A stretch of 64,000 bases of DNA from an uncultured Alphaproteobacteria bacterium (GTDB lineage Bacteria > Pseudomonadota > Alphaproteobacteria > HIMB59 > GCA-002718135). The stretch lies in NCBI GenBank assembly GCA_902635455.1, contig CACPNW010000002.1:48869-112868 (forward strand), written 5' to 3'. The position numbers and the translations under genes were made by a program. This document shows, piece after piece, positions 1 through 64,000 of this stretch (its first letter is position 1; every line of letters starts with the position of its first letter). The notes below the pieces were generated by a model, which did not search any database, had not been told where the DNA came from, and saw only the letters and a list, made by a program, of their open reading frames with translations.

Positions 1-255
1 AATTCTTCTTGTTAATGCTAAAACCACTTTTTGAGTTAATACTTCTACTGTTTTATGAATACTATCTTGCTGTTCTTTTTCTTTGCTTTTATTGTTTCTT
101 ATTTTTGTCTGAGCTAAAAAAGCTTTCTTAATTGCATTAGAAATTTTATCAGATTTAAATGGAGTGATTTTCCCATCTCTTCTGACCACACTTAAGCTAA
201 GTAAATTAATCTCAGGCTTATTTACATTTGCTGATACGAGTGAGTTGTCTGCCAT
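1..255 (-). CDS. nrdA: ribonucleoside-diphosphate reductase alpha subunit, N-terminal part (truncated by window edge)
   Basis: Minus-strand reading frame from ATG at 255 open to the window edge: MADNSLVSANVNKPEINLLSLSVVRRDGKITPFKSDKISNAIKKAFLAQ..., typical ATP-cone N-terminus of class I RNR alpha. Not in the ORF track because it is truncated. Confidence 0.8.
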   Translation of the reverse strand, partial: MADNSLVSANVNKPEINLLSLSVVRRDGKITPFKSDKISNAIKKAFLAQTKIRNNKSKEKEQQDSIHKTVEVLTQKVVLALTRRI

Positions 256-294
256 TTAATCCTTATCTAATTTTTTAAAATTTATTGTCGAATA

Positions 295-310
295 ACACAA
301 TATGTAGTGT
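295..310. promoter_or_regulatory. NrdR-box-like palindrome upstream of nrdA
   Basis: ACACAATATGTAGTGT, an imperfect palindrome resembling the NrdR box, 40 bp upstream of the nrdA start. Confidence 0.6.
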
Positions 311-545
311 CGCCGAAAATTGACAATACAACATTTGCCTAATATCGCAATAAGAACAAAAAGAGAACATATAAAATTTTTTACTTTAAGTCAAAATATT
401 TTTAAACTTTTTAAAATATTTATACCCAAGTTGTTGATATTTTTAAATTTACTTATTCACCCCATTTTACATACTTTTAGATTAAAATTAAATTTTTATA
501 AATTTTTGAACTTAAATATGCCATAAATAATTAATAAAAAAATCT

Positions 546-1268
546 ATGAAACAAATTGCCCTTGTAGATGATGAAGAATCTATATTAACTTCGGTTTCCA
601 TAGCCCTCGAATCTGAGGGGTATGCCGTTGACACATATAAAAATGGAGTAGAAGCACTTGCAGGACTAGAATCGAAGGATTACGATTTAGGTCTTTTTGA
701 TATTAAAATGCCAAAAATGGATGGTAACGAATTATTAACAAAAGTAAGATCAAATAAAAAAACTTCTTTAAGAGAAATGCCTATCATTTTTTTAACTTCA
801 AAAGATCAAGAGCAAGATGAAATAATTGGATTAAGAATGGGAGCTGCTGATTATATTAAAAAACCATTCTCACAAAAACTTTTAAACGAAAGAATTAGAA
901 CTGTTCTTAGGGCATATTCTTATAGAAAGAATGAAGAGCTAAACAACAATGAAGATAATTTAAACTTTAAAAATATAAAAAAAGGAAATCTTGAGTTAAA
1001 TGAGATGAAGCAATTGTGTTTCTGGAAAGATAAGGTTATCGAGCTGACAGTTGCTGAGTTTAATTTAATCAAATCTCTGGCTCAATATCCTGGTGTAGTA
1101 AAAGATAGAAACCAATTGATGGACGCCATGTATGGTGACACCATTTATGTTGATGATCGTACAATTGATAGTCATATTAAAAGATTAAGAAAAAAATTTA
1201 AATCATATGATCCTGAATTTGATCAAATACGCACTCGCTATGGGTCCGGGTATTCATGGCGTGAGTAA
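546..1268 (+). CDS. chvI: OmpR-family response regulator, ChvI-like
   Basis: Receiver domain (DDEES...DIKMPKMDG...KPF) plus winged-helix C-terminus (DDRTIDSHIKRLRKKF...RYGSGYSW). Confidence 0.8.
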   Translation: MKQIALVDDEESILTSVSIALESEGYAVDTYKNGVEALAGLESKDYDLGLFDIKMPKMDGNELLTKVRSNKKTSLREMPIIFLTSKDQEQDEIIGLRMGAADYIKKPFSQKLLNERIRTVLRAYSYRKNEELNNNEDNLNFKNIKKGNLELNEMKQLCFWKDKVIELTVAEFNLIKSLAQYPGVVKDRNQLMDAMYGDTIYVDDRTIDSHIKRLRKKFKSYDPEFDQIRTRYGSGYSWRE

Positions 1269-2916
1269 ATTTTATAAATTTAGACTCTCTAATTATTCAC
1301 TAACTTATCAACTTCTAATTATTAATTTAATTACAGCATTTATAGGTTTTATTTCTTTATTGGTTTTTAATTTTTATTTAATTCAGGATGATAGAAATAT
1401 TTTAATAGAATATGATAGCACTTTATTGAAAGTAAATAAAATAAGTAATTTTTTAAGCAATAATGCTATTTCAAGAGTACCTTTGTTTAATGAAAATTGT
1501 GATAACAATACTGAAGATCAAGACTGTGTTATTAACATTTCTGAACCAACTTTAGACCCAACAACTACTCAGCAATATATAATGCAAAATTATCTACAAA
1601 CCAATTTCGATGTTATTGTTTATAATGACGGATGGGTTAAGTTTGCCGATACTGAAGATATGTACATTTCTAACGAAGTTTCAGAAATTGCTATTGATGC
1701 TAAAATTGGCACATCTGATAATTTTATTGATAATTATCGCCAATTTTATATAGATTTTTTTAACAAATTCAGAAAAAATTTTATAAAAAATAAATATATC
1801 AAAGTAGCTCAAAAATTTAGAAGTGAAATTAATTTAGTTTCAGAGACTATTAAGAATAAAAAAATAATTATAAATAAATTTTATAATAATGAAAAAGATA
1901 TCATCCAAATCATCTCATCCCCAGTTTTATATAATGATAAAATTTATGGCGTAGTTATAGTTTCATATCCACTTGTTCACAATAATTATAATTTAGGATT
2001 GAATTCATATAATTTATTTAATTTTTATATTTTTTTAGTTTTGATAATACTATTTATATCTTTCTTTTTTTCTAAGAGTTTAGTGAGTCCAATTAAAACA
2101 CTATCCAAATTAACTTTAATTGAAAGAACAAAAATCAAGCCTAAAATAACTTTTTCATATCCAGTTAGGGGTGATGAAATAGGAACTTTATCAAATGAAA
2201 TTCAAAAAATGTCTTTAGATCTAAAGACACAAATAAATCAATTGGAAAAATTTGCAGCGGACGTTTCTCATGAATTAAAAAATCCTTTGACTAGCTTACA
2301 ATCTGCAAATGAACTTATCTTGAATGATAATATTGCTGAGAAAGATAAAGATATACTAAATAAAAATATTACAAAAGATATTAAAAGAATGAACAAGTTA
2401 ATTTCTGATATTTCAAATTTTACTCAAATTAAGGCAGAAATTGAAACTGAAAGTTTTGAGTATATAAATATAAATGAATTTTTAATTGATGTTGCAAATA
2501 GCTATAATGAAAATAAGAAAAATATAAAAATTGAAATAGAAACTAATGATCAAAAATTATATGTAGCGGCAAATAAAGATAAATTATCTCAAGTTTTTTA
2601 CAATTTAATTGATAACAGTATTTCGATTTTATCTAAAAATCAAAATGTGTTTATCCAGTCAAGGTCGCTAGACCAAAAAAATATTGAAATTAAAGTATAT
2701 GACCAAGGTAAGGGAATACCCCTAAAAGATGCAGAAAAGATATTTTATAGATTTTATACAGATAGGGATGCTGATAAGGGGGATCATAGTGGGCTAGGGT
2801 TGTCAATTTCTAGGGAAATTGTGAATTCTTTTGGCGGTGTTATAAAATTAGTAAAATCTGACAGGCGACTGTATCCTGGAGCTTGTTTTATTATTAATTT
2901 ACCTTTAAAAGTCTGA
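1261..2916 (+). CDS. chvG: membrane sensor histidine kinase, ChvG-like
   Basis: TM segments, HAMP-like region, H-box DVSHELKNPLTSL, G boxes DQGKGIP / HSGLGLSIS. Likely start is GTG at 1261 overlapping the regulator stop; the ORF track start 1207 lies inside the regulator. Confidence 0.75.
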   Translation: MSKFYKFRLSNYSLTYQLLIINLITAFIGFISLLVFNFYLIQDDRNILIEYDSTLLKVNKISNFLSNNAISRVPLFNENCDNNTEDQDCVINISEPTLDPTTTQQYIMQNYLQTNFDVIVYNDGWVKFADTEDMYISNEVSEIAIDAKIGTSDNFIDNYRQFYIDFFNKFRKNFIKNKYIKVAQKFRSEINLVSETIKNKKIIINKFYNNEKDIIQIISSPVLYNDKIYGVVIVSYPLVHNNYNLGLNSYNLFNFYIFLVLIILFISFFFSKSLVSPIKTLSKLTLIERTKIKPKITFSYPVRGDEIGTLSNEIQKMSLDLKTQINQLEKFAADVSHELKNPLTSLQSANELILNDNIAEKDKDILNKNITKDIKRMNKLISDISNFTQIKAEIETESFEYININEFLIDVANSYNENKKNIKIEIETNDQKLYVAANKDKLSQVFYNLIDNSISILSKNQNVFIQSRSLDQKNIEIKVYDQGKGIPLKDAEKIFYRFYTDRDADKGDHSGLGLSISREIVNSFGGVIKLVKSDRRLYPGACFIINLPLKV

Positions 2917-2955
2917 AATTATAAAATAACAATCTTAATAAAAATAGGGAATAAT

Positions 2956-4245
2956 ATGACTTCTGATTTTAAAGTAAAAGATATTAGTTTAGCAGATTGG
3001 GGTAGAAAAGAAATTGCAATAGCAGAAACAGAGATGCCTGGTCTAATGGCTATTCGTGAAGAAAACAAAGGAAAAAAACCTCTTGAAGGTGCAAGAATTG
3101 TTGGTTGTTTACACATGACAATTCAAACAGCAGTATTAATAGAAACCCTTGTTGAGTTAGGCGCATCAGTAAGATGGAGCTCATGCAATATCTTTTCAAC
3201 ACAAGATCAGGCTGCATCAGCTATTGCTGCAGAAGGAATACCAGTATTTGCATGGAAAGGCATGAATGATGAGGAGTTTTGGTGGTGTATTGAACAAACT
3301 TTAACTGGACCTAATAACTGGAAACCAAACATGATTCTTGATGATGGTGGAGATGCAACACAAATTATTCATGAAAAGTATCCTGAATTATTAAATGATA
3401 TTAAAGGTTTATCAGAAGAAACAACTACAGGGGTGCATCGATTAAAGGAAATGGAAAAGAAAGGTTTGCTCAAGGTCCCGGCAATTAATGTAAATGACTC
3501 TGTAACAAAATCAAAATTTGATAATCTTTATGGGTGCAAGGAGAGTTTAGTTGATGGCATTAGAAGAGGTACAGATGTTATGATGGCAGGGAAGATAGCT
3601 GTTGTTGCAGGTTATGGAGATGTAGGCAAAGGTTCGGCAGCAAGCTTAAGAGGAGCTGGAGCAAGAGTTTGCGTAACTGAAGTAGATCCAATCAATGCAT
3701 TACAGGCAGCTATGGAAGGATATGAAGTTGTAACCATGGATGATGCATGTGAATATGGTGATATATTTGTTACTGCAACAGGGAATCTTGATGTAATAAC
3801 ATTGGACCATATGAGAAAAATGAGAGATAGAGCTATAGTTTGCAATATTGGACATTTTGATAATGAAATTCAAACAGAAGCTCTAAGGAATTACAAAACT
3901 GATGAAATAAAGCCTCAAGTTGATGAAATTGAGTTTCCAGATGGTAAAAAATTGTTACTTTTATCACAAGGAAGGCTTGTAAACTTAGGCAATGCTACTG
4001 GTCATCCAAGTTTTGTTATGAGCGCATCTTTTACAAATCAAGTGATGGCACAATTGGAATTATGGCATAATTACAAAAATTATGAGAATAAAGTATATGT
4101 TTTACCAAAACACTTAGATGAAAAAGTTGCTTTGTTACATCTTAAAAAAGTTGGAGCTAAATTAACCACTTTATCTGATAAACAAGCAGAGTATATTGGA
4201 GTTAAAAAAGAAGGGCCATTTAAAGATGACTCTTATCGTTATTAA
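2956..4245 (+). CDS. ahcY: adenosylhomocysteinase
   Basis: [39 protein letters not shown] and C-terminal [12 protein letters not shown]. Confidence 0.95.
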
Positions 4246-4258
4246 TTTAGGAGGATAA

Positions 4259-5425
4259 ATGAAAAGATCTTATTTATTTACAAGTGAATCAGTTTCAGAA
4301 GGACATCCTGATAAAGTATGTGACAGAATATCAGATATGGTTGTTGATAGTTATTTATCTCAGGATCCAAATTCAAGAGTTGCCTGTGAAACTCTAACTA
4401 CAACAAATAAAGTTGTTCTAGCTGGTGAAGTTAGAGGACCGTCTATTTCAAAAGATGAGATAATTTCTAACGTAAGAGAATGCATAAAAGATATAGGATA
4501 TGAACAAGATGGATTCCATTGGCAAAATTGTGAAGTTGATTATCATTTACATCCACAATCTTCTGACATTGCAATGGGAGTTGATGCTGGAGATAACAAA
4601 GATGAAGGTGCAGGTGATCAAGGTATAATGTTTGGCTATGCTTGTAAGGATACAGATAGTCTAATGCCAGCCCCAATTCACTATTCGCATCAAATATTAT
4701 ACAAAATGGCAAAAGCAAGAAAAGATGGAACTGCTAATGGACTAGAGCCTGATTCTAAAAGTCAAGTAACTATGCTTTATGAAAATGACAAACCTAGCAA
4801 AGTAACATCATTAGTTATTTCTTCACAGCACAAGGAGGGATTATCCCCTTCTGATGTTAGAGAAATTGTTAAACCTTATGTCTATGAGTGTATACCCAAT
4901 CATCTATTGGAAGATTTAAAAGATGAAGATTTTTACGTTAATCCAACTGGAAATTTTGTAATTGGTGGACCAGACGGAGACTCTGGATTAACAGGAAGAA
5001 AAATTATAGTTGACACGTATGGTGGGGCCGCACCACATGGTGGTGGTGCTTTTTCAGGAAAAGACCCATCAAAAGTTGATAGATCTGCAGCTTATGCAGC
5101 AAGGTATTTAGCAAAAAATATTGTTGCTGCTGACTTAGCTGATCAATGTGTAATACAACTTTCATATGCTATTGGTGTATCTAAACCACTGTCTATCTAT
5201 GTTAATACAAATAGCACAAACAAAATTGATGAAGCAAAGATAGAAAAAATGATTCCTGATTTATTTGATCTCAGTCCCAGAGGGATAATCGAACATTTAA
5301 AATTAAGAAACCCAATATATGTTCCAACCGCTGCTTACGGACACTTTGGACGTAATCCTAGTGATAATGGTCAATTTAGTTGGGAGAAAACTGATTTGGT
5401 AGATAAATTAAAAAGTGCAATTTAA
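4259..5425 (+). CDS. metK: S-adenosylmethionine synthetase
   Basis: [49 protein letters not shown]. Confidence 0.95.
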
Positions 5426-5430
5426 ATAAT

Positions 5431-5889
5431 TTGATCAAAAAAAAACAGAAATATTATGATTTAAAAGATTTAGAAATTTTTGCAAAAAATATTAGTAAAG
5501 ATTTTACTAAAGGAACTATCATTTTTTTAAAAGGAGAATTAGGTGCTGGTAAAACAACACTTGCAAGATTTTTAATTAACAGTTTGTATGATTTAAAAAA
5601 AATAGATAAACCAAATTCAATTAAAAGTCCTACGTTCCCAATATTATTAACATACGACTTGCTAGATTTTGATATATTTCACTATGACTTATATAGAATT
5701 TCGAATAATTCTGAATTAAATGAATTAAATATTGAAGAAAATATAAAAGAGTCAGTAACTTTAATTGAATGGCCAGAAATATTGTTGAAAAGCAAATTTA
5801 GTTATAATTTTTATTTAATTGAATTAGAAATGGTTAGTGAAAATAAAAGAATCCTTAAAATAAAGTTTAAAAATAATATTAATGTATAA
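5431..5889 (+). CDS. tsaE: tRNA threonylcarbamoyladenosine biosynthesis ATPase TsaE
   Basis: LKGELGAGKTTLARF Walker A, SPTFPILLTYD, HYDLYRI; TTG start. Confidence 0.8.
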   Translation: MIKKKQKYYDLKDLEIFAKNISKDFTKGTIIFLKGELGAGKTTLARFLINSLYDLKKIDKPNSIKSPTFPILLTYDLLDFDIFHYDLYRISNNSELNELNIEENIKESVTLIEWPEILLKSKFSYNFYLIELEMVSENKRILKIKFKNNINV

Positions 5890-6805
5890 AAATTTTGAAA
5901 ATTTAATCTTGCTTAAAGGTGGTGCATCTGAAAAAAAAATTTATCGATGTAATAAAAAAAATAAAAATTTTATAATTTTAGATTTTTCTCAAAATAAAGC
6001 TGAATTTAATAATCATTTAATTATTTATAATATTTTAAAAAATATTAATATATCGATACCAAGTATTTATGAAATTGATTTTAAAAATTATACAATTGTA
6101 ACTGAAGATTTTGGCAATCAAAGATATGACAAAATAATCGACAAGTATCAAATTAATTTTCTTTTAGAGTGCGCAATAGAATCATTAATTATAATAAATA
6201 ATTCATCAATAAATCAATATGGGTTTGAATCTCTACCAAAATACAATTATCAAATTTTTAAAAATGAAATAAGTGAATTGGTTGATTATTTTTGTCCTTA
6301 TAAAAAAATTAATAGCTCAATAAATAAATCTTTTTTTGAAATTTGGAAAAAGTATTACAAAAAATTAGATTTTGAATTTAATACTTTTGTACATAAAGAT
6401 TTTGAATTAACTAATTTAATTTACCTTCCTAAAAAAAATAGTCATTTAAGGTGTGGAATTTTAGATTTTCAAAGTGCATTTATTGGATTTAAGGGATGGG
6501 ACCTCTTTTCACTTCTTGAAAATTCAAGAATATACTTTTCTACTGAAAAAAATGAACATTTTCTTAGAAAATATTATAATCAAACATATCCAAAAATTGA
6601 TTTTGATTCATTTAAAAAACAGTATTATTTTTTAAATACTTCAAGACAGACGCGTCTTTTAGGTAGATGGGTAAAATTTGCTAAAGTTGATAAAAATAAA
6701 TCCTATTTAAAATTTATTGATACTACAATTAAAAGGCTTAAAAATAGTTTAGAGATTTTAGAAATTAGAGAATTAAATGGCATTTATGAGCGTATTTTGA
6801 ATTAA
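5882..6805 (+). CDS. aminoglycoside phosphotransferase-family kinase (AmgK-like)
   Basis: FVHKDFELTNLIYLP and ILDFQSAFIGFKGWDL kinase motifs; position between tsaE and a MurU-like gene. Confidence 0.7.
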   Translation: MYKNFENLILLKGGASEKKIYRCNKKNKNFIILDFSQNKAEFNNHLIIYNILKNINISIPSIYEIDFKNYTIVTEDFGNQRYDKIIDKYQINFLLECAIESLIIINNSSINQYGFESLPKYNYQIFKNEISELVDYFCPYKKINSSINKSFFEIWKKYYKKLDFEFNTFVHKDFELTNLIYLPKKNSHLRCGILDFQSAFIGFKGWDLFSLLENSRIYFSTEKNEHFLRKYYNQTYPKIDFDSFKKQYYFLNTSRQTRLLGRWVKFAKVDKNKSYLKFIDTTIKRLKNSLEILEIRELNGIYERILN

Positions 6806-6806
6806 A

Positions 6807-7514
6807 ATGATGAAAAACTTTACAACAATGATTCTAGCAGCAGGTTTTGGAAGTCGCATGAAAGATTTAACTGAGAAAATACCAAAACCCTTATTAAAAA
6901 TAAAAAATACAACCCTTCTCAGCAATACTATAAATTTTTTTGAAAACATTGGGTGTAATAGATTTATTTTGAATACTCACTACTTATACAAAGAATTAAA
7001 CAATTATATAAATTCAATGCATTCAGATAAAGATATTATATTAATACATGAACCTGAAATTTTAGATACTGGTGGGGGGATTAAAAATGCACTCAAATTT
7101 TTTAACAATAAGAATTTTTTGGTTACTAATTGTGATATATTTTGGAGAAAAAATAACATTTTAGATATTAAAGATTTTCTTTTTGATTTACAAAAAGTGA
7201 AAAATTGCCAATTGCTATTGGCAAGAAAAAGCAAAACATATGGTGTAAATAAAAATTCTGGAGATTTTGTTTTAGAGAATAATTCTTTACGAAGATGGAA
7301 AAAAAATGATCAAATTAATTTTTATTCAGGCCTCCAAGTTTTGAATCCTTCAGTTTTTAATAATATATACAAGTCTAAATTTTCGATTAATGAAATTTGG
7401 GATAATTTAATAAAAAAAAAAGAATTGTCAGGTGTTATTATGCAATCAGATCTATTTCATATAGGGGATATCAATACTTATCTTGATATAACTAAAAACT
7501 TACCTCTTGACTAA
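6807..7514 (+). CDS. nucleotidyltransferase family protein (MurU-like)
   Basis: MILAAGFGSRMKDLTEKIPKPLLKI signature. Confidence 0.75.
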   Translation: MMKNFTTMILAAGFGSRMKDLTEKIPKPLLKIKNTTLLSNTINFFENIGCNRFILNTHYLYKELNNYINSMHSDKDIILIHEPEILDTGGGIKNALKFFNNKNFLVTNCDIFWRKNNILDIKDFLFDLQKVKNCQLLLARKSKTYGVNKNSGDFVLENNSLRRWKKNDQINFYSGLQVLNPSVFNNIYKSKFSINEIWDNLIKKKELSGVIMQSDLFHIGDINTYLDITKNLPLD

Positions 7515-7541
7515 ATAATAAGAATACTTATTTCTTTATAT

Positions 7542-7862
7542 ATGACAACATATTCCACTACTGATGAAAATTTTGAAAAAGACATATCGGAACCTAATTT
7601 TCTAGTTCTGGTTGATTTCTGGGCAGAATGGTGTGGTCCATGCAAACAAGTTGGACCAATTCTTGAAGAAATAGCAAATGAATACGAAACTAAGATTAAA
7701 ATTTTAAAAATTAATATAGATGAAAATCCTCAAACTCCACAAAAATATGGCGTAAGAGGAATACCTACACTTATGCTATTCAAGAATGGTAATTTAGCTG
7801 ATTCAAAAGTAGGTAGTTTACCCAAGTCTGCGCTAGAAGCTTGGTTAACAACTAATTTATAA
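7542..7862 (+). CDS. trxA: thioredoxin
   Basis: VDFWAEWCGPCKQVGPILEE; GVRGIPTLMLFKNG. Confidence 0.95.
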   Translation: MTTYSTTDENFEKDISEPNFLVLVDFWAEWCGPCKQVGPILEEIANEYETKIKILKINIDENPQTPQKYGVRGIPTLMLFKNGNLADSKVGSLPKSALEAWLTTNL

Positions 7863-9116
7863 GTATTTTTTTCTTAATTTTCCAACTAAATATAAAGATC
7901 CAGTAATTAAAATATACTTTGTTTTTGTTTTTGAAATAAATTTTTTTGCTTCTATTATACTTGTTTTTTTCTGACAACTAATAAATAGTTTTTTACAATT
8001 CTTTTCTATTTCGGATGGAGTGAAAGAATTTTTTTCATTAGGAATTTTGATTGCAATAATTTTTTCAACACTGTCTTTAATTGTTTTTAAGAAATCAAAC
8101 ATTTTTTTATTATTCAGCATACCAAACAATACTATAGGTTTAATTTTTTTTTGCTTCAAAAAAATATTTAGTTTTTCTGATCCACTTATATTATGTGAGC
8201 CATCAAAAATTATTATTTTGTTTTTATAGTTTATCATTTCTAATCTACCAGGCCATTTAGTTTTATATATACTTGCATTAAATAGATTGCATTTTATTTT
8301 AAATCCTAAACTTTTAATTATCATTGCACCAGCTAATGCAGAAGTTGCGTTTTCTAATTGATGATCACCCAACAACTGTGGTTTTTTAATTAAATAATTT
8401 TTATTGTTAAATTTGAATATAAATTTGGATTTACTTTTGTTTTTAAAGTTATAATCTTTATCATAGTAATATACGTTTTTTTTATTTTTTAGGTTTAATT
8501 TTATTATTGTTTCGACATCACTGCTTTGTTTAGATATTAATATTTTTTTGCTGTATTTTGTTATCCCAAGTTTTTCTTTTGTAATTTTTTTAATAGTTTT
8601 GCCCAAGAATTCTTCATGATCCATACTAATATTAGTTATGATGCTTAATAATTTATTTGGTATAATATTTGTTGCATCTAATCTTCCTCCTAATCCTGTT
8701 TCAAGAATTAAAAAATCTGCCTTTTTCTTTGCAAATAAAACAAAAGCTGCTGCAGTTGTAATTTCAAAAAATGTTATTGGATTACCATTGTTAATTTTCT
8801 TAACATATTTTAAAGTATCATATAATTTTTTTGAACTTATTTCACAGTTGTTAATAATAATTCTTTCATTAAATTTATTTAAATGAGGAGAAATATATGC
8901 ATGGCAAGAATATCCATTTAGAGTTAATATATTTCTAAGATAACTTAGTGTTGATCCTTTTCCATTAGTTCCAGCTATATGAACTGTCTTAGGAAGGTTG
9001 TAATGAGGATTTTCAAGTTTTTTTAATAGAACCTCCAATCTTTTTAATGACAAGTCTATATACTTTGGGTGCAAATTCATTAATTGAATTAACAACCTGT
9101 CTATTTTTGAGTTCAC
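7857..9116 (-). CDS. folC: bifunctional folylpolyglutamate synthase/dihydrofolate synthase
   Basis: HIAGTNGKGSTLSYLRNIL; LETGLGGRLDATN; DGSHN. Confidence 0.9.
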   Translation of the reverse strand: MNSKIDRLLIQLMNLHPKYIDLSLKRLEVLLKKLENPHYNLPKTVHIAGTNGKGSTLSYLRNILTLNGYSCHAYISPHLNKFNERIIINNCEISSKKLYDTLKYVKKINNGNPITFFEITTAAAFVLFAKKKADFLILETGLGGRLDATNIIPNKLLSIITNISMDHEEFLGKTIKKITKEKLGITKYSKKILISKQSSDVETIIKLNLKNKKNVYYYDKDYNFKNKSKSKFIFKFNNKNYLIKKPQLLGDHQLENATSALAGAMIIKSLGFKIKCNLFNASIYKTKWPGRLEMINYKNKIIIFDGSHNISGSEKLNIFLKQKKIKPIVLFGMLNNKKMFDFLKTIKDSVEKIIAIKIPNEKNSFTPSEIEKNCKKLFISCQKKTSIIEAKKFISKTKTKYILITGSLYLVGKLRKKYL

Positions 9117-9120
9117 TCTA

Positions 9121-9963
9121 TCAATTTATATGATTTAAAATATTTACAAGTATATTTTTTAGATCTTTTCTATGACAAACTATATCTACCATACCGTGAT
9201 CTTTTAGATATTCTGCTTTTTGAAAATCAATTGGTAATTCTTCTCTTATTGTATCTTGTATCACTCTTTTGCCTGCAAATCCAATTGTTGATCCTTGCTC
9301 TGCTATTGTAATATCTCCTAACATAGCAAATGAAGCAGTTACACCACCAGTTGTTGGCTCTGTTAACACCACAATATAAGGAATTTTATTTTGATTTAAT
9401 AATTCTACTGCAGCTACTGTTCTTGGCATTTGCATCAAACTAATTATACCTTCTTGCATTCTGGCACCACCAGAAGAGGTTATGATTATCATAGGTAATT
9501 TTTTTTGAACTGCGATCTTAGCTCCTTTTACTATTCCAGCTCCAACAGATCTTCCCATTGAGCCTCCCATAAATTCAAAATTCATTATAGCACAGAGCAC
9601 ATTAATCCCTCCAAGATCACCCTCTAGTAATAATAAAGCATCCTTACGATTTGTTTTTTTTCTATATTCTTTAAGTCTATCTTTATACTTCTTCTTATCG
9701 CTAAAACTTAAGGGATCATCAGATATATTTTCTAGTTCTACCTCATTTATATTTTTATTTCCAAATAAATTTTTAATTCTATCATCTACAGACATTCTAA
9801 AATGATAATTACATGACAAACATACATATATATTTTCTTTTAGATCTTTATGATGAATCATATTTGCGCATTTCGGGCAGTTTTGCCAAAGATTATCAGG
9901 AACCTCTTTTCTTTTAACTAGAGCAGATAATCTAGGTTTTACAAAATTAGTAAGCCAATTCAT
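9121..9963 (-). CDS. accD: acetyl-CoA carboxylase carboxyltransferase beta subunit
   Basis: Zn-binding CPKCANMIHHKDL...CLSCNYHFRM; SSGGARMQEGIISLMQM; GFAGKRVI. Confidence 0.95.
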   Translation of the reverse strand: MNWLTNFVKPRLSALVKRKEVPDNLWQNCPKCANMIHHKDLKENIYVCLSCNYHFRMSVDDRIKNLFGNKNINEVELENISDDPLSFSDKKKYKDRLKEYRKKTNRKDALLLLEGDLGGINVLCAIMNFEFMGGSMGRSVGAGIVKGAKIAVQKKLPMIIITSSGGARMQEGIISLMQMPRTVAAVELLNQNKIPYIVVLTEPTTGGVTASFAMLGDITIAEQGSTIGFAGKRVIQDTIREELPIDFQKAEYLKDHGMVDIVCHRKDLKNILVNILNHIN

Positions 9964-10754
9964 TACACAGAACCTTTTTTTAATTCTTTAGTAAAATTAA
10001 AAATTTTATTTAACATAATAGATTTATTTTTATAATTTTCTTCAATAATTTTTACTATACTTGAACCCACAACAGCTCCATCAGCTATTTGACAAATTTC
10101 TTTTACATCATTAGCATCTTTAATTCCAAACCCAGCTATAACCGGTAAATTAGTGTGATTTTTAATTATTTTTATTGAGTTTTTCAACTCCTCTAAGTTA
10201 GCAGAATGTTGTCCAGTAATTCCTGTTATTGTGACGTAGTATAAAAAACCACTTGCATTATTTAAGATTGTTTTAAGCCTATCCTCATTTGTTGTAGGTG
10301 TAATAAGCCGAATAAGATCAATATTATTTTTTTTTAATAACTCGTTTAATTCAGTATCTTCTTCAGGTTGGAGGTCAACAATAATTAGTCCATCAATTTG
10401 ATTGTTTTTGCACTTGTTAACAAAACTATTAATACCATAACTATGAATTACATTATAATAACCCATTAAAATTATAGGTATGTCTGGTTTTTTGTTTCTT
10501 AAATAATTCGCTATATTAAATATATCATCAAGGGTTATTCCGTTATTTATAGCTCTACTGCTAGATAATTGTATTGTTGGTCCATCAGCCATAGGATCTG
10601 AGAAAGGCATACCTATTTCAACTATATCTATATTATTATCAGCTATTATTTCTAATATTTTTTTGCTTGTTTCTAGATCTGGATCTCCGCCTGTTGTAAA
10701 AGTTACAAGTTTTTTACTTTGTCTTTCAAAAATTTTTTTAAAACGTAAAGACAT
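9963..10754 (-). CDS. trpA: tryptophan synthase alpha subunit
   Basis: TTGGDPDLE, EIGMPFSDPMADGPTIQ, GFLYYVTITGITG, GFGIKD. Confidence 0.95.
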   Translation of the reverse strand: MSLRFKKIFERQSKKLVTFTTGGDPDLETSKKILEIIADNNIDIVEIGMPFSDPMADGPTIQLSSSRAINNGITLDDIFNIANYLRNKKPDIPIILMGYYNVIHSYGINSFVNKCKNNQIDGLIIVDLQPEEDTELNELLKKNNIDLIRLITPTTNEDRLKTILNNASGFLYYVTITGITGQHSANLEELKNSIKIIKNHTNLPVIAGFGIKDANDVKEICQIADGAVVGSSIVKIIEENYKNKSIMLNKIFNFTKELKKGSV

Positions 10755-11965
10755 TATAAGTTGATATTTAGTTTTTCAGCTACTGTAAAAATATCTTTAT
10801 CTCCTCTTCCACACATATTCATTACAATAATATTATTTTTATTATAGTTTTTAGCTATTTTTCTTAATACAGCTAAAGCATGTGAAGGCTCAAGAGCTGG
10901 GATTATACCTTCTAGTTTGCAACAATATTTAAAAGCATCTAAAGCTTCATCATCTGTTGCTGACATATACTTAACTCTTTTTTCTTCAAATAAATAAGAA
11001 TGTTCAGGTCCAATACCAGGATAGTCTAAACCTGCAGAAATAGAGTGAGCCTCTTCAATTTGACCACTTTTAGATTGTAGTAAATAAGTTTTATTTCCAT
11101 GAAGAACTCCTGGTTTGCCCCCACTTAAACTTGCAGCATGTTTATTTGTATCTAAACCTAAACCAGCAGCCTCAACTGCAATCATTTCAACATTTTTATC
11201 ATCTAGAAACTCATGAAACAAACCTAAAGCATTAGATCCTCCTCCTATACAAGCTAATAAGACATCAGGCTCACGATTTTCTATCTTAGATAGTTGATCT
11301 CTCACTTCTTTTCCTATTATAGACTGAAAATCTCTTACCATAGATGGGTAAGGGTGAGGGCCAGCAGCTGTTCCAATTATATAAAAAGTATCTTTTACAT
11401 TTGTAACCCAATCTCTTAAAGCTTCATTCATAGCATCCTTTAAAGATTTAGAGCCATTAGAAACGCTACGAATTTCAGCTCCCAACAATTTCATTCTAAA
11501 AACATTTGGAGATTGCCTTTTAATATCTTTTTCTCCCATATAAATAATACAATCCAATCCAAATAATGCACAAACAGTTGCAGTAGCTACACCATGCTGT
11601 CCGGCCCCTGTTTCAGCAATAATTCTTTTTTTACCCATTTTTTTTGCTAAGAGAATTTGTCCCATGCAATTATTTATTTTATGAGCTCCTGTGTGATTAA
11701 GTTCATCTCTTTTAAAATATATTTTAGGGCCACCTAGATCATTTGTTATTCTTTTAGCAAAAAATAAAGGACTTGGCCTCCCAACATATGTTTCAAGATA
11801 ATAATTTAATTCTTTTTTAAAATTATCATCATATTTAATTTTATTATATTCTTTATCCACTTCTAAAATTAAAGGCATTAAAGTTTCAGAAACATATCTA
11901 CCCCCAAAATCTCCAAAATATCCTTTTTCATCAGGTAAGTGCTTATAGCTATTTTTATTTTGCAT
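10754..11965 (-). CDS. trpB: tryptophan synthase beta subunit
   Basis: [39 protein letters not shown]. Confidence 0.97.
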
Positions 11966-12587
11966 TATATTTTTTAAATAAATTGTTAATCATTTCATTA
12001 TTTTTAATTCCAGGTGCATCTTCTACACCTGAAGATAAGTCAATTCCATCAGGATTTGTAAAATTTTTAATTTTATTAATATTAGAAGCATTAATTCCCC
12101 CAGACAAAAACCATGGTTTTTCAATCTTTTTTTCAGATAAAAGGGACCAATTAAATTTTTTAGCATTTCCACCAGGCTGATCACCTTCTTCAGGTTTATA
12201 ATCAAATAAAAACAAATCATTAGATTTGTAATTATTTAAAATATTAAAATCCTGATTATTCTTTATTGATATCGCTTTTATTATAGTTACTTTTGTAGTT
12301 TTTTTTACTTCATTAATATAATCATTATTTTCTGAGCCATGAAGCTGAATATACTTTAATTCTAGTTTATCTATAAACGATTTAACCTTATCAATTTTTT
12401 CATTAACAAACACGCCCACCGGTTTGATTTTTTTACTTTTACTAAATTCTATAAGTTTAAATGCTTGGCTTAAATCAATATATCTAGAACTTTTATTATA
12501 AAAAATTAATCCAAAATAATCGGCGCCATTATTATCACAACATAAAATAGTATTTGTATCTTTCAATCCACAAATTTTAATTAACAC
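11955..12587 (-). CDS. trpF: phosphoribosylanthranilate isomerase
   Basis: [51 protein letters not shown]. Confidence 0.93.
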
Positions 12588-12588
12588 T

Positions 12589-13275
12589 TTAGATAATAGA
12601 CTTATTTAATTGTTTAATAGTTTTAAGAGGATTCTTAGATTTTGTTATTGGCCTACCAATTACTAAGTAATCTGCTCCTAACCTAATTGCTTCTTTGGCA
12701 CCTATAGTTCTTTTTTGATCATCATTTTTTTTAGTATAATTATCCGGCCTAATTCCAGGCACTACAATTATCAGCTTTTTACCCCCAATTTTTCTAGCTG
12801 TTTTAATCTCTAAAGGACTACAAACTATTCCATCTAATTTATTTTTATAAGCATTTTTTACAAATTTAGTTACTAATTTTTCAATATTAGCCTCATTATA
12901 ATATTTTTTTGTTTGTAGTGAGTTTAAGCTTGTTAATATTGAAACCCCAAGTATTTTAAGCTTTCTGTTTTTTTTTGAATGTGTTGATTTTTGCATTTCA
13001 TCACCTCCAGAAATATGTATTGTTGTAAATTTAGGAGATAATTTTTCAATTGCTTTAATTCCTTTTTCAACTGTATTAGGGATATCATGCAATTTTAGAT
13101 CAAGAAAAATATTTGGACAAATCTTTTTAATTTCAAAATATCCATTAATTCCAAAATTTAAAAAAAATTCATAACCAATTTTAAAAGCATATACTTCACT
13201 TCGTAATTCTGAAACTAGGGATTTAATTTTTTTTAAATTGTTGCTATCTAAAGCAACAATTATTTTATTACTCAT
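12589..13275 (-). CDS. pyrF: orotidine-5'-phosphate decarboxylase
   Basis: IIVALDSNN, FLDLKLHDIPNTV, VPGIRPD, ADYLVIGRPIT. Confidence 0.93.
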   Translation of the reverse strand: MSNKIIVALDSNNLKKIKSLVSELRSEVYAFKIGYEFFLNFGINGYFEIKKICPNIFLDLKLHDIPNTVEKGIKAIEKLSPKFTTIHISGGDEMQKSTHSKKNRKLKILGVSILTSLNSLQTKKYYNEANIEKLVTKFVKNAYKNKLDGIVCSPLEIKTARKIGGKKLIIVVPGIRPDNYTKKNDDQKRTIGAKEAIRLGADYLVIGRPITKSKNPLKTIKQLNKSII

Positions 13276-13561
13276 TACTTATCTGGTTATTAATTAGATT
13301 GTGTAAAATTTTTCCAATTTTGAAATGAATTTTAAAAGTTTCCTTTTTTAAAATCTTTTCATTTGTTTTGGGGTTTCTGACTAGCTTAGATTTATTCACC
13401 TTTTTTTTAAATGTACCAAAACCTCTAATTTCTATGTTGTTATCTTCGTTTAAGCTTTTTGTAATTTTTTTAAAAAAAAGGTTAGTAATTAATTCAATAT
13501 CATTTTGACTAAGGTTTTTGTGTTTTTTTTGAATATTTGAAATCAGTTCTGATTTTAACAT
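13268..13561 (-). CDS. ihfB: HU/IHF family DNA-binding protein, probably IHF beta
   Basis: GFGTFKKKVNKSKLVRNPKTNEKI; position downstream of rpsA matches ihfB. Confidence 0.75.
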   Translation of the reverse strand: MLKSELISNIQKKHKNLSQNDIELITNLFFKKITKSLNEDNNIEIRGFGTFKKKVNKSKLVRNPKTNEKILKKETFKIHFKIGKILHNLINNQISNE

Positions 13562-15267
13562 CAGTTGTCTTTATTTTTATCTAAAACTGAACCTAAAATA
13601 TCGCCTAATGAAGCTCCAGAGTCGCTTGAACCATATTTATTTAAAGCTTCTTTTTCATCTTTAATCTCTAGATCTTTAATAGATAAATTAATTGATCTTG
13701 TTTTTGAATCTATTGAAACAACCATAGAATCTATGTTTTCATCAATTGCATATCTATCAATTTTTTGCTCAGTTTTTTCTTTTGAAAGGTTTGATTTTTT
13801 TATAAATCCATTTAAATTTTCTTCTAATTTTATAGTCAAACCTTTATCATCTATGTTTATAATTTTACCACTTACCTTTGATTTAATTGGATGCTTTTCT
13901 AAATATTCTTGAACTGGATCCTTGTTTAATTGCTTAATTCCAAGACTGATCCTTTCTTTTTCAATGTTAATATCTAAAATTTTAACAGTTAGCTTATCTC
14001 CTTTTTTATAATCTTGTAGCATTTTTGTGCACTCTGATTCATCCCAGCTTAGATCTGAAATATGAACCATGCCATCAATTTCATCATGAACTTTTACAAA
14101 GATTCCGAAATCTACAACATTTACTATCTCTGTTTCAAATGAGTCATTAATTGCAAAACTATTTGTTAGTTTAGACCAAGGATTGTCTTTCAATTGTTTT
14201 AAACTACAAATTAGTTTTCTTTTTTCATCATCAATTTCCAAAATTTTAACTTCAATCTCATCATTATTATCAATAATTTTTGAAGGATGAGGAGGTTTTT
14301 TTAGCCAAGTTAGTTCCCCTAAAGTAATAACAGCATCAAATTGATTTTCTATTATCAAGTTAACATTTTGATCTCCAACTGATACTACTTTTGCCTTTTG
14401 AATTTCATTTATTTTAACAAAATCATTTATTTTATCCCATGGGTCATCTGTTAATTGTTTTATTCCTAAACTTAATCTTTCTTGCTCTTGGTCAAATTTC
14501 AAAATTTTAACTTTAATTTTTTGTCCTAATTCTAATATTTCATTTGGTGAGCTAATTTTTGTCCAAGATATATCAGTAACATGAACAAGACCATCCAAAC
14601 CACCTAGGTCTATAAATGCTCCATAATCTGTAATGTTTTTTACCTTTCCTTCAATTATTGATCCTTCTTTTATATTACTTAAGAGTTCTTTTTTCTGAAC
14701 TTCAAATTCTGCATCAGATATAGCTTTTCTTGAAACAACTATATTACCTCTAAACTTATCCATTTTTAAAATCATTAGCTCTAAAGGTTTATTTAGGAGT
14801 TCTTTTGTATCTTTAGTTATTTGTCGGGTATCAATTTGACTACCAGGCAAAAAGGCCGTAACTCCATTTAAATCTACACTTAATCCACCTTTAACCTTAT
14901 TAAACGGTATTCCTTTTACAACATTATTTTTGGAAAAAGCGTCTTGTAAATGATTCCAAGAATTTTGTTTTACAGCTTTTTCTCTTGATAATATTGTTTC
15001 ACCATTCACACTATCAACATTTTCAACATATACTTCTAGTTTGTCCCCAATATTTATTTCTAGTTCTTTACCAGGCCTAGAAAATTCAGAGGTAGGAACC
15101 CTGCCTTCACTTTTTAAACCAACATCAATAATAATAATATCTTTTTCTACAGAAACAACTTTTCCAGTTACTATAGACTTTTCTTTAATATTCTTATTAT
15201 CAATAGTTTTAGAAATGAGCTCTTCATATTGTTCATTACTAATTTTTGATTCTACTTTATTTTGCAT
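13561..15267 (-). CDS. rpsA: 30S ribosomal protein S1
   Basis: Repeated S1 domains (GKVKNITDYGAFIDLGGLDGLVHVTDISW; VDFGIFVKVHDEIDGMVHISDLSW). Confidence 0.95.
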   Translation of the reverse strand: MQNKVESKISNEQYEELISKTIDNKNIKEKSIVTGKVVSVEKDIIIIDVGLKSEGRVPTSEFSRPGKELEINIGDKLEVYVENVDSVNGETILSREKAVKQNSWNHLQDAFSKNNVVKGIPFNKVKGGLSVDLNGVTAFLPGSQIDTRQITKDTKELLNKPLELMILKMDKFRGNIVVSRKAISDAEFEVQKKELLSNIKEGSIIEGKVKNITDYGAFIDLGGLDGLVHVTDISWTKISSPNEILELGQKIKVKILKFDQEQERLSLGIKQLTDDPWDKINDFVKINEIQKAKVVSVGDQNVNLIIENQFDAVITLGELTWLKKPPHPSKIIDNNDEIEVKILEIDDEKRKLICSLKQLKDNPWSKLTNSFAINDSFETEIVNVVDFGIFVKVHDEIDGMVHISDLSWDESECTKMLQDYKKGDKLTVKILDINIEKERISLGIKQLNKDPVQEYLEKHPIKSKVSGKIINIDDKGLTIKLEENLNGFIKKSNLSKEKTEQKIDRYAIDENIDSMVVSIDSKTRSINLSIKDLEIKDEKEALNKYGSSDSGASLGDILGSVLDKNKDN

Positions 15268-15906
15268 TTAACTATTTTTTTGAATTATTTTATTGATCTG
15301 AAATATAGTATTTGAAAATGACTCAGAATTATCAATAATATGAGCCTTATAAGGCACTTTCATTGGTGAGTTTTTTCTTTTTTTATCTTTATTATCTCGC
15401 AACTTTATTTCCTCTAAAATTTTTGCGTATATAGACTTTTCGCCTATATCAATCAACTGTTTATATCTTCTTTTTGCCCTTATTTTAGCATTCACAATTA
15501 CAAATATTTTTATATTCGCTTCTTTAAAGACTACAGAGCCTATATCTCTTCCATCTATTACGCAGCCCCTGTTTTTTAGCTCTTTTTGTATGATATTTTT
15601 TTGTTGTATATTAATATAATTTCTAATTTTTTTATAAATTGCAATTTTTGATGCAGCCTTACTTATTTTTTCAGTTCTTAATTTAATGCTATTTCGAGGA
15701 GAAATAGTATTAGTTTTAGCTAAAAAGTTTTCAATCTGTTTTTTATCACTTAACTTTATCTTATTTTTTAAAATTAAATATGCCAATCTTCTATATAAAA
15801 TTCCTGAATCTAAATGATAATATTTCCACTTTTTTGCAATATAGCTAGCTATCCTTGCCTTCCCAGATCCCGCAGGACCATCAATGGTGATGATTTTATG
15901 TTTCAA
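15268..15906 (-). CDS. cmk: cytidylate kinase
   Basis: ITIDGPAGSGKARIASYIAKKW, LDSGILYRRLA, VIDGRDIGSVVF. Confidence 0.9.
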   Translation of the reverse strand: MKHKIITIDGPAGSGKARIASYIAKKWKYYHLDSGILYRRLAYLILKNKIKLSDKKQIENFLAKTNTISPRNSIKLRTEKISKAASKIAIYKKIRNYINIQQKNIIQKELKNRGCVIDGRDIGSVVFKEANIKIFVIVNAKIRAKRRYKQLIDIGEKSIYAKILEEIKLRDNKDKKRKNSPMKVPYKAHIIDNSESFSNTIFQINKIIQKNS

Positions 15907-17200
15907 TTAAATTTCCACCAGCATTATTAAATATTTCTTTAAATTTAGGAAAGCTAGTACTGATTGAATTGGAGTCTTCAATTAATAAATCTCCTTTTTT
16001 GGAAGCTAAAATTGAAAAGGCCATGGCAATACGATGATCAAAATTAGTTTTTATTTTATTATTTTTAATATCTGAAACTTTTGTCGGATCTATATACAAG
16101 TCATCACCATTTATTTTACAATCCACACCGCTTCTTTCAAGATTCAGCTGAATTAATTCTAGCCTATTACTTTCTTTTACTTTTAATTCACCCAAGCCTC
16201 TAAATATACTTGGTGATTTAGCAAATGAGGCAGCTATTGCTAATATTGGATATTCATCAATCATTAGTTCCGCCATGCTTTCACTGAGTTCACAACCACT
16301 AAGTATAGAAGATTTTACAATTATATCAGCTATATTTTCATTATTTAATTTTCTTGTATTTTCTAATTTAATATTTGCTCCCATTAATTCTAGAGCAGTT
16401 AAAATACCATTTCTTGTTGGATTGATATTAATATTTTTTAATTTAATTTCTGAATTAGAATTTATAAGTGCGGCTACAATTAGAAAAGCAGCACTTGATA
16501 AATCAGAGGGGACTTCAATATTTTTTCCAATTAATTCTTTTTTTCCATTTATTAATATTTTTTTTGTTGAGCTATTTTTTTCTATTTCAATATCAGCACC
16601 AAAATAACCTAACATAATCTCTGTATGATCCCTAGTAATATGGTTTTCTAAAATTGTTGATTTACCTTTTGTATTTAGACAAGCTAATATTAGTCCAGAT
16701 TTTATTTGCGCAGATGGTATCTTTATTATGTGATTATACTTCTTCAGTTCAGAACCTATAATTTTTAAAGGAAGTTTATTATTAGTAGTATCAAATTTAG
16801 CATTCATATTTGTTAACGGATCAATAATTCTTTTCATAGGTCTTGAGCTGAGAGATTTATCTCCTGTTAATAAACTGCTAAAGTTTTGTGATGAAAGTAA
16901 TCCTGTTAATAATCTTGCACCAGTTCCTGAGTTTCCTAAATATATTTCCTTATTTGGTTTTTTTAATGAGTTGAGACCAAGCCCATGAATAATTAGTTTA
17001 TTTTTGACTTCTTCTATTTTTACACCCATTAGCTTAAATGCATTAATGGTATGAATTACATCATCAGACATCAATAAATTAGAGATTTCAGAGACTCCGT
17101 TTGCAAGAGAAGGAATAATTACAGATCTATGTGAAATAGACTTATCGCCAGGAATAATTATTTCACCATTAATACCAAAAGTTGTTTTTTTACTTAACAT
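15896..17200 (-). CDS. aroA: 3-phosphoshikimate 1-carboxyvinyltransferase (EPSP synthase)
   Basis: IPGDKSISHRSVI, LGNSGTGARLLTGLL, VKESNRLELI, FDHRIAMAFSI. Confidence 0.95.
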   Translation of the reverse strand: MLSKKTTFGINGEIIIPGDKSISHRSVIIPSLANGVSEISNLLMSDDVIHTINAFKLMGVKIEEVKNKLIIHGLGLNSLKKPNKEIYLGNSGTGARLLTGLLSSQNFSSLLTGDKSLSSRPMKRIIDPLTNMNAKFDTTNNKLPLKIIGSELKKYNHIIKIPSAQIKSGLILACLNTKGKSTILENHITRDHTEIMLGYFGADIEIEKNSSTKKILINGKKELIGKNIEVPSDLSSAAFLIVAALINSNSEIKLKNININPTRNGILTALELMGANIKLENTRKLNNENIADIIVKSSILSGCELSESMAELMIDEYPILAIAASFAKSPSIFRGLGELKVKESNRLELIQLNLERSGVDCKINGDDLYIDPTKVSDIKNNKIKTNFDHRIAMAFSILASKKGDLLIEDSNSISTSFPKFKEIFNNAGGNLIET

Positions 17201-17204
17201 TTAA

Positions 17205-17948
17205 TTAAAGAGTAAATTCATTACCTAGATAAAATTTTTTAATTTTATCATTATGAATCGCGTCTTTAGGATTTCCTTCGAAAAAAATTGCCCCCTCATT
17301 TACAATATAAACTTTATCAACAATTTTGAGTGTTTCTCTAACATTATGATCAGTAATTAAAACTCCAATATTTTTATTTTTTAATTTTTTAATAATTGTT
17401 TTAATCTCCTCTATTGATACAGGATCAATACCTGTAAGTGGCTCGTCTAATAATAGATATTTTGGCTTAGACGCTAAAGTTCTTGCTATTTCTAATCTTC
17501 TTCTTTCGCCTCCTGAAAGCACTATAGATTTTGATTTTCTGACATGATTAATATCAAATTCGTTAAGCAAGTTATTTAAAATTATTTCTTGTTTTAATTT
17601 CTCTTTTTCTATTATTTCTATCACTGCTAGCAAGTTATCTTCAACATTCATTCCTCTAAAAATAGAAGGTTCTTGAGGTAAATAGCTTATTCCCATTTTA
17701 CCTCTTGCATAAATGGGAAATTTAGAAATATTCATTTTATCTAAATAAATTGAACCGTTGTCAGGCTTGATTAAACCAACAATAGTGTAAAAGGTCGTAG
17801 TCTTTCCTGCACCATTTGGGCCTAACAAACCAACAACTTGACCACTATTTATATTGAGGCTTATATCTCTTATTACTTGTTTATTGCCATAGGATTTTGA
17901 TACCTTGTTTACAACCAGACCGTCGTTTAATATATTAAATTTATTCAT
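17205..17948 (-). CDS. lptB: LPS export ABC transporter ATP-binding protein
   Basis: GLLGPNGAGKTTTFYTIVGL, LSGGERRRLEIARTLA, LLDEPLTGIDP. Confidence 0.93.
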   Translation of the reverse strand: MNKFNILNDGLVVNKVSKSYGNKQVIRDISLNINSGQVVGLLGPNGAGKTTTFYTIVGLIKPDNGSIYLDKMNISKFPIYARGKMGISYLPQEPSIFRGMNVEDNLLAVIEIIEKEKLKQEIILNNLLNEFDINHVRKSKSIVLSGGERRRLEIARTLASKPKYLLLDEPLTGIDPVSIEEIKTIIKKLKNKNIGVLITDHNVRETLKIVDKVYIVNEGAIFFEGNPKDAIHNDKIKKFYLGNEFTL

Positions 17949-18702
17949 TACTTTGTTTTATTAATACTTTAACTTTTTTAGAGTTGTTTGATGTTACTTT
18001 ATAAGAGTTTTTTTCTAAATCAACATATCCATAATCACCAGTAATAATTTCATCCCCCCTTATTACTTTAACTTTTTCATTAAGCTCAATAAGATTATTA
18101 TTTTTATTATATTTAGCTTTTAAAGAATACATGTCAATTTTTTCTGTTTTAATGTTAGATATATTTTCATCTTCAACATTTAATTCAACAATTTCATTTA
18201 TGTTATTATTTGACAAAAATTTACCATCAATTATTTTACCACTTACAAATATATCTTCATTTTTTAAAGTAGAATCATTACCATTTAAATAAAATGTTCC
18301 AATAGAATTATTGACATGAATAATACCATTTGAAAACATAGAGCAATTAGTTAAATTTAAAACAGAATTAGCACCAGTTATTTTAATAGTTTCTTCATTG
18401 AAAGAGAATTCTAAAACATTTCCTGTAGCGTTTATGCCTTTTTCTTTAGAATCTAAACTAACATTACCTTCTGCATATATATTTATGATATCATATAAAT
18501 CTTTTTCAAAATAGGCTTTAACGACATCTGCATTAAGATTAAAATTGTCGGAAACTATTTCAACATTTTTTTTTAATAAATAATATTTTTCTTTCTGAAA
18601 TACTTCTATACCTTCTTCAGCTGTAATTTGTGTTTCACCTAATTCTCCCTTGGCTTGAATTGAAACTAAAAATATAATTAAGGTATAGATAGTTTTTTTC
18701 AT
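17941..18702 (-). CDS. lptA: LptA/OstA-like LPS transport protein
   Basis: Signal peptide, OstA-like beta repeats (LLKKNVEIVSDNFNLNADVVKAYF), between lptC-like gene and lptB. Confidence 0.75.
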   Translation of the reverse strand: MKKTIYTLIIFLVSIQAKGELGETQITAEEGIEVFQKEKYYLLKKNVEIVSDNFNLNADVVKAYFEKDLYDIINIYAEGNVSLDSKEKGINATGNVLEFSFNEETIKITGANSVLNLTNCSMFSNGIIHVNNSIGTFYLNGNDSTLKNEDIFVSGKIIDGKFLSNNNINEIVELNVEDENISNIKTEKIDMYSLKAKYNKNNNLIELNEKVKVIRGDEIITGDYGYVDLEKNSYKVTSNNSKKVKVLIKQSNE

Positions 18703-19148
18703 TTTAATTTTATAACAGTTTTTCCATAAAAATTAATTTTATTTCCTTCATCTAATATTTCAAACCCGTTAGCCAAAATAGACGTATTAGAGGATATAAA
18801 TCTTGACTTTTTAGTGCTTGATGCAGTTTGTTGGTTTTTATTAAAAATTACATCATCAGAAAAGATTGTAAATTTTTTTGATTTGAAAACGACGTCGTTT
18901 TTAAGTAAGATTTCATTTTTGTTTAAAAAATTTCCTTCATTTGCAGATATAGAAATTTTTTGATTTTCACTGTTGATTGTAAACTTAGGCTTAGTTATGT
19001 CTGAATTATTAATATTTATACTTATATCTTCATCTAAATTTATTGATGCATTCATTGATTTATAACCAAATACAAACAAAGATATAATTACAATAACTAA
19101 GATTATTGATATTACATATTTTCTTTGAAGTGAAAGTAAATAATTCAA
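18699..19148 (-). CDS. lptC: LptC-like LPS export inner-membrane protein
   Basis: N-terminal TM, short beta-rich domain, upstream of lptA/lptB. Confidence 0.65.
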   Translation of the reverse strand: MNYLLSLQRKYVISIILVIVIISLFVFGYKSMNASINLDEDISININNSDITKPKFTINSENQKISISANEGNFLNKNEILLKNDVVFKSKKFTIFSDDVIFNKNQQTASSTKKSRFISSNTSILANGFEILDEGNKINFYGKTVIKLK

Positions 19149-19149
19149 T

Positions 19150-20106
19150 TTAGCTACTTAGTCTTAATAAATCGTGAATATGAATTATTCCTATGGGTTT
19201 ATTTTGTTCACAAACAAAAATGCTAGTAATTTTTTTTGTATTCATTATGTTTAAGGTTTCACCGACTAGTGAGTTTTTATTTATAGTAGTTGGATTTTTT
19301 GTCATAATTTCTTCAGATTTTTTATTAAAAAAATTATCCCCAATATTTCTTCTCAAATCACCATCTGTAATTATGCCAACTAACTTATTATTTTTATTAA
19401 TAACTCCTACACAACCAAAACTTTTTTTGGTCATTTTCAAAAGAGCTGATGATACAGACTCATTAGCTTTTGCTAATGGAAGTTCCGGTTTTTTATGCAT
19501 AATATCTGATATGCTTGTTAAATCTTTACCAAGATTACCACCCGGATGTAAATTTTTGAATTGATTAGATTTAAAGCCTCTTAATTCTAACAATGAAATT
19601 GCAATACAATCACCAATAATCAAAGTCATTGTTGTAGACGTTGTAGGTGCAAGATTTAGAGGGCATGCCTCAACAGGTTTTTGATATAAAATTCCAAAAG
19701 TTGATTTTTTATAAAGCACGCTTTTTGCGTTACCAGAAATGCTAATAAGCGGAATATTAAATCTTTTTGAATAATTAATTATATTAATTAATTCTGATGT
19801 TTCTCCTGAATTTGAAATAGCTAAAATACAATCGTTTTTTTTGATGGTACCAAGATCACCATGACTAGCTTCGGTGGCATGTATAAAATAAGAAGGTGTT
19901 CCTGTTGATGATAAAGTTGAAGCGATTTTGTTTCCAATATGGGCACTTTTACCTATCCCTGTAACGATAACTTTGCCTTTGGCATTGAATAAAGTTTTTA
20001 CAGCATTGTAAAAATTTTTATTAAATATCTTAGATAATGTTTTAATACCTTTAATTTCTGTTGTTAAAGTTTTTTTTGCAGAATTAATAATTTTGTTCGA
20101 ATTCAT
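19150..20106 (-). CDS. kdsD: D-arabinose-5-phosphate isomerase, KdsD/KpsF family (SIS + CBS domains)
   Basis: GIGKSAHIGNKIASTLSSTGTPSYFIHATEASHGDLG; C-terminal CBS pair. Start at MNSNKII (20106) preferred over the longer ORF to 20151, which overlaps rnd. Confidence 0.9.
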   Translation of the reverse strand: MNSNKIINSAKKTLTTEIKGIKTLSKIFNKNFYNAVKTLFNAKGKVIVTGIGKSAHIGNKIASTLSSTGTPSYFIHATEASHGDLGTIKKNDCILAISNSGETSELINIINYSKRFNIPLISISGNAKSVLYKKSTFGILYQKPVEACPLNLAPTTSTTMTLIIGDCIAISLLELRGFKSNQFKNLHPGGNLGKDLTSISDIMHKKPELPLAKANESVSSALLKMTKKSFGCVGVINKNNKLVGIITDGDLRRNIGDNFFNKKSEEIMTKNPTTINKNSLVGETLNIMNTKKITSIFVCEQNKPIGIIHIHDLLRLSS

Positions 20107-20107
20107 T

Positions 20108-20713
20108 TTAATGTTTAAATATATCTTGATCAGCCCACCCTTGAAGATCAAGATTGGTTCTTTGTTCTATAAAGTCAAAACAAGATTTTGCCAATTTAGT
20201 TCTACCTTCTCTTTTAAGTATTTTTTCTAATTTATCTTTAATTTTATTTAAATGTAACACATCTGTTGCTGCATATTCTTTCTGTTGTTTGGTTAAATCA
20301 CTGCCCCAATCCGAACTTTGTTCTACTTTTGATATAGTTTTATTAAGAAGCTCTTTACATAAATCTTTATAACCATGTTTGTCAGTATAAGTTCGAGCTA
20401 ATTTTGAAGCTATTTTAGTGCAATATATATTATTAATACTTATTTTGTAATTGTGCTTAAATACGGCTACATCAAATCGAGCAAAATGAAAAATTTTTAA
20501 TATTTTTTTGTTTTTTAAAATACTTAATAAATTTTTTGGCTTAGATTGATTGCTAATCTTCAATAGGTGGCATGTGCCATCCCCATTTGAAAGCTGAACT
20601 AAACATAATTTATCTCTTAGAGGATTTAGACCCATTGTTTCAGTGTCAATTGCCACTTCTAATCCAAGTTTAAGATTTGAGGGAATATCATTTTGGTAAA
20701 GTTTAATTTTCAT
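20108..20713 (-). CDS. rnd: ribonuclease D (3'-5' exonuclease)
   Basis: AIDTETMGLNPLRDKLCLVQLS; FDVAVFKHN; YAATDVLHL. Confidence 0.85.
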   Translation of the reverse strand: MKIKLYQNDIPSNLKLGLEVAIDTETMGLNPLRDKLCLVQLSNGDGTCHLLKISNQSKPKNLLSILKNKKILKIFHFARFDVAVFKHNYKISINNIYCTKIASKLARTYTDKHGYKDLCKELLNKTISKVEQSSDWGSDLTKQQKEYAATDVLHLNKIKDKLEKILKREGRTKLAKSCFDFIEQRTNLDLQGWADQDIFKH

Positions 20714-20780
20714 AAAAACAAATATTATATATCTTTAATTTCAATCAATTAGTGCTATATCATTTATTTTTTAAAACGTC

Positions 20781-21686
20781 ATGAAATCAATAGTTATTTT
20801 TGGGGGCTCAGGATTTGTAGGGAAAAATCTTGTTAGAATATTGGCTAAAAATGGCTTTAAGATTATTGTCCCTTACCAAACTCCAACAAATGAACCAAAG
20901 CTTAGGCTTTTGGGTGCTTTAGGACAAGTTATACCAATTTATTTTTCATCATTAAAAGACAGGAGGATAAGATTAGTTTTACAAGAATGCACCATATGTA
21001 TTAACTTAAAAACTACTTGGGATAAAAAAAAAGGGTCTTTTAATAAAAATATTTTTGAGTTTAATTCTGATCTTATAACAATTTTAAAGAAAAATAATGC
21101 GCTTGAAAAATATATATTTTTTTCAGGCCTAGGTATTGATAAAAATGATAAATCTTTAAGAATTCAGGCTATTCTTAAGACTGAAAATTATTTAAAAGAA
21201 AAATTAGCTAATGTTATAATTATTAGGCCAGGAGTAATAATAGGTGATGAAGATCATTTTATAAAAAAATTAATACCAATCTTTAAATTATTCTATTTAA
21301 TCCCTTTATTTGGAGATGGAAAATCAAAATTTCAACCAGTGTTTGTTGATGATATCTCAATAGTAATTAAGAGAATAGTTTTAGACAGGCTTTTTGGCTC
21401 GCATATTTTTGAGCTAGCTGGACCAAATGTATTGACTTATGCTGAACTTTACAAGGAAATTTCCCGTTTCATTGGGAAAAAAAAGGTTTTTGTGCCAATT
21501 CCTTTGCTAGTTTCAAAAGTTATAATTGGTATCGCAGAAAAAACACCTTTTTCTCCTATAAATCTTGAGCAGTTATCTCTTTTTACTAAAGATAATATTA
21601 AAACAGGGATAGATAAAGATTTTAGTTTTTATAATATTAGTCCACAAGATACTCTAGGAATTATAAAAAAAATCTGCAGAAAATAA
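20781..21686 (+). CDS. NAD-dependent epimerase/dehydratase, complex I NDUFA9-like
   Basis: IVIFGGSGFVGKNLVRILAKNG; IIRPGVIIGDEDHF; QPVFVDDI. Confidence 0.8.
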   Translation: MKSIVIFGGSGFVGKNLVRILAKNGFKIIVPYQTPTNEPKLRLLGALGQVIPIYFSSLKDRRIRLVLQECTICINLKTTWDKKKGSFNKNIFEFNSDLITILKKNNALEKYIFFSGLGIDKNDKSLRIQAILKTENYLKEKLANVIIIRPGVIIGDEDHFIKKLIPIFKLFYLIPLFGDGKSKFQPVFVDDISIVIKRIVLDRLFGSHIFELAGPNVLTYAELYKEISRFIGKKKVFVPIPLLVSKVIIGIAEKTPFSPINLEQLSLFTKDNIKTGIDKDFSFYNISPQDTLGIIKKICRK

Positions 21687-21700
21687 GGTTTTTTTAAATA

Positions 21701-21721
21701 TTAGTACCGAAGCTGTACTAA
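21701..21721 (+). promoter_or_regulatory. inverted repeat in the gltD leader
   Basis: TTAGTAC-CGAAGCT-GTACTAA, 7-bp perfect arms in the 117-nt gap upstream of gltD. Confidence 0.35.
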
Positions 21722-21803
21722 ATTAAGCATTTTTTTGTATATTTTATAAAAATACTTATGTATTGCTTTTCGCCTTAATAAATTAGTAAACAAAATTGAC
21801 TAT

Positions 21804-23249
21804 ATGCTGAAATTTACATCAATTAATCAGGAAAACCCAAAAAAAACTTCTTCTAAAGAGCGAATAAAATCTTTTAAGGAAATATATTCAAAATATGAAA
21901 ATAATATAGCTAAAGAACAAGCATCAAGATGTTCCCAGTGCGGCATACCTTTTTGCCAGGTTCACTGTCCATTACATAACCACATTCCAGATTGGCTTAA
22001 ATTAGCAGCTGAAGAAAGATTAGAAGAAGCTTTTCAAATTTCATCATTAACAAATAATATGCCTGAAATTTGTGGCAGAATATGTCCTCAGGATAGATTG
22101 TGTGAAGGCAATTGTGTAATTGAACAATCTGGTCACGGAACAGTTACAATAGGATCAATAGAAAAATATATTAACGATACTGCATGGGAAAAAGGTTGGA
22201 TCAAACCAGTTATTCCATCTGCTGAAAAAAAACAAAGTGTTGGTATAATTGGTTCTGGTCCAGCAGGTTTAGCTGCAGCTGAAGAGTTAAGAAAAAATGG
22301 ATACAAAGTTACAATATATGATCGATATGACAGACCGGGTGGACTATTAATTTATGGAATACCAAATTTTAAATTAGAAAAAGAAATAGTTGAAAGAAGA
22401 ACAAATCGTCTAAAAGAAAGTGGCATAAATTTTGAATTAAATTGCAATATTGGATCTGATATTCTTTTTGATGATATTAGAAGCAAACACAGTGCTGTTT
22501 TAATAGCTACAGGAGTTTATAAATCTAGAGAAATTAATCTTAATAAATTAAATTTTAATAATGTTGTGCCCGCGTTAGATTATTTAATTACTAGTAATAA
22601 GTTTGGACTAAATGATAAAGTTGATGATTTTAGTAATGGAAGATTAAATGCAAATGGTAAAAATATTATTGTAATTGGAGGTGGTGATACTGCAATGGAT
22701 TGTGTTAGAACAGCTATAAGACAAGGTGCTAATTCTGTTAAATGTTTGTACAGAAGAGACAAAACTAACATGCCTGGATCGCAACGTGAAGTTGAAAACG
22801 CTATTGAGGAAGGAGTTGATTTTAAATGGTTAACCTTACCAACAGCGTATTTGGGGAATGGTTCACTTAAAAATATCACGACTGTTCTTATGCAACTTGG
22901 AGAACCCGATGAATCTGGTAGAAGAAGACCAGAACCTAAAGAAGGAACTGAACAAAAGTTAGATGCTGATCTTGTTATTGAAGCTTTAGGTTTTGAACCT
23001 GAAAATCTTCCTAAGCTTTTTGATGATGAAAACTTAAAAGTTACAAGGTGGGGAACACTTAAAATTAATTATAAAAATATGATGACATCTATTGATGGTG
23101 TTTTTGCAGCTGGCGATATTGTAAGAGGAGCAAGTTTGGTTGTTTGGGGCATAAAAGATGGAAGAGATGCTGCAAAAAATATTCATGATTTTATTGAGAA
23201 TAATTCAAAAACAGAAACTAATAATTATCAAAGAGCAATTAATGAATAA
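21804..23249 (+). CDS. gltD: glutamate synthase small subunit
   Basis: CSQCGIPFCQVHCPLHNHIPDWL, GSGPAGLAAAEELRKNGYKVTIYDRYDRPGGLLIYGIPNFKLEK. Confidence 0.95.
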   Translation: MLKFTSINQENPKKTSSKERIKSFKEIYSKYENNIAKEQASRCSQCGIPFCQVHCPLHNHIPDWLKLAAEERLEEAFQISSLTNNMPEICGRICPQDRLCEGNCVIEQSGHGTVTIGSIEKYINDTAWEKGWIKPVIPSAEKKQSVGIIGSGPAGLAAAEELRKNGYKVTIYDRYDRPGGLLIYGIPNFKLEKEIVERRTNRLKESGINFELNCNIGSDILFDDIRSKHSAVLIATGVYKSREINLNKLNFNNVVPALDYLITSNKFGLNDKVDDFSNGRLNANGKNIIVIGGGDTAMDCVRTAIRQGANSVKCLYRRDKTNMPGSQREVENAIEEGVDFKWLTLPTAYLGNGSLKNITTVLMQLGEPDESGRRRPEPKEGTEQKLDADLVIEALGFEPENLPKLFDDENLKVTRWGTLKINYKNMMTSIDGVFAAGDIVRGASLVVWGIKDGRDAAKNIHDFIENNSKTETNNYQRAINE

Positions 23250-26200
23250 AGATTTTGTAAATAATTATCAAAGAAACAAGAGATTTCTCGAAGAAAATCA
23301 TGTTTATAAAGAAAGTGATGAACATTCTTCATGTGGAGTTGGTTTAATAGCTTCTTTAGATGGATCTTCAACGAGGGAAATTGTTCAGTTTGGAGTCCAA
23401 GCTTTAAAAGTTTTATATCATAGAGGAGCAGTAGATGCAGATGGTAAGACGGGTGATGGAGCAGGGATTCAATTATCTATTCCGAAAGATTTTTTTATAG
23501 AAAAAATTGAACGAACGGGGCACAAACCAAACGATTATCCTTTTGGTGTTGGCATGGTTTTTCTTCCAAGAACTGATTTTGCTGCTCAAGAACAAGCAAG
23601 AACAATTGTTGAATCTGAAATTTTGAAAGAAGGTCTTAAAATTTATGGATGGAGACACGTTCCTATCAACTCATCTATTATTGGTGATAAAGCAAAAGCA
23701 ACTCGTCCAGAGATTGAGCAAATACTTATTTGTAATGATAAAATTAAGGATGAAAATGAATTTGATATAAAACTTTTTTTAGTAAGAAAAAGAATTGAAA
23801 AAGAAATCAGAAATCAAAATATCGCTGACTTTTATATTTGTTCACTTTCTTGTCAATCAATTGTGTACAAAGGAATGTTTTTGGCCGAACAACTGTCTAA
23901 TTTTTATCCTGATATACAAAAAGAAAGTTTTATTTCAAAATATGCTGTTTATCACCAAAGGTACTCTACGAACACATTTCCTACTTGGTCATTAGCTCAG
24001 CCATTTAGGGTAATTGCACATAATGGTGAAATTAATACACTAAAAGGAAATAAAAATTGGATGAATGCTCATGAACCACGCATGAGTCACCAAAATTTTG
24101 AAAATACAATTGATGATTTAAAGCCAATTATTGATTCTAATGCTTCTGATTCTGCTGCTTTAGATTCAACAATTGAATTATTAGTTAAAACAAACAGATC
24201 GCTGCCTATGGCTAAAATTTTAACTATTCCTGAGGCATGGGCCCATAGAAGAGACTTTCCAAAAAAATTAAAAGATCTTTATGCTTATGGTGGAGCAGTT
24301 ATGGAACCATGGGATGGACCAGCAGCGATATGTGGAGTGCATAATGAATGGGCAATAGCAGGTATGGATAGAAATGGATTGAGACCAATTAGGTATACAC
24401 TTACTAAAAATCTTTTAATTGCAGGATCTGAAACAGGTATGGTTAATGTTGATGAAAAAGATATTTTACAAAAAGGAAGAGTTGGACCAGGACAATTAAT
24501 TGCTGTTAATTTTAAGGAAAAAAAATTTTACACAAACAATGAAATAAAAAAATATTTATCAGAAACCAAACCTTTTGGAAATTGGACAAAAAAAATTACT
24601 TATATAGATAAACTTGTACAATCTACTGATGAAGAATTCAGAGACCTAGATCAAAGTGATTTAAGAAAAAGAATGGCCTGTTTCGCATGGTCAATGGAAG
24701 ATATTGAGTTAATTCTTCATCCAATGATAGCAGAAAAGAAAGAGGCAGTAGGCTCAATGGGTGATGATACCCCACTAGCAGTACTTTCAACAAAATATAG
24801 AGGTTTACATCATTTTTTTAGACAAAATTTTAGCCAGGTAACGAATCCTCCAATCGATTCTTTAAGAGAAAGAGTTGTCATGAGTTTGCGAACTAGGATT
24901 GGAAATTTAAGTAACATTCTTGATGAAAATGAAAACCAGTGTGATCATCTTCAATTAAATTCACCAGTTTTATCCATTGATCAATTTAAAGCTATGCGAA
25001 AATATATGAAAGACTCTGTAAAGATTATAGATACAACGATGGATAAAGATAATGATCAAAATACTTTTGAAAATCAGATTATTAGAATTAATAAAGAGTC
25101 AGAGCAAGCTGTAAGAGAAGGATATATACATATAATACTTAGTGATAAAGAAATGTCTAAAGAAAAAATAGCTTTGCCTATGATTTTAGTCACTAGCTCA
25201 GTTCATCATCATTTAATTAAGAAAAATTTAAGAACTTTTATATCATTAAATGTACAGTCAGCAGAATGTTTAGATGTTCATTATTTTGCAGTTTTAATTG
25301 GTGTAGGAGCAACTAGTGTTAATGCTTATATGGCTCAACAAGCTATTGCAGAAAGACATAAAAAAGGACTATTTAAAAATCTTTCGTATGAGGATTGTGT
25401 AGATAGATACATTAATTCAATTAATAATGGCCTTCTTAAGACTATGAGCAAAATGGGAATTTCAGTTATAAATTCTTATCGCGGTGGATGTAATTTTGAA
25501 GCAATTGGTCTTAGTAGAAATTTAATGAGTAAGTTTTTTCCTTCAATGAGTTCTAAAATTTCTGGAATTGGTATCAGCGGTATTGAGAGTAGATCAAGAT
25601 TAGCACATAATAAAGCATTTGAAGAAAATATTATTACTTTGCCTATAGGTGGAAATTATAAGTATAGGTTTGGAGGAGAGAAACATGCTTTTGAAGCTCG
25701 CTCAATTCATATGTTACAGACTGCCGTATCTACAAACAATTATTCTTTGTTTAAAAAATATTCTTTGATGATAGATGAAATGGATCCTATAAACATCCGT
25801 GATCTTTTAAATTTTAAAAAAAATAAAAAAAATCAAAATCTCTCAATAGATGTAGAACCATCTCAAGAAATTAGAAAAAGACTAGTTGCCCCTGGAATAT
25901 CTCTTGGAGCTCTAAGTCCTGAGGCTCATGAAACACTATCTATAGCAATGAATAGAATTGGAGCTAAATCAGATTCTGGTGAAGGTGGAGAAGATCCAGT
26001 TAGATTTAAACTCAAAGCGAATGGAGATAATGCTTCTTCAAAAATTAAACAAATTGCAAGTGGTCGTTTTGGTGTAACAGCAGAGTATTTAAACAACTGT
26101 GAAGAAATCGAAATTAAAGTTGCCCAAGGTGCTAAACCAGGAGAAGGAGGTCAACTACCAGGTGGAAAAGTTACAGGTTTAATTGCAAAATTAAGACACT

Positions 26201-27774
26201 CAACCGAAGGTGTAACCCTTATTAGTCCGCCACCTCATCATGATATTTATTCAATAGAAGACTTAGCTCAACTTATTTATGATCTTAAACAAATTAATCC
26301 AAGAGCTAAAGTTTGTGTAAAACTTGTAGCACAATCTGGCATAGGAACAGTAGCTGCTGGTGTTGCCAAAGCAAAAGCTGATACGATTTTAATTTCTGGT
26401 CATAATGGTGGCACTGGGGCAAGTCCACAAACTAGTATAAAATATGCAGGACTCCCATGGGAGCTTGGATTAAATGAAGTTCATCAAGTTTTATCTTTAA
26501 ATAATTTGAGAGATAAAGTTGTCCTTAGAACTGATGGAGGATTAAAAACTGGTAGAGATATAGTTATAGCAGCAATGCTAGGCGCGGAGGAATATGGAAT
26601 TGGAACAGCTAGTTTGGTTGCAATGGGATGTATTATGGTAAGACAATGCCACTCTAATACATGTCCTGTTGGTGTGTGCTCTCAAGATGAAAAATTAAGA
26701 GATAGATTTACTGGAACTCCTGAAAAAGTGATTAATTTATTTAGTTTTGTAGCTGAAGAAGTAAAAGAAATATTAGGATCTCTGGGATTTTCAAAACTTG
26801 ATCAAATTGTGGGTAGATCAGATCTTTTATATCAAGTTAGTAGAGGGAGTTCAGATTTAGATGATTTGGATTTAAATCCAGTTATTCAAACAATCGACTC
26901 ATCAGTTGGTGAGTTCAAAGAAAAGAAAAATAGAATTAATCAAGTATCTGAAAGTTTAGATATTAAAATCATTGGGGATGCAAAATCTTTTTTTGAAAAT
27001 GATCAAAAAATTCAACTAAATTATAATATTAAAAATACTGATAGGGCTATTGGAACTCGTTTAGCTTCTGAAATCACAACGACGAAAGGAATGAATAAAC
27101 TTAAGGATGATTTCTTTACTGTTAATTTTCATGGATCAGCAGGTCAATCTTTTGGTGCATTTAGTGTTAAAGGAACAACACTAAGGGTATATGGAGATGC
27201 AAATGATTATGTAGCAAAAGGACTATCAGGAGGTAAAATTATAATCCAACCAAATTCTTCGTCATTATTACAAACAAACAAAAATGTAATCATTGGTAAT
27301 ACTGTTTTATATGGTGCTACAAGTGGTAAACTTTATGCAGCTGGAACAGTTGGTGATAGATTTGCAGTAAGGAATTCTGGCGCTGATGCTGTAATTGAAG
27401 GATGTGGAGATAATGGATGTGAATACATGACTGGAGGAAACGCTGTAATAATAGGAGAAGTTGGAAATAATTTTGGTGCAGGAATGACTGGAGGAATGGC
27501 ATTTGTTTATGATAAAGAAGGGACTCTTCCCCTAAGAATTAATCTTGAAGATGTTATTTACCAGCAACAGATGACCTCACATTGGGAAAATTTTCTTTTG
27601 GAAAAAATTAAACTTCATATTTTAGAAACTCAATCAAAATATGCTAAAAATATTTTAGATAATTGGAAAAATGAAAAGTATTTATTTTGGCAGGTTGTTC
27701 CTAAAGAAATGGTAACTAAGTTTGATCAACCAATTATTATTGAAGAAGAAAAAGAGCTTAAAATTTCTCTTTAA
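23242..27774 (+). CDS. gltB: glutamate synthase large subunit
   Basis: CGVGLIASLDG, FMN-binding core GEGGEDPVRF, HNGGTGASPQTSIKYAGLPWELGL, C-terminal GXGXG domain. Start ATG 23242 (MNKDFVNN), overlapping the gltD stop, rather than the track start 23158. Confidence 0.95.
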   Translation: MNKDFVNNYQRNKRFLEENHVYKESDEHSSCGVGLIASLDGSSTREIVQFGVQALKVLYHRGAVDADGKTGDGAGIQLSIPKDFFIEKIERTGHKPNDYPFGVGMVFLPRTDFAAQEQARTIVESEILKEGLKIYGWRHVPINSSIIGDKAKATRPEIEQILICNDKIKDENEFDIKLFLVRKRIEKEIRNQNIADFYICSLSCQSIVYKGMFLAEQLSNFYPDIQKESFISKYAVYHQRYSTNTFPTWSLAQPFRVIAHNGEINTLKGNKNWMNAHEPRMSHQNFENTIDDLKPIIDSNASDSAALDSTIELLVKTNRSLPMAKILTIPEAWAHRRDFPKKLKDLYAYGGAVMEPWDGPAAICGVHNEWAIAGMDRNGLRPIRYTLTKNLLIAGSETGMVNVDEKDILQKGRVGPGQLIAVNFKEKKFYTNNEIKKYLSETKPFGNWTKKITYIDKLVQSTDEEFRDLDQSDLRKRMACFAWSMEDIELILHPMIAEKKEAVGSMGDDTPLAVLSTKYRGLHHFFRQNFSQVTNPPIDSLRERVVMSLRTRIGNLSNILDENENQCDHLQLNSPVLSIDQFKAMRKYMKDSVKIIDTTMDKDNDQNTFENQIIRINKESEQAVREGYIHIILSDKEMSKEKIALPMILVTSSVHHHLIKKNLRTFISLNVQSAECLDVHYFAVLIGVGATSVNAYMAQQAIAERHKKGLFKNLSYEDCVDRYINSINNGLLKTMSKMGISVINSYRGGCNFEAIGLSRNLMSKFFPSMSSKISGIGISGIESRSRLAHNKAFEENIITLPIGGNYKYRFGGEKHAFEARSIHMLQTAVSTNNYSLFKKYSLMIDEMDPINIRDLLNFKKNKKNQNLSIDVEPSQEIRKRLVAPGISLGALSPEAHETLSIAMNRIGAKSDSGEGGEDPVRFKLKANGDNASSKIKQIASGRFGVTAEYLNNCEEIEIKVAQGAKPGEGGQLPGGKVTGLIAKLRHSTEGVTLISPPPHHDIYSIEDLAQLIYDLKQINPRAKVCVKLVAQSGIGTVAAGVAKAKADTILISGHNGGTGASPQTSIKYAGLPWELGLNEVHQVLSLNNLRDKVVLRTDGGLKTGRDIVIAAMLGAEEYGIGTASLVAMGCIMVRQCHSNTCPVGVCSQDEKLRDRFTGTPEKVINLFSFVAEEVKEILGSLGFSKLDQIVGRSDLLYQVSRGSSDLDDLDLNPVIQTIDSSVGEFKEKKNRINQVSESLDIKIIGDAKSFFENDQKIQLNYNIKNTDRAIGTRLASEITTTKGMNKLKDDFFTVNFHGSAGQSFGAFSVKGTTLRVYGDANDYVAKGLSGGKIIIQPNSSSLLQTNKNVIIGNTVLYGATSGKLYAAGTVGDRFAVRNSGADAVIEGCGDNGCEYMTGGNAVIIGEVGNNFGAGMTGGMAFVYDKEGTLPLRINLEDVIYQQQMTSHWENFLLEKIKLHILETQSKYAKNILDNWKNEKYLFWQVVPKEMVTKFDQPIIIEEEKELKISL

Positions 27775-28495
27775 TTATTGATAGTATTGAATCATTTATT
27801 ATTTTCAAATCAATTTTATTAGATAAACTATGATCACTGTTTTTTAAATATATAACTCTTGCAAAATTTCCTTTTATTTTTTTTAAAATTTTTAATGGTA
27901 CTTTTTCTGATACAACCTTATCTTTAAGACCATGTATTAGTATTAAAGGCTTGTTCCACTTAAAAGTTTTTTTTAAAATTTTGTTTTTAAATCCATCATC
28001 AATATATTTTTTTCTTATTAAATAAGTAAACCCATAAGATGAATACTTTATAATTCCATTTTTCTTCAGTTTAGATTTGTTTGTTTTGGAAAGACTCGCA
28101 TAAAAATCATCAATATAATCTGGTGCTGCAGCCAAACCTATCATTCCACAAATTCTAGCTGATCTTGCTTTTGCTGCTAAAAGCATTAGCCACCCACCCA
28201 TACTACTTCCAACTAGTATCTGAGGGCCCTTTGCAATTTTATCGATTATGTTTAACAAATCTTTTTTCCAGTCGGATATTGTAAAATCTTCAAATTTTCC
28301 ATAAGATTTTCCATGTCCTCTGCAGTCGAATTTAATGAAGTTTAGTTTATTTTTTTTTGCATATTTCTCAATAGATATAGCTTTTTGGCCAGTCATGTCT
28401 GAATTTAGACCATGAATAAATATTATTCCAGGTTTTTTACCGCTGATTTGTTTGTAATGAATTTTTTGATTATTATTGTTAAGAATGTAACTCAT
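27758..28495 (-). CDS. alpha/beta hydrolase
   Basis: IIFIHGLNSDMTGQ, FDCRGHGKSYG, LVGSSMGGWLML, HGLKDKVV. Confidence 0.85.
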   Translation of the reverse strand: MSYILNNNNQKIHYKQISGKKPGIIFIHGLNSDMTGQKAISIEKYAKKNKLNFIKFDCRGHGKSYGKFEDFTISDWKKDLLNIIDKIAKGPQILVGSSMGGWLMLLAAKARSARICGMIGLAAAPDYIDDFYASLSKTNKSKLKKNGIIKYSSYGFTYLIRKKYIDDGFKNKILKKTFKWNKPLILIHGLKDKVVSEKVPLKILKKIKGNFARVIYLKNSDHSLSNKIDLKIINDSILSIIKEKF

Positions 28496-28537
28496 GTTAT
28501 TTTTATAAATAATTAGTTTATAACATTATAAAAATAA

Positions 28538-29662
28538 ATGGAAAATTTTAAATTATTACAGTTAGTGCCATCTATGCATTCAGGTGGTGTCGAACAAGGA
28601 ACCATAGATCTTGCTAATTTCTTATCAGAAAAAAATTTTTTGAATTATATAGCTTCAAGTGGGGGAAGATTATTAAACAACTTAAAGCATAAAAATACGC
28701 AACACATAGATTTGCCATTAAATTCTAAATTTTTTTTCAAATACCCATTTTTAGCAAATAAATTACAAACAAAAATTGATCAATTCGGTATAAATGTGAT
28801 TCATTTTAGATCTAGAGCCCCGGCTTGGTTATTGCCATTTTTATCAAAAAAAAATGTTTTATCTGTTTCTACATTTCACAACGTTTATGGTAATGAAAAT
28901 ATTATAAAATCATTTTATAACAAACAACTTGGTAATGTTAATTCTATAGTAGCAATTTCTGAATATGTTAAAAATGAAATTATAAAACAATATGGTTTTC
29001 CTGAAAAAAAAATTACAGTCATTAATAGGGGTTGTGATATTGAATTTTTTGACCCTAATCAGGTAACTAATAATAAAATAAATAAAATTATATTAGAAAA
29101 TAAGATACCATTTAATAAAAAAATAATATTATTTCCAGGAAGAATAACAGAATGGAAAGGCCAAATTAAATTTTTAGAAGTTGTTAAATTTTTTAAAGAA
29201 AAAGATTTGTTTTTTATATTTGTTGGGGATACTAAGAACTATTCTTTTGCAAATAAATTTTTGAAAAAAATAAAAGATTACAATTTAAGCAATATTTGTA
29301 AAGTCATTGATAATGTGAGTCATGATGATTTAAGAACTATGTATTTTATGTCTAAAATTGTTATTTCTGCTCCTTTAAAACCAGAAGGTTTTGGAAGAAT
29401 AATAAGCGAATCTCTATTAATGAAAAAAATAATTTTAGCATATAATTTTGGTGGAGCAAAGGATCAATTAAACAAATTAAATGATCTTTATAAAGTTGAA
29501 CCTAAAAATATAAAAATGTTAATAAAAAAAATAAATATAGCTTTAAATTATAATTTTGAAGAGCATGAGAATTTATCTAATGAATCAAGATTGCATATAA
29601 TTAAATATTTTTCAAAACAAAATATGTTAAGTAAATATTTAGATCTTTATTTAAATTTATAA
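28538..29662 (+). CDS. glycosyltransferase family 4 / GT-B
   Basis: VPSMHSGGVEQGTIDLANFL; ILFPGRITEWKGQIKFLE; SAPLKPEGFGRIISESLLM. Confidence 0.85.
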   Translation: MENFKLLQLVPSMHSGGVEQGTIDLANFLSEKNFLNYIASSGGRLLNNLKHKNTQHIDLPLNSKFFFKYPFLANKLQTKIDQFGINVIHFRSRAPAWLLPFLSKKNVLSVSTFHNVYGNENIIKSFYNKQLGNVNSIVAISEYVKNEIIKQYGFPEKKITVINRGCDIEFFDPNQVTNNKINKIILENKIPFNKKIILFPGRITEWKGQIKFLEVVKFFKEKDLFFIFVGDTKNYSFANKFLKKIKDYNLSNICKVIDNVSHDDLRTMYFMSKIVISAPLKPEGFGRIISESLLMKKIILAYNFGGAKDQLNKLNDLYKVEPKNIKMLIKKINIALNYNFEEHENLSNESRLHIIKYFSKQNMLSKYLDLYLNL

Positions 29663-30583
29663 ATGCAAAAAATACTGATAATTAAGCATGGTTCTTTAGG
29701 AGATATAATATCTTCAACTGCTGCAATCAAATCAATCAATAACTATTATAATAATTCTTCAATAACTATTTTAACTGCAAATAATTATATATATTTTTTT
29801 AAAAAATCTAATTTTTGTGAATCATTAATACAGGATAATAGAAGAGGTTTTTTAAATTTTGTAATAGTAATTTTTAAATTATTAATTACAAATTTTGATA
29901 TCATAATAGATCTGCAAAATTCTAATAGATCTTCATTTTATTGCATGTTTTTAAGGATTTTCTCAAAGGCTAAAATTAATGGAACTCATGTTTTTTCTCA
30001 TTATCGTTATAAATATGATAAAAAAAATCCACCACATGTAATTGATGGTTTGGGGAAACAGATAAATCTTTTAGGTATTAAAACTATTGAAAAGCCATTT
30101 ATATCATGGCTTTTAAATGAAAATTTTTCAATTAATGAACTTAAAAATAAAAAATATTTTATAATTAACCCTGGTTGTTCAGCTAAGAATTTTATTAAAA
30201 GATGGTCTTCAAAAAACTTTGCAGAGGTATGTACTTTCCTTTTAAATAAAAACATTCTACCTGTTGTTATAGGTGCAGGGGAAGATAAAAAAACTATAAA
30301 TGAGATTCAAGAATTAGAAAGCAGAATTTTAAATTTATATGATAAGTCTCCCATTGAAGTTATTTATAATTTAGCTTTAAATGCAGAAGGTGCATTATCC
30401 AATGACACTGGGCCTGCTCATTTAATTGCTGCTACAAATTGCAAACTTCATCTTGTTTTATCTTCGTTTTCAAATACAAAATCTGTTATACCACAATCTA
30501 ATAATGTTACTTTTACACAATCAAAACTAATTAATGAAATTACTTCAGATAGTATAATAAAAAAAATAAAATTATTTTTATAA
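29663..30583 (+). CDS. glycosyltransferase family 9 (heptosyltransferase-like)
   Basis: ILIIKHGSLGDIISSTAAIKSI; NPGCSAKNFIKRWSSKNFAEV; SNDTGPAHLIAAT. Confidence 0.85.
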   Translation: MQKILIIKHGSLGDIISSTAAIKSINNYYNNSSITILTANNYIYFFKKSNFCESLIQDNRRGFLNFVIVIFKLLITNFDIIIDLQNSNRSSFYCMFLRIFSKAKINGTHVFSHYRYKYDKKNPPHVIDGLGKQINLLGIKTIEKPFISWLLNENFSINELKNKKYFIINPGCSAKNFIKRWSSKNFAEVCTFLLNKNILPVVIGAGEDKKTINEIQELESRILNLYDKSPIEVIYNLALNAEGALSNDTGPAHLIAATNCKLHLVLSSFSNTKSVIPQSNNVTFTQSKLINEITSDSIIKKIKLFL

Positions 30584-30585
30584 AA

Positions 30586-31692
30586 ATGAAAATTGATATA
30601 ATTTTACCTTACAAAGAAATTTTTTCAGAAAATAAAGCTTCTGCAGTATCGTTAACAGTTAAAAACTCATTTGAATTTTCTAAATTTAAAAAAAAAATAA
30701 TTATATATGGTCAACATACAAATGAACCATTTTACAAAAAAAATTTTATAGGAATAAAGCCTAGAAGAATAATTCATTTTGGAAATAATTTATCTATAGT
30801 AAAGCAATATATAAAGTTAACAAAAAATAATGATAATAAAAAAATAATTGAAATACATAATCGTCCATATTTATTTAATTATTTAATTAATAAAATAAGC
30901 AACATACCCATTGTTATCTATTATCATAATGATGCAACAACAATGAAGGGATCCAAAACAGTAAATGAAAGAAAAGAAATTATAAAAAATGCTGCTGGTA
31001 TTGTTTTTGTTAGTGAGTTTATAAAAAAACAATTTTTAAAAGGCATTAAGTCTAGACCAAAAAATATTTATGTTCTTCCAAATGGTATAAAGAGAATAAG
31101 TAAAAAAAAACCTGTCAAAGAAAAAAAAGTTTTGTTTGTAGGAAGATTGGTAGAGGAAAAAGGGGCACATATATATGTTAATTCTTTAGTGAATATAGTA
31201 AAAAAATTTCCTGATTGGAAATTTATAATTATTGGAACCTCAAAAGCAGGGCAAAAAAAATTAATAACAAGTTATGAAAAGAAAACTGTTGATACTTTTT
31301 TAAGATTAGGCAAACGAGTTAAATATTATGGTTTTTTACCTAATTCAAAGGTTAAACAAATTATGAGCAAATCCTCAATTTTAGTTGTGCCGTCTATTTG
31401 GGATGATCCCTTTCCTTTAGTAGCTTTAGAAGGGCTGGCAACTTCTCAGGCTGTGATCGCCTCTTCTAGAGGTGGACTAGTAGAAATGTTGAATAATTCT
31501 GGTATTCTAATTAAAAATATTGACTCAAAAAAATTGGAGAAGAAGTTATATGATTTAATTAAAAATAGAAAAAAATTATTATATTACCAAAATATAGCTT
31601 GGAAAAACTTTAAATATGAACAAAAAATTATTTCAAAAAAACAAGATGTTATAAGGCAAGAAATCATAAATAAATATTTAGTTGAAAAATAA
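30586..31692 (+). CDS. glycosyltransferase family 4 / GT-B
   Basis: VLFVGRLVEEKGAHIYVNSLV; VPSIWDDPFPLVALEGLATSQAVIAS. Confidence 0.85.
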   Translation: MKIDIILPYKEIFSENKASAVSLTVKNSFEFSKFKKKIIIYGQHTNEPFYKKNFIGIKPRRIIHFGNNLSIVKQYIKLTKNNDNKKIIEIHNRPYLFNYLINKISNIPIVIYYHNDATTMKGSKTVNERKEIIKNAAGIVFVSEFIKKQFLKGIKSRPKNIYVLPNGIKRISKKKPVKEKKVLFVGRLVEEKGAHIYVNSLVNIVKKFPDWKFIIIGTSKAGQKKLITSYEKKTVDTFLRLGKRVKYYGFLPNSKVKQIMSKSSILVVPSIWDDPFPLVALEGLATSQAVIASSRGGLVEMLNNSGILIKNIDSKKLEKKLYDLIKNRKKLLYYQNIAWKNFKYEQKIISKKQDVIRQEIINKYLVEK

Positions 31693-31801
31693 AACAATTC
31701 ATACCTTGAAAAAAAAATTAAAACATCATATATGATTTAGCAATATGGTAATAAATTCTTAAAATGCAATTTTCTGCAAATTTAATAACTACTGTTTAGC
31801 T

Positions 31802-32341
31802 TTGATAATTAATAACCGAGTAAAGAAGGACTCTGGTCTTAGAACTAATGAGCAAATAACTGCAAGTGAGGTTCGCGTTATATCTTCTTCAGGAAAACAA
31901 CTAGGTATTATAAGTATAAGAGAGGCCTTAAACCATGCTGAAGATGAAGGCTTTGACCTTGTTGAAGTTTCTCCTGATGCTAATCCACCAGTTTGTAAAA
32001 TAATAGATTATGGAAAATTAAAATATAGGGAACAAAAAAGCAAAAAAGAATCAAAGAAAAAACAGAAAACTATTGAAGTAAAAGAAATTAAATTGCGTCC
32101 AGGTATTAATAAACACGATTATCAGGTAAAATTAAAATCTTTATCAAAATTTATTGGTGATGGAAATAAAGTAAAGGTTTCCTTAAGATTTAGAGGTAGA
32201 GAAATTGAACACCAACATATAGGAATGGATGTTCTTAAAAAGTTAACAACAGAAGTTGCTGAATATGCCAAAGTTGAGGTCCCACCTAAATCAGAAGGCA
32301 AACAGATTATGATGATTTTAGTGCCCCAGAATTTAAAATAA
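31802..32341 (+). CDS. infC: translation initiation factor IF-3
   Basis: NEQITASEVRVISSSGKQLGI; GFDLVEVSPDANPPVCKIIDYGK; EIKLRPGINKHDYQVK. Start codon uncertain (no in-frame ATG). Confidence 0.93.
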   Translation: MIINNRVKKDSGLRTNEQITASEVRVISSSGKQLGIISIREALNHAEDEGFDLVEVSPDANPPVCKIIDYGKLKYREQKSKKESKKKQKTIEVKEIKLRPGINKHDYQVKLKSLSKFIGDGNKVKVSLRFRGREIEHQHIGMDVLKKLTTEVAEYAKVEVPPKSEGKQIMMILVPQNLK

Positions 32342-32380
32342 CTTCTAAATTATTGCTAAATTAATATTTTTTGACTATAA

Positions 32381-32403
32381 GGCCATCCACACTAGTTATG
32401 GCC
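32381..32403 (+). promoter_or_regulatory. leader hairpin upstream of rpmI-rplT
   Basis: GGCCAT-CCACACTAGTT-ATGGCC in the 106-nt infC-rpmI gap. Confidence 0.4.
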
Positions 32404-32447
32404 AGTAGGGCAGCCTGACAGTAAATTAAAAAAACAAGGAGTATTTA

Positions 32448-32648
32448 ATGCCCAAGTTAAAAACGAAGAGTAGTATAAAAAAAAGATTCTCTAGAACTGG
32501 AACTGGAAAAATCAAATTTAAACCATCAGGTAAACGTCATGGAATGAGCAAACGCTCAAACAAGTTTGTTAGAAATACAAAAAGATCTGCGATTATGGCA
32601 CCTGGAGATGCAGCATTAATTGATCACATGCTGCCTTATAATAAATAG
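32448..32648 (+). CDS. rpmI: 50S ribosomal protein L35
   Basis: [37 protein letters not shown]. Confidence 0.95.
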
Positions 32649-32657
32649 GAGATTTTT

Positions 32658-33011
32658 ATGGCTAGAGTTTCAAGAGGTGTAACAGCGAGAGCTCGACACA
32701 AAAAAGTAATTAAAAAAGCAAAAGGTTATTACGGGCGAAGAAAAAATGTTTTTAGAGTTGCGGTTCAAGCAGTTGAACGAGGTATGCAATATTCTTACAG
32801 AGATAGAAGAAAGAGAAAAAGTGATTTTAGAGGTCTGTGGATTCAAAGAATAAACGCAGGAGTAAGATTGCATGGTATGACATATTCTCAGTTCATTTCG
32901 GGGTTAAAAAAATCATCAATTGAAATTGATAGAAAGATTTTAGCTGAATTAGCTGTAAATCAACCTGATGCCTTTAAAGCTTTAGTTGAAAAAGCTCAAT
33001 CTGCCAGGTAG
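32658..33011 (+). CDS. rplT: 50S ribosomal protein L20
   Basis: [35 protein letters not shown]. Confidence 0.97.
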
Positions 33012-33045
33012 TATTTAGGTTTTAATTAACTTATACTAACCAAGT

Positions 33046-34107
33046 ATGACATTAACGGTTGATCAAGATATTATTTTAAAAAAAATAAATAAAATTTCAT
33101 CTCATCAAGAGTTGGAGAAGTTGAGATTAGAGTATTTAGGAAAAAAAGGTTTAATACCTCAGGAAATGAAATTACTCAGTACTCTTTCAATTGATGAAAA
33201 AAAAATTAAAGGTCAAGAGCTTAATTTACTTAAACAAAGTATAGAAAATGCTGTAAAAAATCAAAAGTCTCATATTGAAAATACTGAAATTAACAAAAGA
33301 ATTCAAAACGAAAAGATTGATGTAACTCTCTCACCTAACTTATCTAATCAAGGCAGTATACATCCTATTACTCAATCAATTTTTAATATAATAAATATAT
33401 TTGGAAATCTAAATTTTTCAGTCGAATCAGGTCCTGATATAGAAACCGATTTTAACAATTTCACAGCACTCAATATTCCTGCTCATCATCCAGCAAGAGA
33501 AATGCAAGATACCTTTTATATAGAAAATAAAGAGGGTGAAAAGCATGTGCTAAGAACACATACAAGCCCTGTTCAGGTTAGAACGATGATAGAAAAAAAA
33601 CCACCTATTAGGATTATTGTTCCAGGACGAACTTACAGGAGTGACTCTGATATCACTCATACCCCAATGTTTCATCAAGTCGAAGGGTTGGTAGTTGATG
33701 AAAAATCTACAATGGTTGATTTAAAATCAACATTAGTAGAGTTTTTAAAAACATATTTTGAGATTGAAAATTTAAAATATCGTTTTCGACCTAGTTATTT
33801 TCCTTTTACTGAACCTAGTGCTGAAATGGATGTTGCTTATACTAAAAAAGACAATGTAATAAAAATAGGTGAAGGTGATGAATGGTTAGAGATTTTAGGT
33901 TGTGGTATGGTTAATCCAAAAGTTTTAGAAAATTGTAAAATTGACTCAACAAAATACCAGGGTTTTGCTTTTGGCATGGGTATTGAACGCTTATCTATGC
34001 TTAAATATGGCATTCCTGATCTAAGAAGTTTCTTTGAGCTTAATTATAAATGGTTAGAACATTATGGTTTTAGTGTTTTTGATATAAATTCTAAATCAGA
34101 TATTTAA
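33046..34107 (+). CDS. pheS: phenylalanyl-tRNA synthetase alpha subunit
   Basis: HPITQSI..., RTHTSPVQVRTM, FRPSYFPFTEPSAEMDV, GFAFGMGIERLSMLKYGIPDLRSFFE. Confidence 0.96.
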   Translation: MTLTVDQDIILKKINKISSHQELEKLRLEYLGKKGLIPQEMKLLSTLSIDEKKIKGQELNLLKQSIENAVKNQKSHIENTEINKRIQNEKIDVTLSPNLSNQGSIHPITQSIFNIINIFGNLNFSVESGPDIETDFNNFTALNIPAHHPAREMQDTFYIENKEGEKHVLRTHTSPVQVRTMIEKKPPIRIIVPGRTYRSDSDITHTPMFHQVEGLVVDEKSTMVDLKSTLVEFLKTYFEIENLKYRFRPSYFPFTEPSAEMDVAYTKKDNVIKIGEGDEWLEILGCGMVNPKVLENCKIDSTKYQGFAFGMGIERLSMLKYGIPDLRSFFELNYKWLEHYGFSVFDINSKSDI

Positions 34108-34108
34108 T

Positions 34109-36502
34109 ATGAAATTTACTTTGAGCTGGTTAAATGATCATTTAGAAACTAAAAGTGATCTAAATTCTATTGCAGAAACTTTAACAAAAATTGGTTTAGA
34201 GGTGGAAAGTGTTGAAGATAAATCAGAAGCATATAAAAATTTTACAGTAGGCAAAGTTCTTAAAGCAGAAAAACATCCTGATGCAGACAAACTAAAAGTT
34301 TGTGAGGTTGAAACAATTCTGGGTAAATTCCAAGTTGTTTGTGGTGCGCCAAATGCAAGAGCCGGAATGCTCGGTATTTTTGCACCTGAAAATAGTTTTA
34401 TTCCAGGAACAGAATTACATCTCAAAAAATCAAAAATTAGAGGAATTGAATCTTGTGGTATGCTTGTATCGGAGAGAGAAATGGGTATTTCTGATGAACA
34501 TGATGGTATTATAGAAATTGATCAAAAATTCAAAATTGGTGATAAATTTGCTGAAATATTTAATTTAGACGATCCTATTATAGATATTAATATAACTCCT
34601 AATAGATCAGATTGCTTATCTGTTAGAGGCATTGCTAGAGATTTAGCTGCTGCAGGTTTAGGTAAACTTAAAAAATTAGGATTTAAAAACATAAAAAACA
34701 CTTTTAAAAGTCCATTAAAGTGGGAAAAAAATTTCAAAAAAGATCAGTTAAATATATGTCCTGGGGTATCAGGTAGATATTTTAAGAATGTAAAAAATGA
34801 TTTAAGCCCAAAATGGCTCCAACAAAGGTTAACTGCAATCGGATTAAGACCTATTTCAAAACTAGTCGATATAACCAATTATATTACCCATGATTTAGGA
34901 AGACCCCTTCATGTTTATGATGCTGATAAAATTTCTGGAAACTTAAAGATGCGATATGCAGAAAATGGTGAAAGATGTCTTGCATTGAACGAAGTAGAGT
35001 ATGATTGCTCTGATCAAATGGTTGTAATATCTGATGATAAAGAATTACATGGAATTGGTGGGGTCATGGGTGGCTTAAATAGTGGCTGTAGCTTAGAAAC
35101 AAAAAATGTTTTTTTAGAAGTAGCTTTGTTTGATCCTATTTCGGTAACTAAGACAGGTAGAAAATTAAACCTTCAAAGTGATGCAAGATATCGTTTTGAA
35201 AGAGGAATTGATTCTGAATCTATTTATTGGGGGGTTGAAGCAGCTTCTCAAATGATAACTGAACTTTGTGGTGGAGAGTGTAGTGAAATAGTTTCTACAG
35301 AAATTTATAAAGAAAATTTCGAAGATTTTTATTTTGATACTGATAAAATACTATCATACGGTGGTATTAAAATTAGTATTGACGAGCAAATAAAAATTTT
35401 AGAATCACTAGGATTTAAATGTTTAAAAAATGAAAATAAACTAAAATTAACTGTACCAACTTATCGACCAGATATAGTAGGTGAAGCAGATATTGTAGAG
35501 GAAATTTTAAGAATATATAGTTTTGACAAGATTCCAGTTCATCGTTTAAATTTAGATGAAGAAAAAAAAGATATACTTAATTCAAATTTAAAACCCTATT
35601 ATAAATCAAGACGTTTCATAGCTAAGCATGGGTATTCAGAAGTAGTAACTTGGTCTTTTATGGATAAGCTTAAAGCAAGTATAATAGCAAGTGACTTAAT
35701 AAATATCGAAAATCCAATTAGCGAAGATTTAAGTATTATGAGACCTTCAAATTTTCCAAACCTCTTAGAGTCAATAAACCAAAACAAAGCCAGAATGTGT
35801 TTAAGTGGAAAAATTTTTGAAATAGGGCCTAATTTCTCAAAATCATTTGAAAATTATCAAAAAAATGTAGCGACTGCTATAGCTTACGGTTTAGTAGATG
35901 AGGATAATTGGCTATCTTCTAAAAAAAATGTTGATTTTTACTCGTTAAAAACTGACTTGTTTCAAGTTTTAAAAGAATTAAATGTTCCAATAGAAAATTT
36001 GATTTATGAAGATATTAATAATAACATTTTTCATCCAGGCAAATCTTCTTTAATAAAACTAGGAAATAATCCCATAGCAAATTTTGGAGAATTACATCCA
36101 ATATTATTAAAAACAATGGATGTTGAAAATGAAGTTTTCGGTTTTGAGATTTTTTTAGATAATTTATCACAATTTCAAAACAAAAAACCTTCAACAAAAA
36201 AATCTTTTGATAACAATCCCTACCAAATGGTTGAAAGAGATTTTGCATTTTTATTTAACAAAGATATCAAAGCTAATGAAATTATTAATAAAATTAAAAA
36301 AATAGATAAAAAAATTATTAATAAAGTTACTATTTTTGATTTGTATGAAGGTGATAAATTGCCAAAAGATAAAAAAAGTATTGCATTAAGAGTTCTTTTA
36401 CAGCCACAAGAAAAAACATTTACTGATCAGGAAATTGAAAACATTTCTAGTAAAATTATAGATTCAATTAAAACTGGATTTGATGCAACTTTAAGACAAT
36501 AA
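34109..36502 (+). CDS. pheT: phenylalanyl-tRNA synthetase beta subunit
   Basis: N-terminal [15 protein letters not shown], tRNA-binding domain, [24 protein letters not shown]-terminal FDX-ACB. Confidence 0.96.
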
Positions 36503-38304
36503 TGTTGGAACTAAAAAATATTAGAAATTTTTCAATAGTTGCGCACATTGATCATGGTAAATCTACACTAGCAGATAGACTTATTCAATATTGTGGTGGT
36601 TTAACAGATAGAGAAATGAAAGAGCAAGTTTTGGATACTATGGAATTAGAAAGGGAAAGAGGCATTACGATAAAAGCTCAAACTGTAAGATTAAATTATA
36701 AAGCTAAAGATGGAAATAATTTTATATTAAATATAATGGACACACCAGGGCATGTGGATTTTTCGTATGAAGTTTCAAGGTCTTTAGCAGCTTGTGAATC
36801 TTCACTACTAATAGTTGATTCTACACAAGGTGTTGAGGCTCAAACATTAGCAAATGCATATCAGGCGATAAATAACGATCATGAAATTTTACCTGTTTTA
36901 AATAAAATAGATCTACCGTCTTCTGAACCTGAAAAAATTAAAGAACAAATTGAGGAAGTGTTAGGAATTGGCACTGATGATTCAGCATTAATATCAGCTA
37001 AAACTGGTGTAGGAATTGATATTTTATTAGAAAAAATTGTAAATAATCTTCCTTGTCCAAAACACCAAGACAACCAGCCTCTAAAATGCATGTTAGTTGA
37101 CAGTTGGTATGATAGTTATTTAGGTGTTGTAATTTTAGTAAGAGTAATAAACGGTAGATTAAAAAAAAATCAAAAAATTAGATTTATGGCAGCTGAAGCT
37201 GTTCACACAATTGATAGAGTAGGAATTTTTACTCCTAAAATTATAGAAGTTGACAGTTTAGGCCCTGGTGAAATAGGTTTTATTAATGCAGGAATAAAAA
37301 GTGTATCTGACTGTAAGGTTGGAGATACTATAACTGATGAAAGAAATCCAACGCAAGATCCCTTACCTGGTTTCAAACCTTCTCAACCTGTTGTTTTTTG
37401 TGGAATGTTTCCAGTTGACTCAGATGATTATGAACACATGAGAGATAGCATGGTCAAACTTGCATTGAATGACTCAAGTTTTTCTTTTGAACCTGAAGTT
37501 AGTCCAGCTTTAGGTTATGGATTCCGTTGTGGTTTTTTAGGTCTGCTTCATCTTGAAATTATAAGAGATAGGTTTGAGTTAGAATTTAATTTAGAACTTG
37601 TAACAACTGCTCCTTCAGTTGTTTACAAAATTAATATGAAAGATGGTTCTGTAAAAGACTTACACAATCCTACTGATATGCCTGATCCAGTTAAAATAGA
37701 TTCAATAGAAGAACCATGGATTAAATCTACAATTATAGTTCCAGATGAATATTTAGGAGCTGTATTAGAGTTATGTACATCAAAAAGAGGTTTACAAACG
37801 CATCTTAGCTATGCAGGAACAAGAGCAATGGTTGAATATAAATTACCACTAAATGAAGTTGTTTTTGATTTTTATGATAGACTGAAATCTATTACAAAAG
37901 GTTATGCAAGTTTTGATTATGAGGTGATTGGTTATGAAATCAACAATTTAGTTAAAGTAAGTATTTTAATTAATGGAGACCCTGTTGATGCATTGTCTTT
38001 AATTGTTCATAAGGATAGGTCTCAGGAAAGAGGAAGATCTTTATGCCAACGCTTAAAAGATCTAATTCCAAGACAACAATTTAAAGTAGCTATTCAAGCT
38101 GCGATAGGAGGTAAAATTATTGCACGTGAAACAGTTGCTTCTTTTAGAAAAGATGTAACTCAGAAATTATATGGTGGTGATGTTACAAGAAAAAATAAAT
38201 TGTTAGATAAACAAAAAAAAGGGAAAAAGAGAATGAAGCAATTTGGTAAAGTAGATATACCTCAAAATGCATTTTTAAATGCTCTAAAAATGTCAGATAA
38301 TTAA
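36502..38304 (+). CDS. lepA: elongation factor 4
   Basis: [42 protein letters not shown]-terminal [20 protein letters not shown]. Confidence 0.97.
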
Positions 38305-38903
38305 TTTAGATTTATATTAAAACTAATTACTATTCTCTCGTCATTAGATTGATTTACTTCTACAGAATGATGCAAATAACTTGGAAATAGAACCAGTAGT
38401 CCTTCTTTGGGTTTTATTGAATGGGAGTCGCTATTTAATTTATTAGGTTTTTTTATAATAGGGTGGTTAAACACAGGTGCAGATCTAGGATCATAAAAAA
38501 CAATATTGCCACATTTTTCAGGTGCTTTTACATAGTAGGCTGCACTTATGTGGTTATTTCCATGTATATGCCTTCCATTAAAAGCTTCCTTAGTATTTAT
38601 AATTGACCACATACTTGTAATCTTAACTTTTTGTTTAAACAAATCCCACTCCATATCATTAAAAAGTTCTTTAAGAGGGGTTTGAATAGAATTAACAAAT
38701 TCTTTTGGTTTAGGCTCATTAAGATCAAAATTATTAGAGTGCCAGCCTTTAAAGTTGCTCCTTTTTAAACCTTCTGAATCTTTTGACTTCAATTCGTATA
38801 TATATTCCAGAATCGAATCATTAATATTTTGAAAATTTGGAACTATACAAGTCCAAACTGGAGTAGAAAAGAATAAGTTAATCTCAGATATTCTATTAGT
38901 CAT
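38301..38903 (-). CDS. 2OG-Fe(II) oxygenase family protein (TIGR02466-like)
   Basis: [29 protein letters not shown] and [16 protein letters not shown]: HxH/HxD-type motif and distal His of a DSBH fold. Confidence 0.7.
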
Positions 38904-38951
38904 TAATTTTTGTTATATTAAACGATAATATCTATAAAAACTATTTAATTT

Positions 38952-40667
38952 ATGAATTTTATTGAGGAATTAAAGAAAGCCCGGAATCTTCAAAATAAAA
39001 GATTATTTACTGAAGCTAAATCTATATACAATCAAATAATTAATAAAGATAAAAATAATTTTGAAGCAAATATTGGTTTGGCAATAATATATTTTCTAGA
39101 AAACAAAGTTTCTGATTCAACTAACTTATTTAAAAAATTAATCGCAGTCTACCCTAATAGGGTAGAGTCATACCAAAATTTTTCAAATATTTTGATTTCT
39201 CAAAATAAATTTGAAGAAGCAATTGTATGTCTATTAAATGCTTATAAAATAAATAATAAAAATGTTAAAATTTTAGAAAATTTATGTTTTTTATATTATC
39301 AATTAAATAATTTCTATGAGTCAAAAAAATTTGCTAAATTGGCAATAAATTTAGATTTTAAAAATTTTTTTATTTATAATATATTTGGTCAAATTTATTC
39401 AAAAGAAGGTGAAATTGATGAAAGTATAATAAATTTTAAACTTTCAATAAAATTCAATAAATTCTTTTGGCCTGCATATGATAATTTGCTTACAATTTAT
39501 GAACAAGTAAACAATATTAAAGAATTTAATAAATTATTAATTAAGTGTAATGAAATATTTAAAGATAAAAAAAATATTTTTAGACTCAAGTATTTCGAAT
39601 CATTATTACTATTTAGAAATAATGAATTTTCGAAATCTTTAAGCATTCTAAAAGAAATTGAAAATAAATTTGATAAAAAAGATGCAAAGTATTATCAATT
39701 TTTTTATGATTTGTTAGGTAAAAATTATGATAAGTTAAAAAAATATGATTTAGCTTTTGATGCCTTTAATAAAAGAAATGTTAAAATATTAAATTTAAAA
39801 GAAAATAAAAAATTTGATAAGAAAATATTGTACAATTTAATTGAAAGTTATTCTAATTTTTTTGTAAAAGAAAATATCAATAAATATAATTTATTTAATA
39901 AGATTGACAATTATCCAGACCCAGTTTTTTTGGTTGGTTTTCCTAGATCTGGCACTACTCTTTTAGACACTATTTTAAGAACTCATTCTCACACTATTGT
40001 TTTGGAGGAAAAGCCTTATATTTCTAATGTAAGAGATGAGTTTTTCAAATTTAATAATAATAAAATTAGTTCTTTAGAAAAAATAGATTTGGATAAAATA
40101 AAAGATGTTAGAAAAAATTATTTTGAAAATATAAAAAATTTTGATGAAATAAATTTTTCTAAAATAATTGTAGATAAATTACCTTTAAATATTATTGAGA
40201 TAGGTTTTATAAAAAGAATATTTCCAAAAAGTAAATTTATTCTTATGATGAGGCATCCTGTTGACTCAATATTAAGTTGTTTTGTTACTAACTTTGCTGT
40301 TAATGAGGCTATGATACATTTTCTTGAACTTGATGATGCAGCAAAGTTGTATAAAGAAGTTTTTAATTTATGGAAGCAATATAAAAAAAATTTAGATTTA
40401 GATTTTCATGTAATAAAATATGAAAATATAATTACTGATTTTGAAAAAACTATTAAAAAATTATTAATATTTCTTAATATTGAATGGGAGGATAATATCA
40501 AAAACTTTAATAAGATAGCTTTAAAAAGGAATAGAATTAATACACCTAGCTATAATCAAGTAATAAAACCTCTAAGCCAAGACTCAATTGGAAGATGGAA
40601 AAATTATGATGAAGTTAAAAAAATTAAAAATAAACTTGATACATGGATAGAATACTTTGATTATTAA
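38952..40667 (+). CDS. TPR-repeat sulfotransferase
   Basis: N-terminal TPR repeats; PVFLVGFPRSGTTLLDTILRTHSHTIVLEEKP PAPS-binding motif. Confidence 0.85.
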   Translation: MNFIEELKKARNLQNKRLFTEAKSIYNQIINKDKNNFEANIGLAIIYFLENKVSDSTNLFKKLIAVYPNRVESYQNFSNILISQNKFEEAIVCLLNAYKINNKNVKILENLCFLYYQLNNFYESKKFAKLAINLDFKNFFIYNIFGQIYSKEGEIDESIINFKLSIKFNKFFWPAYDNLLTIYEQVNNIKEFNKLLIKCNEIFKDKKNIFRLKYFESLLLFRNNEFSKSLSILKEIENKFDKKDAKYYQFFYDLLGKNYDKLKKYDLAFDAFNKRNVKILNLKENKKFDKKILYNLIESYSNFFVKENINKYNLFNKIDNYPDPVFLVGFPRSGTTLLDTILRTHSHTIVLEEKPYISNVRDEFFKFNNNKISSLEKIDLDKIKDVRKNYFENIKNFDEINFSKIIVDKLPLNIIEIGFIKRIFPKSKFILMMRHPVDSILSCFVTNFAVNEAMIHFLELDDAAKLYKEVFNLWKQYKKNLDLDFHVIKYENIITDFEKTIKKLLIFLNIEWEDNIKNFNKIALKRNRINTPSYNQVIKPLSQDSIGRWKNYDEVKKIKNKLDTWIEYFDY

Positions 40668-40744
40668 TTTTTATAAAAATGATTTATTTCTTACTTCCAT
40701 CATTAAATGTCCCAAAAAATTTATCCCATGGTGATTTTTTAAAG

Positions 40745-42223
40745 TCATGATTTAAACGGATCAGGTTGGTGAGGTTCAGTTGCTAACCATGTAGATTTAG
40801 TTTGCATATAACATTGCATACCTTCCCAACCATTTTCTCTTCCATATCCTGATTGCTTAAAACCTCCCACTGGAGATTGGGTAGCTGCATTAAAATAATT
40901 ATTTATATAAACAGTACCTGCTTCTATTTTTGCTGCAAATCGAATTGCTTTATTAACATCATTAGTCCAAATACCTGCGGCCAAACCATAAACAGTATCA
41001 TTGGCTATTTTAATAACATCTTTTTCATTTTCCCAAGAATGAATTGATACCACGGGGCCAAAAACTTCATTTTGAGCTAAATCATCATTATTTGGAACAT
41101 CATCAAATATAGTTGGCCCAATGTAATATCCCTGAGATTTACATTCTTTTCTTCCATCTAATAATAATTTTAAACCTCTTTTTTCCGCATTATCTATTTT
41201 TGATAGAATGAATTCATATTGTTCTTTATTTGCGATAGGTCCTATCTGTGTATTGGGATCATTCGGATTACCAACTTTGGCTTTTTTTACTACATCCAAT
41301 AATTTCTTAATAAATTGATCTTTAATTTTTTTGTGTACTAATATCCTGGACCCTGAAATACAACTATGTCCAGTTACAGGAAAAATACCAGAAACTACTC
41401 CATTAACAGATAAATTTAAGTCGGCATCCTCAAAAACTATTTGAGGAGATTTTCCACCTAATTCCATTATAATTGGTTTAACTTTTTTAGAGGCGGCTAA
41501 ACTTGCTGCACTTCCACCTTTAGTGCCTCCAGTAAAACTAATCATTCTAACATCGTCATGTTCTATTAGAGGGACTCCAGTAGTTGTTCCAAATCCAGTA
41601 ATAACATTAATTAATCCTTCTGGTAAGTCTGCTTCTTCAAGCACCTTCATTAATTCTAATGACGAGCAAGATGCTCTTTCTGAAGGTTTAATTACCACAG
41701 TATTGCCTGCAGCAAGTGCTGGAGCAAGTTTCCAAATAAGAGTTCCAATAGGAGAATTCCACGGAAGTATTAATGCTACTACTCCAAAAGGTTCCCACTT
41801 CAAATAGTTGTGCATATTTGGAACTTCTGATGGGATCAATCGCCCTTCAAATTTGTCACACATGCCCGCGTAGTAATAAAAGCTCTCAGTTTGCCAACTC
41901 GTTAAAGAGGGTGTTATATTTTTTGGCAACTTTCCATTATCTTTTGTTTCAATTTGTCCAATTCTTTCAGCATTTTTAGCAATAATATCACCAATTCTGT
42001 TTAAAATCCTTCCTCTTTCAGCTGGATGTATTTTTCCCCAAGGTCCATCATAATAAGCCTTTTTAGCACTTTTAACCGCAATATTAATATCTACTGCATT
42101 ACAATCAGGAAGTTTTGCCCAAACCTTGCCAATTGAAGGATCTTCACTTTCAAAGTATTGACCAGATGAAGGATCATGCCATTTGTTATCAGCATAATAT
42201 TTATAGGTTTTTATTTCTGTCAT
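40745..42223 (-). CDS. aldehyde dehydrogenase (betaine-aldehyde dehydrogenase-like)
   Basis: PWNSPIGTLIWKLAPALAAGNTVVIKPSE; MELGGKSPQIVFEDAD; GHSCISGSRILVH. Confidence 0.9.
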   Translation of the reverse strand: MTEIKTYKYYADNKWHDPSSGQYFESEDPSIGKVWAKLPDCNAVDINIAVKSAKKAYYDGPWGKIHPAERGRILNRIGDIIAKNAERIGQIETKDNGKLPKNITPSLTSWQTESFYYYAGMCDKFEGRLIPSEVPNMHNYLKWEPFGVVALILPWNSPIGTLIWKLAPALAAGNTVVIKPSERASCSSLELMKVLEEADLPEGLINVITGFGTTTGVPLIEHDDVRMISFTGGTKGGSAASLAASKKVKPIIMELGGKSPQIVFEDADLNLSVNGVVSGIFPVTGHSCISGSRILVHKKIKDQFIKKLLDVVKKAKVGNPNDPNTQIGPIANKEQYEFILSKIDNAEKRGLKLLLDGRKECKSQGYYIGPTIFDDVPNNDDLAQNEVFGPVVSIHSWENEKDVIKIANDTVYGLAAGIWTNDVNKAIRFAAKIEAGTVYINNYFNAATQSPVGGFKQSGYGRENGWEGMQCYMQTKSTWLATEPHQPDPFKS

Positions 42224-42225
42224 AA

Positions 42226-43869
42226 TTAATTTATGTTTTCTAATATCATATCTGCAGCTTTTTCTGCTAACATAATAACAGAAGCATTTATATTTCCGCT
42301 AATCATATCGGGAAAGGATGAGGCGTCAACTACTCTTAAATTTTTTATTCCTTTAACTCTCAGTTTTTCATCTAAAACTGCTAATTTATTATTATCAGAC
42401 CCCATTGCACATGTAGATGCAGGATGATGGCCTGTTTGCACATGATTACGAATTGACTCTTTCATATCTTCGTCATTTCTTATATTTTTTCCAGGTAATA
42501 ATTCATCTGATACAATTTTACTTAAACTTGGTTTTGATAATACTTCTCTAGTGTGTTTCATACCTTCAAGTAAATCATCCATATCTGATAAATCTGAAAA
42601 CCAATTAGGATTTATTTGTAAGTCTTCATCTGGATTTGAACTTTTTAATCTTATAGTTCCAGTACTTTTAGGTCTTAACAAGTTAATTTGAAAATGCAAA
42701 CCTGGAAAAGCTTTTTTCCCTCTTGCAAAAAATATAGAACCAAAATTTAATAAATTATCTATATTAAATGAAGAAGTATATTTTTCCTCTTTAAAACACA
42801 TTGGAGTCATAAATATTTGCAACTCAGGCATTTCTTTTTCTCTAATAGAATGAAAAAGATTAGTAGACCAAAATGGTGCAGATGTTACTCCTTTTTTAAA
42901 AAAAATATATTGGAGACCTACTATTATTGCTTTGTCAATTCTTTGATATTTTGAAAAACTCATATTATTGTTTTTAAATCCCCAATTCATTGGCATAATA
43001 GGATGATCATGAAGATTTTCACCAACACCTGGTAAATCATTAACTACATCAATTCTAAATTCCTTTAAATGTTCGTAAGGACCAACTCCAGATAACATTA
43101 AGCATTTTGGACTACCAAAAGCACCAAGAGATAATATAATTTCTGATGAGGCATAAACTTCACCTTTCGATAAAAGTAAACCTATAGCTTTAGATTTTTC
43201 AAATAAAATTTTAATTACTGATGTATTTTTATAAATTGTTAAATTTTTTGGTTTATATTTTAAATATGCTTCTGCTGAAGATTGTCTTTTTCCATTCCAA
43301 ACCTTAACATCATATCTTCCTACACCGTTTAAATTTTCATTATAAAAATCATTATTTATTTCTGAACCTGCTTCAACACATGCATTAATAAATGCTTCAT
43401 CAACTAGATTATAATTACCAGCTGGTGTAAGCTTTAACGGACCTGAATGTGAATGATATTTGTCTTCTTTTCTATGGTAAGCAGATGCTGATTTTTTAAA
43501 ATATGGCAATACATCTTCATATGACCACCCATTCAAACCTTTTTGTCTCCATCGATTAAAATCACCTGAAGCTCCTCTCATATATATCATTCCATTTAAC
43601 AATGATGATCCACCCAATCCTTTTCCTCTGGGGTATAAAATTTTCCTATTATTAAGACGTGGTTGAGGAACTGACTCAAAACCCCAATCAAATTTTGGAT
43701 TTCCAAATATGTATCCATTTCCTCCAGGCATTTTTGTAAATAAACTTTTACCTGAGCCACCAGCTTCTACTAATAAGACATTGATATGTTTGTTTTCACA
43801 TAATCTGGAAGCTAAAGTACATCCTGCAGAGCCTCCACCTGCAATTATATAATCAAAATATTTTTTCAT
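42226..43869 (-). CDS. GMC-family oxidoreductase (choline dehydrogenase-like)
   Basis: DYIIAGGGSAGCTLASRL; PRGKGLGGSSLLNGMIYMRG; TGHHPASTCAMG. Confidence 0.92.
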   Translation of the reverse strand: MKKYFDYIIAGGGSAGCTLASRLCENKHINVLLVEAGGSGKSLFTKMPGGNGYIFGNPKFDWGFESVPQPRLNNRKILYPRGKGLGGSSLLNGMIYMRGASGDFNRWRQKGLNGWSYEDVLPYFKKSASAYHRKEDKYHSHSGPLKLTPAGNYNLVDEAFINACVEAGSEINNDFYNENLNGVGRYDVKVWNGKRQSSAEAYLKYKPKNLTIYKNTSVIKILFEKSKAIGLLLSKGEVYASSEIILSLGAFGSPKCLMLSGVGPYEHLKEFRIDVVNDLPGVGENLHDHPIMPMNWGFKNNNMSFSKYQRIDKAIIVGLQYIFFKKGVTSAPFWSTNLFHSIREKEMPELQIFMTPMCFKEEKYTSSFNIDNLLNFGSIFFARGKKAFPGLHFQINLLRPKSTGTIRLKSSNPDEDLQINPNWFSDLSDMDDLLEGMKHTREVLSKPSLSKIVSDELLPGKNIRNDEDMKESIRNHVQTGHHPASTCAMGSDNNKLAVLDEKLRVKGIKNLRVVDASSFPDMISGNINASVIMLAEKAADMILENIN

Positions 43870-43928
43870 AAGTTAAAAAAATCAAACTATACTTATTATG
43901 TTTTTAAAAGTAAAACAGTACATAAGAA

Positions 43929-44018
43929 GGAGAGATGTGAGAGCGGTTTAATCAGCACGCTTGGAAAGCGTGTATAGTGGCAACACTATCGAGGGTTCGA
44001 ATCCCTCTCTCTCCGCCA
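43929..44018 (+). tRNA. tRNA-Ser(GGA), complete
   Basis: Acceptor GGAGAGA/TCTCTCC, anticodon arm CACGC-TTGGAAA-GCGTG (anticodon GGA), long variable arm ATAGTG-GCAA-CACTAT, T-arm GAGGG-TTCGAAT-CCCTC, encoded CCA. Confidence 0.95.
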
Positions 44019-44061
44019 TAAATTTATAAATTTTGATGAGCTATTTGTTACAAAAAATCTA

Positions 44062-44088
44062 TTTGGACTCAAATAGGCCTCACTTGCT
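44062..44088 (+). repeat. imperfect direct repeat, copy 1
   Basis: tttggactcaaataggcctcacttgct; 21/27 identical to 44690-44716. Confidence 0.55.
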
Positions 44089-44111
44089 AATCCGATAATT
44101 AAAAAAAAAGA

Positions 44112-44567
44112 TTAATTAATTAAATTAAAGGTTTCTTTAGTAACTTGTTGACTAGGAAAAGGTCCTCCAACAATTGCAGAACCTATAATTCCACCTAATA
44201 CTGCTCCTGCTACGTTATCTTTGTTTACCCCAGTTATGAAATAATAACTTTGTCCATTTTCAAAGTTTGCAGTAATAATTGTTTGACCAATAACGCCTGA
44301 TATAGGATCTGCTTTAATAGTAAGAGTATGAGTTCCCTCTGAAAGATTAAATTTTATATATTCTTTTGGATAAAGTGAACCTTGTTTTATTCCATTTGCA
44401 AATACATTTGCTCTTACACCCATATACATAAAACCTGATTGTCTTTTAAAATATATATTTGCTAAGTCAGATCTATCAACAGATAGGGACGAAAAATCTT
44501 TTACTCCAGTTGAACTACAACTACTTAAAAAAAATCCTAGAACTAATAAAAGTAAGAAATTTCTCAT
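44112..44567 (-). CDS. small lipoprotein, DUF2846-like
   Basis: Lipobox FLSSCSS; GTHTLTIKADPISG; Gly-rich C-terminus. Confidence 0.65.
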   Translation of the reverse strand: MRNFLLLLVLGFFLSSCSSTGVKDFSSLSVDRSDLANIYFKRQSGFMYMGVRANVFANGIKQGSLYPKEYIKFNLSEGTHTLTIKADPISGVIGQTIITANFENGQSYYFITGVNKDNVAGAVLGGIIGSAIVGGPFPSQQVTKETFNLIN

Positions 44568-44689
44568 TAGATTAGTTTATATTTAATTGATATTTATTCA
44601 ATATTATTTTTATTATTGAGAATTTAGTAATTAAATAATTAAAATTTGCCACAATATAAGATTATTTAAAAGTTAAAATATGTTAAAAA

Positions 44690-44716
44690 TTTGGTCTCAT
44701 ATTTGTCTCACTTCCT
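44690..44716 (+). repeat. imperfect direct repeat, copy 2
   Basis: tttggtctcatatttgtctcacttcct, partner of 44062-44088. Confidence 0.55.
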
Positions 44717-44767
44717 ATGGTAAAAATTATAAAATAATCCTTAAAATCCTTTTTATGCTAAAATATA

Positions 44768-44845
44768 TTTAATCAGCACGCTTGGAAAGCGTGTATAGTG
44801 GCAACACTATCGAGGGTTCGAATCCCTCTCTCTCCGCCATAAATT
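44768..44845 (+). repeat. perfect 78-bp duplicate of the tRNA-Ser 3' portion plus 6 nt downstream
   Basis: Identical to 43947-44024; lacks the acceptor 5' strand and most of the D-arm, so not a functional tRNA. Confidence 0.95.
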
Positions 44846-44895
44846 AAGATTTTCCTTTAACTATTTTTCAACAAAAAGCGTTTTGTCGTACTTAA

Positions 44896-44922
44896 GTTTC
44901 ACTTACGCACCACTATTATTTT
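44896..44922 (+). repeat. direct repeat, copy 1 around the SHOCT-like gene
   Basis: gtttcacttacgcaccactattatttt; shares cacttacgcac with 45786-45796. Confidence 0.5.
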
Positions 44923-44975
44923 AATTTTCCCAATTTATAGTTTACTTTTTTAATTATTATTGATTATTTAAATAT

Positions 44976-45761
44976 ATGTATTTGATAAAAATTATTTTTT
45001 CTTTAATTTCTTTTATTTTTTCGCTAAATTTATATGCTGCTGAACCTAAAGAAATTCCAAATAATCAATCAAATATTATTTTACATGATGGTATGTTTGA
45101 AGATGGTTTACCAAATAGATTCTTACTTGATTCAAGTAAAAAAACAGCAAAATGGGGTTATGGAAATTGGGGAAGCAATGATGGTTTTGCAAATATAGGT
45201 TTTGATCAAATGGGACCAGAATGGATATTGCATGAAAAGGGAATGATAGCAAAAAAAGTATTAAAGAATTGGGGTGTTGAAAATTATAAATTTGGTAAAA
45301 AGAAAGGGTTTAAAAGTTCAGGAAATAGATCTTTAGTTCAGTTAGTGGAAATTGACAATCAAAAATGTGCAGTAATTATCTCAAAATTCGGGAGTAGTAG
45401 AGATGCTAATAATAGATTAAGGTCTAGTATAGCTGGGTTTGTTTGTGTAAATTCAGGTGAGTTTACAATCGATGATGCTATTAATTTTATGCATTGTGTT
45501 GAATTAAAAGGTGAAGGAACTAATTACATTGGTAAAGATATTGATGATAAGTGCATTAAACAAAAGAAAGATGCAAAAGTTGAAAACAAAACAATCAATA
45601 ATGATGAGAATAATTCAGAAGGTATAGAAAGTTCAACGACAAATAGTGATCAAGATACTATTGTTGAGAAATTAGAGAAATTAAAAAATTTATATGATCA
45701 AAAACTAATAACAAAAGAAGAATATGATGAAAAACGTAAAGAAATTTTAGATGAAATGTAA
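44976..45761 (+). CDS. hypothetical secreted protein with C-terminal SHOCT-like domain
   Basis: Signal peptide (IIFSLISFIFSLNLYAAE); C-terminal EKLEKLKNLYDQKLITKEEYDEKRKEILDEM is a SHOCT-type motif. Confidence 0.7.
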   Translation: MYLIKIIFSLISFIFSLNLYAAEPKEIPNNQSNIILHDGMFEDGLPNRFLLDSSKKTAKWGYGNWGSNDGFANIGFDQMGPEWILHEKGMIAKKVLKNWGVENYKFGKKKGFKSSGNRSLVQLVEIDNQKCAVIISKFGSSRDANNRLRSSIAGFVCVNSGEFTIDDAINFMHCVELKGEGTNYIGKDIDDKCIKQKKDAKVENKTINNDENNSEGIESSTTNSDQDTIVEKLEKLKNLYDQKLITKEEYDEKRKEILDEM

Positions 45762-45781
45762 ATAATTTTGGTTTTACATAG

Positions 45782-45810
45782 GTTGCACTTACGCACACGT
45801 TATTTATTTT
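45782..45810 (+). repeat. direct repeat, copy 2 around the SHOCT-like gene
   Basis: gttgcacttacgcacacgttatttatttt, partner of 44896-44922. Confidence 0.5.
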
Positions 45811-45849
45811 TTCACGTTTAATTTTTCCTTACAAACCCTACACTTTGTT

Positions 45850-45928
45850 TTTAATCAGCACGCTTGGCAAACGTGTATAGTGGTAATGCTAATGAGGTTT
45901 CGAATCCCATCTCTTTCCAACATAAATT
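45850..45928 (+). repeat. degenerate second copy of the tRNA-Ser 3' portion
   Basis: tttaatcagcacgcttggcaaacgtgtatagtggtaatgctaatgaggtttcgaatcccatctctttccaacataaatt; aligns end to end with 43947-44024 with about a dozen differences. Confidence 0.9.
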
Positions 45929-45969
45929 AGTATATTTTCAATTTAATTTTGATAATATTGTCAAAAGTA

Positions 45970-47304
45970 ATGTTAAATAAAAAAAAATTAATTGAATATT
46001 TTGAAAAAGGAATCAAAAATACCTCAAAACTAAAAATTGGAACAGAGCACGAAAAATTTATTTTAAACAAAACTTCCCTAAAACCTCTAATTTATGATGA
46101 AAAAGATGGAATACTTGATGTCTTTAAAAGTTTAATAGATTTAGGTTGGAAGCCTATTTACGAAGAGGGAGAAAAAATAGTAGGATTAAAATATGGGCAA
46201 CAAAATATCAGTCTTGAGCCAGCTGGTCAGTTTGAGTTATCTGGACAACCACTAGATAATATTCATCAAACTTGTGATGAAATTACCAGTCATCTAAATC
46301 AAATGAAAAAGATTTCTTTAAAGCACAATTTTATTTTATTAGGCATGGGTGTAGAGCCTAGTAAAAATCTTAAAGATTTTTCTTTGATGCCTAAAGAACG
46401 TTACAATATTATGAGTAACTATATGCCCAAAGTTGGTATGAATGGTTTAGATATGATGAAAAGAACCTGTTCAACTCAGGTTAATCTTGATTTTTCATCT
46501 GAAAAGGACATGATTAAAAAATTCAGAGTGTTATTGTCTTTGGAATCTCTCGGAACATCAATATTTGCTAATTCACCATTTGATAACGAAACTTTGCAAA
46601 GTTATAAAAGTTTACGTTCTTTATATTGGATGAATACTGATAATCAAAGGACCGGAATTTTGCCCTTTGTGTTTAATGATAATTTTAATTTTGAAACATA
46701 TGTTGATTATGCACTTGATGTACCAATGTATTTTATAAAAAGAAATCAAAACTACATTGATATGACGGGCTGTAGTTTTCGTAAATTTATGGAAGGAAAA
46801 CTTGAAAAGGTTCCAAATGATAAGGCCACATTAGATGATTGGCAAAATCATTTAACCACTTTATTTCCACAAGTAAGACTTAAGCAGTATCTTGAGTTAA
46901 GATCTATGGATGCATGTTCTTGGAATGAAATCTGTGGTCAGCCCGCGTTTTGGACAGGTATTTTATATGATAATGATTGTTTAGATGAAGTTAATAATAT
47001 TATTAAAGACTGGACATTAGAAGATAAGTTTTTTCTTTATAAAAACGCTCCAATATATGGTTTAGACACTCCATTTAAAAAAGGCAAATTGATTGACATA
47101 GCTAGACTTTTATTAAAAATTTCTCAAACTGGCTTAAAAAATAGAAATTTTGTATCTAAAGGTGGCTATGATGAAAGACATTACCTAAAAAATATAGAAA
47201 TAAATCTTGAGAATAATCTTTCTCCTGCTGATAAATTAATTAATAAGTATAATCAAGATTGGGGAAAATCAACCAAGAACATTTATAAAGAAAATATTTT
47301 CTAA
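45970..47304 (+). CDS. gshA: glutamate-cysteine ligase (plant/alphaproteobacterial type)
   Basis: IGTEHEKFIL, GQQNISLEPAGQFELSGQPL, MKRTCSTQVNLDF, LELRSMDACSW. ATG 45970 preferred over track start 45949. Confidence 0.92.
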   Translation: MLNKKKLIEYFEKGIKNTSKLKIGTEHEKFILNKTSLKPLIYDEKDGILDVFKSLIDLGWKPIYEEGEKIVGLKYGQQNISLEPAGQFELSGQPLDNIHQTCDEITSHLNQMKKISLKHNFILLGMGVEPSKNLKDFSLMPKERYNIMSNYMPKVGMNGLDMMKRTCSTQVNLDFSSEKDMIKKFRVLLSLESLGTSIFANSPFDNETLQSYKSLRSLYWMNTDNQRTGILPFVFNDNFNFETYVDYALDVPMYFIKRNQNYIDMTGCSFRKFMEGKLEKVPNDKATLDDWQNHLTTLFPQVRLKQYLELRSMDACSWNEICGQPAFWTGILYDNDCLDEVNNIIKDWTLEDKFFLYKNAPIYGLDTPFKKGKLIDIARLLLKISQTGLKNRNFVSKGGYDERHYLKNIEINLENNLSPADKLINKYNQDWGKSTKNIYKENIF

Positions 47305-48251
47305 TGCCTATAAATAAAATAGCTATTCAAATGGACTCAATTGAAAAAATTGATTTAGAATTTGATACATCTTATCTTTTAATCATGGAAGCTCAAAAAA
47401 GAGGTTATGAAATTTTTTATTTTAATCCTATAGATCTTCAATTCAACCAGGGTATAATTCAAGCTTGGGGATTTTTTATTGAGGTTATAAACGATAGTAA
47501 TAATCACTTTAAATATATTAGTAAAAAAAAAGAACTGCTTAATCTTGCAGATTTTAATGTTGTTTTAATTAGACAAGATCCACCTTTTGATATGAATTAT
47601 ATTTCTTCAACTTATATTTTAGAAAAATTACCATCCTCAACTATTGTTTTAAATAATCCTACTTCAATTAGAAATGCAGCTGAAAAATTCTATCCTTTTA
47701 AATTTGAAAAATATATACCACCAACAATAGTTACACAAAATATTCAAATGATTAAAAATTTTTTAAAAGAACATAAGGATATAGTAACAAAGCCACTTTA
47801 TGGAAATGGTGGAGAAGGAATTTATAGATCAAAATTTAATGATTCAAATTTAAATGGCATAGATGAAAGTAAAAATTTTTTAGAGGAACCAATAATGGCA
47901 CAAAGATATATTCCAGAAATAATTGATGGAGATCGAAGAATAATTTTAATTGATGGTGAGTATTTCGGTTCAGTTGCTCGTATTCCTCAAAATAATAAAC
48001 TAAAAGCTAATTTTCATGCAGGAGGAAAGCCAAAAAAAACTGATTTAATATATAGAGACCAAGAAATATGTAATGTATTAAAAAATGATCTCAAAGAAAA
48101 AAACCTTTTTTTAGTTGGTATAGATATAATAGGTAATTATTTAACTGAGATTAATGTTACTTCTCCAACTGGATTAAAACAAATAAATGAACTTAATAAA
48201 ATTAATTTAGAAAAGGTTTACTGGGATAAATTAGAATCAAAATTTTTTTAA
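47304..48251 (+). CDS. gshB: glutathione synthase
   Basis: QMDSIEKIDLEFDTSYLLIMEAQKRGYEIFY; VTKPLYGNGGEGIYR; DIIGNYLTEINVTSPTGLKQI. Confidence 0.93.
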   Translation: MPINKIAIQMDSIEKIDLEFDTSYLLIMEAQKRGYEIFYFNPIDLQFNQGIIQAWGFFIEVINDSNNHFKYISKKKELLNLADFNVVLIRQDPPFDMNYISSTYILEKLPSSTIVLNNPTSIRNAAEKFYPFKFEKYIPPTIVTQNIQMIKNFLKEHKDIVTKPLYGNGGEGIYRSKFNDSNLNGIDESKNFLEEPIMAQRYIPEIIDGDRRIILIDGEYFGSVARIPQNNKLKANFHAGGKPKKTDLIYRDQEICNVLKNDLKEKNLFLVGIDIIGNYLTEINVTSPTGLKQINELNKINLEKVYWDKLESKFF

Positions 48252-48290
48252 ATACTAAAAAACTAAATTAAAAATTTTTTTTTATCACAA

Positions 48291-49217
48291 TTAATTTTTA
48301 TGTTTAGCTTCCCAAGGAGCAGTCCAATTACCCTCAACTTGAAGCTTAACATTAGCATCTTCTTCTATGAGCTTACATACCGTCATTTCACCAGCATTTT
48401 TACCATAACGATTTGCTGCTTCATTAAAACGATCATGACATGCTTGAGTTAATTCAGAACGTGTCCCATATTCTTTAATTAAATCTTGTATTAAGTCTAA
48501 ATCTTTTAAAGCTAGTTCAACGCGAAAAGATGGATCATAATGACCTGCAAAAATAGATGGTACATCATGTTGCAAAACAAAACTATCTGCAGCTCCACCT
48601 TTCATTATTTGCCACCAGAGATCAGGTTCAAGTCCAGCTTTTTTAGCCAACACCATAGCTTCCCCTATAGCTGCAGCATGAATTTTCCATAATTGATTAT
48701 TTACTAACTTTGCAACATAGCCATTACCATATTTTCCTACCCTTCTTATTTCTCCAATAGCATCAAGGATATTTTTAACACTTTCAAAAGCTTCATCAGA
48801 TCCACCAACAAACATTATCATATCTCCTCTAATAGCAGCATCTAATGATCCGGTTACAGGAGCATCAACAGCAAGCCCTCCTAATGATTCAAATTTTTTT
48901 GCTAATTTACGCATCAAAGAAGGACTACTTGTTGTTAAGTCTATCCATTTTTTTTTATTGCAATTAGCTTTTAAAATACCATCTTCATCTTTCATTACTG
49001 ACTCAATTTCTTTTGGTCCAAAAACCATTGAAACAATGGTATCAACTTCATTCATCAATTCTTTTGGGGAATTTTTCCATATAGCACCTTCTTGAATAAG
49101 TTTATCGCCAACTTCTCTTCTTATATCGTAAATATAAAGTTTAAAATTTGAACGTAAGATATTACGTGCAATAGCACTACCCATATTTCCTAGTCCTACT
49201 AAACCTATTTTATTCAT
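48291..49217 (-). CDS. NAD(P)-dependent beta-hydroxyacid dehydrogenase (3-hydroxyisobutyrate dehydrogenase family)
   Basis: IGLVGLGNMGSAIARNILRS; DAPVTGSLDAAIRGDMIMFVGG; KLVNNQLW. Confidence 0.88.
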   Translation of the reverse strand: MNKIGLVGLGNMGSAIARNILRSNFKLYIYDIRREVGDKLIQEGAIWKNSPKELMNEVDTIVSMVFGPKEIESVMKDEDGILKANCNKKKWIDLTTSSPSLMRKLAKKFESLGGLAVDAPVTGSLDAAIRGDMIMFVGGSDEAFESVKNILDAIGEIRRVGKYGNGYVAKLVNNQLWKIHAAAIGEAMVLAKKAGLEPDLWWQIMKGGAADSFVLQHDVPSIFAGHYDPSFRVELALKDLDLIQDLIKEYGTRSELTQACHDRFNEAANRYGKNAGEMTVCKLIEEDANVKLQVEGNWTAPWEAKHKN

Positions 49218-49218
49218 A

Positions 49219-50064
49219 CTAATCCTTTAATGAATCACTTCTAACTCTTTTTTCCTTATGAACATCAAGAGTTTTTCCATATAATTCTTCTGATCGGTAG
49301 CTAGAACCAATAACATTTTCTTTTTCAGTATAAGTGAAGACAACAAGATTTCGGGTTTTAGATCCCTCTGCCCTTGTCGCGCGGTGTAAAGCATATCGTC
49401 CTTTAAATAATTGAAGATCTCCTTCATTTAATTTAATTTCTTTAATTCGAGACTTGTCGCCTTTAAGTAATTTTAAGACTTCATCATAACATTCATCTTC
49501 TTTATTACGAATATTTGGCACGTATTGAAATATACCACCTTTATCACTGTCCTGAACAAGTAAAGTAACAGTAAATTCATTGGTATCATAATGCCAAGAA
49601 AATCTATCACCGGGTTTGTTGACATTAATAGTCAAGGAAGCAAGAGGATCGGCATAATGATATATCTTGATATCTAAACACTCAGAAATAAAATTTTTAA
49701 GATTTTCAGAATAATATAATTCTTTTATTAATGATTTTTTAGCAAATTTATCACCAGACACAAAACCATTACTTCGTTCCATAAAAAAACGTCGAGGATG
49801 ATCCTTAGGGTATTTTAGGTCATCTTTTGAAAAGTAAACATTAACTTTATTTGTAGTGTAGTGAGCTTGATCTTCAATAGTTGATGCTTCTTTTTGCATT
49901 TCATAAATAGCTTCAGTATTTATAATTGATTTAAAAACATAACAACCATCTGTTACTAAAGCTTTTTTTGCTTCTTGAATAATTTTTTTGTATTTTGAAT
50001 TTTTCCTATCATGAATTGGAAATTTTTCTAAATTTATAAAATATGATAAATTATTTTTTTTCAT
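49219..50064 (-). CDS. BesD/HalD-like 2OG-Fe(II) oxygenase family protein
   Basis: SWHYDTNEFTVTLLVQDSDKGGIFQYVPNIRNKEDECYD...GDLQLFKGRYALHRATRAEGSKTRNLVVFTYTEKE. Confidence 0.65.
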   Translation of the reverse strand: MKKNNLSYFINLEKFPIHDRKNSKYKKIIQEAKKALVTDGCYVFKSIINTEAIYEMQKEASTIEDQAHYTTNKVNVYFSKDDLKYPKDHPRRFFMERSNGFVSGDKFAKKSLIKELYYSENLKNFISECLDIKIYHYADPLASLTINVNKPGDRFSWHYDTNEFTVTLLVQDSDKGGIFQYVPNIRNKEDECYDEVLKLLKGDKSRIKEIKLNEGDLQLFKGRYALHRATRAEGSKTRNLVVFTYTEKENVIGSSYRSEELYGKTLDVHKEKRVRSDSLKD

Positions 50065-50276
50065 AAATATTTTCTATTATTCAAATTGCTAAATTTAGAA
50101 CAAATATCTATCAATCATAAAATTTTTAGAAAACGAATTTCTTGTTGATAATTATATTTATGTAAAAGAATTTTATGCCAAATTATCAAACTTTTTCTTA
50201 ATATTTTTTATCTAATATATTTTTTTTTTTACATATAAGTAAATGTTGTATATAAAAATCTAAAGTAGGAGAAATT

Positions 50277-50345
50277 ATGAATAAATGGACTTGGATTATT
50301 GGAATAATAGTAGTTGTTGTTATACTTTATTTCGTATTTGCTTAG
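50277..50345 (+). CDS. 22-aa single-pass membrane small protein
   Basis: MNKWTWIIGIIVVVVILYFVFA*, preceded by SD-like TAGGAGAAATT and followed by an intrinsic terminator. Below the ORF track length cutoff. Confidence 0.55.
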   Translation: MNKWTWIIGIIVVVVILYFVFA

Positions 50346-50400
50346 TAATTATAATTTTAAATATTTAATTTATACTTTATTTTAAAAAATTTTAAATTTA

Positions 50401-50430
50401 GAGCTCACTTTTTAAGTGAGCTCTTTTTTT
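50401..50430 (+). terminator. Rho-independent terminator
   Basis: GAGCTCACTT-TTT-AAGTGAGCTC perfect 10-bp stem followed by T7. Confidence 0.9.
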
Positions 50431-50435
50431 AATTA

Positions 50436-52010
50436 TTAGATAACAGCGCTTAATAATGTTTTTGTATAATCATTTTTTGGATTATTAAAAATTTCATCTG
50501 TGTTTCCTGATTCAATTAAATTTCCATTTTTTAATACTAGAATGTTGTCCGCAACTGATTTTATTACTTTCATATCATGACTAATAAATAAATAACTTAT
50601 TAAATATTTTTTTTGGAGATTATTTAGTAAATCAATTATTTGTTTTTGAATTGTTATATCAAGTGCTGAAGTTGGTTCATCAAGAATTAAAATTTTAGGA
50701 TTTAATATTAGAGCCCTAGCAATTGCTATTCGCTGTCTTTGACCTCCAGAAAATTCATGAGGAAATCTATTATAAGTTTCTGAATATTTTAAACCTACTT
50801 CATTTAAAATCGATTCAACTTTTAAATTTTTTTCATCAACTGAAATATCTGGATAATGGACATAGAGCCCCTCAGAAACAATTTGCTCTACAGTCATTCT
50901 TGGACTTAATGAGGAAAATGGATCTTGAAAAACTATTTGTATGTCTTTTCTTAATTTTTTGAATTCTTTTTGTTTTAAATTAGATAGCTCTAAATTATTT
51001 ATCTTAATTTTACCTTCAGAATTTATTAGTTTTAATATTGCTAGCACCAATGATGTTTTTCCTGATCCTGATTCTCCGACTATGCCTATAGTTTCTTTTT
51101 TATTTAAATTAAAACTAAGATTGTTGATTGCCTTTACATGATCAACAGTTTTTTTAAGTATTCCTTTTTTAATTGGATACCATACTTTTAAATTTTCAAC
51201 GTTTAAAATACTATTTTTTATAAATTCATTTTCTCTTTTTTTGTTTTGAGAATTAATTAATTCTTTGGTGTAATTATGAATTGGGTTATTAAAAACTTCA
51301 TCTTTTGTATTTTTTTCAATTATTTTACCTTCTTTCATTACACATATGAAATCAGCCATATGTTTAACAACAGAAAGATCATGACTAATAAATAAAATAG
51401 ACATGTTTAATTTTTTTTGAAGCTTTTTAAGCAACTCAAGGATTTGAATTTGTACCGAAACATCAAGAGCAGTTGTAGGTTCATCAGCAATTAATAAATC
51501 TGGATTATTTGCAATACTCATAGCAATCATAACTCTCTGCCTTTGACCTCCTGAAAGTTCATATGAATAAATATTTGGTCTTTTTGCAATTTCTTCTAAA
51601 CCAACTTCTTTTAAAAGTTCTAAAGTTTTCAGCCTTGCACTTTTTGTAGAGCTATTTGAGTGAGTTGTTATTATTTCTTCTATTTGCCTATCGATTGTAT
51701 GAAGTGGGTTTAAGCTTAACATGGGTTCTTGAAAAATTGTAGTAAAATTTTTACCACGTATCTTTTGCATTTGTTGGTCAGTATTAGCTAATAGATTTTT
51801 ATTATTATATATTATCTCACCATCAGCATTAGTTGCTGCACTAGGTAAAAGTTTTAATATGCTTAATGCAGTTATTGTTTTTCCTGAACCTGATTCTCCT
51901 ACTAGCGCAACTGTTTTACCTTTTGGAATATCAAAAGAGATATTATCTATAATTTTTTTATCTTTATTAAAAACAACACTTAAATTGCTTATTGTTACTA
52001 GATTATCCAT
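50436..52010 (-). CDS. yejF: peptide ABC transporter, fused tandem ATP-binding protein (YejF-like)
   Basis: Two ABC ATPase domains (GESGSGKTITALSIL ... SGGQRQRVMIAMSIA; GESGSGKTSLVLAIL ... SGGQRQRIAIARALI). Confidence 0.85.
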   Translation of the reverse strand: MDNLVTISNLSVVFNKDKKIIDNISFDIPKGKTVALVGESGSGKTITALSILKLLPSAATNADGEIIYNNKNLLANTDQQMQKIRGKNFTTIFQEPMLSLNPLHTIDRQIEEIITTHSNSSTKSARLKTLELLKEVGLEEIAKRPNIYSYELSGGQRQRVMIAMSIANNPDLLIADEPTTALDVSVQIQILELLKKLQKKLNMSILFISHDLSVVKHMADFICVMKEGKIIEKNTKDEVFNNPIHNYTKELINSQNKKRENEFIKNSILNVENLKVWYPIKKGILKKTVDHVKAINNLSFNLNKKETIGIVGESGSGKTSLVLAILKLINSEGKIKINNLELSNLKQKEFKKLRKDIQIVFQDPFSSLSPRMTVEQIVSEGLYVHYPDISVDEKNLKVESILNEVGLKYSETYNRFPHEFSGGQRQRIAIARALILNPKILILDEPTSALDITIQKQIIDLLNNLQKKYLISYLFISHDMKVIKSVADNILVLKNGNLIESGNTDEIFNNPKNDYTKTLLSAVI

Positions 52011-53036
52011 TTATAAAAAAGTCTTTCTTGGATCAAGAGCATCACGAATTGCTTCACCTACAAAAACTAAAAGACCCAACATTAATCCAAGAGTAAAAAA
52101 ACTAGTGATTCCTAACCATGGCGCTTGTAGATTATTTCTTCCTTGATTAACCATTTCTCCTAATGAGGCTGATCCTGGAGGAAGTCCAAATCCTAAAAAA
52201 TCAAGACCAGATAAAACTGTTACTGAGGCGCTCAAACTAAAAGGTAAAAAAGTTATAGTAGCTACAGTTGCATTAGGCAACAAATGTCTAAAAATTATTA
52301 CTATATTTGACACACCTAATGCTTTTGCAGCTCTTACATAATCAAAATTTCTGGCTCTTAAAAATTCTGCTCTAACAACACCGACATATCCCATCCAACT
52401 AAAAAGCAAAAGTATAATTAATAGCCACCAAAAATTTGGCTGAATAACACTTGCGAGTATTATTAATACATAGAGTGTAGGTATAGCAGACCAAATTTCC
52501 ATAAAACGCTGAAAAAATAAATCTATTTTTCCACCAAAGTAACCTTGAATTGCTCCAGCTGTAACACCAATAATCATTGATAAAAAAGTCAAAGCAAATC
52601 CAAAAAGTATCGAAATTCTAAATCCATAAATTAATCTAGATAGCACATCCCTTGCTTGGTCATCAGTTCCAAGCCAGTTTTTTATAGAGGGAGGTGAAGG
52701 TGCAGGAGAGTCCATATCTCTAATAATAGTATTATACGAATAGGGTATAATGGGCATAATCATCCATCCATTTGAATTGATTAAATCTATAACAAATGGA
52801 TCTCTATAATCTGCCTCTGTATCAAAATCTCCTCCATAAATAGTTTCTGGATAAGATTTGAGTATAGGCAAATAATACTCAGAATCATATTTTACTAAAA
52901 GAGGTTTTTCATTTGCAATAAAATTAGCAAAAAGAGATATAATAAATAAGATTGTAAAAATCCAAAATGAATAATATCCTCTTTTATTATTTTTAAAATT
53001 TTTTAATCTTCTTTTATTTAATGTTGAATTAATCAT
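52011..53036 (-). CDS. yejE: peptide ABC transporter permease (YejE-like)
   Basis: NWLGTDDQARDVLSRLIYGFRISILFGF; GYVGVVRAEFLRARNFDYVRAAKALG. Confidence 0.85.
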   Translation of the reverse strand: MINSTLNKRRLKNFKNNKRGYYSFWIFTILFIISLFANFIANEKPLLVKYDSEYYLPILKSYPETIYGGDFDTEADYRDPFVIDLINSNGWMIMPIIPYSYNTIIRDMDSPAPSPPSIKNWLGTDDQARDVLSRLIYGFRISILFGFALTFLSMIIGVTAGAIQGYFGGKIDLFFQRFMEIWSAIPTLYVLIILASVIQPNFWWLLIILLLFSWMGYVGVVRAEFLRARNFDYVRAAKALGVSNIVIIFRHLLPNATVATITFLPFSLSASVTVLSGLDFLGFGLPPGSASLGEMVNQGRNNLQAPWLGITSFFTLGLMLGLLVFVGEAIRDALDPRKTFL

Positions 53037-54139
53037 TAATTTCTTGATTCAAAATCAATTCTTGGATCGATTACTGAATACATAAAATCCCCAATTATTC
53101 CCATAACCAAACCCAGTAATGAAAAAAAATATAAAGTAGCAAATATAACAGGATAATCTCTAGTTAGTGCTGCTTCATATCCTAATAGTCCGAGACCATC
53201 TAAAGAAAAAATTACTTCAATAAAAAGGGAGCTCGAAAATAAAATACCTATAAAAGCAGAAGGAAAGCCGGCTATAACAATTAACATGGCATTTCTAAAA
53301 ACATGACCATATAATACTTTTCGTTCGGTTAACCCCTTTGCTCTCGCTGTCATTACATATTGTTGATTGATTTGATCTAAAAAAGAATTTTTAGTTAAAA
53401 ATGTTAATCCTGCAAAGCCGCTTACTAGCATAGCTATTAAAGGCAATGTTAAGTGCCAAAAATAATCTTTTATTTGAGATAAAAAATTTAATTCTTCAAA
53501 ATTTTCAGATACTAAACCTCTAAGAGGAAAAATATCATAAAAACGTCCACCGGCAAAAAAAACAATTAAAATTACAGCGAATAAAAAATTAGGAATGGCA
53601 TAGCCAATTGTCACAATAGTGCTTGTAACTATATCAAATTTTGAACCATCTTTTATTGCTTTTCTTATGCCTAGAGGAATTGAAATTAAATATACTAGTA
53701 TGGTTGTCCATAAACCAAGAGAAATTGAAACTGGTAATTTATCTATAACCAGTGAGATTACTTTTTGATCTCTAAAAAAACTTTCACCAAAATCAAATAC
53801 AATATAATCTTTAATCATTTTAAAAAATCTTTGATGAGCAGGTTTGTCCATGCCATACATTATCTCAATTTCTTTAATAATATCAGGATCCAAACCTTGT
53901 GAGCCTCTATACTTTGACTCACTTTTAGACAAATCCTCTATGTTAAAATTTTCTAGAGATTCACCCTCGGCATTTCCTGAAAAACGGGCAGTAGATTCTA
54001 TTGCAGTACCAGTCATTTGAGCAATCATTTGCTCTACTGGTCCTCCTGGAACAATTTGAACAACAGCAAAGTTGATTAACATTATGCCAAACAATGTTGG
54101 TATTATTAAAAGGAGGCGCCTTAATAAATAAGAACTCAT
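53036..54139 (-). CDS. yejB: peptide ABC transporter permease (YejB-like)
   Basis: YLLRRLLLIIPTLFGIMLINFAVVQIVPGGPVEQ; YVMTARAKGLTERKVLYGHVFRNAML. Confidence 0.85.
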   Translation of the reverse strand: MSSYLLRRLLLIIPTLFGIMLINFAVVQIVPGGPVEQMIAQMTGTAIESTARFSGNAEGESLENFNIEDLSKSESKYRGSQGLDPDIIKEIEIMYGMDKPAHQRFFKMIKDYIVFDFGESFFRDQKVISLVIDKLPVSISLGLWTTILVYLISIPLGIRKAIKDGSKFDIVTSTIVTIGYAIPNFLFAVILIVFFAGGRFYDIFPLRGLVSENFEELNFLSQIKDYFWHLTLPLIAMLVSGFAGLTFLTKNSFLDQINQQYVMTARAKGLTERKVLYGHVFRNAMLIVIAGFPSAFIGILFSSSLFIEVIFSLDGLGLLGYEAALTRDYPVIFATLYFFSLLGLVMGIIGDFMYSVIDPRIDFESRN

Positions 54140-54179
54140 ATTATAATATTATATTATATATCAGAAAACTTCTAACGTA

Positions 54180-56015
54180 TTAGTTAGTAGATCTTTTTGA
54201 CTGAATTAAGTCATATTTTTTTTGATTAATCCACCAAGTATCAAAACCTAAGGAATATTTAGGCTTAATATTTGGTTGGTCAAAAAAATCCCAATATAAA
54301 ACTCGATATGAAGAAATGTGCCAATTTGGAATTAAGTAATAATTCCAAAGTAACACTCTATCTAAGGCTTTAGTAATAGTTATTAATTCATTTCTGTCTT
54401 TAGCATTAATTAATTTTTCTATCAGGCTATCAACAACATAGTTATTGATACCAATTATATTTCTTGATCCATTTGTTTTTGCCGCATCTGATCCCCAAAA
54501 ATTTCGTTGTTCGTTTCCAGGGGAAAGTGATTGAGAAAAAGTTTGAACAACCATATCAAAATCAAAAGTTTCTATTCGTTTTTGATATTGAGCACTATCT
54601 ATAGTTCTAACACTTACTTCTATACCTAGTTTTTCCAAATTGTCCTTAAAAGGAAAAACAATTCTTTCAAAAGCGGGTGAATAAAGAAGTATTTCAAATT
54701 TGAAATACTCTTTAGAAGAAATATTTTGCAATTTTCCATTATTTAACTTCCATCCAGCTTCTTTTAGCAACTTAGTAGCAGCCTGAAGTTGCGTTCTTAT
54801 ATAACCAGATCCATCATTAACTGGATTAGTGAATTCTAAGGTAAAAATTTCCTTAGGAAGTATATCAGTGTATGGTTCAAGATAATAAAGTTCATCTTTT
54901 GACGGCAAGCCACTTGAAGCTAATTCAGAATTTTCAAAATAACTATCTGTTCTTGTATAAGCTTCATAAAAAAGATTCTTATTTGACCACTCGAAGTCAA
55001 AAGCATATGTCAAAGCTTCTCTAACTCTTTTGTCCTTAAAAATATTTTTTCTAATATTAAATACAAAACCTTGCATTCCCTGAGGGTTTTCATGCGGAAT
55101 TAATTGTTTTTTAATATAGCCATTTTTAACAGAATCAATTTCATATGCAGTTGCCCATTCTTTAGATGAATTTTCAGAGAAAAAATCTATATCTCCTGAT
55201 TTAAAGGCCTCTCTCTCTATTCCCCGATCTTTGTAATAATCATAGCGTATTGTTCCAAAGTTATTTTTTCCAATATTAATTGGAGTTTTGTTATATTTAA
55301 AACCCCAATAATTTTTATCTAATTCATATGTAATAGAACGACCAGCATCAAATGATTTAATTTTATAAGGACCGCTACCTATTGGTATGTCAAGTGAGGT
55401 TTCGTCAAAATTTTTATTTTCCCAGTAGTGTTTTGGAAGTATGGGTAATTGACCAACAATTAAAACTAATTCTTTATTTGTGTTAGATTTAAAATTAAAT
55501 TTTACCTTTAAATCACTCTCTTTAATTACTTCTTTAACATCTCCATAATAATATTGATAAAACGGATGTCCTTTTTCCATTAACGTATTAAAGGTCCAAA
55601 CAACATCATCAGCAGTTACTTTTTTTCCATCGTGCCATCTAGCTTCTTCTCTAAGAATATAAGATACCCAAGACCTATCCTCAGACCATTCAATCGTTTT
55701 AGCTAATAATCCATATTCTGTAAAAGCTTCATCACTTGAGCCCGAAGTTAAAGATTCAAATAACCCATAAATACCTGATGGACTTGTTCCTTTTAAGATA
55801 AACGGATTAAAAGTATCAAAAGTCCCTATTGAGCTTCTTACTATTGAACCACCCTTCAAGGCTAAAGGATTTATATAGTCTACATGTAAAAAGCCTTCTT
55901 CATATTTTGGTATTCCATGCATGGCAATCGCATGAGAAGAATAGGTTTTTGCATTTGCATTGGAAATAATTAAAACCAAAAAAGTTAATAAAATATATTT
56001 TAAAAATCTTAACAT
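54180..56015 (-). CDS. yejA: peptide ABC transporter substrate-binding protein, family 5 (YejA-like)
   Basis: Signal peptide; HAIAMHGIPKYEEGFLHVDYINPLALKGGSIV; WHDGKKVTADDVVWTFN. Confidence 0.85.
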   Translation of the reverse strand: MLRFLKYILLTFLVLIISNANAKTYSSHAIAMHGIPKYEEGFLHVDYINPLALKGGSIVRSSIGTFDTFNPFILKGTSPSGIYGLFESLTSGSSDEAFTEYGLLAKTIEWSEDRSWVSYILREEARWHDGKKVTADDVVWTFNTLMEKGHPFYQYYYGDVKEVIKESDLKVKFNFKSNTNKELVLIVGQLPILPKHYWENKNFDETSLDIPIGSGPYKIKSFDAGRSITYELDKNYWGFKYNKTPINIGKNNFGTIRYDYYKDRGIEREAFKSGDIDFFSENSSKEWATAYEIDSVKNGYIKKQLIPHENPQGMQGFVFNIRKNIFKDKRVREALTYAFDFEWSNKNLFYEAYTRTDSYFENSELASSGLPSKDELYYLEPYTDILPKEIFTLEFTNPVNDGSGYIRTQLQAATKLLKEAGWKLNNGKLQNISSKEYFKFEILLYSPAFERIVFPFKDNLEKLGIEVSVRTIDSAQYQKRIETFDFDMVVQTFSQSLSPGNEQRNFWGSDAAKTNGSRNIIGINNYVVDSLIEKLINAKDRNELITITKALDRVLLWNYYLIPNWHISSYRVLYWDFFDQPNIKPKYSLGFDTWWINQKKYDLIQSKRSTN

Positions 56016-56055
56016 GAATTATTTATAATTTGTTTTAGACAAAAAATAAATTTAT

Positions 56056-56832
56056 TTAAGAATTAATTATAGAAATTAAGTCTTTATGAATGCTTTTATT
56101 ACAAGAAGCTACAAGGCTACCATCAGAATTTATGTTAATATCGTTACCAAATTTATCAGAAACTTTACCACCAGCGCCCTCAATGACATTAATTAGAGCC
56201 ATATAATCATGAGGTTTTAATGTATCTTCAATAACCACATCAATCAAACCAGAAGCTAACATTCCATACATATAGCAGTCTCCACCTAATCGATAATATC
56301 TACTTTTATTTTTTATTTTTTCAAAACCATTTCTTAAAATTGGTTCATCAAAATATATTCCTGAAGTAAACATGTAACTTTCTTCAATATTTTTAATTGA
56401 TGAAGTTGAAATTAATTTATTATTTAATGTTGTTTGTTGGTTTTCAATTCCTATCCATCTTTCTTTATGAGCAGGACAGTTTATAATGCCAATTACAGGT
56501 TTGTTTTTGTATAATAGAGCAATTAATGTTCCAAAATCTTTATGACCTGCTATAAAACTTCTTGTTCCATCAATTGGATCAATCACCCATACAAATTCTG
56601 AATCTATTTTAAAACTTTCATATTCTTCACCTAAAATGCCGTGAGATGGAAATTTGGAATTAATCAATTCTCTAATTCTTAATTCAACTTTTTGATCTGC
56701 TATAGTGACTGGACTATTATCTTCCTTATTTTTTATATCTATTTTTTTTCTAAAATAATTAAAGATAATGTTTTCTGATTCATCAGCTAAAAGGTTAGCA
56801 AAATTTAAATACTCATCATATGGACTAGCCAT
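56056..56832 (-). CDS. inositol monophosphatase family protein (HisN-like)
   Basis: ILGEEYESF, WVIDPIDGTRSFIAGHKDFGTLIAL, VIEDTLKPHDYMALINVIEGAGG. Confidence 0.85.
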   Translation of the reverse strand: MASPYDEYLNFANLLADESENIIFNYFRKKIDIKNKEDNSPVTIADQKVELRIRELINSKFPSHGILGEEYESFKIDSEFVWVIDPIDGTRSFIAGHKDFGTLIALLYKNKPVIGIINCPAHKERWIGIENQQTTLNNKLISTSSIKNIEESYMFTSGIYFDEPILRNGFEKIKNKSRYYRLGGDCYMYGMLASGLIDVVIEDTLKPHDYMALINVIEGAGGKVSDKFGNDININSDGSLVASCNKSIHKDLISIINS

Positions 56833-56837
56833 CGTTA

Positions 56838-57383
56838 CTAAGGTAGAGGAGCTAAAGTTTCAGCCTGGTCTCTTAAAAACAAAATTAAGTCTGCCCTTTC
56901 CTCAATTTTTTTAAGACCAGAAAAATTCATTTTAGTTCCTTTTATGTATTCTTTAGGTTTATATAAAAAATTATTTAATTCTTCATAACCCCATTTTCCG
57001 CCTGTTTCAGCCAAAGCTTGAGAATATGCAAAGCCTTCAACATTTGCTTTTTGATTATTAATTAAACCCCATAAGTTAGGACCAACTTTGTTGGCACCAT
57101 CTTTTTCATATGTATGGCATGCGGTACATTTTTTGAATAATTTTTCACCATTATCTGAAGAAGCAGAACTTAAAAATACTGCTATTTCTTCTATTTCAAG
57201 GTTTTGTGTTTCTTCTGCAACATCACCAGAGTCTTCCTCATCAATTTCAATCAAATAAGCATTTTTAGCTTTTTGAGTCATATTTTGGTTTATTAAAATA
57301 TCGCCAAATATACTAATCAAAGATACTATAATTACAGCAACTATAATTGATGCTAAAATTTTGTTAACTTCAAGCCAAGACAT
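56838..57383 (-). CDS. membrane-anchored class I cytochrome c (CycM-like)
   Basis: N-terminal TM; CTACHTYEKDGANKVGPNLWGL; KGTKMNFSGL. Confidence 0.88.
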   Translation of the reverse strand: MSWLEVNKILASIIVAVIIVSLISIFGDILINQNMTQKAKNAYLIEIDEEDSGDVAEETQNLEIEEIAVFLSSASSDNGEKLFKKCTACHTYEKDGANKVGPNLWGLINNQKANVEGFAYSQALAETGGKWGYEELNNFLYKPKEYIKGTKMNFSGLKKIEERADLILFLRDQAETLAPLP

Positions 57384-57473
57384 GTGTAGAAAACATATAT
57401 ATATTTTTTATAAAATGAATAGAAGTGAAAATATAAAGTAATTATACAAATCTGCTTAATTGTCGCAAAAAAT

Positions 57474-58199
57474 ATGAAAACAGCAATTATTATACCAGCA
57501 CGAATGGCCTCAAAACGATTCCCTAATAAACCTATGGCTTTAATAAACGGCATTCCAATGATTCAAATGGTATGGGAGAAAGCGCAAAATACTAGTTGTG
57601 AGGATGTTTATGTGGCCTGTTCAGAAAAAATTGTTTTTGATACTATTATAAATTTGGGTGGAAAAGCTATTATGACCGATCCTAACTTACCATCTGGAAC
57701 AGATAGAATATATTCTGCTTTAAAAGAAATTCAGAATTATAATAAATTTGAAAGTATAATAAATTTGCAAGGAGATATGCCCTTAATTGATTCTAAAGAT
57801 ATATTAAAAGTTAATGACCCTATAATAAATGGTTTTGATATAGGAACTTTAGGAACAAATTTATCATCAAAAGAAGAATCAAATATTAATATAACAAAAG
57901 TAAAAATTGATTGGATAAAAAGAATGTATATAGGCAATGCAACAGATTTTTATAAAAAACCAAAAGGTTATTTAGAAAATATTTACCATCATGTTGGTAT
58001 TTATTCATATACAATTGATTCATTATCTAAATTTGTTTCAATGAAACCTTCTTCAAATGAAATAGACTATAAATTAGAGCAATGGCGCGCTTTAGATGCG
58101 AATATGTCCATAGGTGTAAGTTATGTTAATAATGTCCCAATTAGTGTAGATACAAAAGAAGATTTAATTCAGATAGAAAATATTATAAAGAGCAATTAA
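57474..58199 (+). CDS. kdsB: 3-deoxy-manno-octulosonate cytidylyltransferase
   Basis: IIPARMASKRFPNKPMALINGIPMIQMVWEKA; LQGDMPLID; YHHVGIYSYT. Confidence 0.93.
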   Translation: MKTAIIIPARMASKRFPNKPMALINGIPMIQMVWEKAQNTSCEDVYVACSEKIVFDTIINLGGKAIMTDPNLPSGTDRIYSALKEIQNYNKFESIINLQGDMPLIDSKDILKVNDPIINGFDIGTLGTNLSSKEESNINITKVKIDWIKRMYIGNATDFYKKPKGYLENIYHHVGIYSYTIDSLSKFVSMKPSSNEIDYKLEQWRALDANMSIGVSYVNNVPISVDTKEDLIQIENIIKSN

Positions 58200-59041
58200 T
58201 GATAAAAATTGATAAATTTTCTTTTCAAGGAATACCAGGTGCATATAGTGAAATGGCTGGAAAAAACTTGTTTCCTTCTGCAATTAGTGTTCCATGTTCT
58301 ACATTTGAAGAAATGTTTCAAAATGTAATAGATAAAAAAGCTGAAGCTGCAATAGTTCCAATTGAAAATTCTCAAGCTGGAAGAGTAGCCGATACTCAAA
58401 GATTGATTCCAGACTCAGAATTAAAAATAATTAAAGAATATTTTTTAGAAGTTAATCATAATCTTTTAGCTGCCCCTGGAACCAAGTTGTCATCTATAAA
58501 AAGAATTCATAGTCATGAACAAGGTATAGCCCAATGTAGGAAAAAAATTATTAACCTTAATAAAGAAATGGTAGTAGTTGCAGATACAGCTGGTGCCGCT
58601 AAATATATCTCAGATCTTCAAAGTAAAGAGGATGCTGCTATAGCTTCTGAATTAGCAGCCAAAATTTATAATTTAGAAATTTTAGAAACTAATTTTCAAG
58701 ACGTATCAAATAATGTCACCAGATTCTTGGTTATGGCTCCTAATTTAAATAATTTAGATAAAGATGAAGATAATCTTATCACAACACTAGTTTTTAATGT
58801 CAGGAGCATTCCAGCAGCTCTTTATAAGTGCTTAGGTGGATTCGCAAGCAATGGGATTAATATTACCAAATTGGAGAGTTATGTGCATCCACAGGGGTTC
58901 GATGTAGCTCAATTTTATATAGATTTTGAAGGACATCCGGAACAACCTTTTGTAAAATTAGCTTTAGAAGAGATGAAATTTTTTTGTAAACATATGAATA
59001 TCTTAGGTGTTTACAAAAAATCTGAATTTAGAAAAAAGTAA
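58199..59041 (+). CDS. pheA: prephenate dehydratase
   Basis: FQGIPGAYSEMAGKNLFP; IVPIENSQAGRV; NNVTRFLVMA; ACT-type LESYVHPQGFDVAQFYIDFEGH. Confidence 0.92.
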   Translation: MIKIDKFSFQGIPGAYSEMAGKNLFPSAISVPCSTFEEMFQNVIDKKAEAAIVPIENSQAGRVADTQRLIPDSELKIIKEYFLEVNHNLLAAPGTKLSSIKRIHSHEQGIAQCRKKIINLNKEMVVVADTAGAAKYISDLQSKEDAAIASELAAKIYNLEILETNFQDVSNNVTRFLVMAPNLNNLDKDEDNLITTLVFNVRSIPAALYKCLGGFASNGINITKLESYVHPQGFDVAQFYIDFEGHPEQPFVKLALEEMKFFCKHMNILGVYKKSEFRKK

Positions 59042-59091
59042 TCCTTTTAATAAAGTATAGGTTTTTTGGACATTAGTGTTATATTAGAGCA

Positions 59092-59178
59092 GGGAGGTTT
59101 AAGGGCAAATAAATTGCTAATTCAGTCAGGTCTGAAAAGAAGCAGCTGTAACAATCTTGTTTGGGTCTTGAACCTTCC
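59092..59178 (+). ncRNA. ffs: SRP RNA (4.5S type)
   Basis: Apical domain CAGGTCTGAAAAGAAGCAGC; terminal helix GGGAGGTTTAAG pairs with CTTGAACCTTCC over 12 bp; immediately upstream of dnaX, a known synteny. Confidence 0.92.
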
Positions 59179-59189
59179 TTTTATTTAAA

Positions 59190-60887
59190 ATGGATAATAA
59201 AGAATATAAAGTTTTAGCGAGAAAATACAGACCTCAAAAATTTGAAGATCTTATAGGTCAAGAAATTTTAGTTAGTATTTTAAGTAACTCAATTGTTGCT
59301 AAAAGAACTGCCCATTCTTATGTTTTGACTGGTGTCAGGGGTGTTGGAAAAACAACCACAGCTCGCTTAATTGCAATGAGCTTAAATTGTAATGAAAGAC
59401 AAAAAAATAACCCTGAACCATGTGGAGAATGTGATTCATGTTTATCAATAAAAAAAGATAGTAATATTGACGTTATAGAAATGGATGCTGCTAGTAAAAC
59501 CGGGGTAGATGATGTTAGAGAAATTATTGATAATATTAAATACAAGCCAGTAAATAATTCATATAAAATTTTTATAATTGATGAAGTACATATGTTATCG
59601 ACCAATGCCTTTAATGCTCTTTTAAAAACTCTTGAAGAACCTCCTAATCATGTTAAATTTATTTTTGCAACTACTGAAGTAAAAAAAATTCCAATTACAA
59701 TTTTATCTAGATGCCAGCGTTTTGATTTATTAAGAATCGAAAGAGAGGCTCTTACTAATCATCTATTTAAAATTTCAAAGTTAGAAAACATTGATATTGA
59801 TAAGGAGGCAATGGGATTAATTGTTAGAGCTGCTGATGGATCAGTAAGAGATGGATTAAGTTTGCTTGACCAAGCAATGTCTAATCAAAATAATAAAATT
59901 GATACAAAAACTATCAATAGCATGCTCGGTTTAGCTGACAGAAATAAAATTTTTGACTTGTTAGAATTTATATTTCAAGGCAATGCAACAAATGCACTTA
60001 ATGGTTATAAAGATTTATATAACTCAGGTGCAGATATAGTTATGATATTTGATGAAATGCTTAATTCAGTTCATTTCATTACACAAATTAAAATTTATCC
60101 TGATTTAGTAAAAAATATTTATATTCCAGAAATTGAAAGAACAAGAGGTTTAGAAATATCTAAAAAAATTAATATGAATTCATTAGGTTTGATTTGGCAA
60201 GTTTTGTTCAAAGGATATCAAGAACTTCAAGAAGGCTTTCATTTATTTCAACACGGAGAAATGATTATTTTAAGGTTAATTTACATCCATGATGGACCAT
60301 CTCCTGAGGAGTTATTAAGTAAAATAGAGAATAAAAAAAATAATGACACTGATAAAGCAGTAATAGAAAAAGATGCAACAACTAATATTAAAAATAATTC
60401 TACTAAAAGTATCGAGCTAGACAATGAAAAGCTAAGTAAAAATTTGCCGGAAACTTCAGATAAATCGATAATAAATATTAGCTCTTATAGAGAATTTGTT
60501 GACTTATTTTATATTAAAAAAGAGGGTATGATTCATTCTAACCTTTATAATAAAGTAAAACTAATATCTTTTAAAGAAGGTGAGGTAATCTTAAATACAG
60601 ATTCAATAATAGATAAACATTTTAATAGAACTGTAGGGAAAAATATTTCAAAATGGACTGGAAGAATTTGGCAAATTCACTCTTCAAATAGTAATATTGG
60701 TAAATCGTTGTTTGAAGAAGATTTATTAAAACAACAAGAAGAAATAAAAGAAATGCAAAATAATTCTGAGGTAAGACAAATATTAGAAGTTTTTCCAGGT
60801 ACAACTATACATTCTATTTCTGATATAAATGAAATAAATGATGAAAATAAAATTGAAAATATAAATAAAAATAAAAAGGAGTTTTAA
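59190..60887 (+). CDS. dnaX: DNA polymerase III subunit gamma/tau
   Basis: LARKYRPQKFEDLIGQE; GVRGVGKTTTARLIA; DEVHMLSTNAFNALLKTLEEPP. Confidence 0.96.
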   Translation: MDNKEYKVLARKYRPQKFEDLIGQEILVSILSNSIVAKRTAHSYVLTGVRGVGKTTTARLIAMSLNCNERQKNNPEPCGECDSCLSIKKDSNIDVIEMDAASKTGVDDVREIIDNIKYKPVNNSYKIFIIDEVHMLSTNAFNALLKTLEEPPNHVKFIFATTEVKKIPITILSRCQRFDLLRIEREALTNHLFKISKLENIDIDKEAMGLIVRAADGSVRDGLSLLDQAMSNQNNKIDTKTINSMLGLADRNKIFDLLEFIFQGNATNALNGYKDLYNSGADIVMIFDEMLNSVHFITQIKIYPDLVKNIYIPEIERTRGLEISKKINMNSLGLIWQVLFKGYQELQEGFHLFQHGEMIILRLIYIHDGPSPEELLSKIENKKNNDTDKAVIEKDATTNIKNNSTKSIELDNEKLSKNLPETSDKSIINISSYREFVDLFYIKKEGMIHSNLYNKVKLISFKEGEVILNTDSIIDKHFNRTVGKNISKWTGRIWQIHSSNSNIGKSLFEEDLLKQQEEIKEMQNNSEVRQILEVFPGTTIHSISDINEINDENKIENINKNKKEF

Positions 60888-61210
60888 TGGTTAATATTGG
60901 CAATATGATGAAGCAAGCACAGCAATTACAAAAAAAAATGGCTGAAGCTCAAGAAAAACTTAATTCCATAGAGGTTCAAGGTGTTTCTGGCGGAGGTATG
61001 GTTAAAGTTACTGCAACTGCTAAGGGAGATATTAAAAGAATTGTTTTGGATGAAAGTTTATTGAATTCTAATGAAAAAGAAATAACTGAAGATTTAATTG
61101 TTGCTGCTGTTAATGATGCAAAGCAAAAAGGAGAGTTAGCTGCTCAAGAAGAGATGAAATCTTTAACAGGTGGTATGCCTCTTCCTCCAGGAATGAAATT
61201 GCCTTTTTAG
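60887..61210 (+). CDS. YbaB/EbfC family nucleoid-associated protein
   Basis: MMKQAQQLQKKMAEAQEKLNSIEVQGVSGGGMVKVTATAKGDI. Confidence 0.93.
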   Translation: MVNIGNMMKQAQQLQKKMAEAQEKLNSIEVQGVSGGGMVKVTATAKGDIKRIVLDESLLNSNEKEITEDLIVAAVNDAKQKGELAAQEEMKSLTGGMPLPPGMKLPF

Positions 61211-61212
61211 TT

Positions 61213-61812
61213 ATGGATAGATCAACAATTGATTATTTGATTAATGATATATCAAAGTTGCCTGGTTTAGGAAGAAGGTCAGCTCAAAGAATAGCATTAT
61301 ATTTATTAAAAAATAAAGATTCATCTCTTATGCCTCTGATTAATACATTAAAAGAATCTCATGACAAAATAATCGAATGTGTGAAGTGCGGGAATGTTGA
61401 TATGATCAATCCCTGTAACATATGTTCAAATCAAAAAAGGGATGTATATTCAATTTGTATTGTTGAGGATGTTTCTGATTTATGGACTTTTGAACGTATT
61501 GGATTTTACAAAGGATTATACCATGTTCTTGGCGGCTCACTTTCAGCAATTAATGGGATAGGAACTGAAGATCTGACAATTAATAAACTTATAAATAGAA
61601 TAAAAACTGAGAAAACTAAAGAAGTGATATTGGCACTAAGCACAACAATGGAAGGACAAACCACAAGCCACGTTTTGGCTGATAAACTTGATTCTTTAAA
61701 AAATTTAACTGTTTCAAAATTAGCACAAGGTATTCCAATTGGAGGTGAAGTTCATTATCTTGATGAAAACACATTAAATACGGCATTTCAATCTAGGAAA
61801 AAAATTATTTAA
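61213..61812 (+). CDS. recR: recombination protein RecR
   Basis: LPGLGRRSAQRIALYLL; CXXC zinc finger; YHVLGGSLSAINGIG; GIPIGGEVHYLDENTL. Confidence 0.95.
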   Translation: MDRSTIDYLINDISKLPGLGRRSAQRIALYLLKNKDSSLMPLINTLKESHDKIIECVKCGNVDMINPCNICSNQKRDVYSICIVEDVSDLWTFERIGFYKGLYHVLGGSLSAINGIGTEDLTINKLINRIKTEKTKEVILALSTTMEGQTTSHVLADKLDSLKNLTVSKLAQGIPIGGEVHYLDENTLNTAFQSRKKII

Positions 61813-61814
61813 TA

Positions 61815-62330
61815 TTGATGAAGAAAATTTTATTTGTTCCTCATCCTATTTTGCGGCAAAAGGCATTAGATTTAAAAAGTATTGAAAAAGAGGATATTTT
61901 AATTGCTGAGGAGATGAAAGAAGTGATGCTAAATGCTTCCGGCCTAGGATTAGCTGCAAACCAAATTGGCTATTTAAAAAAAATAATAACTATTAATATT
62001 GAAGATAAAAAGAATAATTTTGAGACAAATTATATTCTATTTAATCCTAAAATACTCTCTTATTCAAAAGATAAAATTAAAATGGAAGAGGGATGCCTTT
62101 CAATTCCTCAGCAATATGCTGATATAGAAAGATCAAGTGAGATTGAAGTTGAGTATATAAATTATAAAAAAAAATTAATTAAAAGAAAAGTAAAAGGTAT
62201 TGAAGCTAGAGTTTTACAACATGAGATTGATCATCTTTCAGGAAAATTATTTATTGATTATTTGTCTTCGCTTAAAAGAAATATTTTAATTAAAAAAGTA
62301 AAAAAATTAGTAAAGAACAAAGAAATTTAA
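61815..62330 (+). CDS. def: peptide deformylase
   Basis: GLAANQIG (class variant of GLAAPQIG), EEGCLSIP, HEIDHLSGKLFIDYLS. Confidence 0.93.
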   Translation: MMKKILFVPHPILRQKALDLKSIEKEDILIAEEMKEVMLNASGLGLAANQIGYLKKIITINIEDKKNNFETNYILFNPKILSYSKDKIKMEEGCLSIPQQYADIERSSEIEVEYINYKKKLIKRKVKGIEARVLQHEIDHLSGKLFIDYLSSLKRNILIKKVKKLVKNKEI

Positions 62331-62331
62331 T

Positions 62332-63255
62332 ATGAGTAAAAAAATAATTTTTATGGGTACTCCGTCTGTAGCTGAAGTTTATCTAGAATCATTATTAGAA
62401 TTTAAATATAATGTTATTTCAGTATTTACTCAACCACCGAGAAAAAAAAATCGTGGTATGCAATTAGATGTTTCTGCTATTGAAAAATTAGCTAAGAAAA
62501 ATAATATAAAAGTTCATTCCCCAGATAAGCTAGATGACAATTCTTTTCATTTAATAGAGTCATATAAACCTGATCTAATAATTGTGATGGCATATGGACT
62601 AATAATTCCGAAAAATATACTCAACATTCCTACATTTGGTTGCATTAATATCCATTTATCTCTTTTGCCTAGATGGAGAGGTGCTTCTCCAATAGAATAT
62701 GCACTAATTAATGATGATAATGAAACTGGAGTTTCAATCATAAAACTCATTGAAAAATTAGATGCTGGACCAATAATAGATAGTATCAAAACTCAAATAA
62801 ATGAGAATAGCAATAAAGATGAATTAATGGAAAAATTAAATAAAATTGGTTCAAAATTATTAGTTGATACACTGCCTGATTTATTTTTAAGAAAATTAAA
62901 AAATATTAAAAATCAAAATGACAATGAAGCCACATATTCACACAAAATTAATACAACAATGAGAAAGATTAATTTTAATAATTCATCTAAAAATATCTTT
63001 AACCAAATTCGTGCTTTTGCAAAAAAACCAGGCGCTTGGTTTGTTTACAAAAAAGAACGCATAAAAATAATTCAATCTTTAAAAACTAAAACAAAAGGAA
63101 GGCCAGGAGTCATACTTAATGAAAAGTTTGCAATTGGCTGCAATGATGGTTCAATAACGCCTGTTTATCTTCAAAGAGAAGGAAAAAAGATTATGCATAT
63201 TGATGAATTATTAAGGGGCTTTAGATTTAAAATAGGCGATAAGTTAAATGAATAA
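62332..63255 (+). CDS. fmt: methionyl-tRNA formyltransferase
   Basis: IIFMGTPSVAEVYLESL; INIHLSLLPRWRGASPIEYALI. Confidence 0.95.
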   Translation: MSKKIIFMGTPSVAEVYLESLLEFKYNVISVFTQPPRKKNRGMQLDVSAIEKLAKKNNIKVHSPDKLDDNSFHLIESYKPDLIIVMAYGLIIPKNILNIPTFGCINIHLSLLPRWRGASPIEYALINDDNETGVSIIKLIEKLDAGPIIDSIKTQINENSNKDELMEKLNKIGSKLLVDTLPDLFLRKLKNIKNQNDNEATYSHKINTTMRKINFNNSSKNIFNQIRAFAKKPGAWFVYKKERIKIIQSLKTKTKGRPGVILNEKFAIGCNDGSITPVYLQREGKKIMHIDELLRGFRFKIGDKLNE

Positions 63256-63982
63256 ATATAAAATTGTTCTTGAATACGATGGTTCGAATTATGTTGGTTG
63301 GCAAAAGCAAGAAAATGGTAAATCAATTCAAGAAAGTATTGAAATAGCTATTCAAAAACTTATCGGAGAAAAAACTATTGTTCACGGAGCAGGAAGGACT
63401 GATTCTGGAGTACATGCTAAAGAACAAGTTGCTCATTTTGAGATAAATAAAATTTTTGAAACAGACAAAATAAGAGATGGATTAAATCAATATTTGAGAT
63501 CAGAAACTATAGCTGTTTTGAAAGCAGAAAAAGTTAATGAAGATTTTCATGCAAGATTTTCTGCTAAACTAAGATACTATCAGTATAGAGTAATTAATAG
63601 GAGGCCTCATTTAACTTTAGAAAATAACCGGGCTTGGTGTGTTCATAAAAAATTGGATATAAAAAAAATATTAAAGGAGTCAACTTATTTTGAAGGAAAA
63701 CATGATTTTGAATCTTTTCGTTCAATTGATTGCCAATCAGCAAAATCAGTAAAAACAATTAATTTTTTTTTAGTTAATCTCCAAGATGATAATATAACCT
63801 TTAATGTATGTGCTAAATCATTTCTTCATTCTCAAGTAAGAATAATGGTTGGCACATTGATTGATATAGGTAAAGGTATAATTAAGAGACCATTATTAGA
63901 AATTATTGAATCAAAAAAAAGAAGCTTTGCTGGGACTACTGCACCAGCACATGGCTTGTATTTAAAAAAAATAGATTACTAG
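63248..63982 (+). CDS. truA: tRNA pseudouridine synthase A
   Basis: YDGSNYVGWQKQENGKSIQ; GAGRTDSGVHAKEQVAHFE; ARFSAKLRYYQYRV. Confidence 0.95.
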   Translation: MNKYKIVLEYDGSNYVGWQKQENGKSIQESIEIAIQKLIGEKTIVHGAGRTDSGVHAKEQVAHFEINKIFETDKIRDGLNQYLRSETIAVLKAEKVNEDFHARFSAKLRYYQYRVINRRPHLTLENNRAWCVHKKLDIKKILKESTYFEGKHDFESFRSIDCQSAKSVKTINFFLVNLQDDNITFNVCAKSFLHSQVRIMVGTLIDIGKGIIKRPLLEIIESKKRSFAGTTAPAHGLYLKKIDY

Positions 63983-64000
63983 TTTATAGTAATTATTGCC

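Follow-up and report, generated by a model that had tools for sequence, protein, structure and literature searches.

The enterobacterial proteins YohP (27 aa), YpdK, YoaJ and MgtS are single-pass membrane microproteins, while the type I toxins Ibs, ShoB, TisB and TimP are very small hydrophobic peptides. CydX of cytochrome bd oxidase and KdpF of the Kdp potassium pump each consist of one tiny helix that stabilises a large membrane enzyme, a role akin to the one proposed below. YohP is described as a membrane microprotein in PMC7549839, and a global microbial smORF catalogue has been built from metagenomes with a lower limit of 30 nt (PMC11364881).

Here we describe a microprotein gene in a window of 64,000 nucleotides (the whole stretch of DNA that was analysed) from an uncultured alphaproteobacterium, whose assembly comprises 1.14 Mb and is 68% complete. 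The product resembles YohP, YpdK, YoaJ and MgtS in having fewer than 35 residues and one helix, and in being encoded by a stand-alone short gene with its own Shine-Dalgarno sequence (SD) that annotation misses. It differs from them in its confinement to one marine Alphaproteobacteria family and in its length of 22-23 aa, among the shortest. The kind is known, while the family itself appears to be unnamed in the libraries searched: Pfam, NCBIfam, PHROGs and PDB gave no match at meaningful score, and no sequence relationship to any named family was detected in them. The Pfam family DUF4083 was considered and rejected (14.1 bits against a gathering cut-off of 25.4, with a weak match in just 2 of 10 members). 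CydA (PF01654) was found in none of 40 genomes, carriers and non-carriers together, with 10 of 14 controls positive, and KdpA (PF03814) in none of the same 40, with 5 of 14 controls positive; the microprotein is therefore neither CydX nor KdpF. Given its 30-nt limit, the smORF catalogue (PMC11364881) may contain the microprotein as an unnamed cluster, without function or gene-level evidence.

Anatomy of the locus

The features of the locus, with the two flanking genes given as context, are as follows.

50277..50345, plus strand: microprotein gene, ATG at 50277, stop TAG at 50343-50345; 22 codons plus TAG, MNKWTWIIGIIVVVVILYFVFA
50266..50276, plus strand: Shine-Dalgarno region TAGGAGAAATT, with AGGAG at 50267-50271, from direct sequence reading
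50286..50339, plus strand: predicted transmembrane stretch WTWIIGIIVVVVILYFVF, residues 4-21; Wimley-White octanol sum -16.1 kcal/mol
50400..50430, plus strand: terminator-like hairpin with T run, 11 bp and a 3-nt loop; score matched by 0 of 200 shuffles
49219..50064, minus strand: HalD-like / 2OG-Fe(II) oxygenase family protein (Pfam HalD, 2.6e-19), upstream and divergent, outside the unit
50436..52010, minus strand: YejF-like ABC ATPase with two domains (Pfam ABC_tran, 5e-65), downstream and convergent

An earlier note on this DNA had reported an ORF with its own SD, which is exact to the letter, and direct reading gives the start context AGTAGGAGAAATT-ATG. The 10-bp perfect hairpin with seven T that it placed at 50401-50430 is also there, consisting of GAGCTCACTT-TTT-AAGTGAGCTC at 50401-50423 (11 bp if the A-T pair 50400/50424 is included) with seven T (50424-50430) directly on its 3' side. 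This hairpin is the sole terminator-like site within 49900-50800 (shuffle mean 0.0, sd 0.2). The gap between two minus-strand genes, given as roughly 370 bp, measures 371 bp between the ORFs 49219-50064 and 50436-52010. The remark that standard ORF callers miss the gene fits its length of 69 bases, stop included, which lies below Prodigal's usual lower limit. A lowered length limit was needed for smORF detection in published work (PMC11364881). Permease and binding-protein genes lie behind the YejF-like ABC ATPase gene, and no good match to a sigma-70 promoter was found just upstream of the microprotein gene in this genome.

Shuffled intergenic DNA yields a mean of 1.76 SD-preceded ORFs of 15-60 codons per window, and a mean of 0.20 that are comparably hydrophobic. 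Since SD-preceded tiny ORFs are not rare in shuffles, the anatomy in one genome is weak, suggestive evidence, and on the sequence comparisons described below the reality of the gene is settled by conservation among relatives and not by anatomy. The only other SD-preceded tiny intergenic ORF in the window (43986-44072, minus strand) is presumably a spurious one, overlapping a tRNA-Ser (43929-44018).

Distribution of homologues

A protein search found the microprotein ORF in 15 of 102 genomes of the genus, the source genome counted; a sixteenth listed genome matched only within a 317-codon ORF, and so was not counted. Across 162 genomes of the order, a profile search recovered the ORF from all five sampled genomes of three sister genera in the same family; the order's other family yielded no credible match. 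Homologues are thus present in 19 other genomes, making 20 sequences with that of the source genome, and the gene is single copy in each. When profiles were run more widely, against 385 genomes of the class and 399 of the phylum, no credible homologue emerged beyond the source genome's own copy. The other matches sit within open frames of greater length (88-732 codons), L197 for example being the N-terminal anchor in an ORF of 460 codons, and were rejected as homologues. Phages, plasmids and viral contigs gave no match.

At the DNA level, a search with a 350-bp region returned mostly AT-rich chance matches, the real ones being those that cover the ORF. A degenerate codon pattern run against genome contigs gave 14 matches, 13 in records of marine or uncultured Alphaproteobacteria and one in a Pelagibacteraceae MAG.

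Conservation of the protein and its unit

The 20 sequences share the consensus M(N)NKWTW[IV][IV]AAVVVIVILYFVFS, i.e. M(N)NKWTW[IV]2AAV3IVIL-YFVFS-stop. The earlier note had proposed frameshifts or stops in orthologous loci as the outcome that would speak against the gene; in all 20 sequences the frame, the length of 22 or 23 aa and the position of the stop are kept, and the sole indel is one codon after the start. Residues N3, W7, Y19 and F20 (alignment numbering) are invariant in 20/20, and core substitutions are restricted to V, I, A, G and L, save single exceptions.

The comparison of synonymous and nonsynonymous changes in relatives, proposed in the same note, shows that synonymous substitutions predominate. 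Over all pairs pS is 0.55 (near saturation) and pN is 0.14, giving an in-frame pN/pS of 0.26, while the same DNA read in the two other frames gives 0.65 and 4.4. Of the 93 changes counted in eight non-overlapping pairs, 55 are at third codon positions (P = 3e-7 against one third); the P value is only indicative, since some phylogenetic dependence between the pairs remains. Judged from these substitution patterns, purifying selection maintains a W-x-W / V,I-rich / Y-F helix, and we regard a real, coding gene as virtually certain.

The signals around the ORF are kept to different extents. A strong SD precedes the ATG by 4-9 nt in all 20 homologues (AGGAG or AGGAGG, and GGGGG in two genomes). A hairpin of 10-15 bp lies no more than about 60 bp past the stop in 13 of the 15 genus members (12 besides the source), a score equalled by none of 200 shuffles; hairpins were scored individually against shuffles, since the MAFFT alignment had placed the right arms wrongly. 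The hairpin sequence varies while its pairing is kept, e.g. ACCTCTCTTTGATT/AATCAAAGAGAGGT versus TCCCTCTTTG/CAAAGAGGGA. The terminator-like hairpin is thus conserved in form in these 13 genomes, and the reading as a microprotein unit is supported. A good T run is missing in part of these hairpins, so that some may be weak, or may be bidirectional terminators common to the convergent gene. The remaining two genomes (G061 and G080) have a weaker hairpin instead, which resembles the 3' part of a tRNA-Ser.

Gene order and inheritance

The next gene downstream (at least 80 aa) is convergent in 20/20 genomes, and its identity changes. A yejF-like gene adjoins the ORF only in the source genome and G080, and lies one gene off in G061; the HalD-like gene is beside the ORF in the source genome and not in relatives. 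In the 12 other genus carriers the usual neighbour is a CIA30-like gene, with a SAM-decarboxylase-like or bactofilin-like gene in some of them. One sister genus has ATP synthase genes, an SDR and a NUDIX gene as neighbours, and the others differ elsewhere (neighbour names in relatives were read by eye from the sequence, not assigned by family search). As no neighbour is common across the lineages, the microprotein gene appears to be a stand-alone unit, which would act without an operon partner.

In a tree of 76 YejF proteins, rooted at the midpoint only, all 11 carriers that have YejF fall into one well-supported group of 17, with no carrier among the other 59. The neighbouring CIA30-like gene is missing as well from five of the six non-carriers in the group of 17, which is what incomplete assemblies would produce. 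In G064 (L189), aldehyde-dehydrogenase-like and CIA30-like genes, which flank the microprotein gene in G006 and G035, are directly adjacent with the ORF absent. This syntenic absence is an apparent clean loss, and since the gene is missing both in G064 and in the sister clade, it is dispensable. Since the ORF also occurs in three sister genera, the pattern in the YejF tree is most simply explained by a gene already present in the family ancestor, followed by vertical descent with relocation and by loss in the larger genus clade.

Alternative explanations

The main rival to an accessory or regulatory membrane helix is the toxin of a type I toxin-antitoxin system, in which a tiny hydrophobic peptide depolarises the inner membrane and is silenced by an antisense RNA. 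In length and hydrophobicity the microprotein is like Ibs, ShoB and TisB, and a short intergenic unit with SD and terminator fits such a system, as do a chromosomal neighbourhood that differs between lineages and the loss of the gene at least once. Unlike those toxins, it is always single copy and vertically inherited, clade by clade and not scattered, and it has no phage or plasmid match. Its SDs are very strong and lack a conserved sequestering helix, the predicted SD being 26-75% unpaired in the genus. No antitoxin RNA was detected: there is no antisense promoter excess and no Rfam family above its gathering score, although such RNAs are easily missed. On balance we consider a toxin unlikely. 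A secreted or membrane-inserted bacteriocin-like peptide would likewise be tiny and hydrophobic, but the microprotein has no leader, genes for processing, export or immunity are not conserved alongside it, and the lineage is streamlined and free-living, all of which make this reading very improbable.

Two further readings would place the function in the transcript or in the act of translation. An SD and short ORF followed by a hairpin and T run are the layout of a leader or attenuator peptide, which regulates a downstream gene by its translation; the gene order described above largely refutes this, as no same-strand gene follows, and the conserved sequence is a membrane helix, not a run of one regulated amino acid, leaving this reading with a negligible chance. 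A small regulatory RNA of roughly 150-190 nt, with the ORF incidental or secondary, would also form a short stand-alone unit with a terminator, but the conservation lies in codon positions and not in the nucleotides as such: synonymous sites in the ORF have diverged (pS 0.55) while the protein is kept, and the UTRs diverge. We give the small RNA very little credence. Rfam matches for the region are weak and at chance level, all below gathering scores.

Membrane helix and proposed mode of action

The predicted transmembrane stretch makes up most of the protein, and only A22 lies between it and the stop. Among the homologues the predicted hydrophobic stretch spans 16-19 residues, with octanol sums of -13.1 to -17.1 kcal/mol. 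The microprotein is thus predicted to be a single-pass membrane microprotein, an assignment to a class and not to a homology family: its own conserved ORF of 22-23 aa in 20 genomes, under a pN/pS of 0.26, is well below the approximate 50-aa bound of the class, and one membrane-spanning hydrophobic helix is predicted in all homologues.

The best explanation, which we hold to be probable, is a vertically inherited inner-membrane protein of 22-23 residues with a single membrane pass, encoded in its own short unit and serving as an accessory or regulatory helix. The gene would be transcribed as its own short unit of SD, ORF and terminator. The positive N-N-K end and the lack of a C-terminal tail suggest N-in/C-out insertion, with the N-terminus (N-N-K) in the cytoplasm, and the W-x-W and Y-F motifs would sit at the two membrane faces. 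As almost nothing would protrude, the protein would act only inside the bilayer, by helix packing, presumably against a larger membrane protein whose gene lies elsewhere in the genome. We give this accessory or regulatory mechanism about an even chance. A broader proposal is more tentative: the homologues may form a new family of near-minimal helices that tune a core membrane complex of an abundant marine Alphaproteobacteria family, kept through genome streamlining and rearrangement and lost in the sister clade, perhaps with a change in the partner complex.

The gene means that extremely streamlined ocean bacteria retain genes as short as 69-72 bases, which are lost in ordinary annotation. Its 20 sequences, defined conserved residues and distinct carrier and non-carrier clades make a clean, testable family, and if a partner is found, the microprotein would rank among the shortest functional membrane proteins known.

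Flanking elements in relatives

The sister genera have no hairpin within 100 bp past the stop. An identical GCATTTCCTC element lies about 8-12 nt past the stop in all three of them (L110-L112, L114 and L115), in flanks that have otherwise diverged. Pairing with the SD is one conceivable role of this element, for which a convincing prediction was obtained only in G133; an action on the opposite strand is another.

About 50-75 nt past the stop, L109 and L113 have a hairpin that looks like the remnant of a tRNA-Ser (T arm and 3' end), and several relatives have an intact-looking tRNA-Ser-like sequence just downstream of yejF. Given these intact-looking sequences, the spot of the tRNA-Ser-like hairpin may be an old integration site. 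On the other side of the ORF, the 12 sequences that make up the larger genus subgroup (L097-L108) all have a promoter-like block, TTT ... ATAACTT or similar, about 55 nt before the ATG, within surroundings that have diverged.
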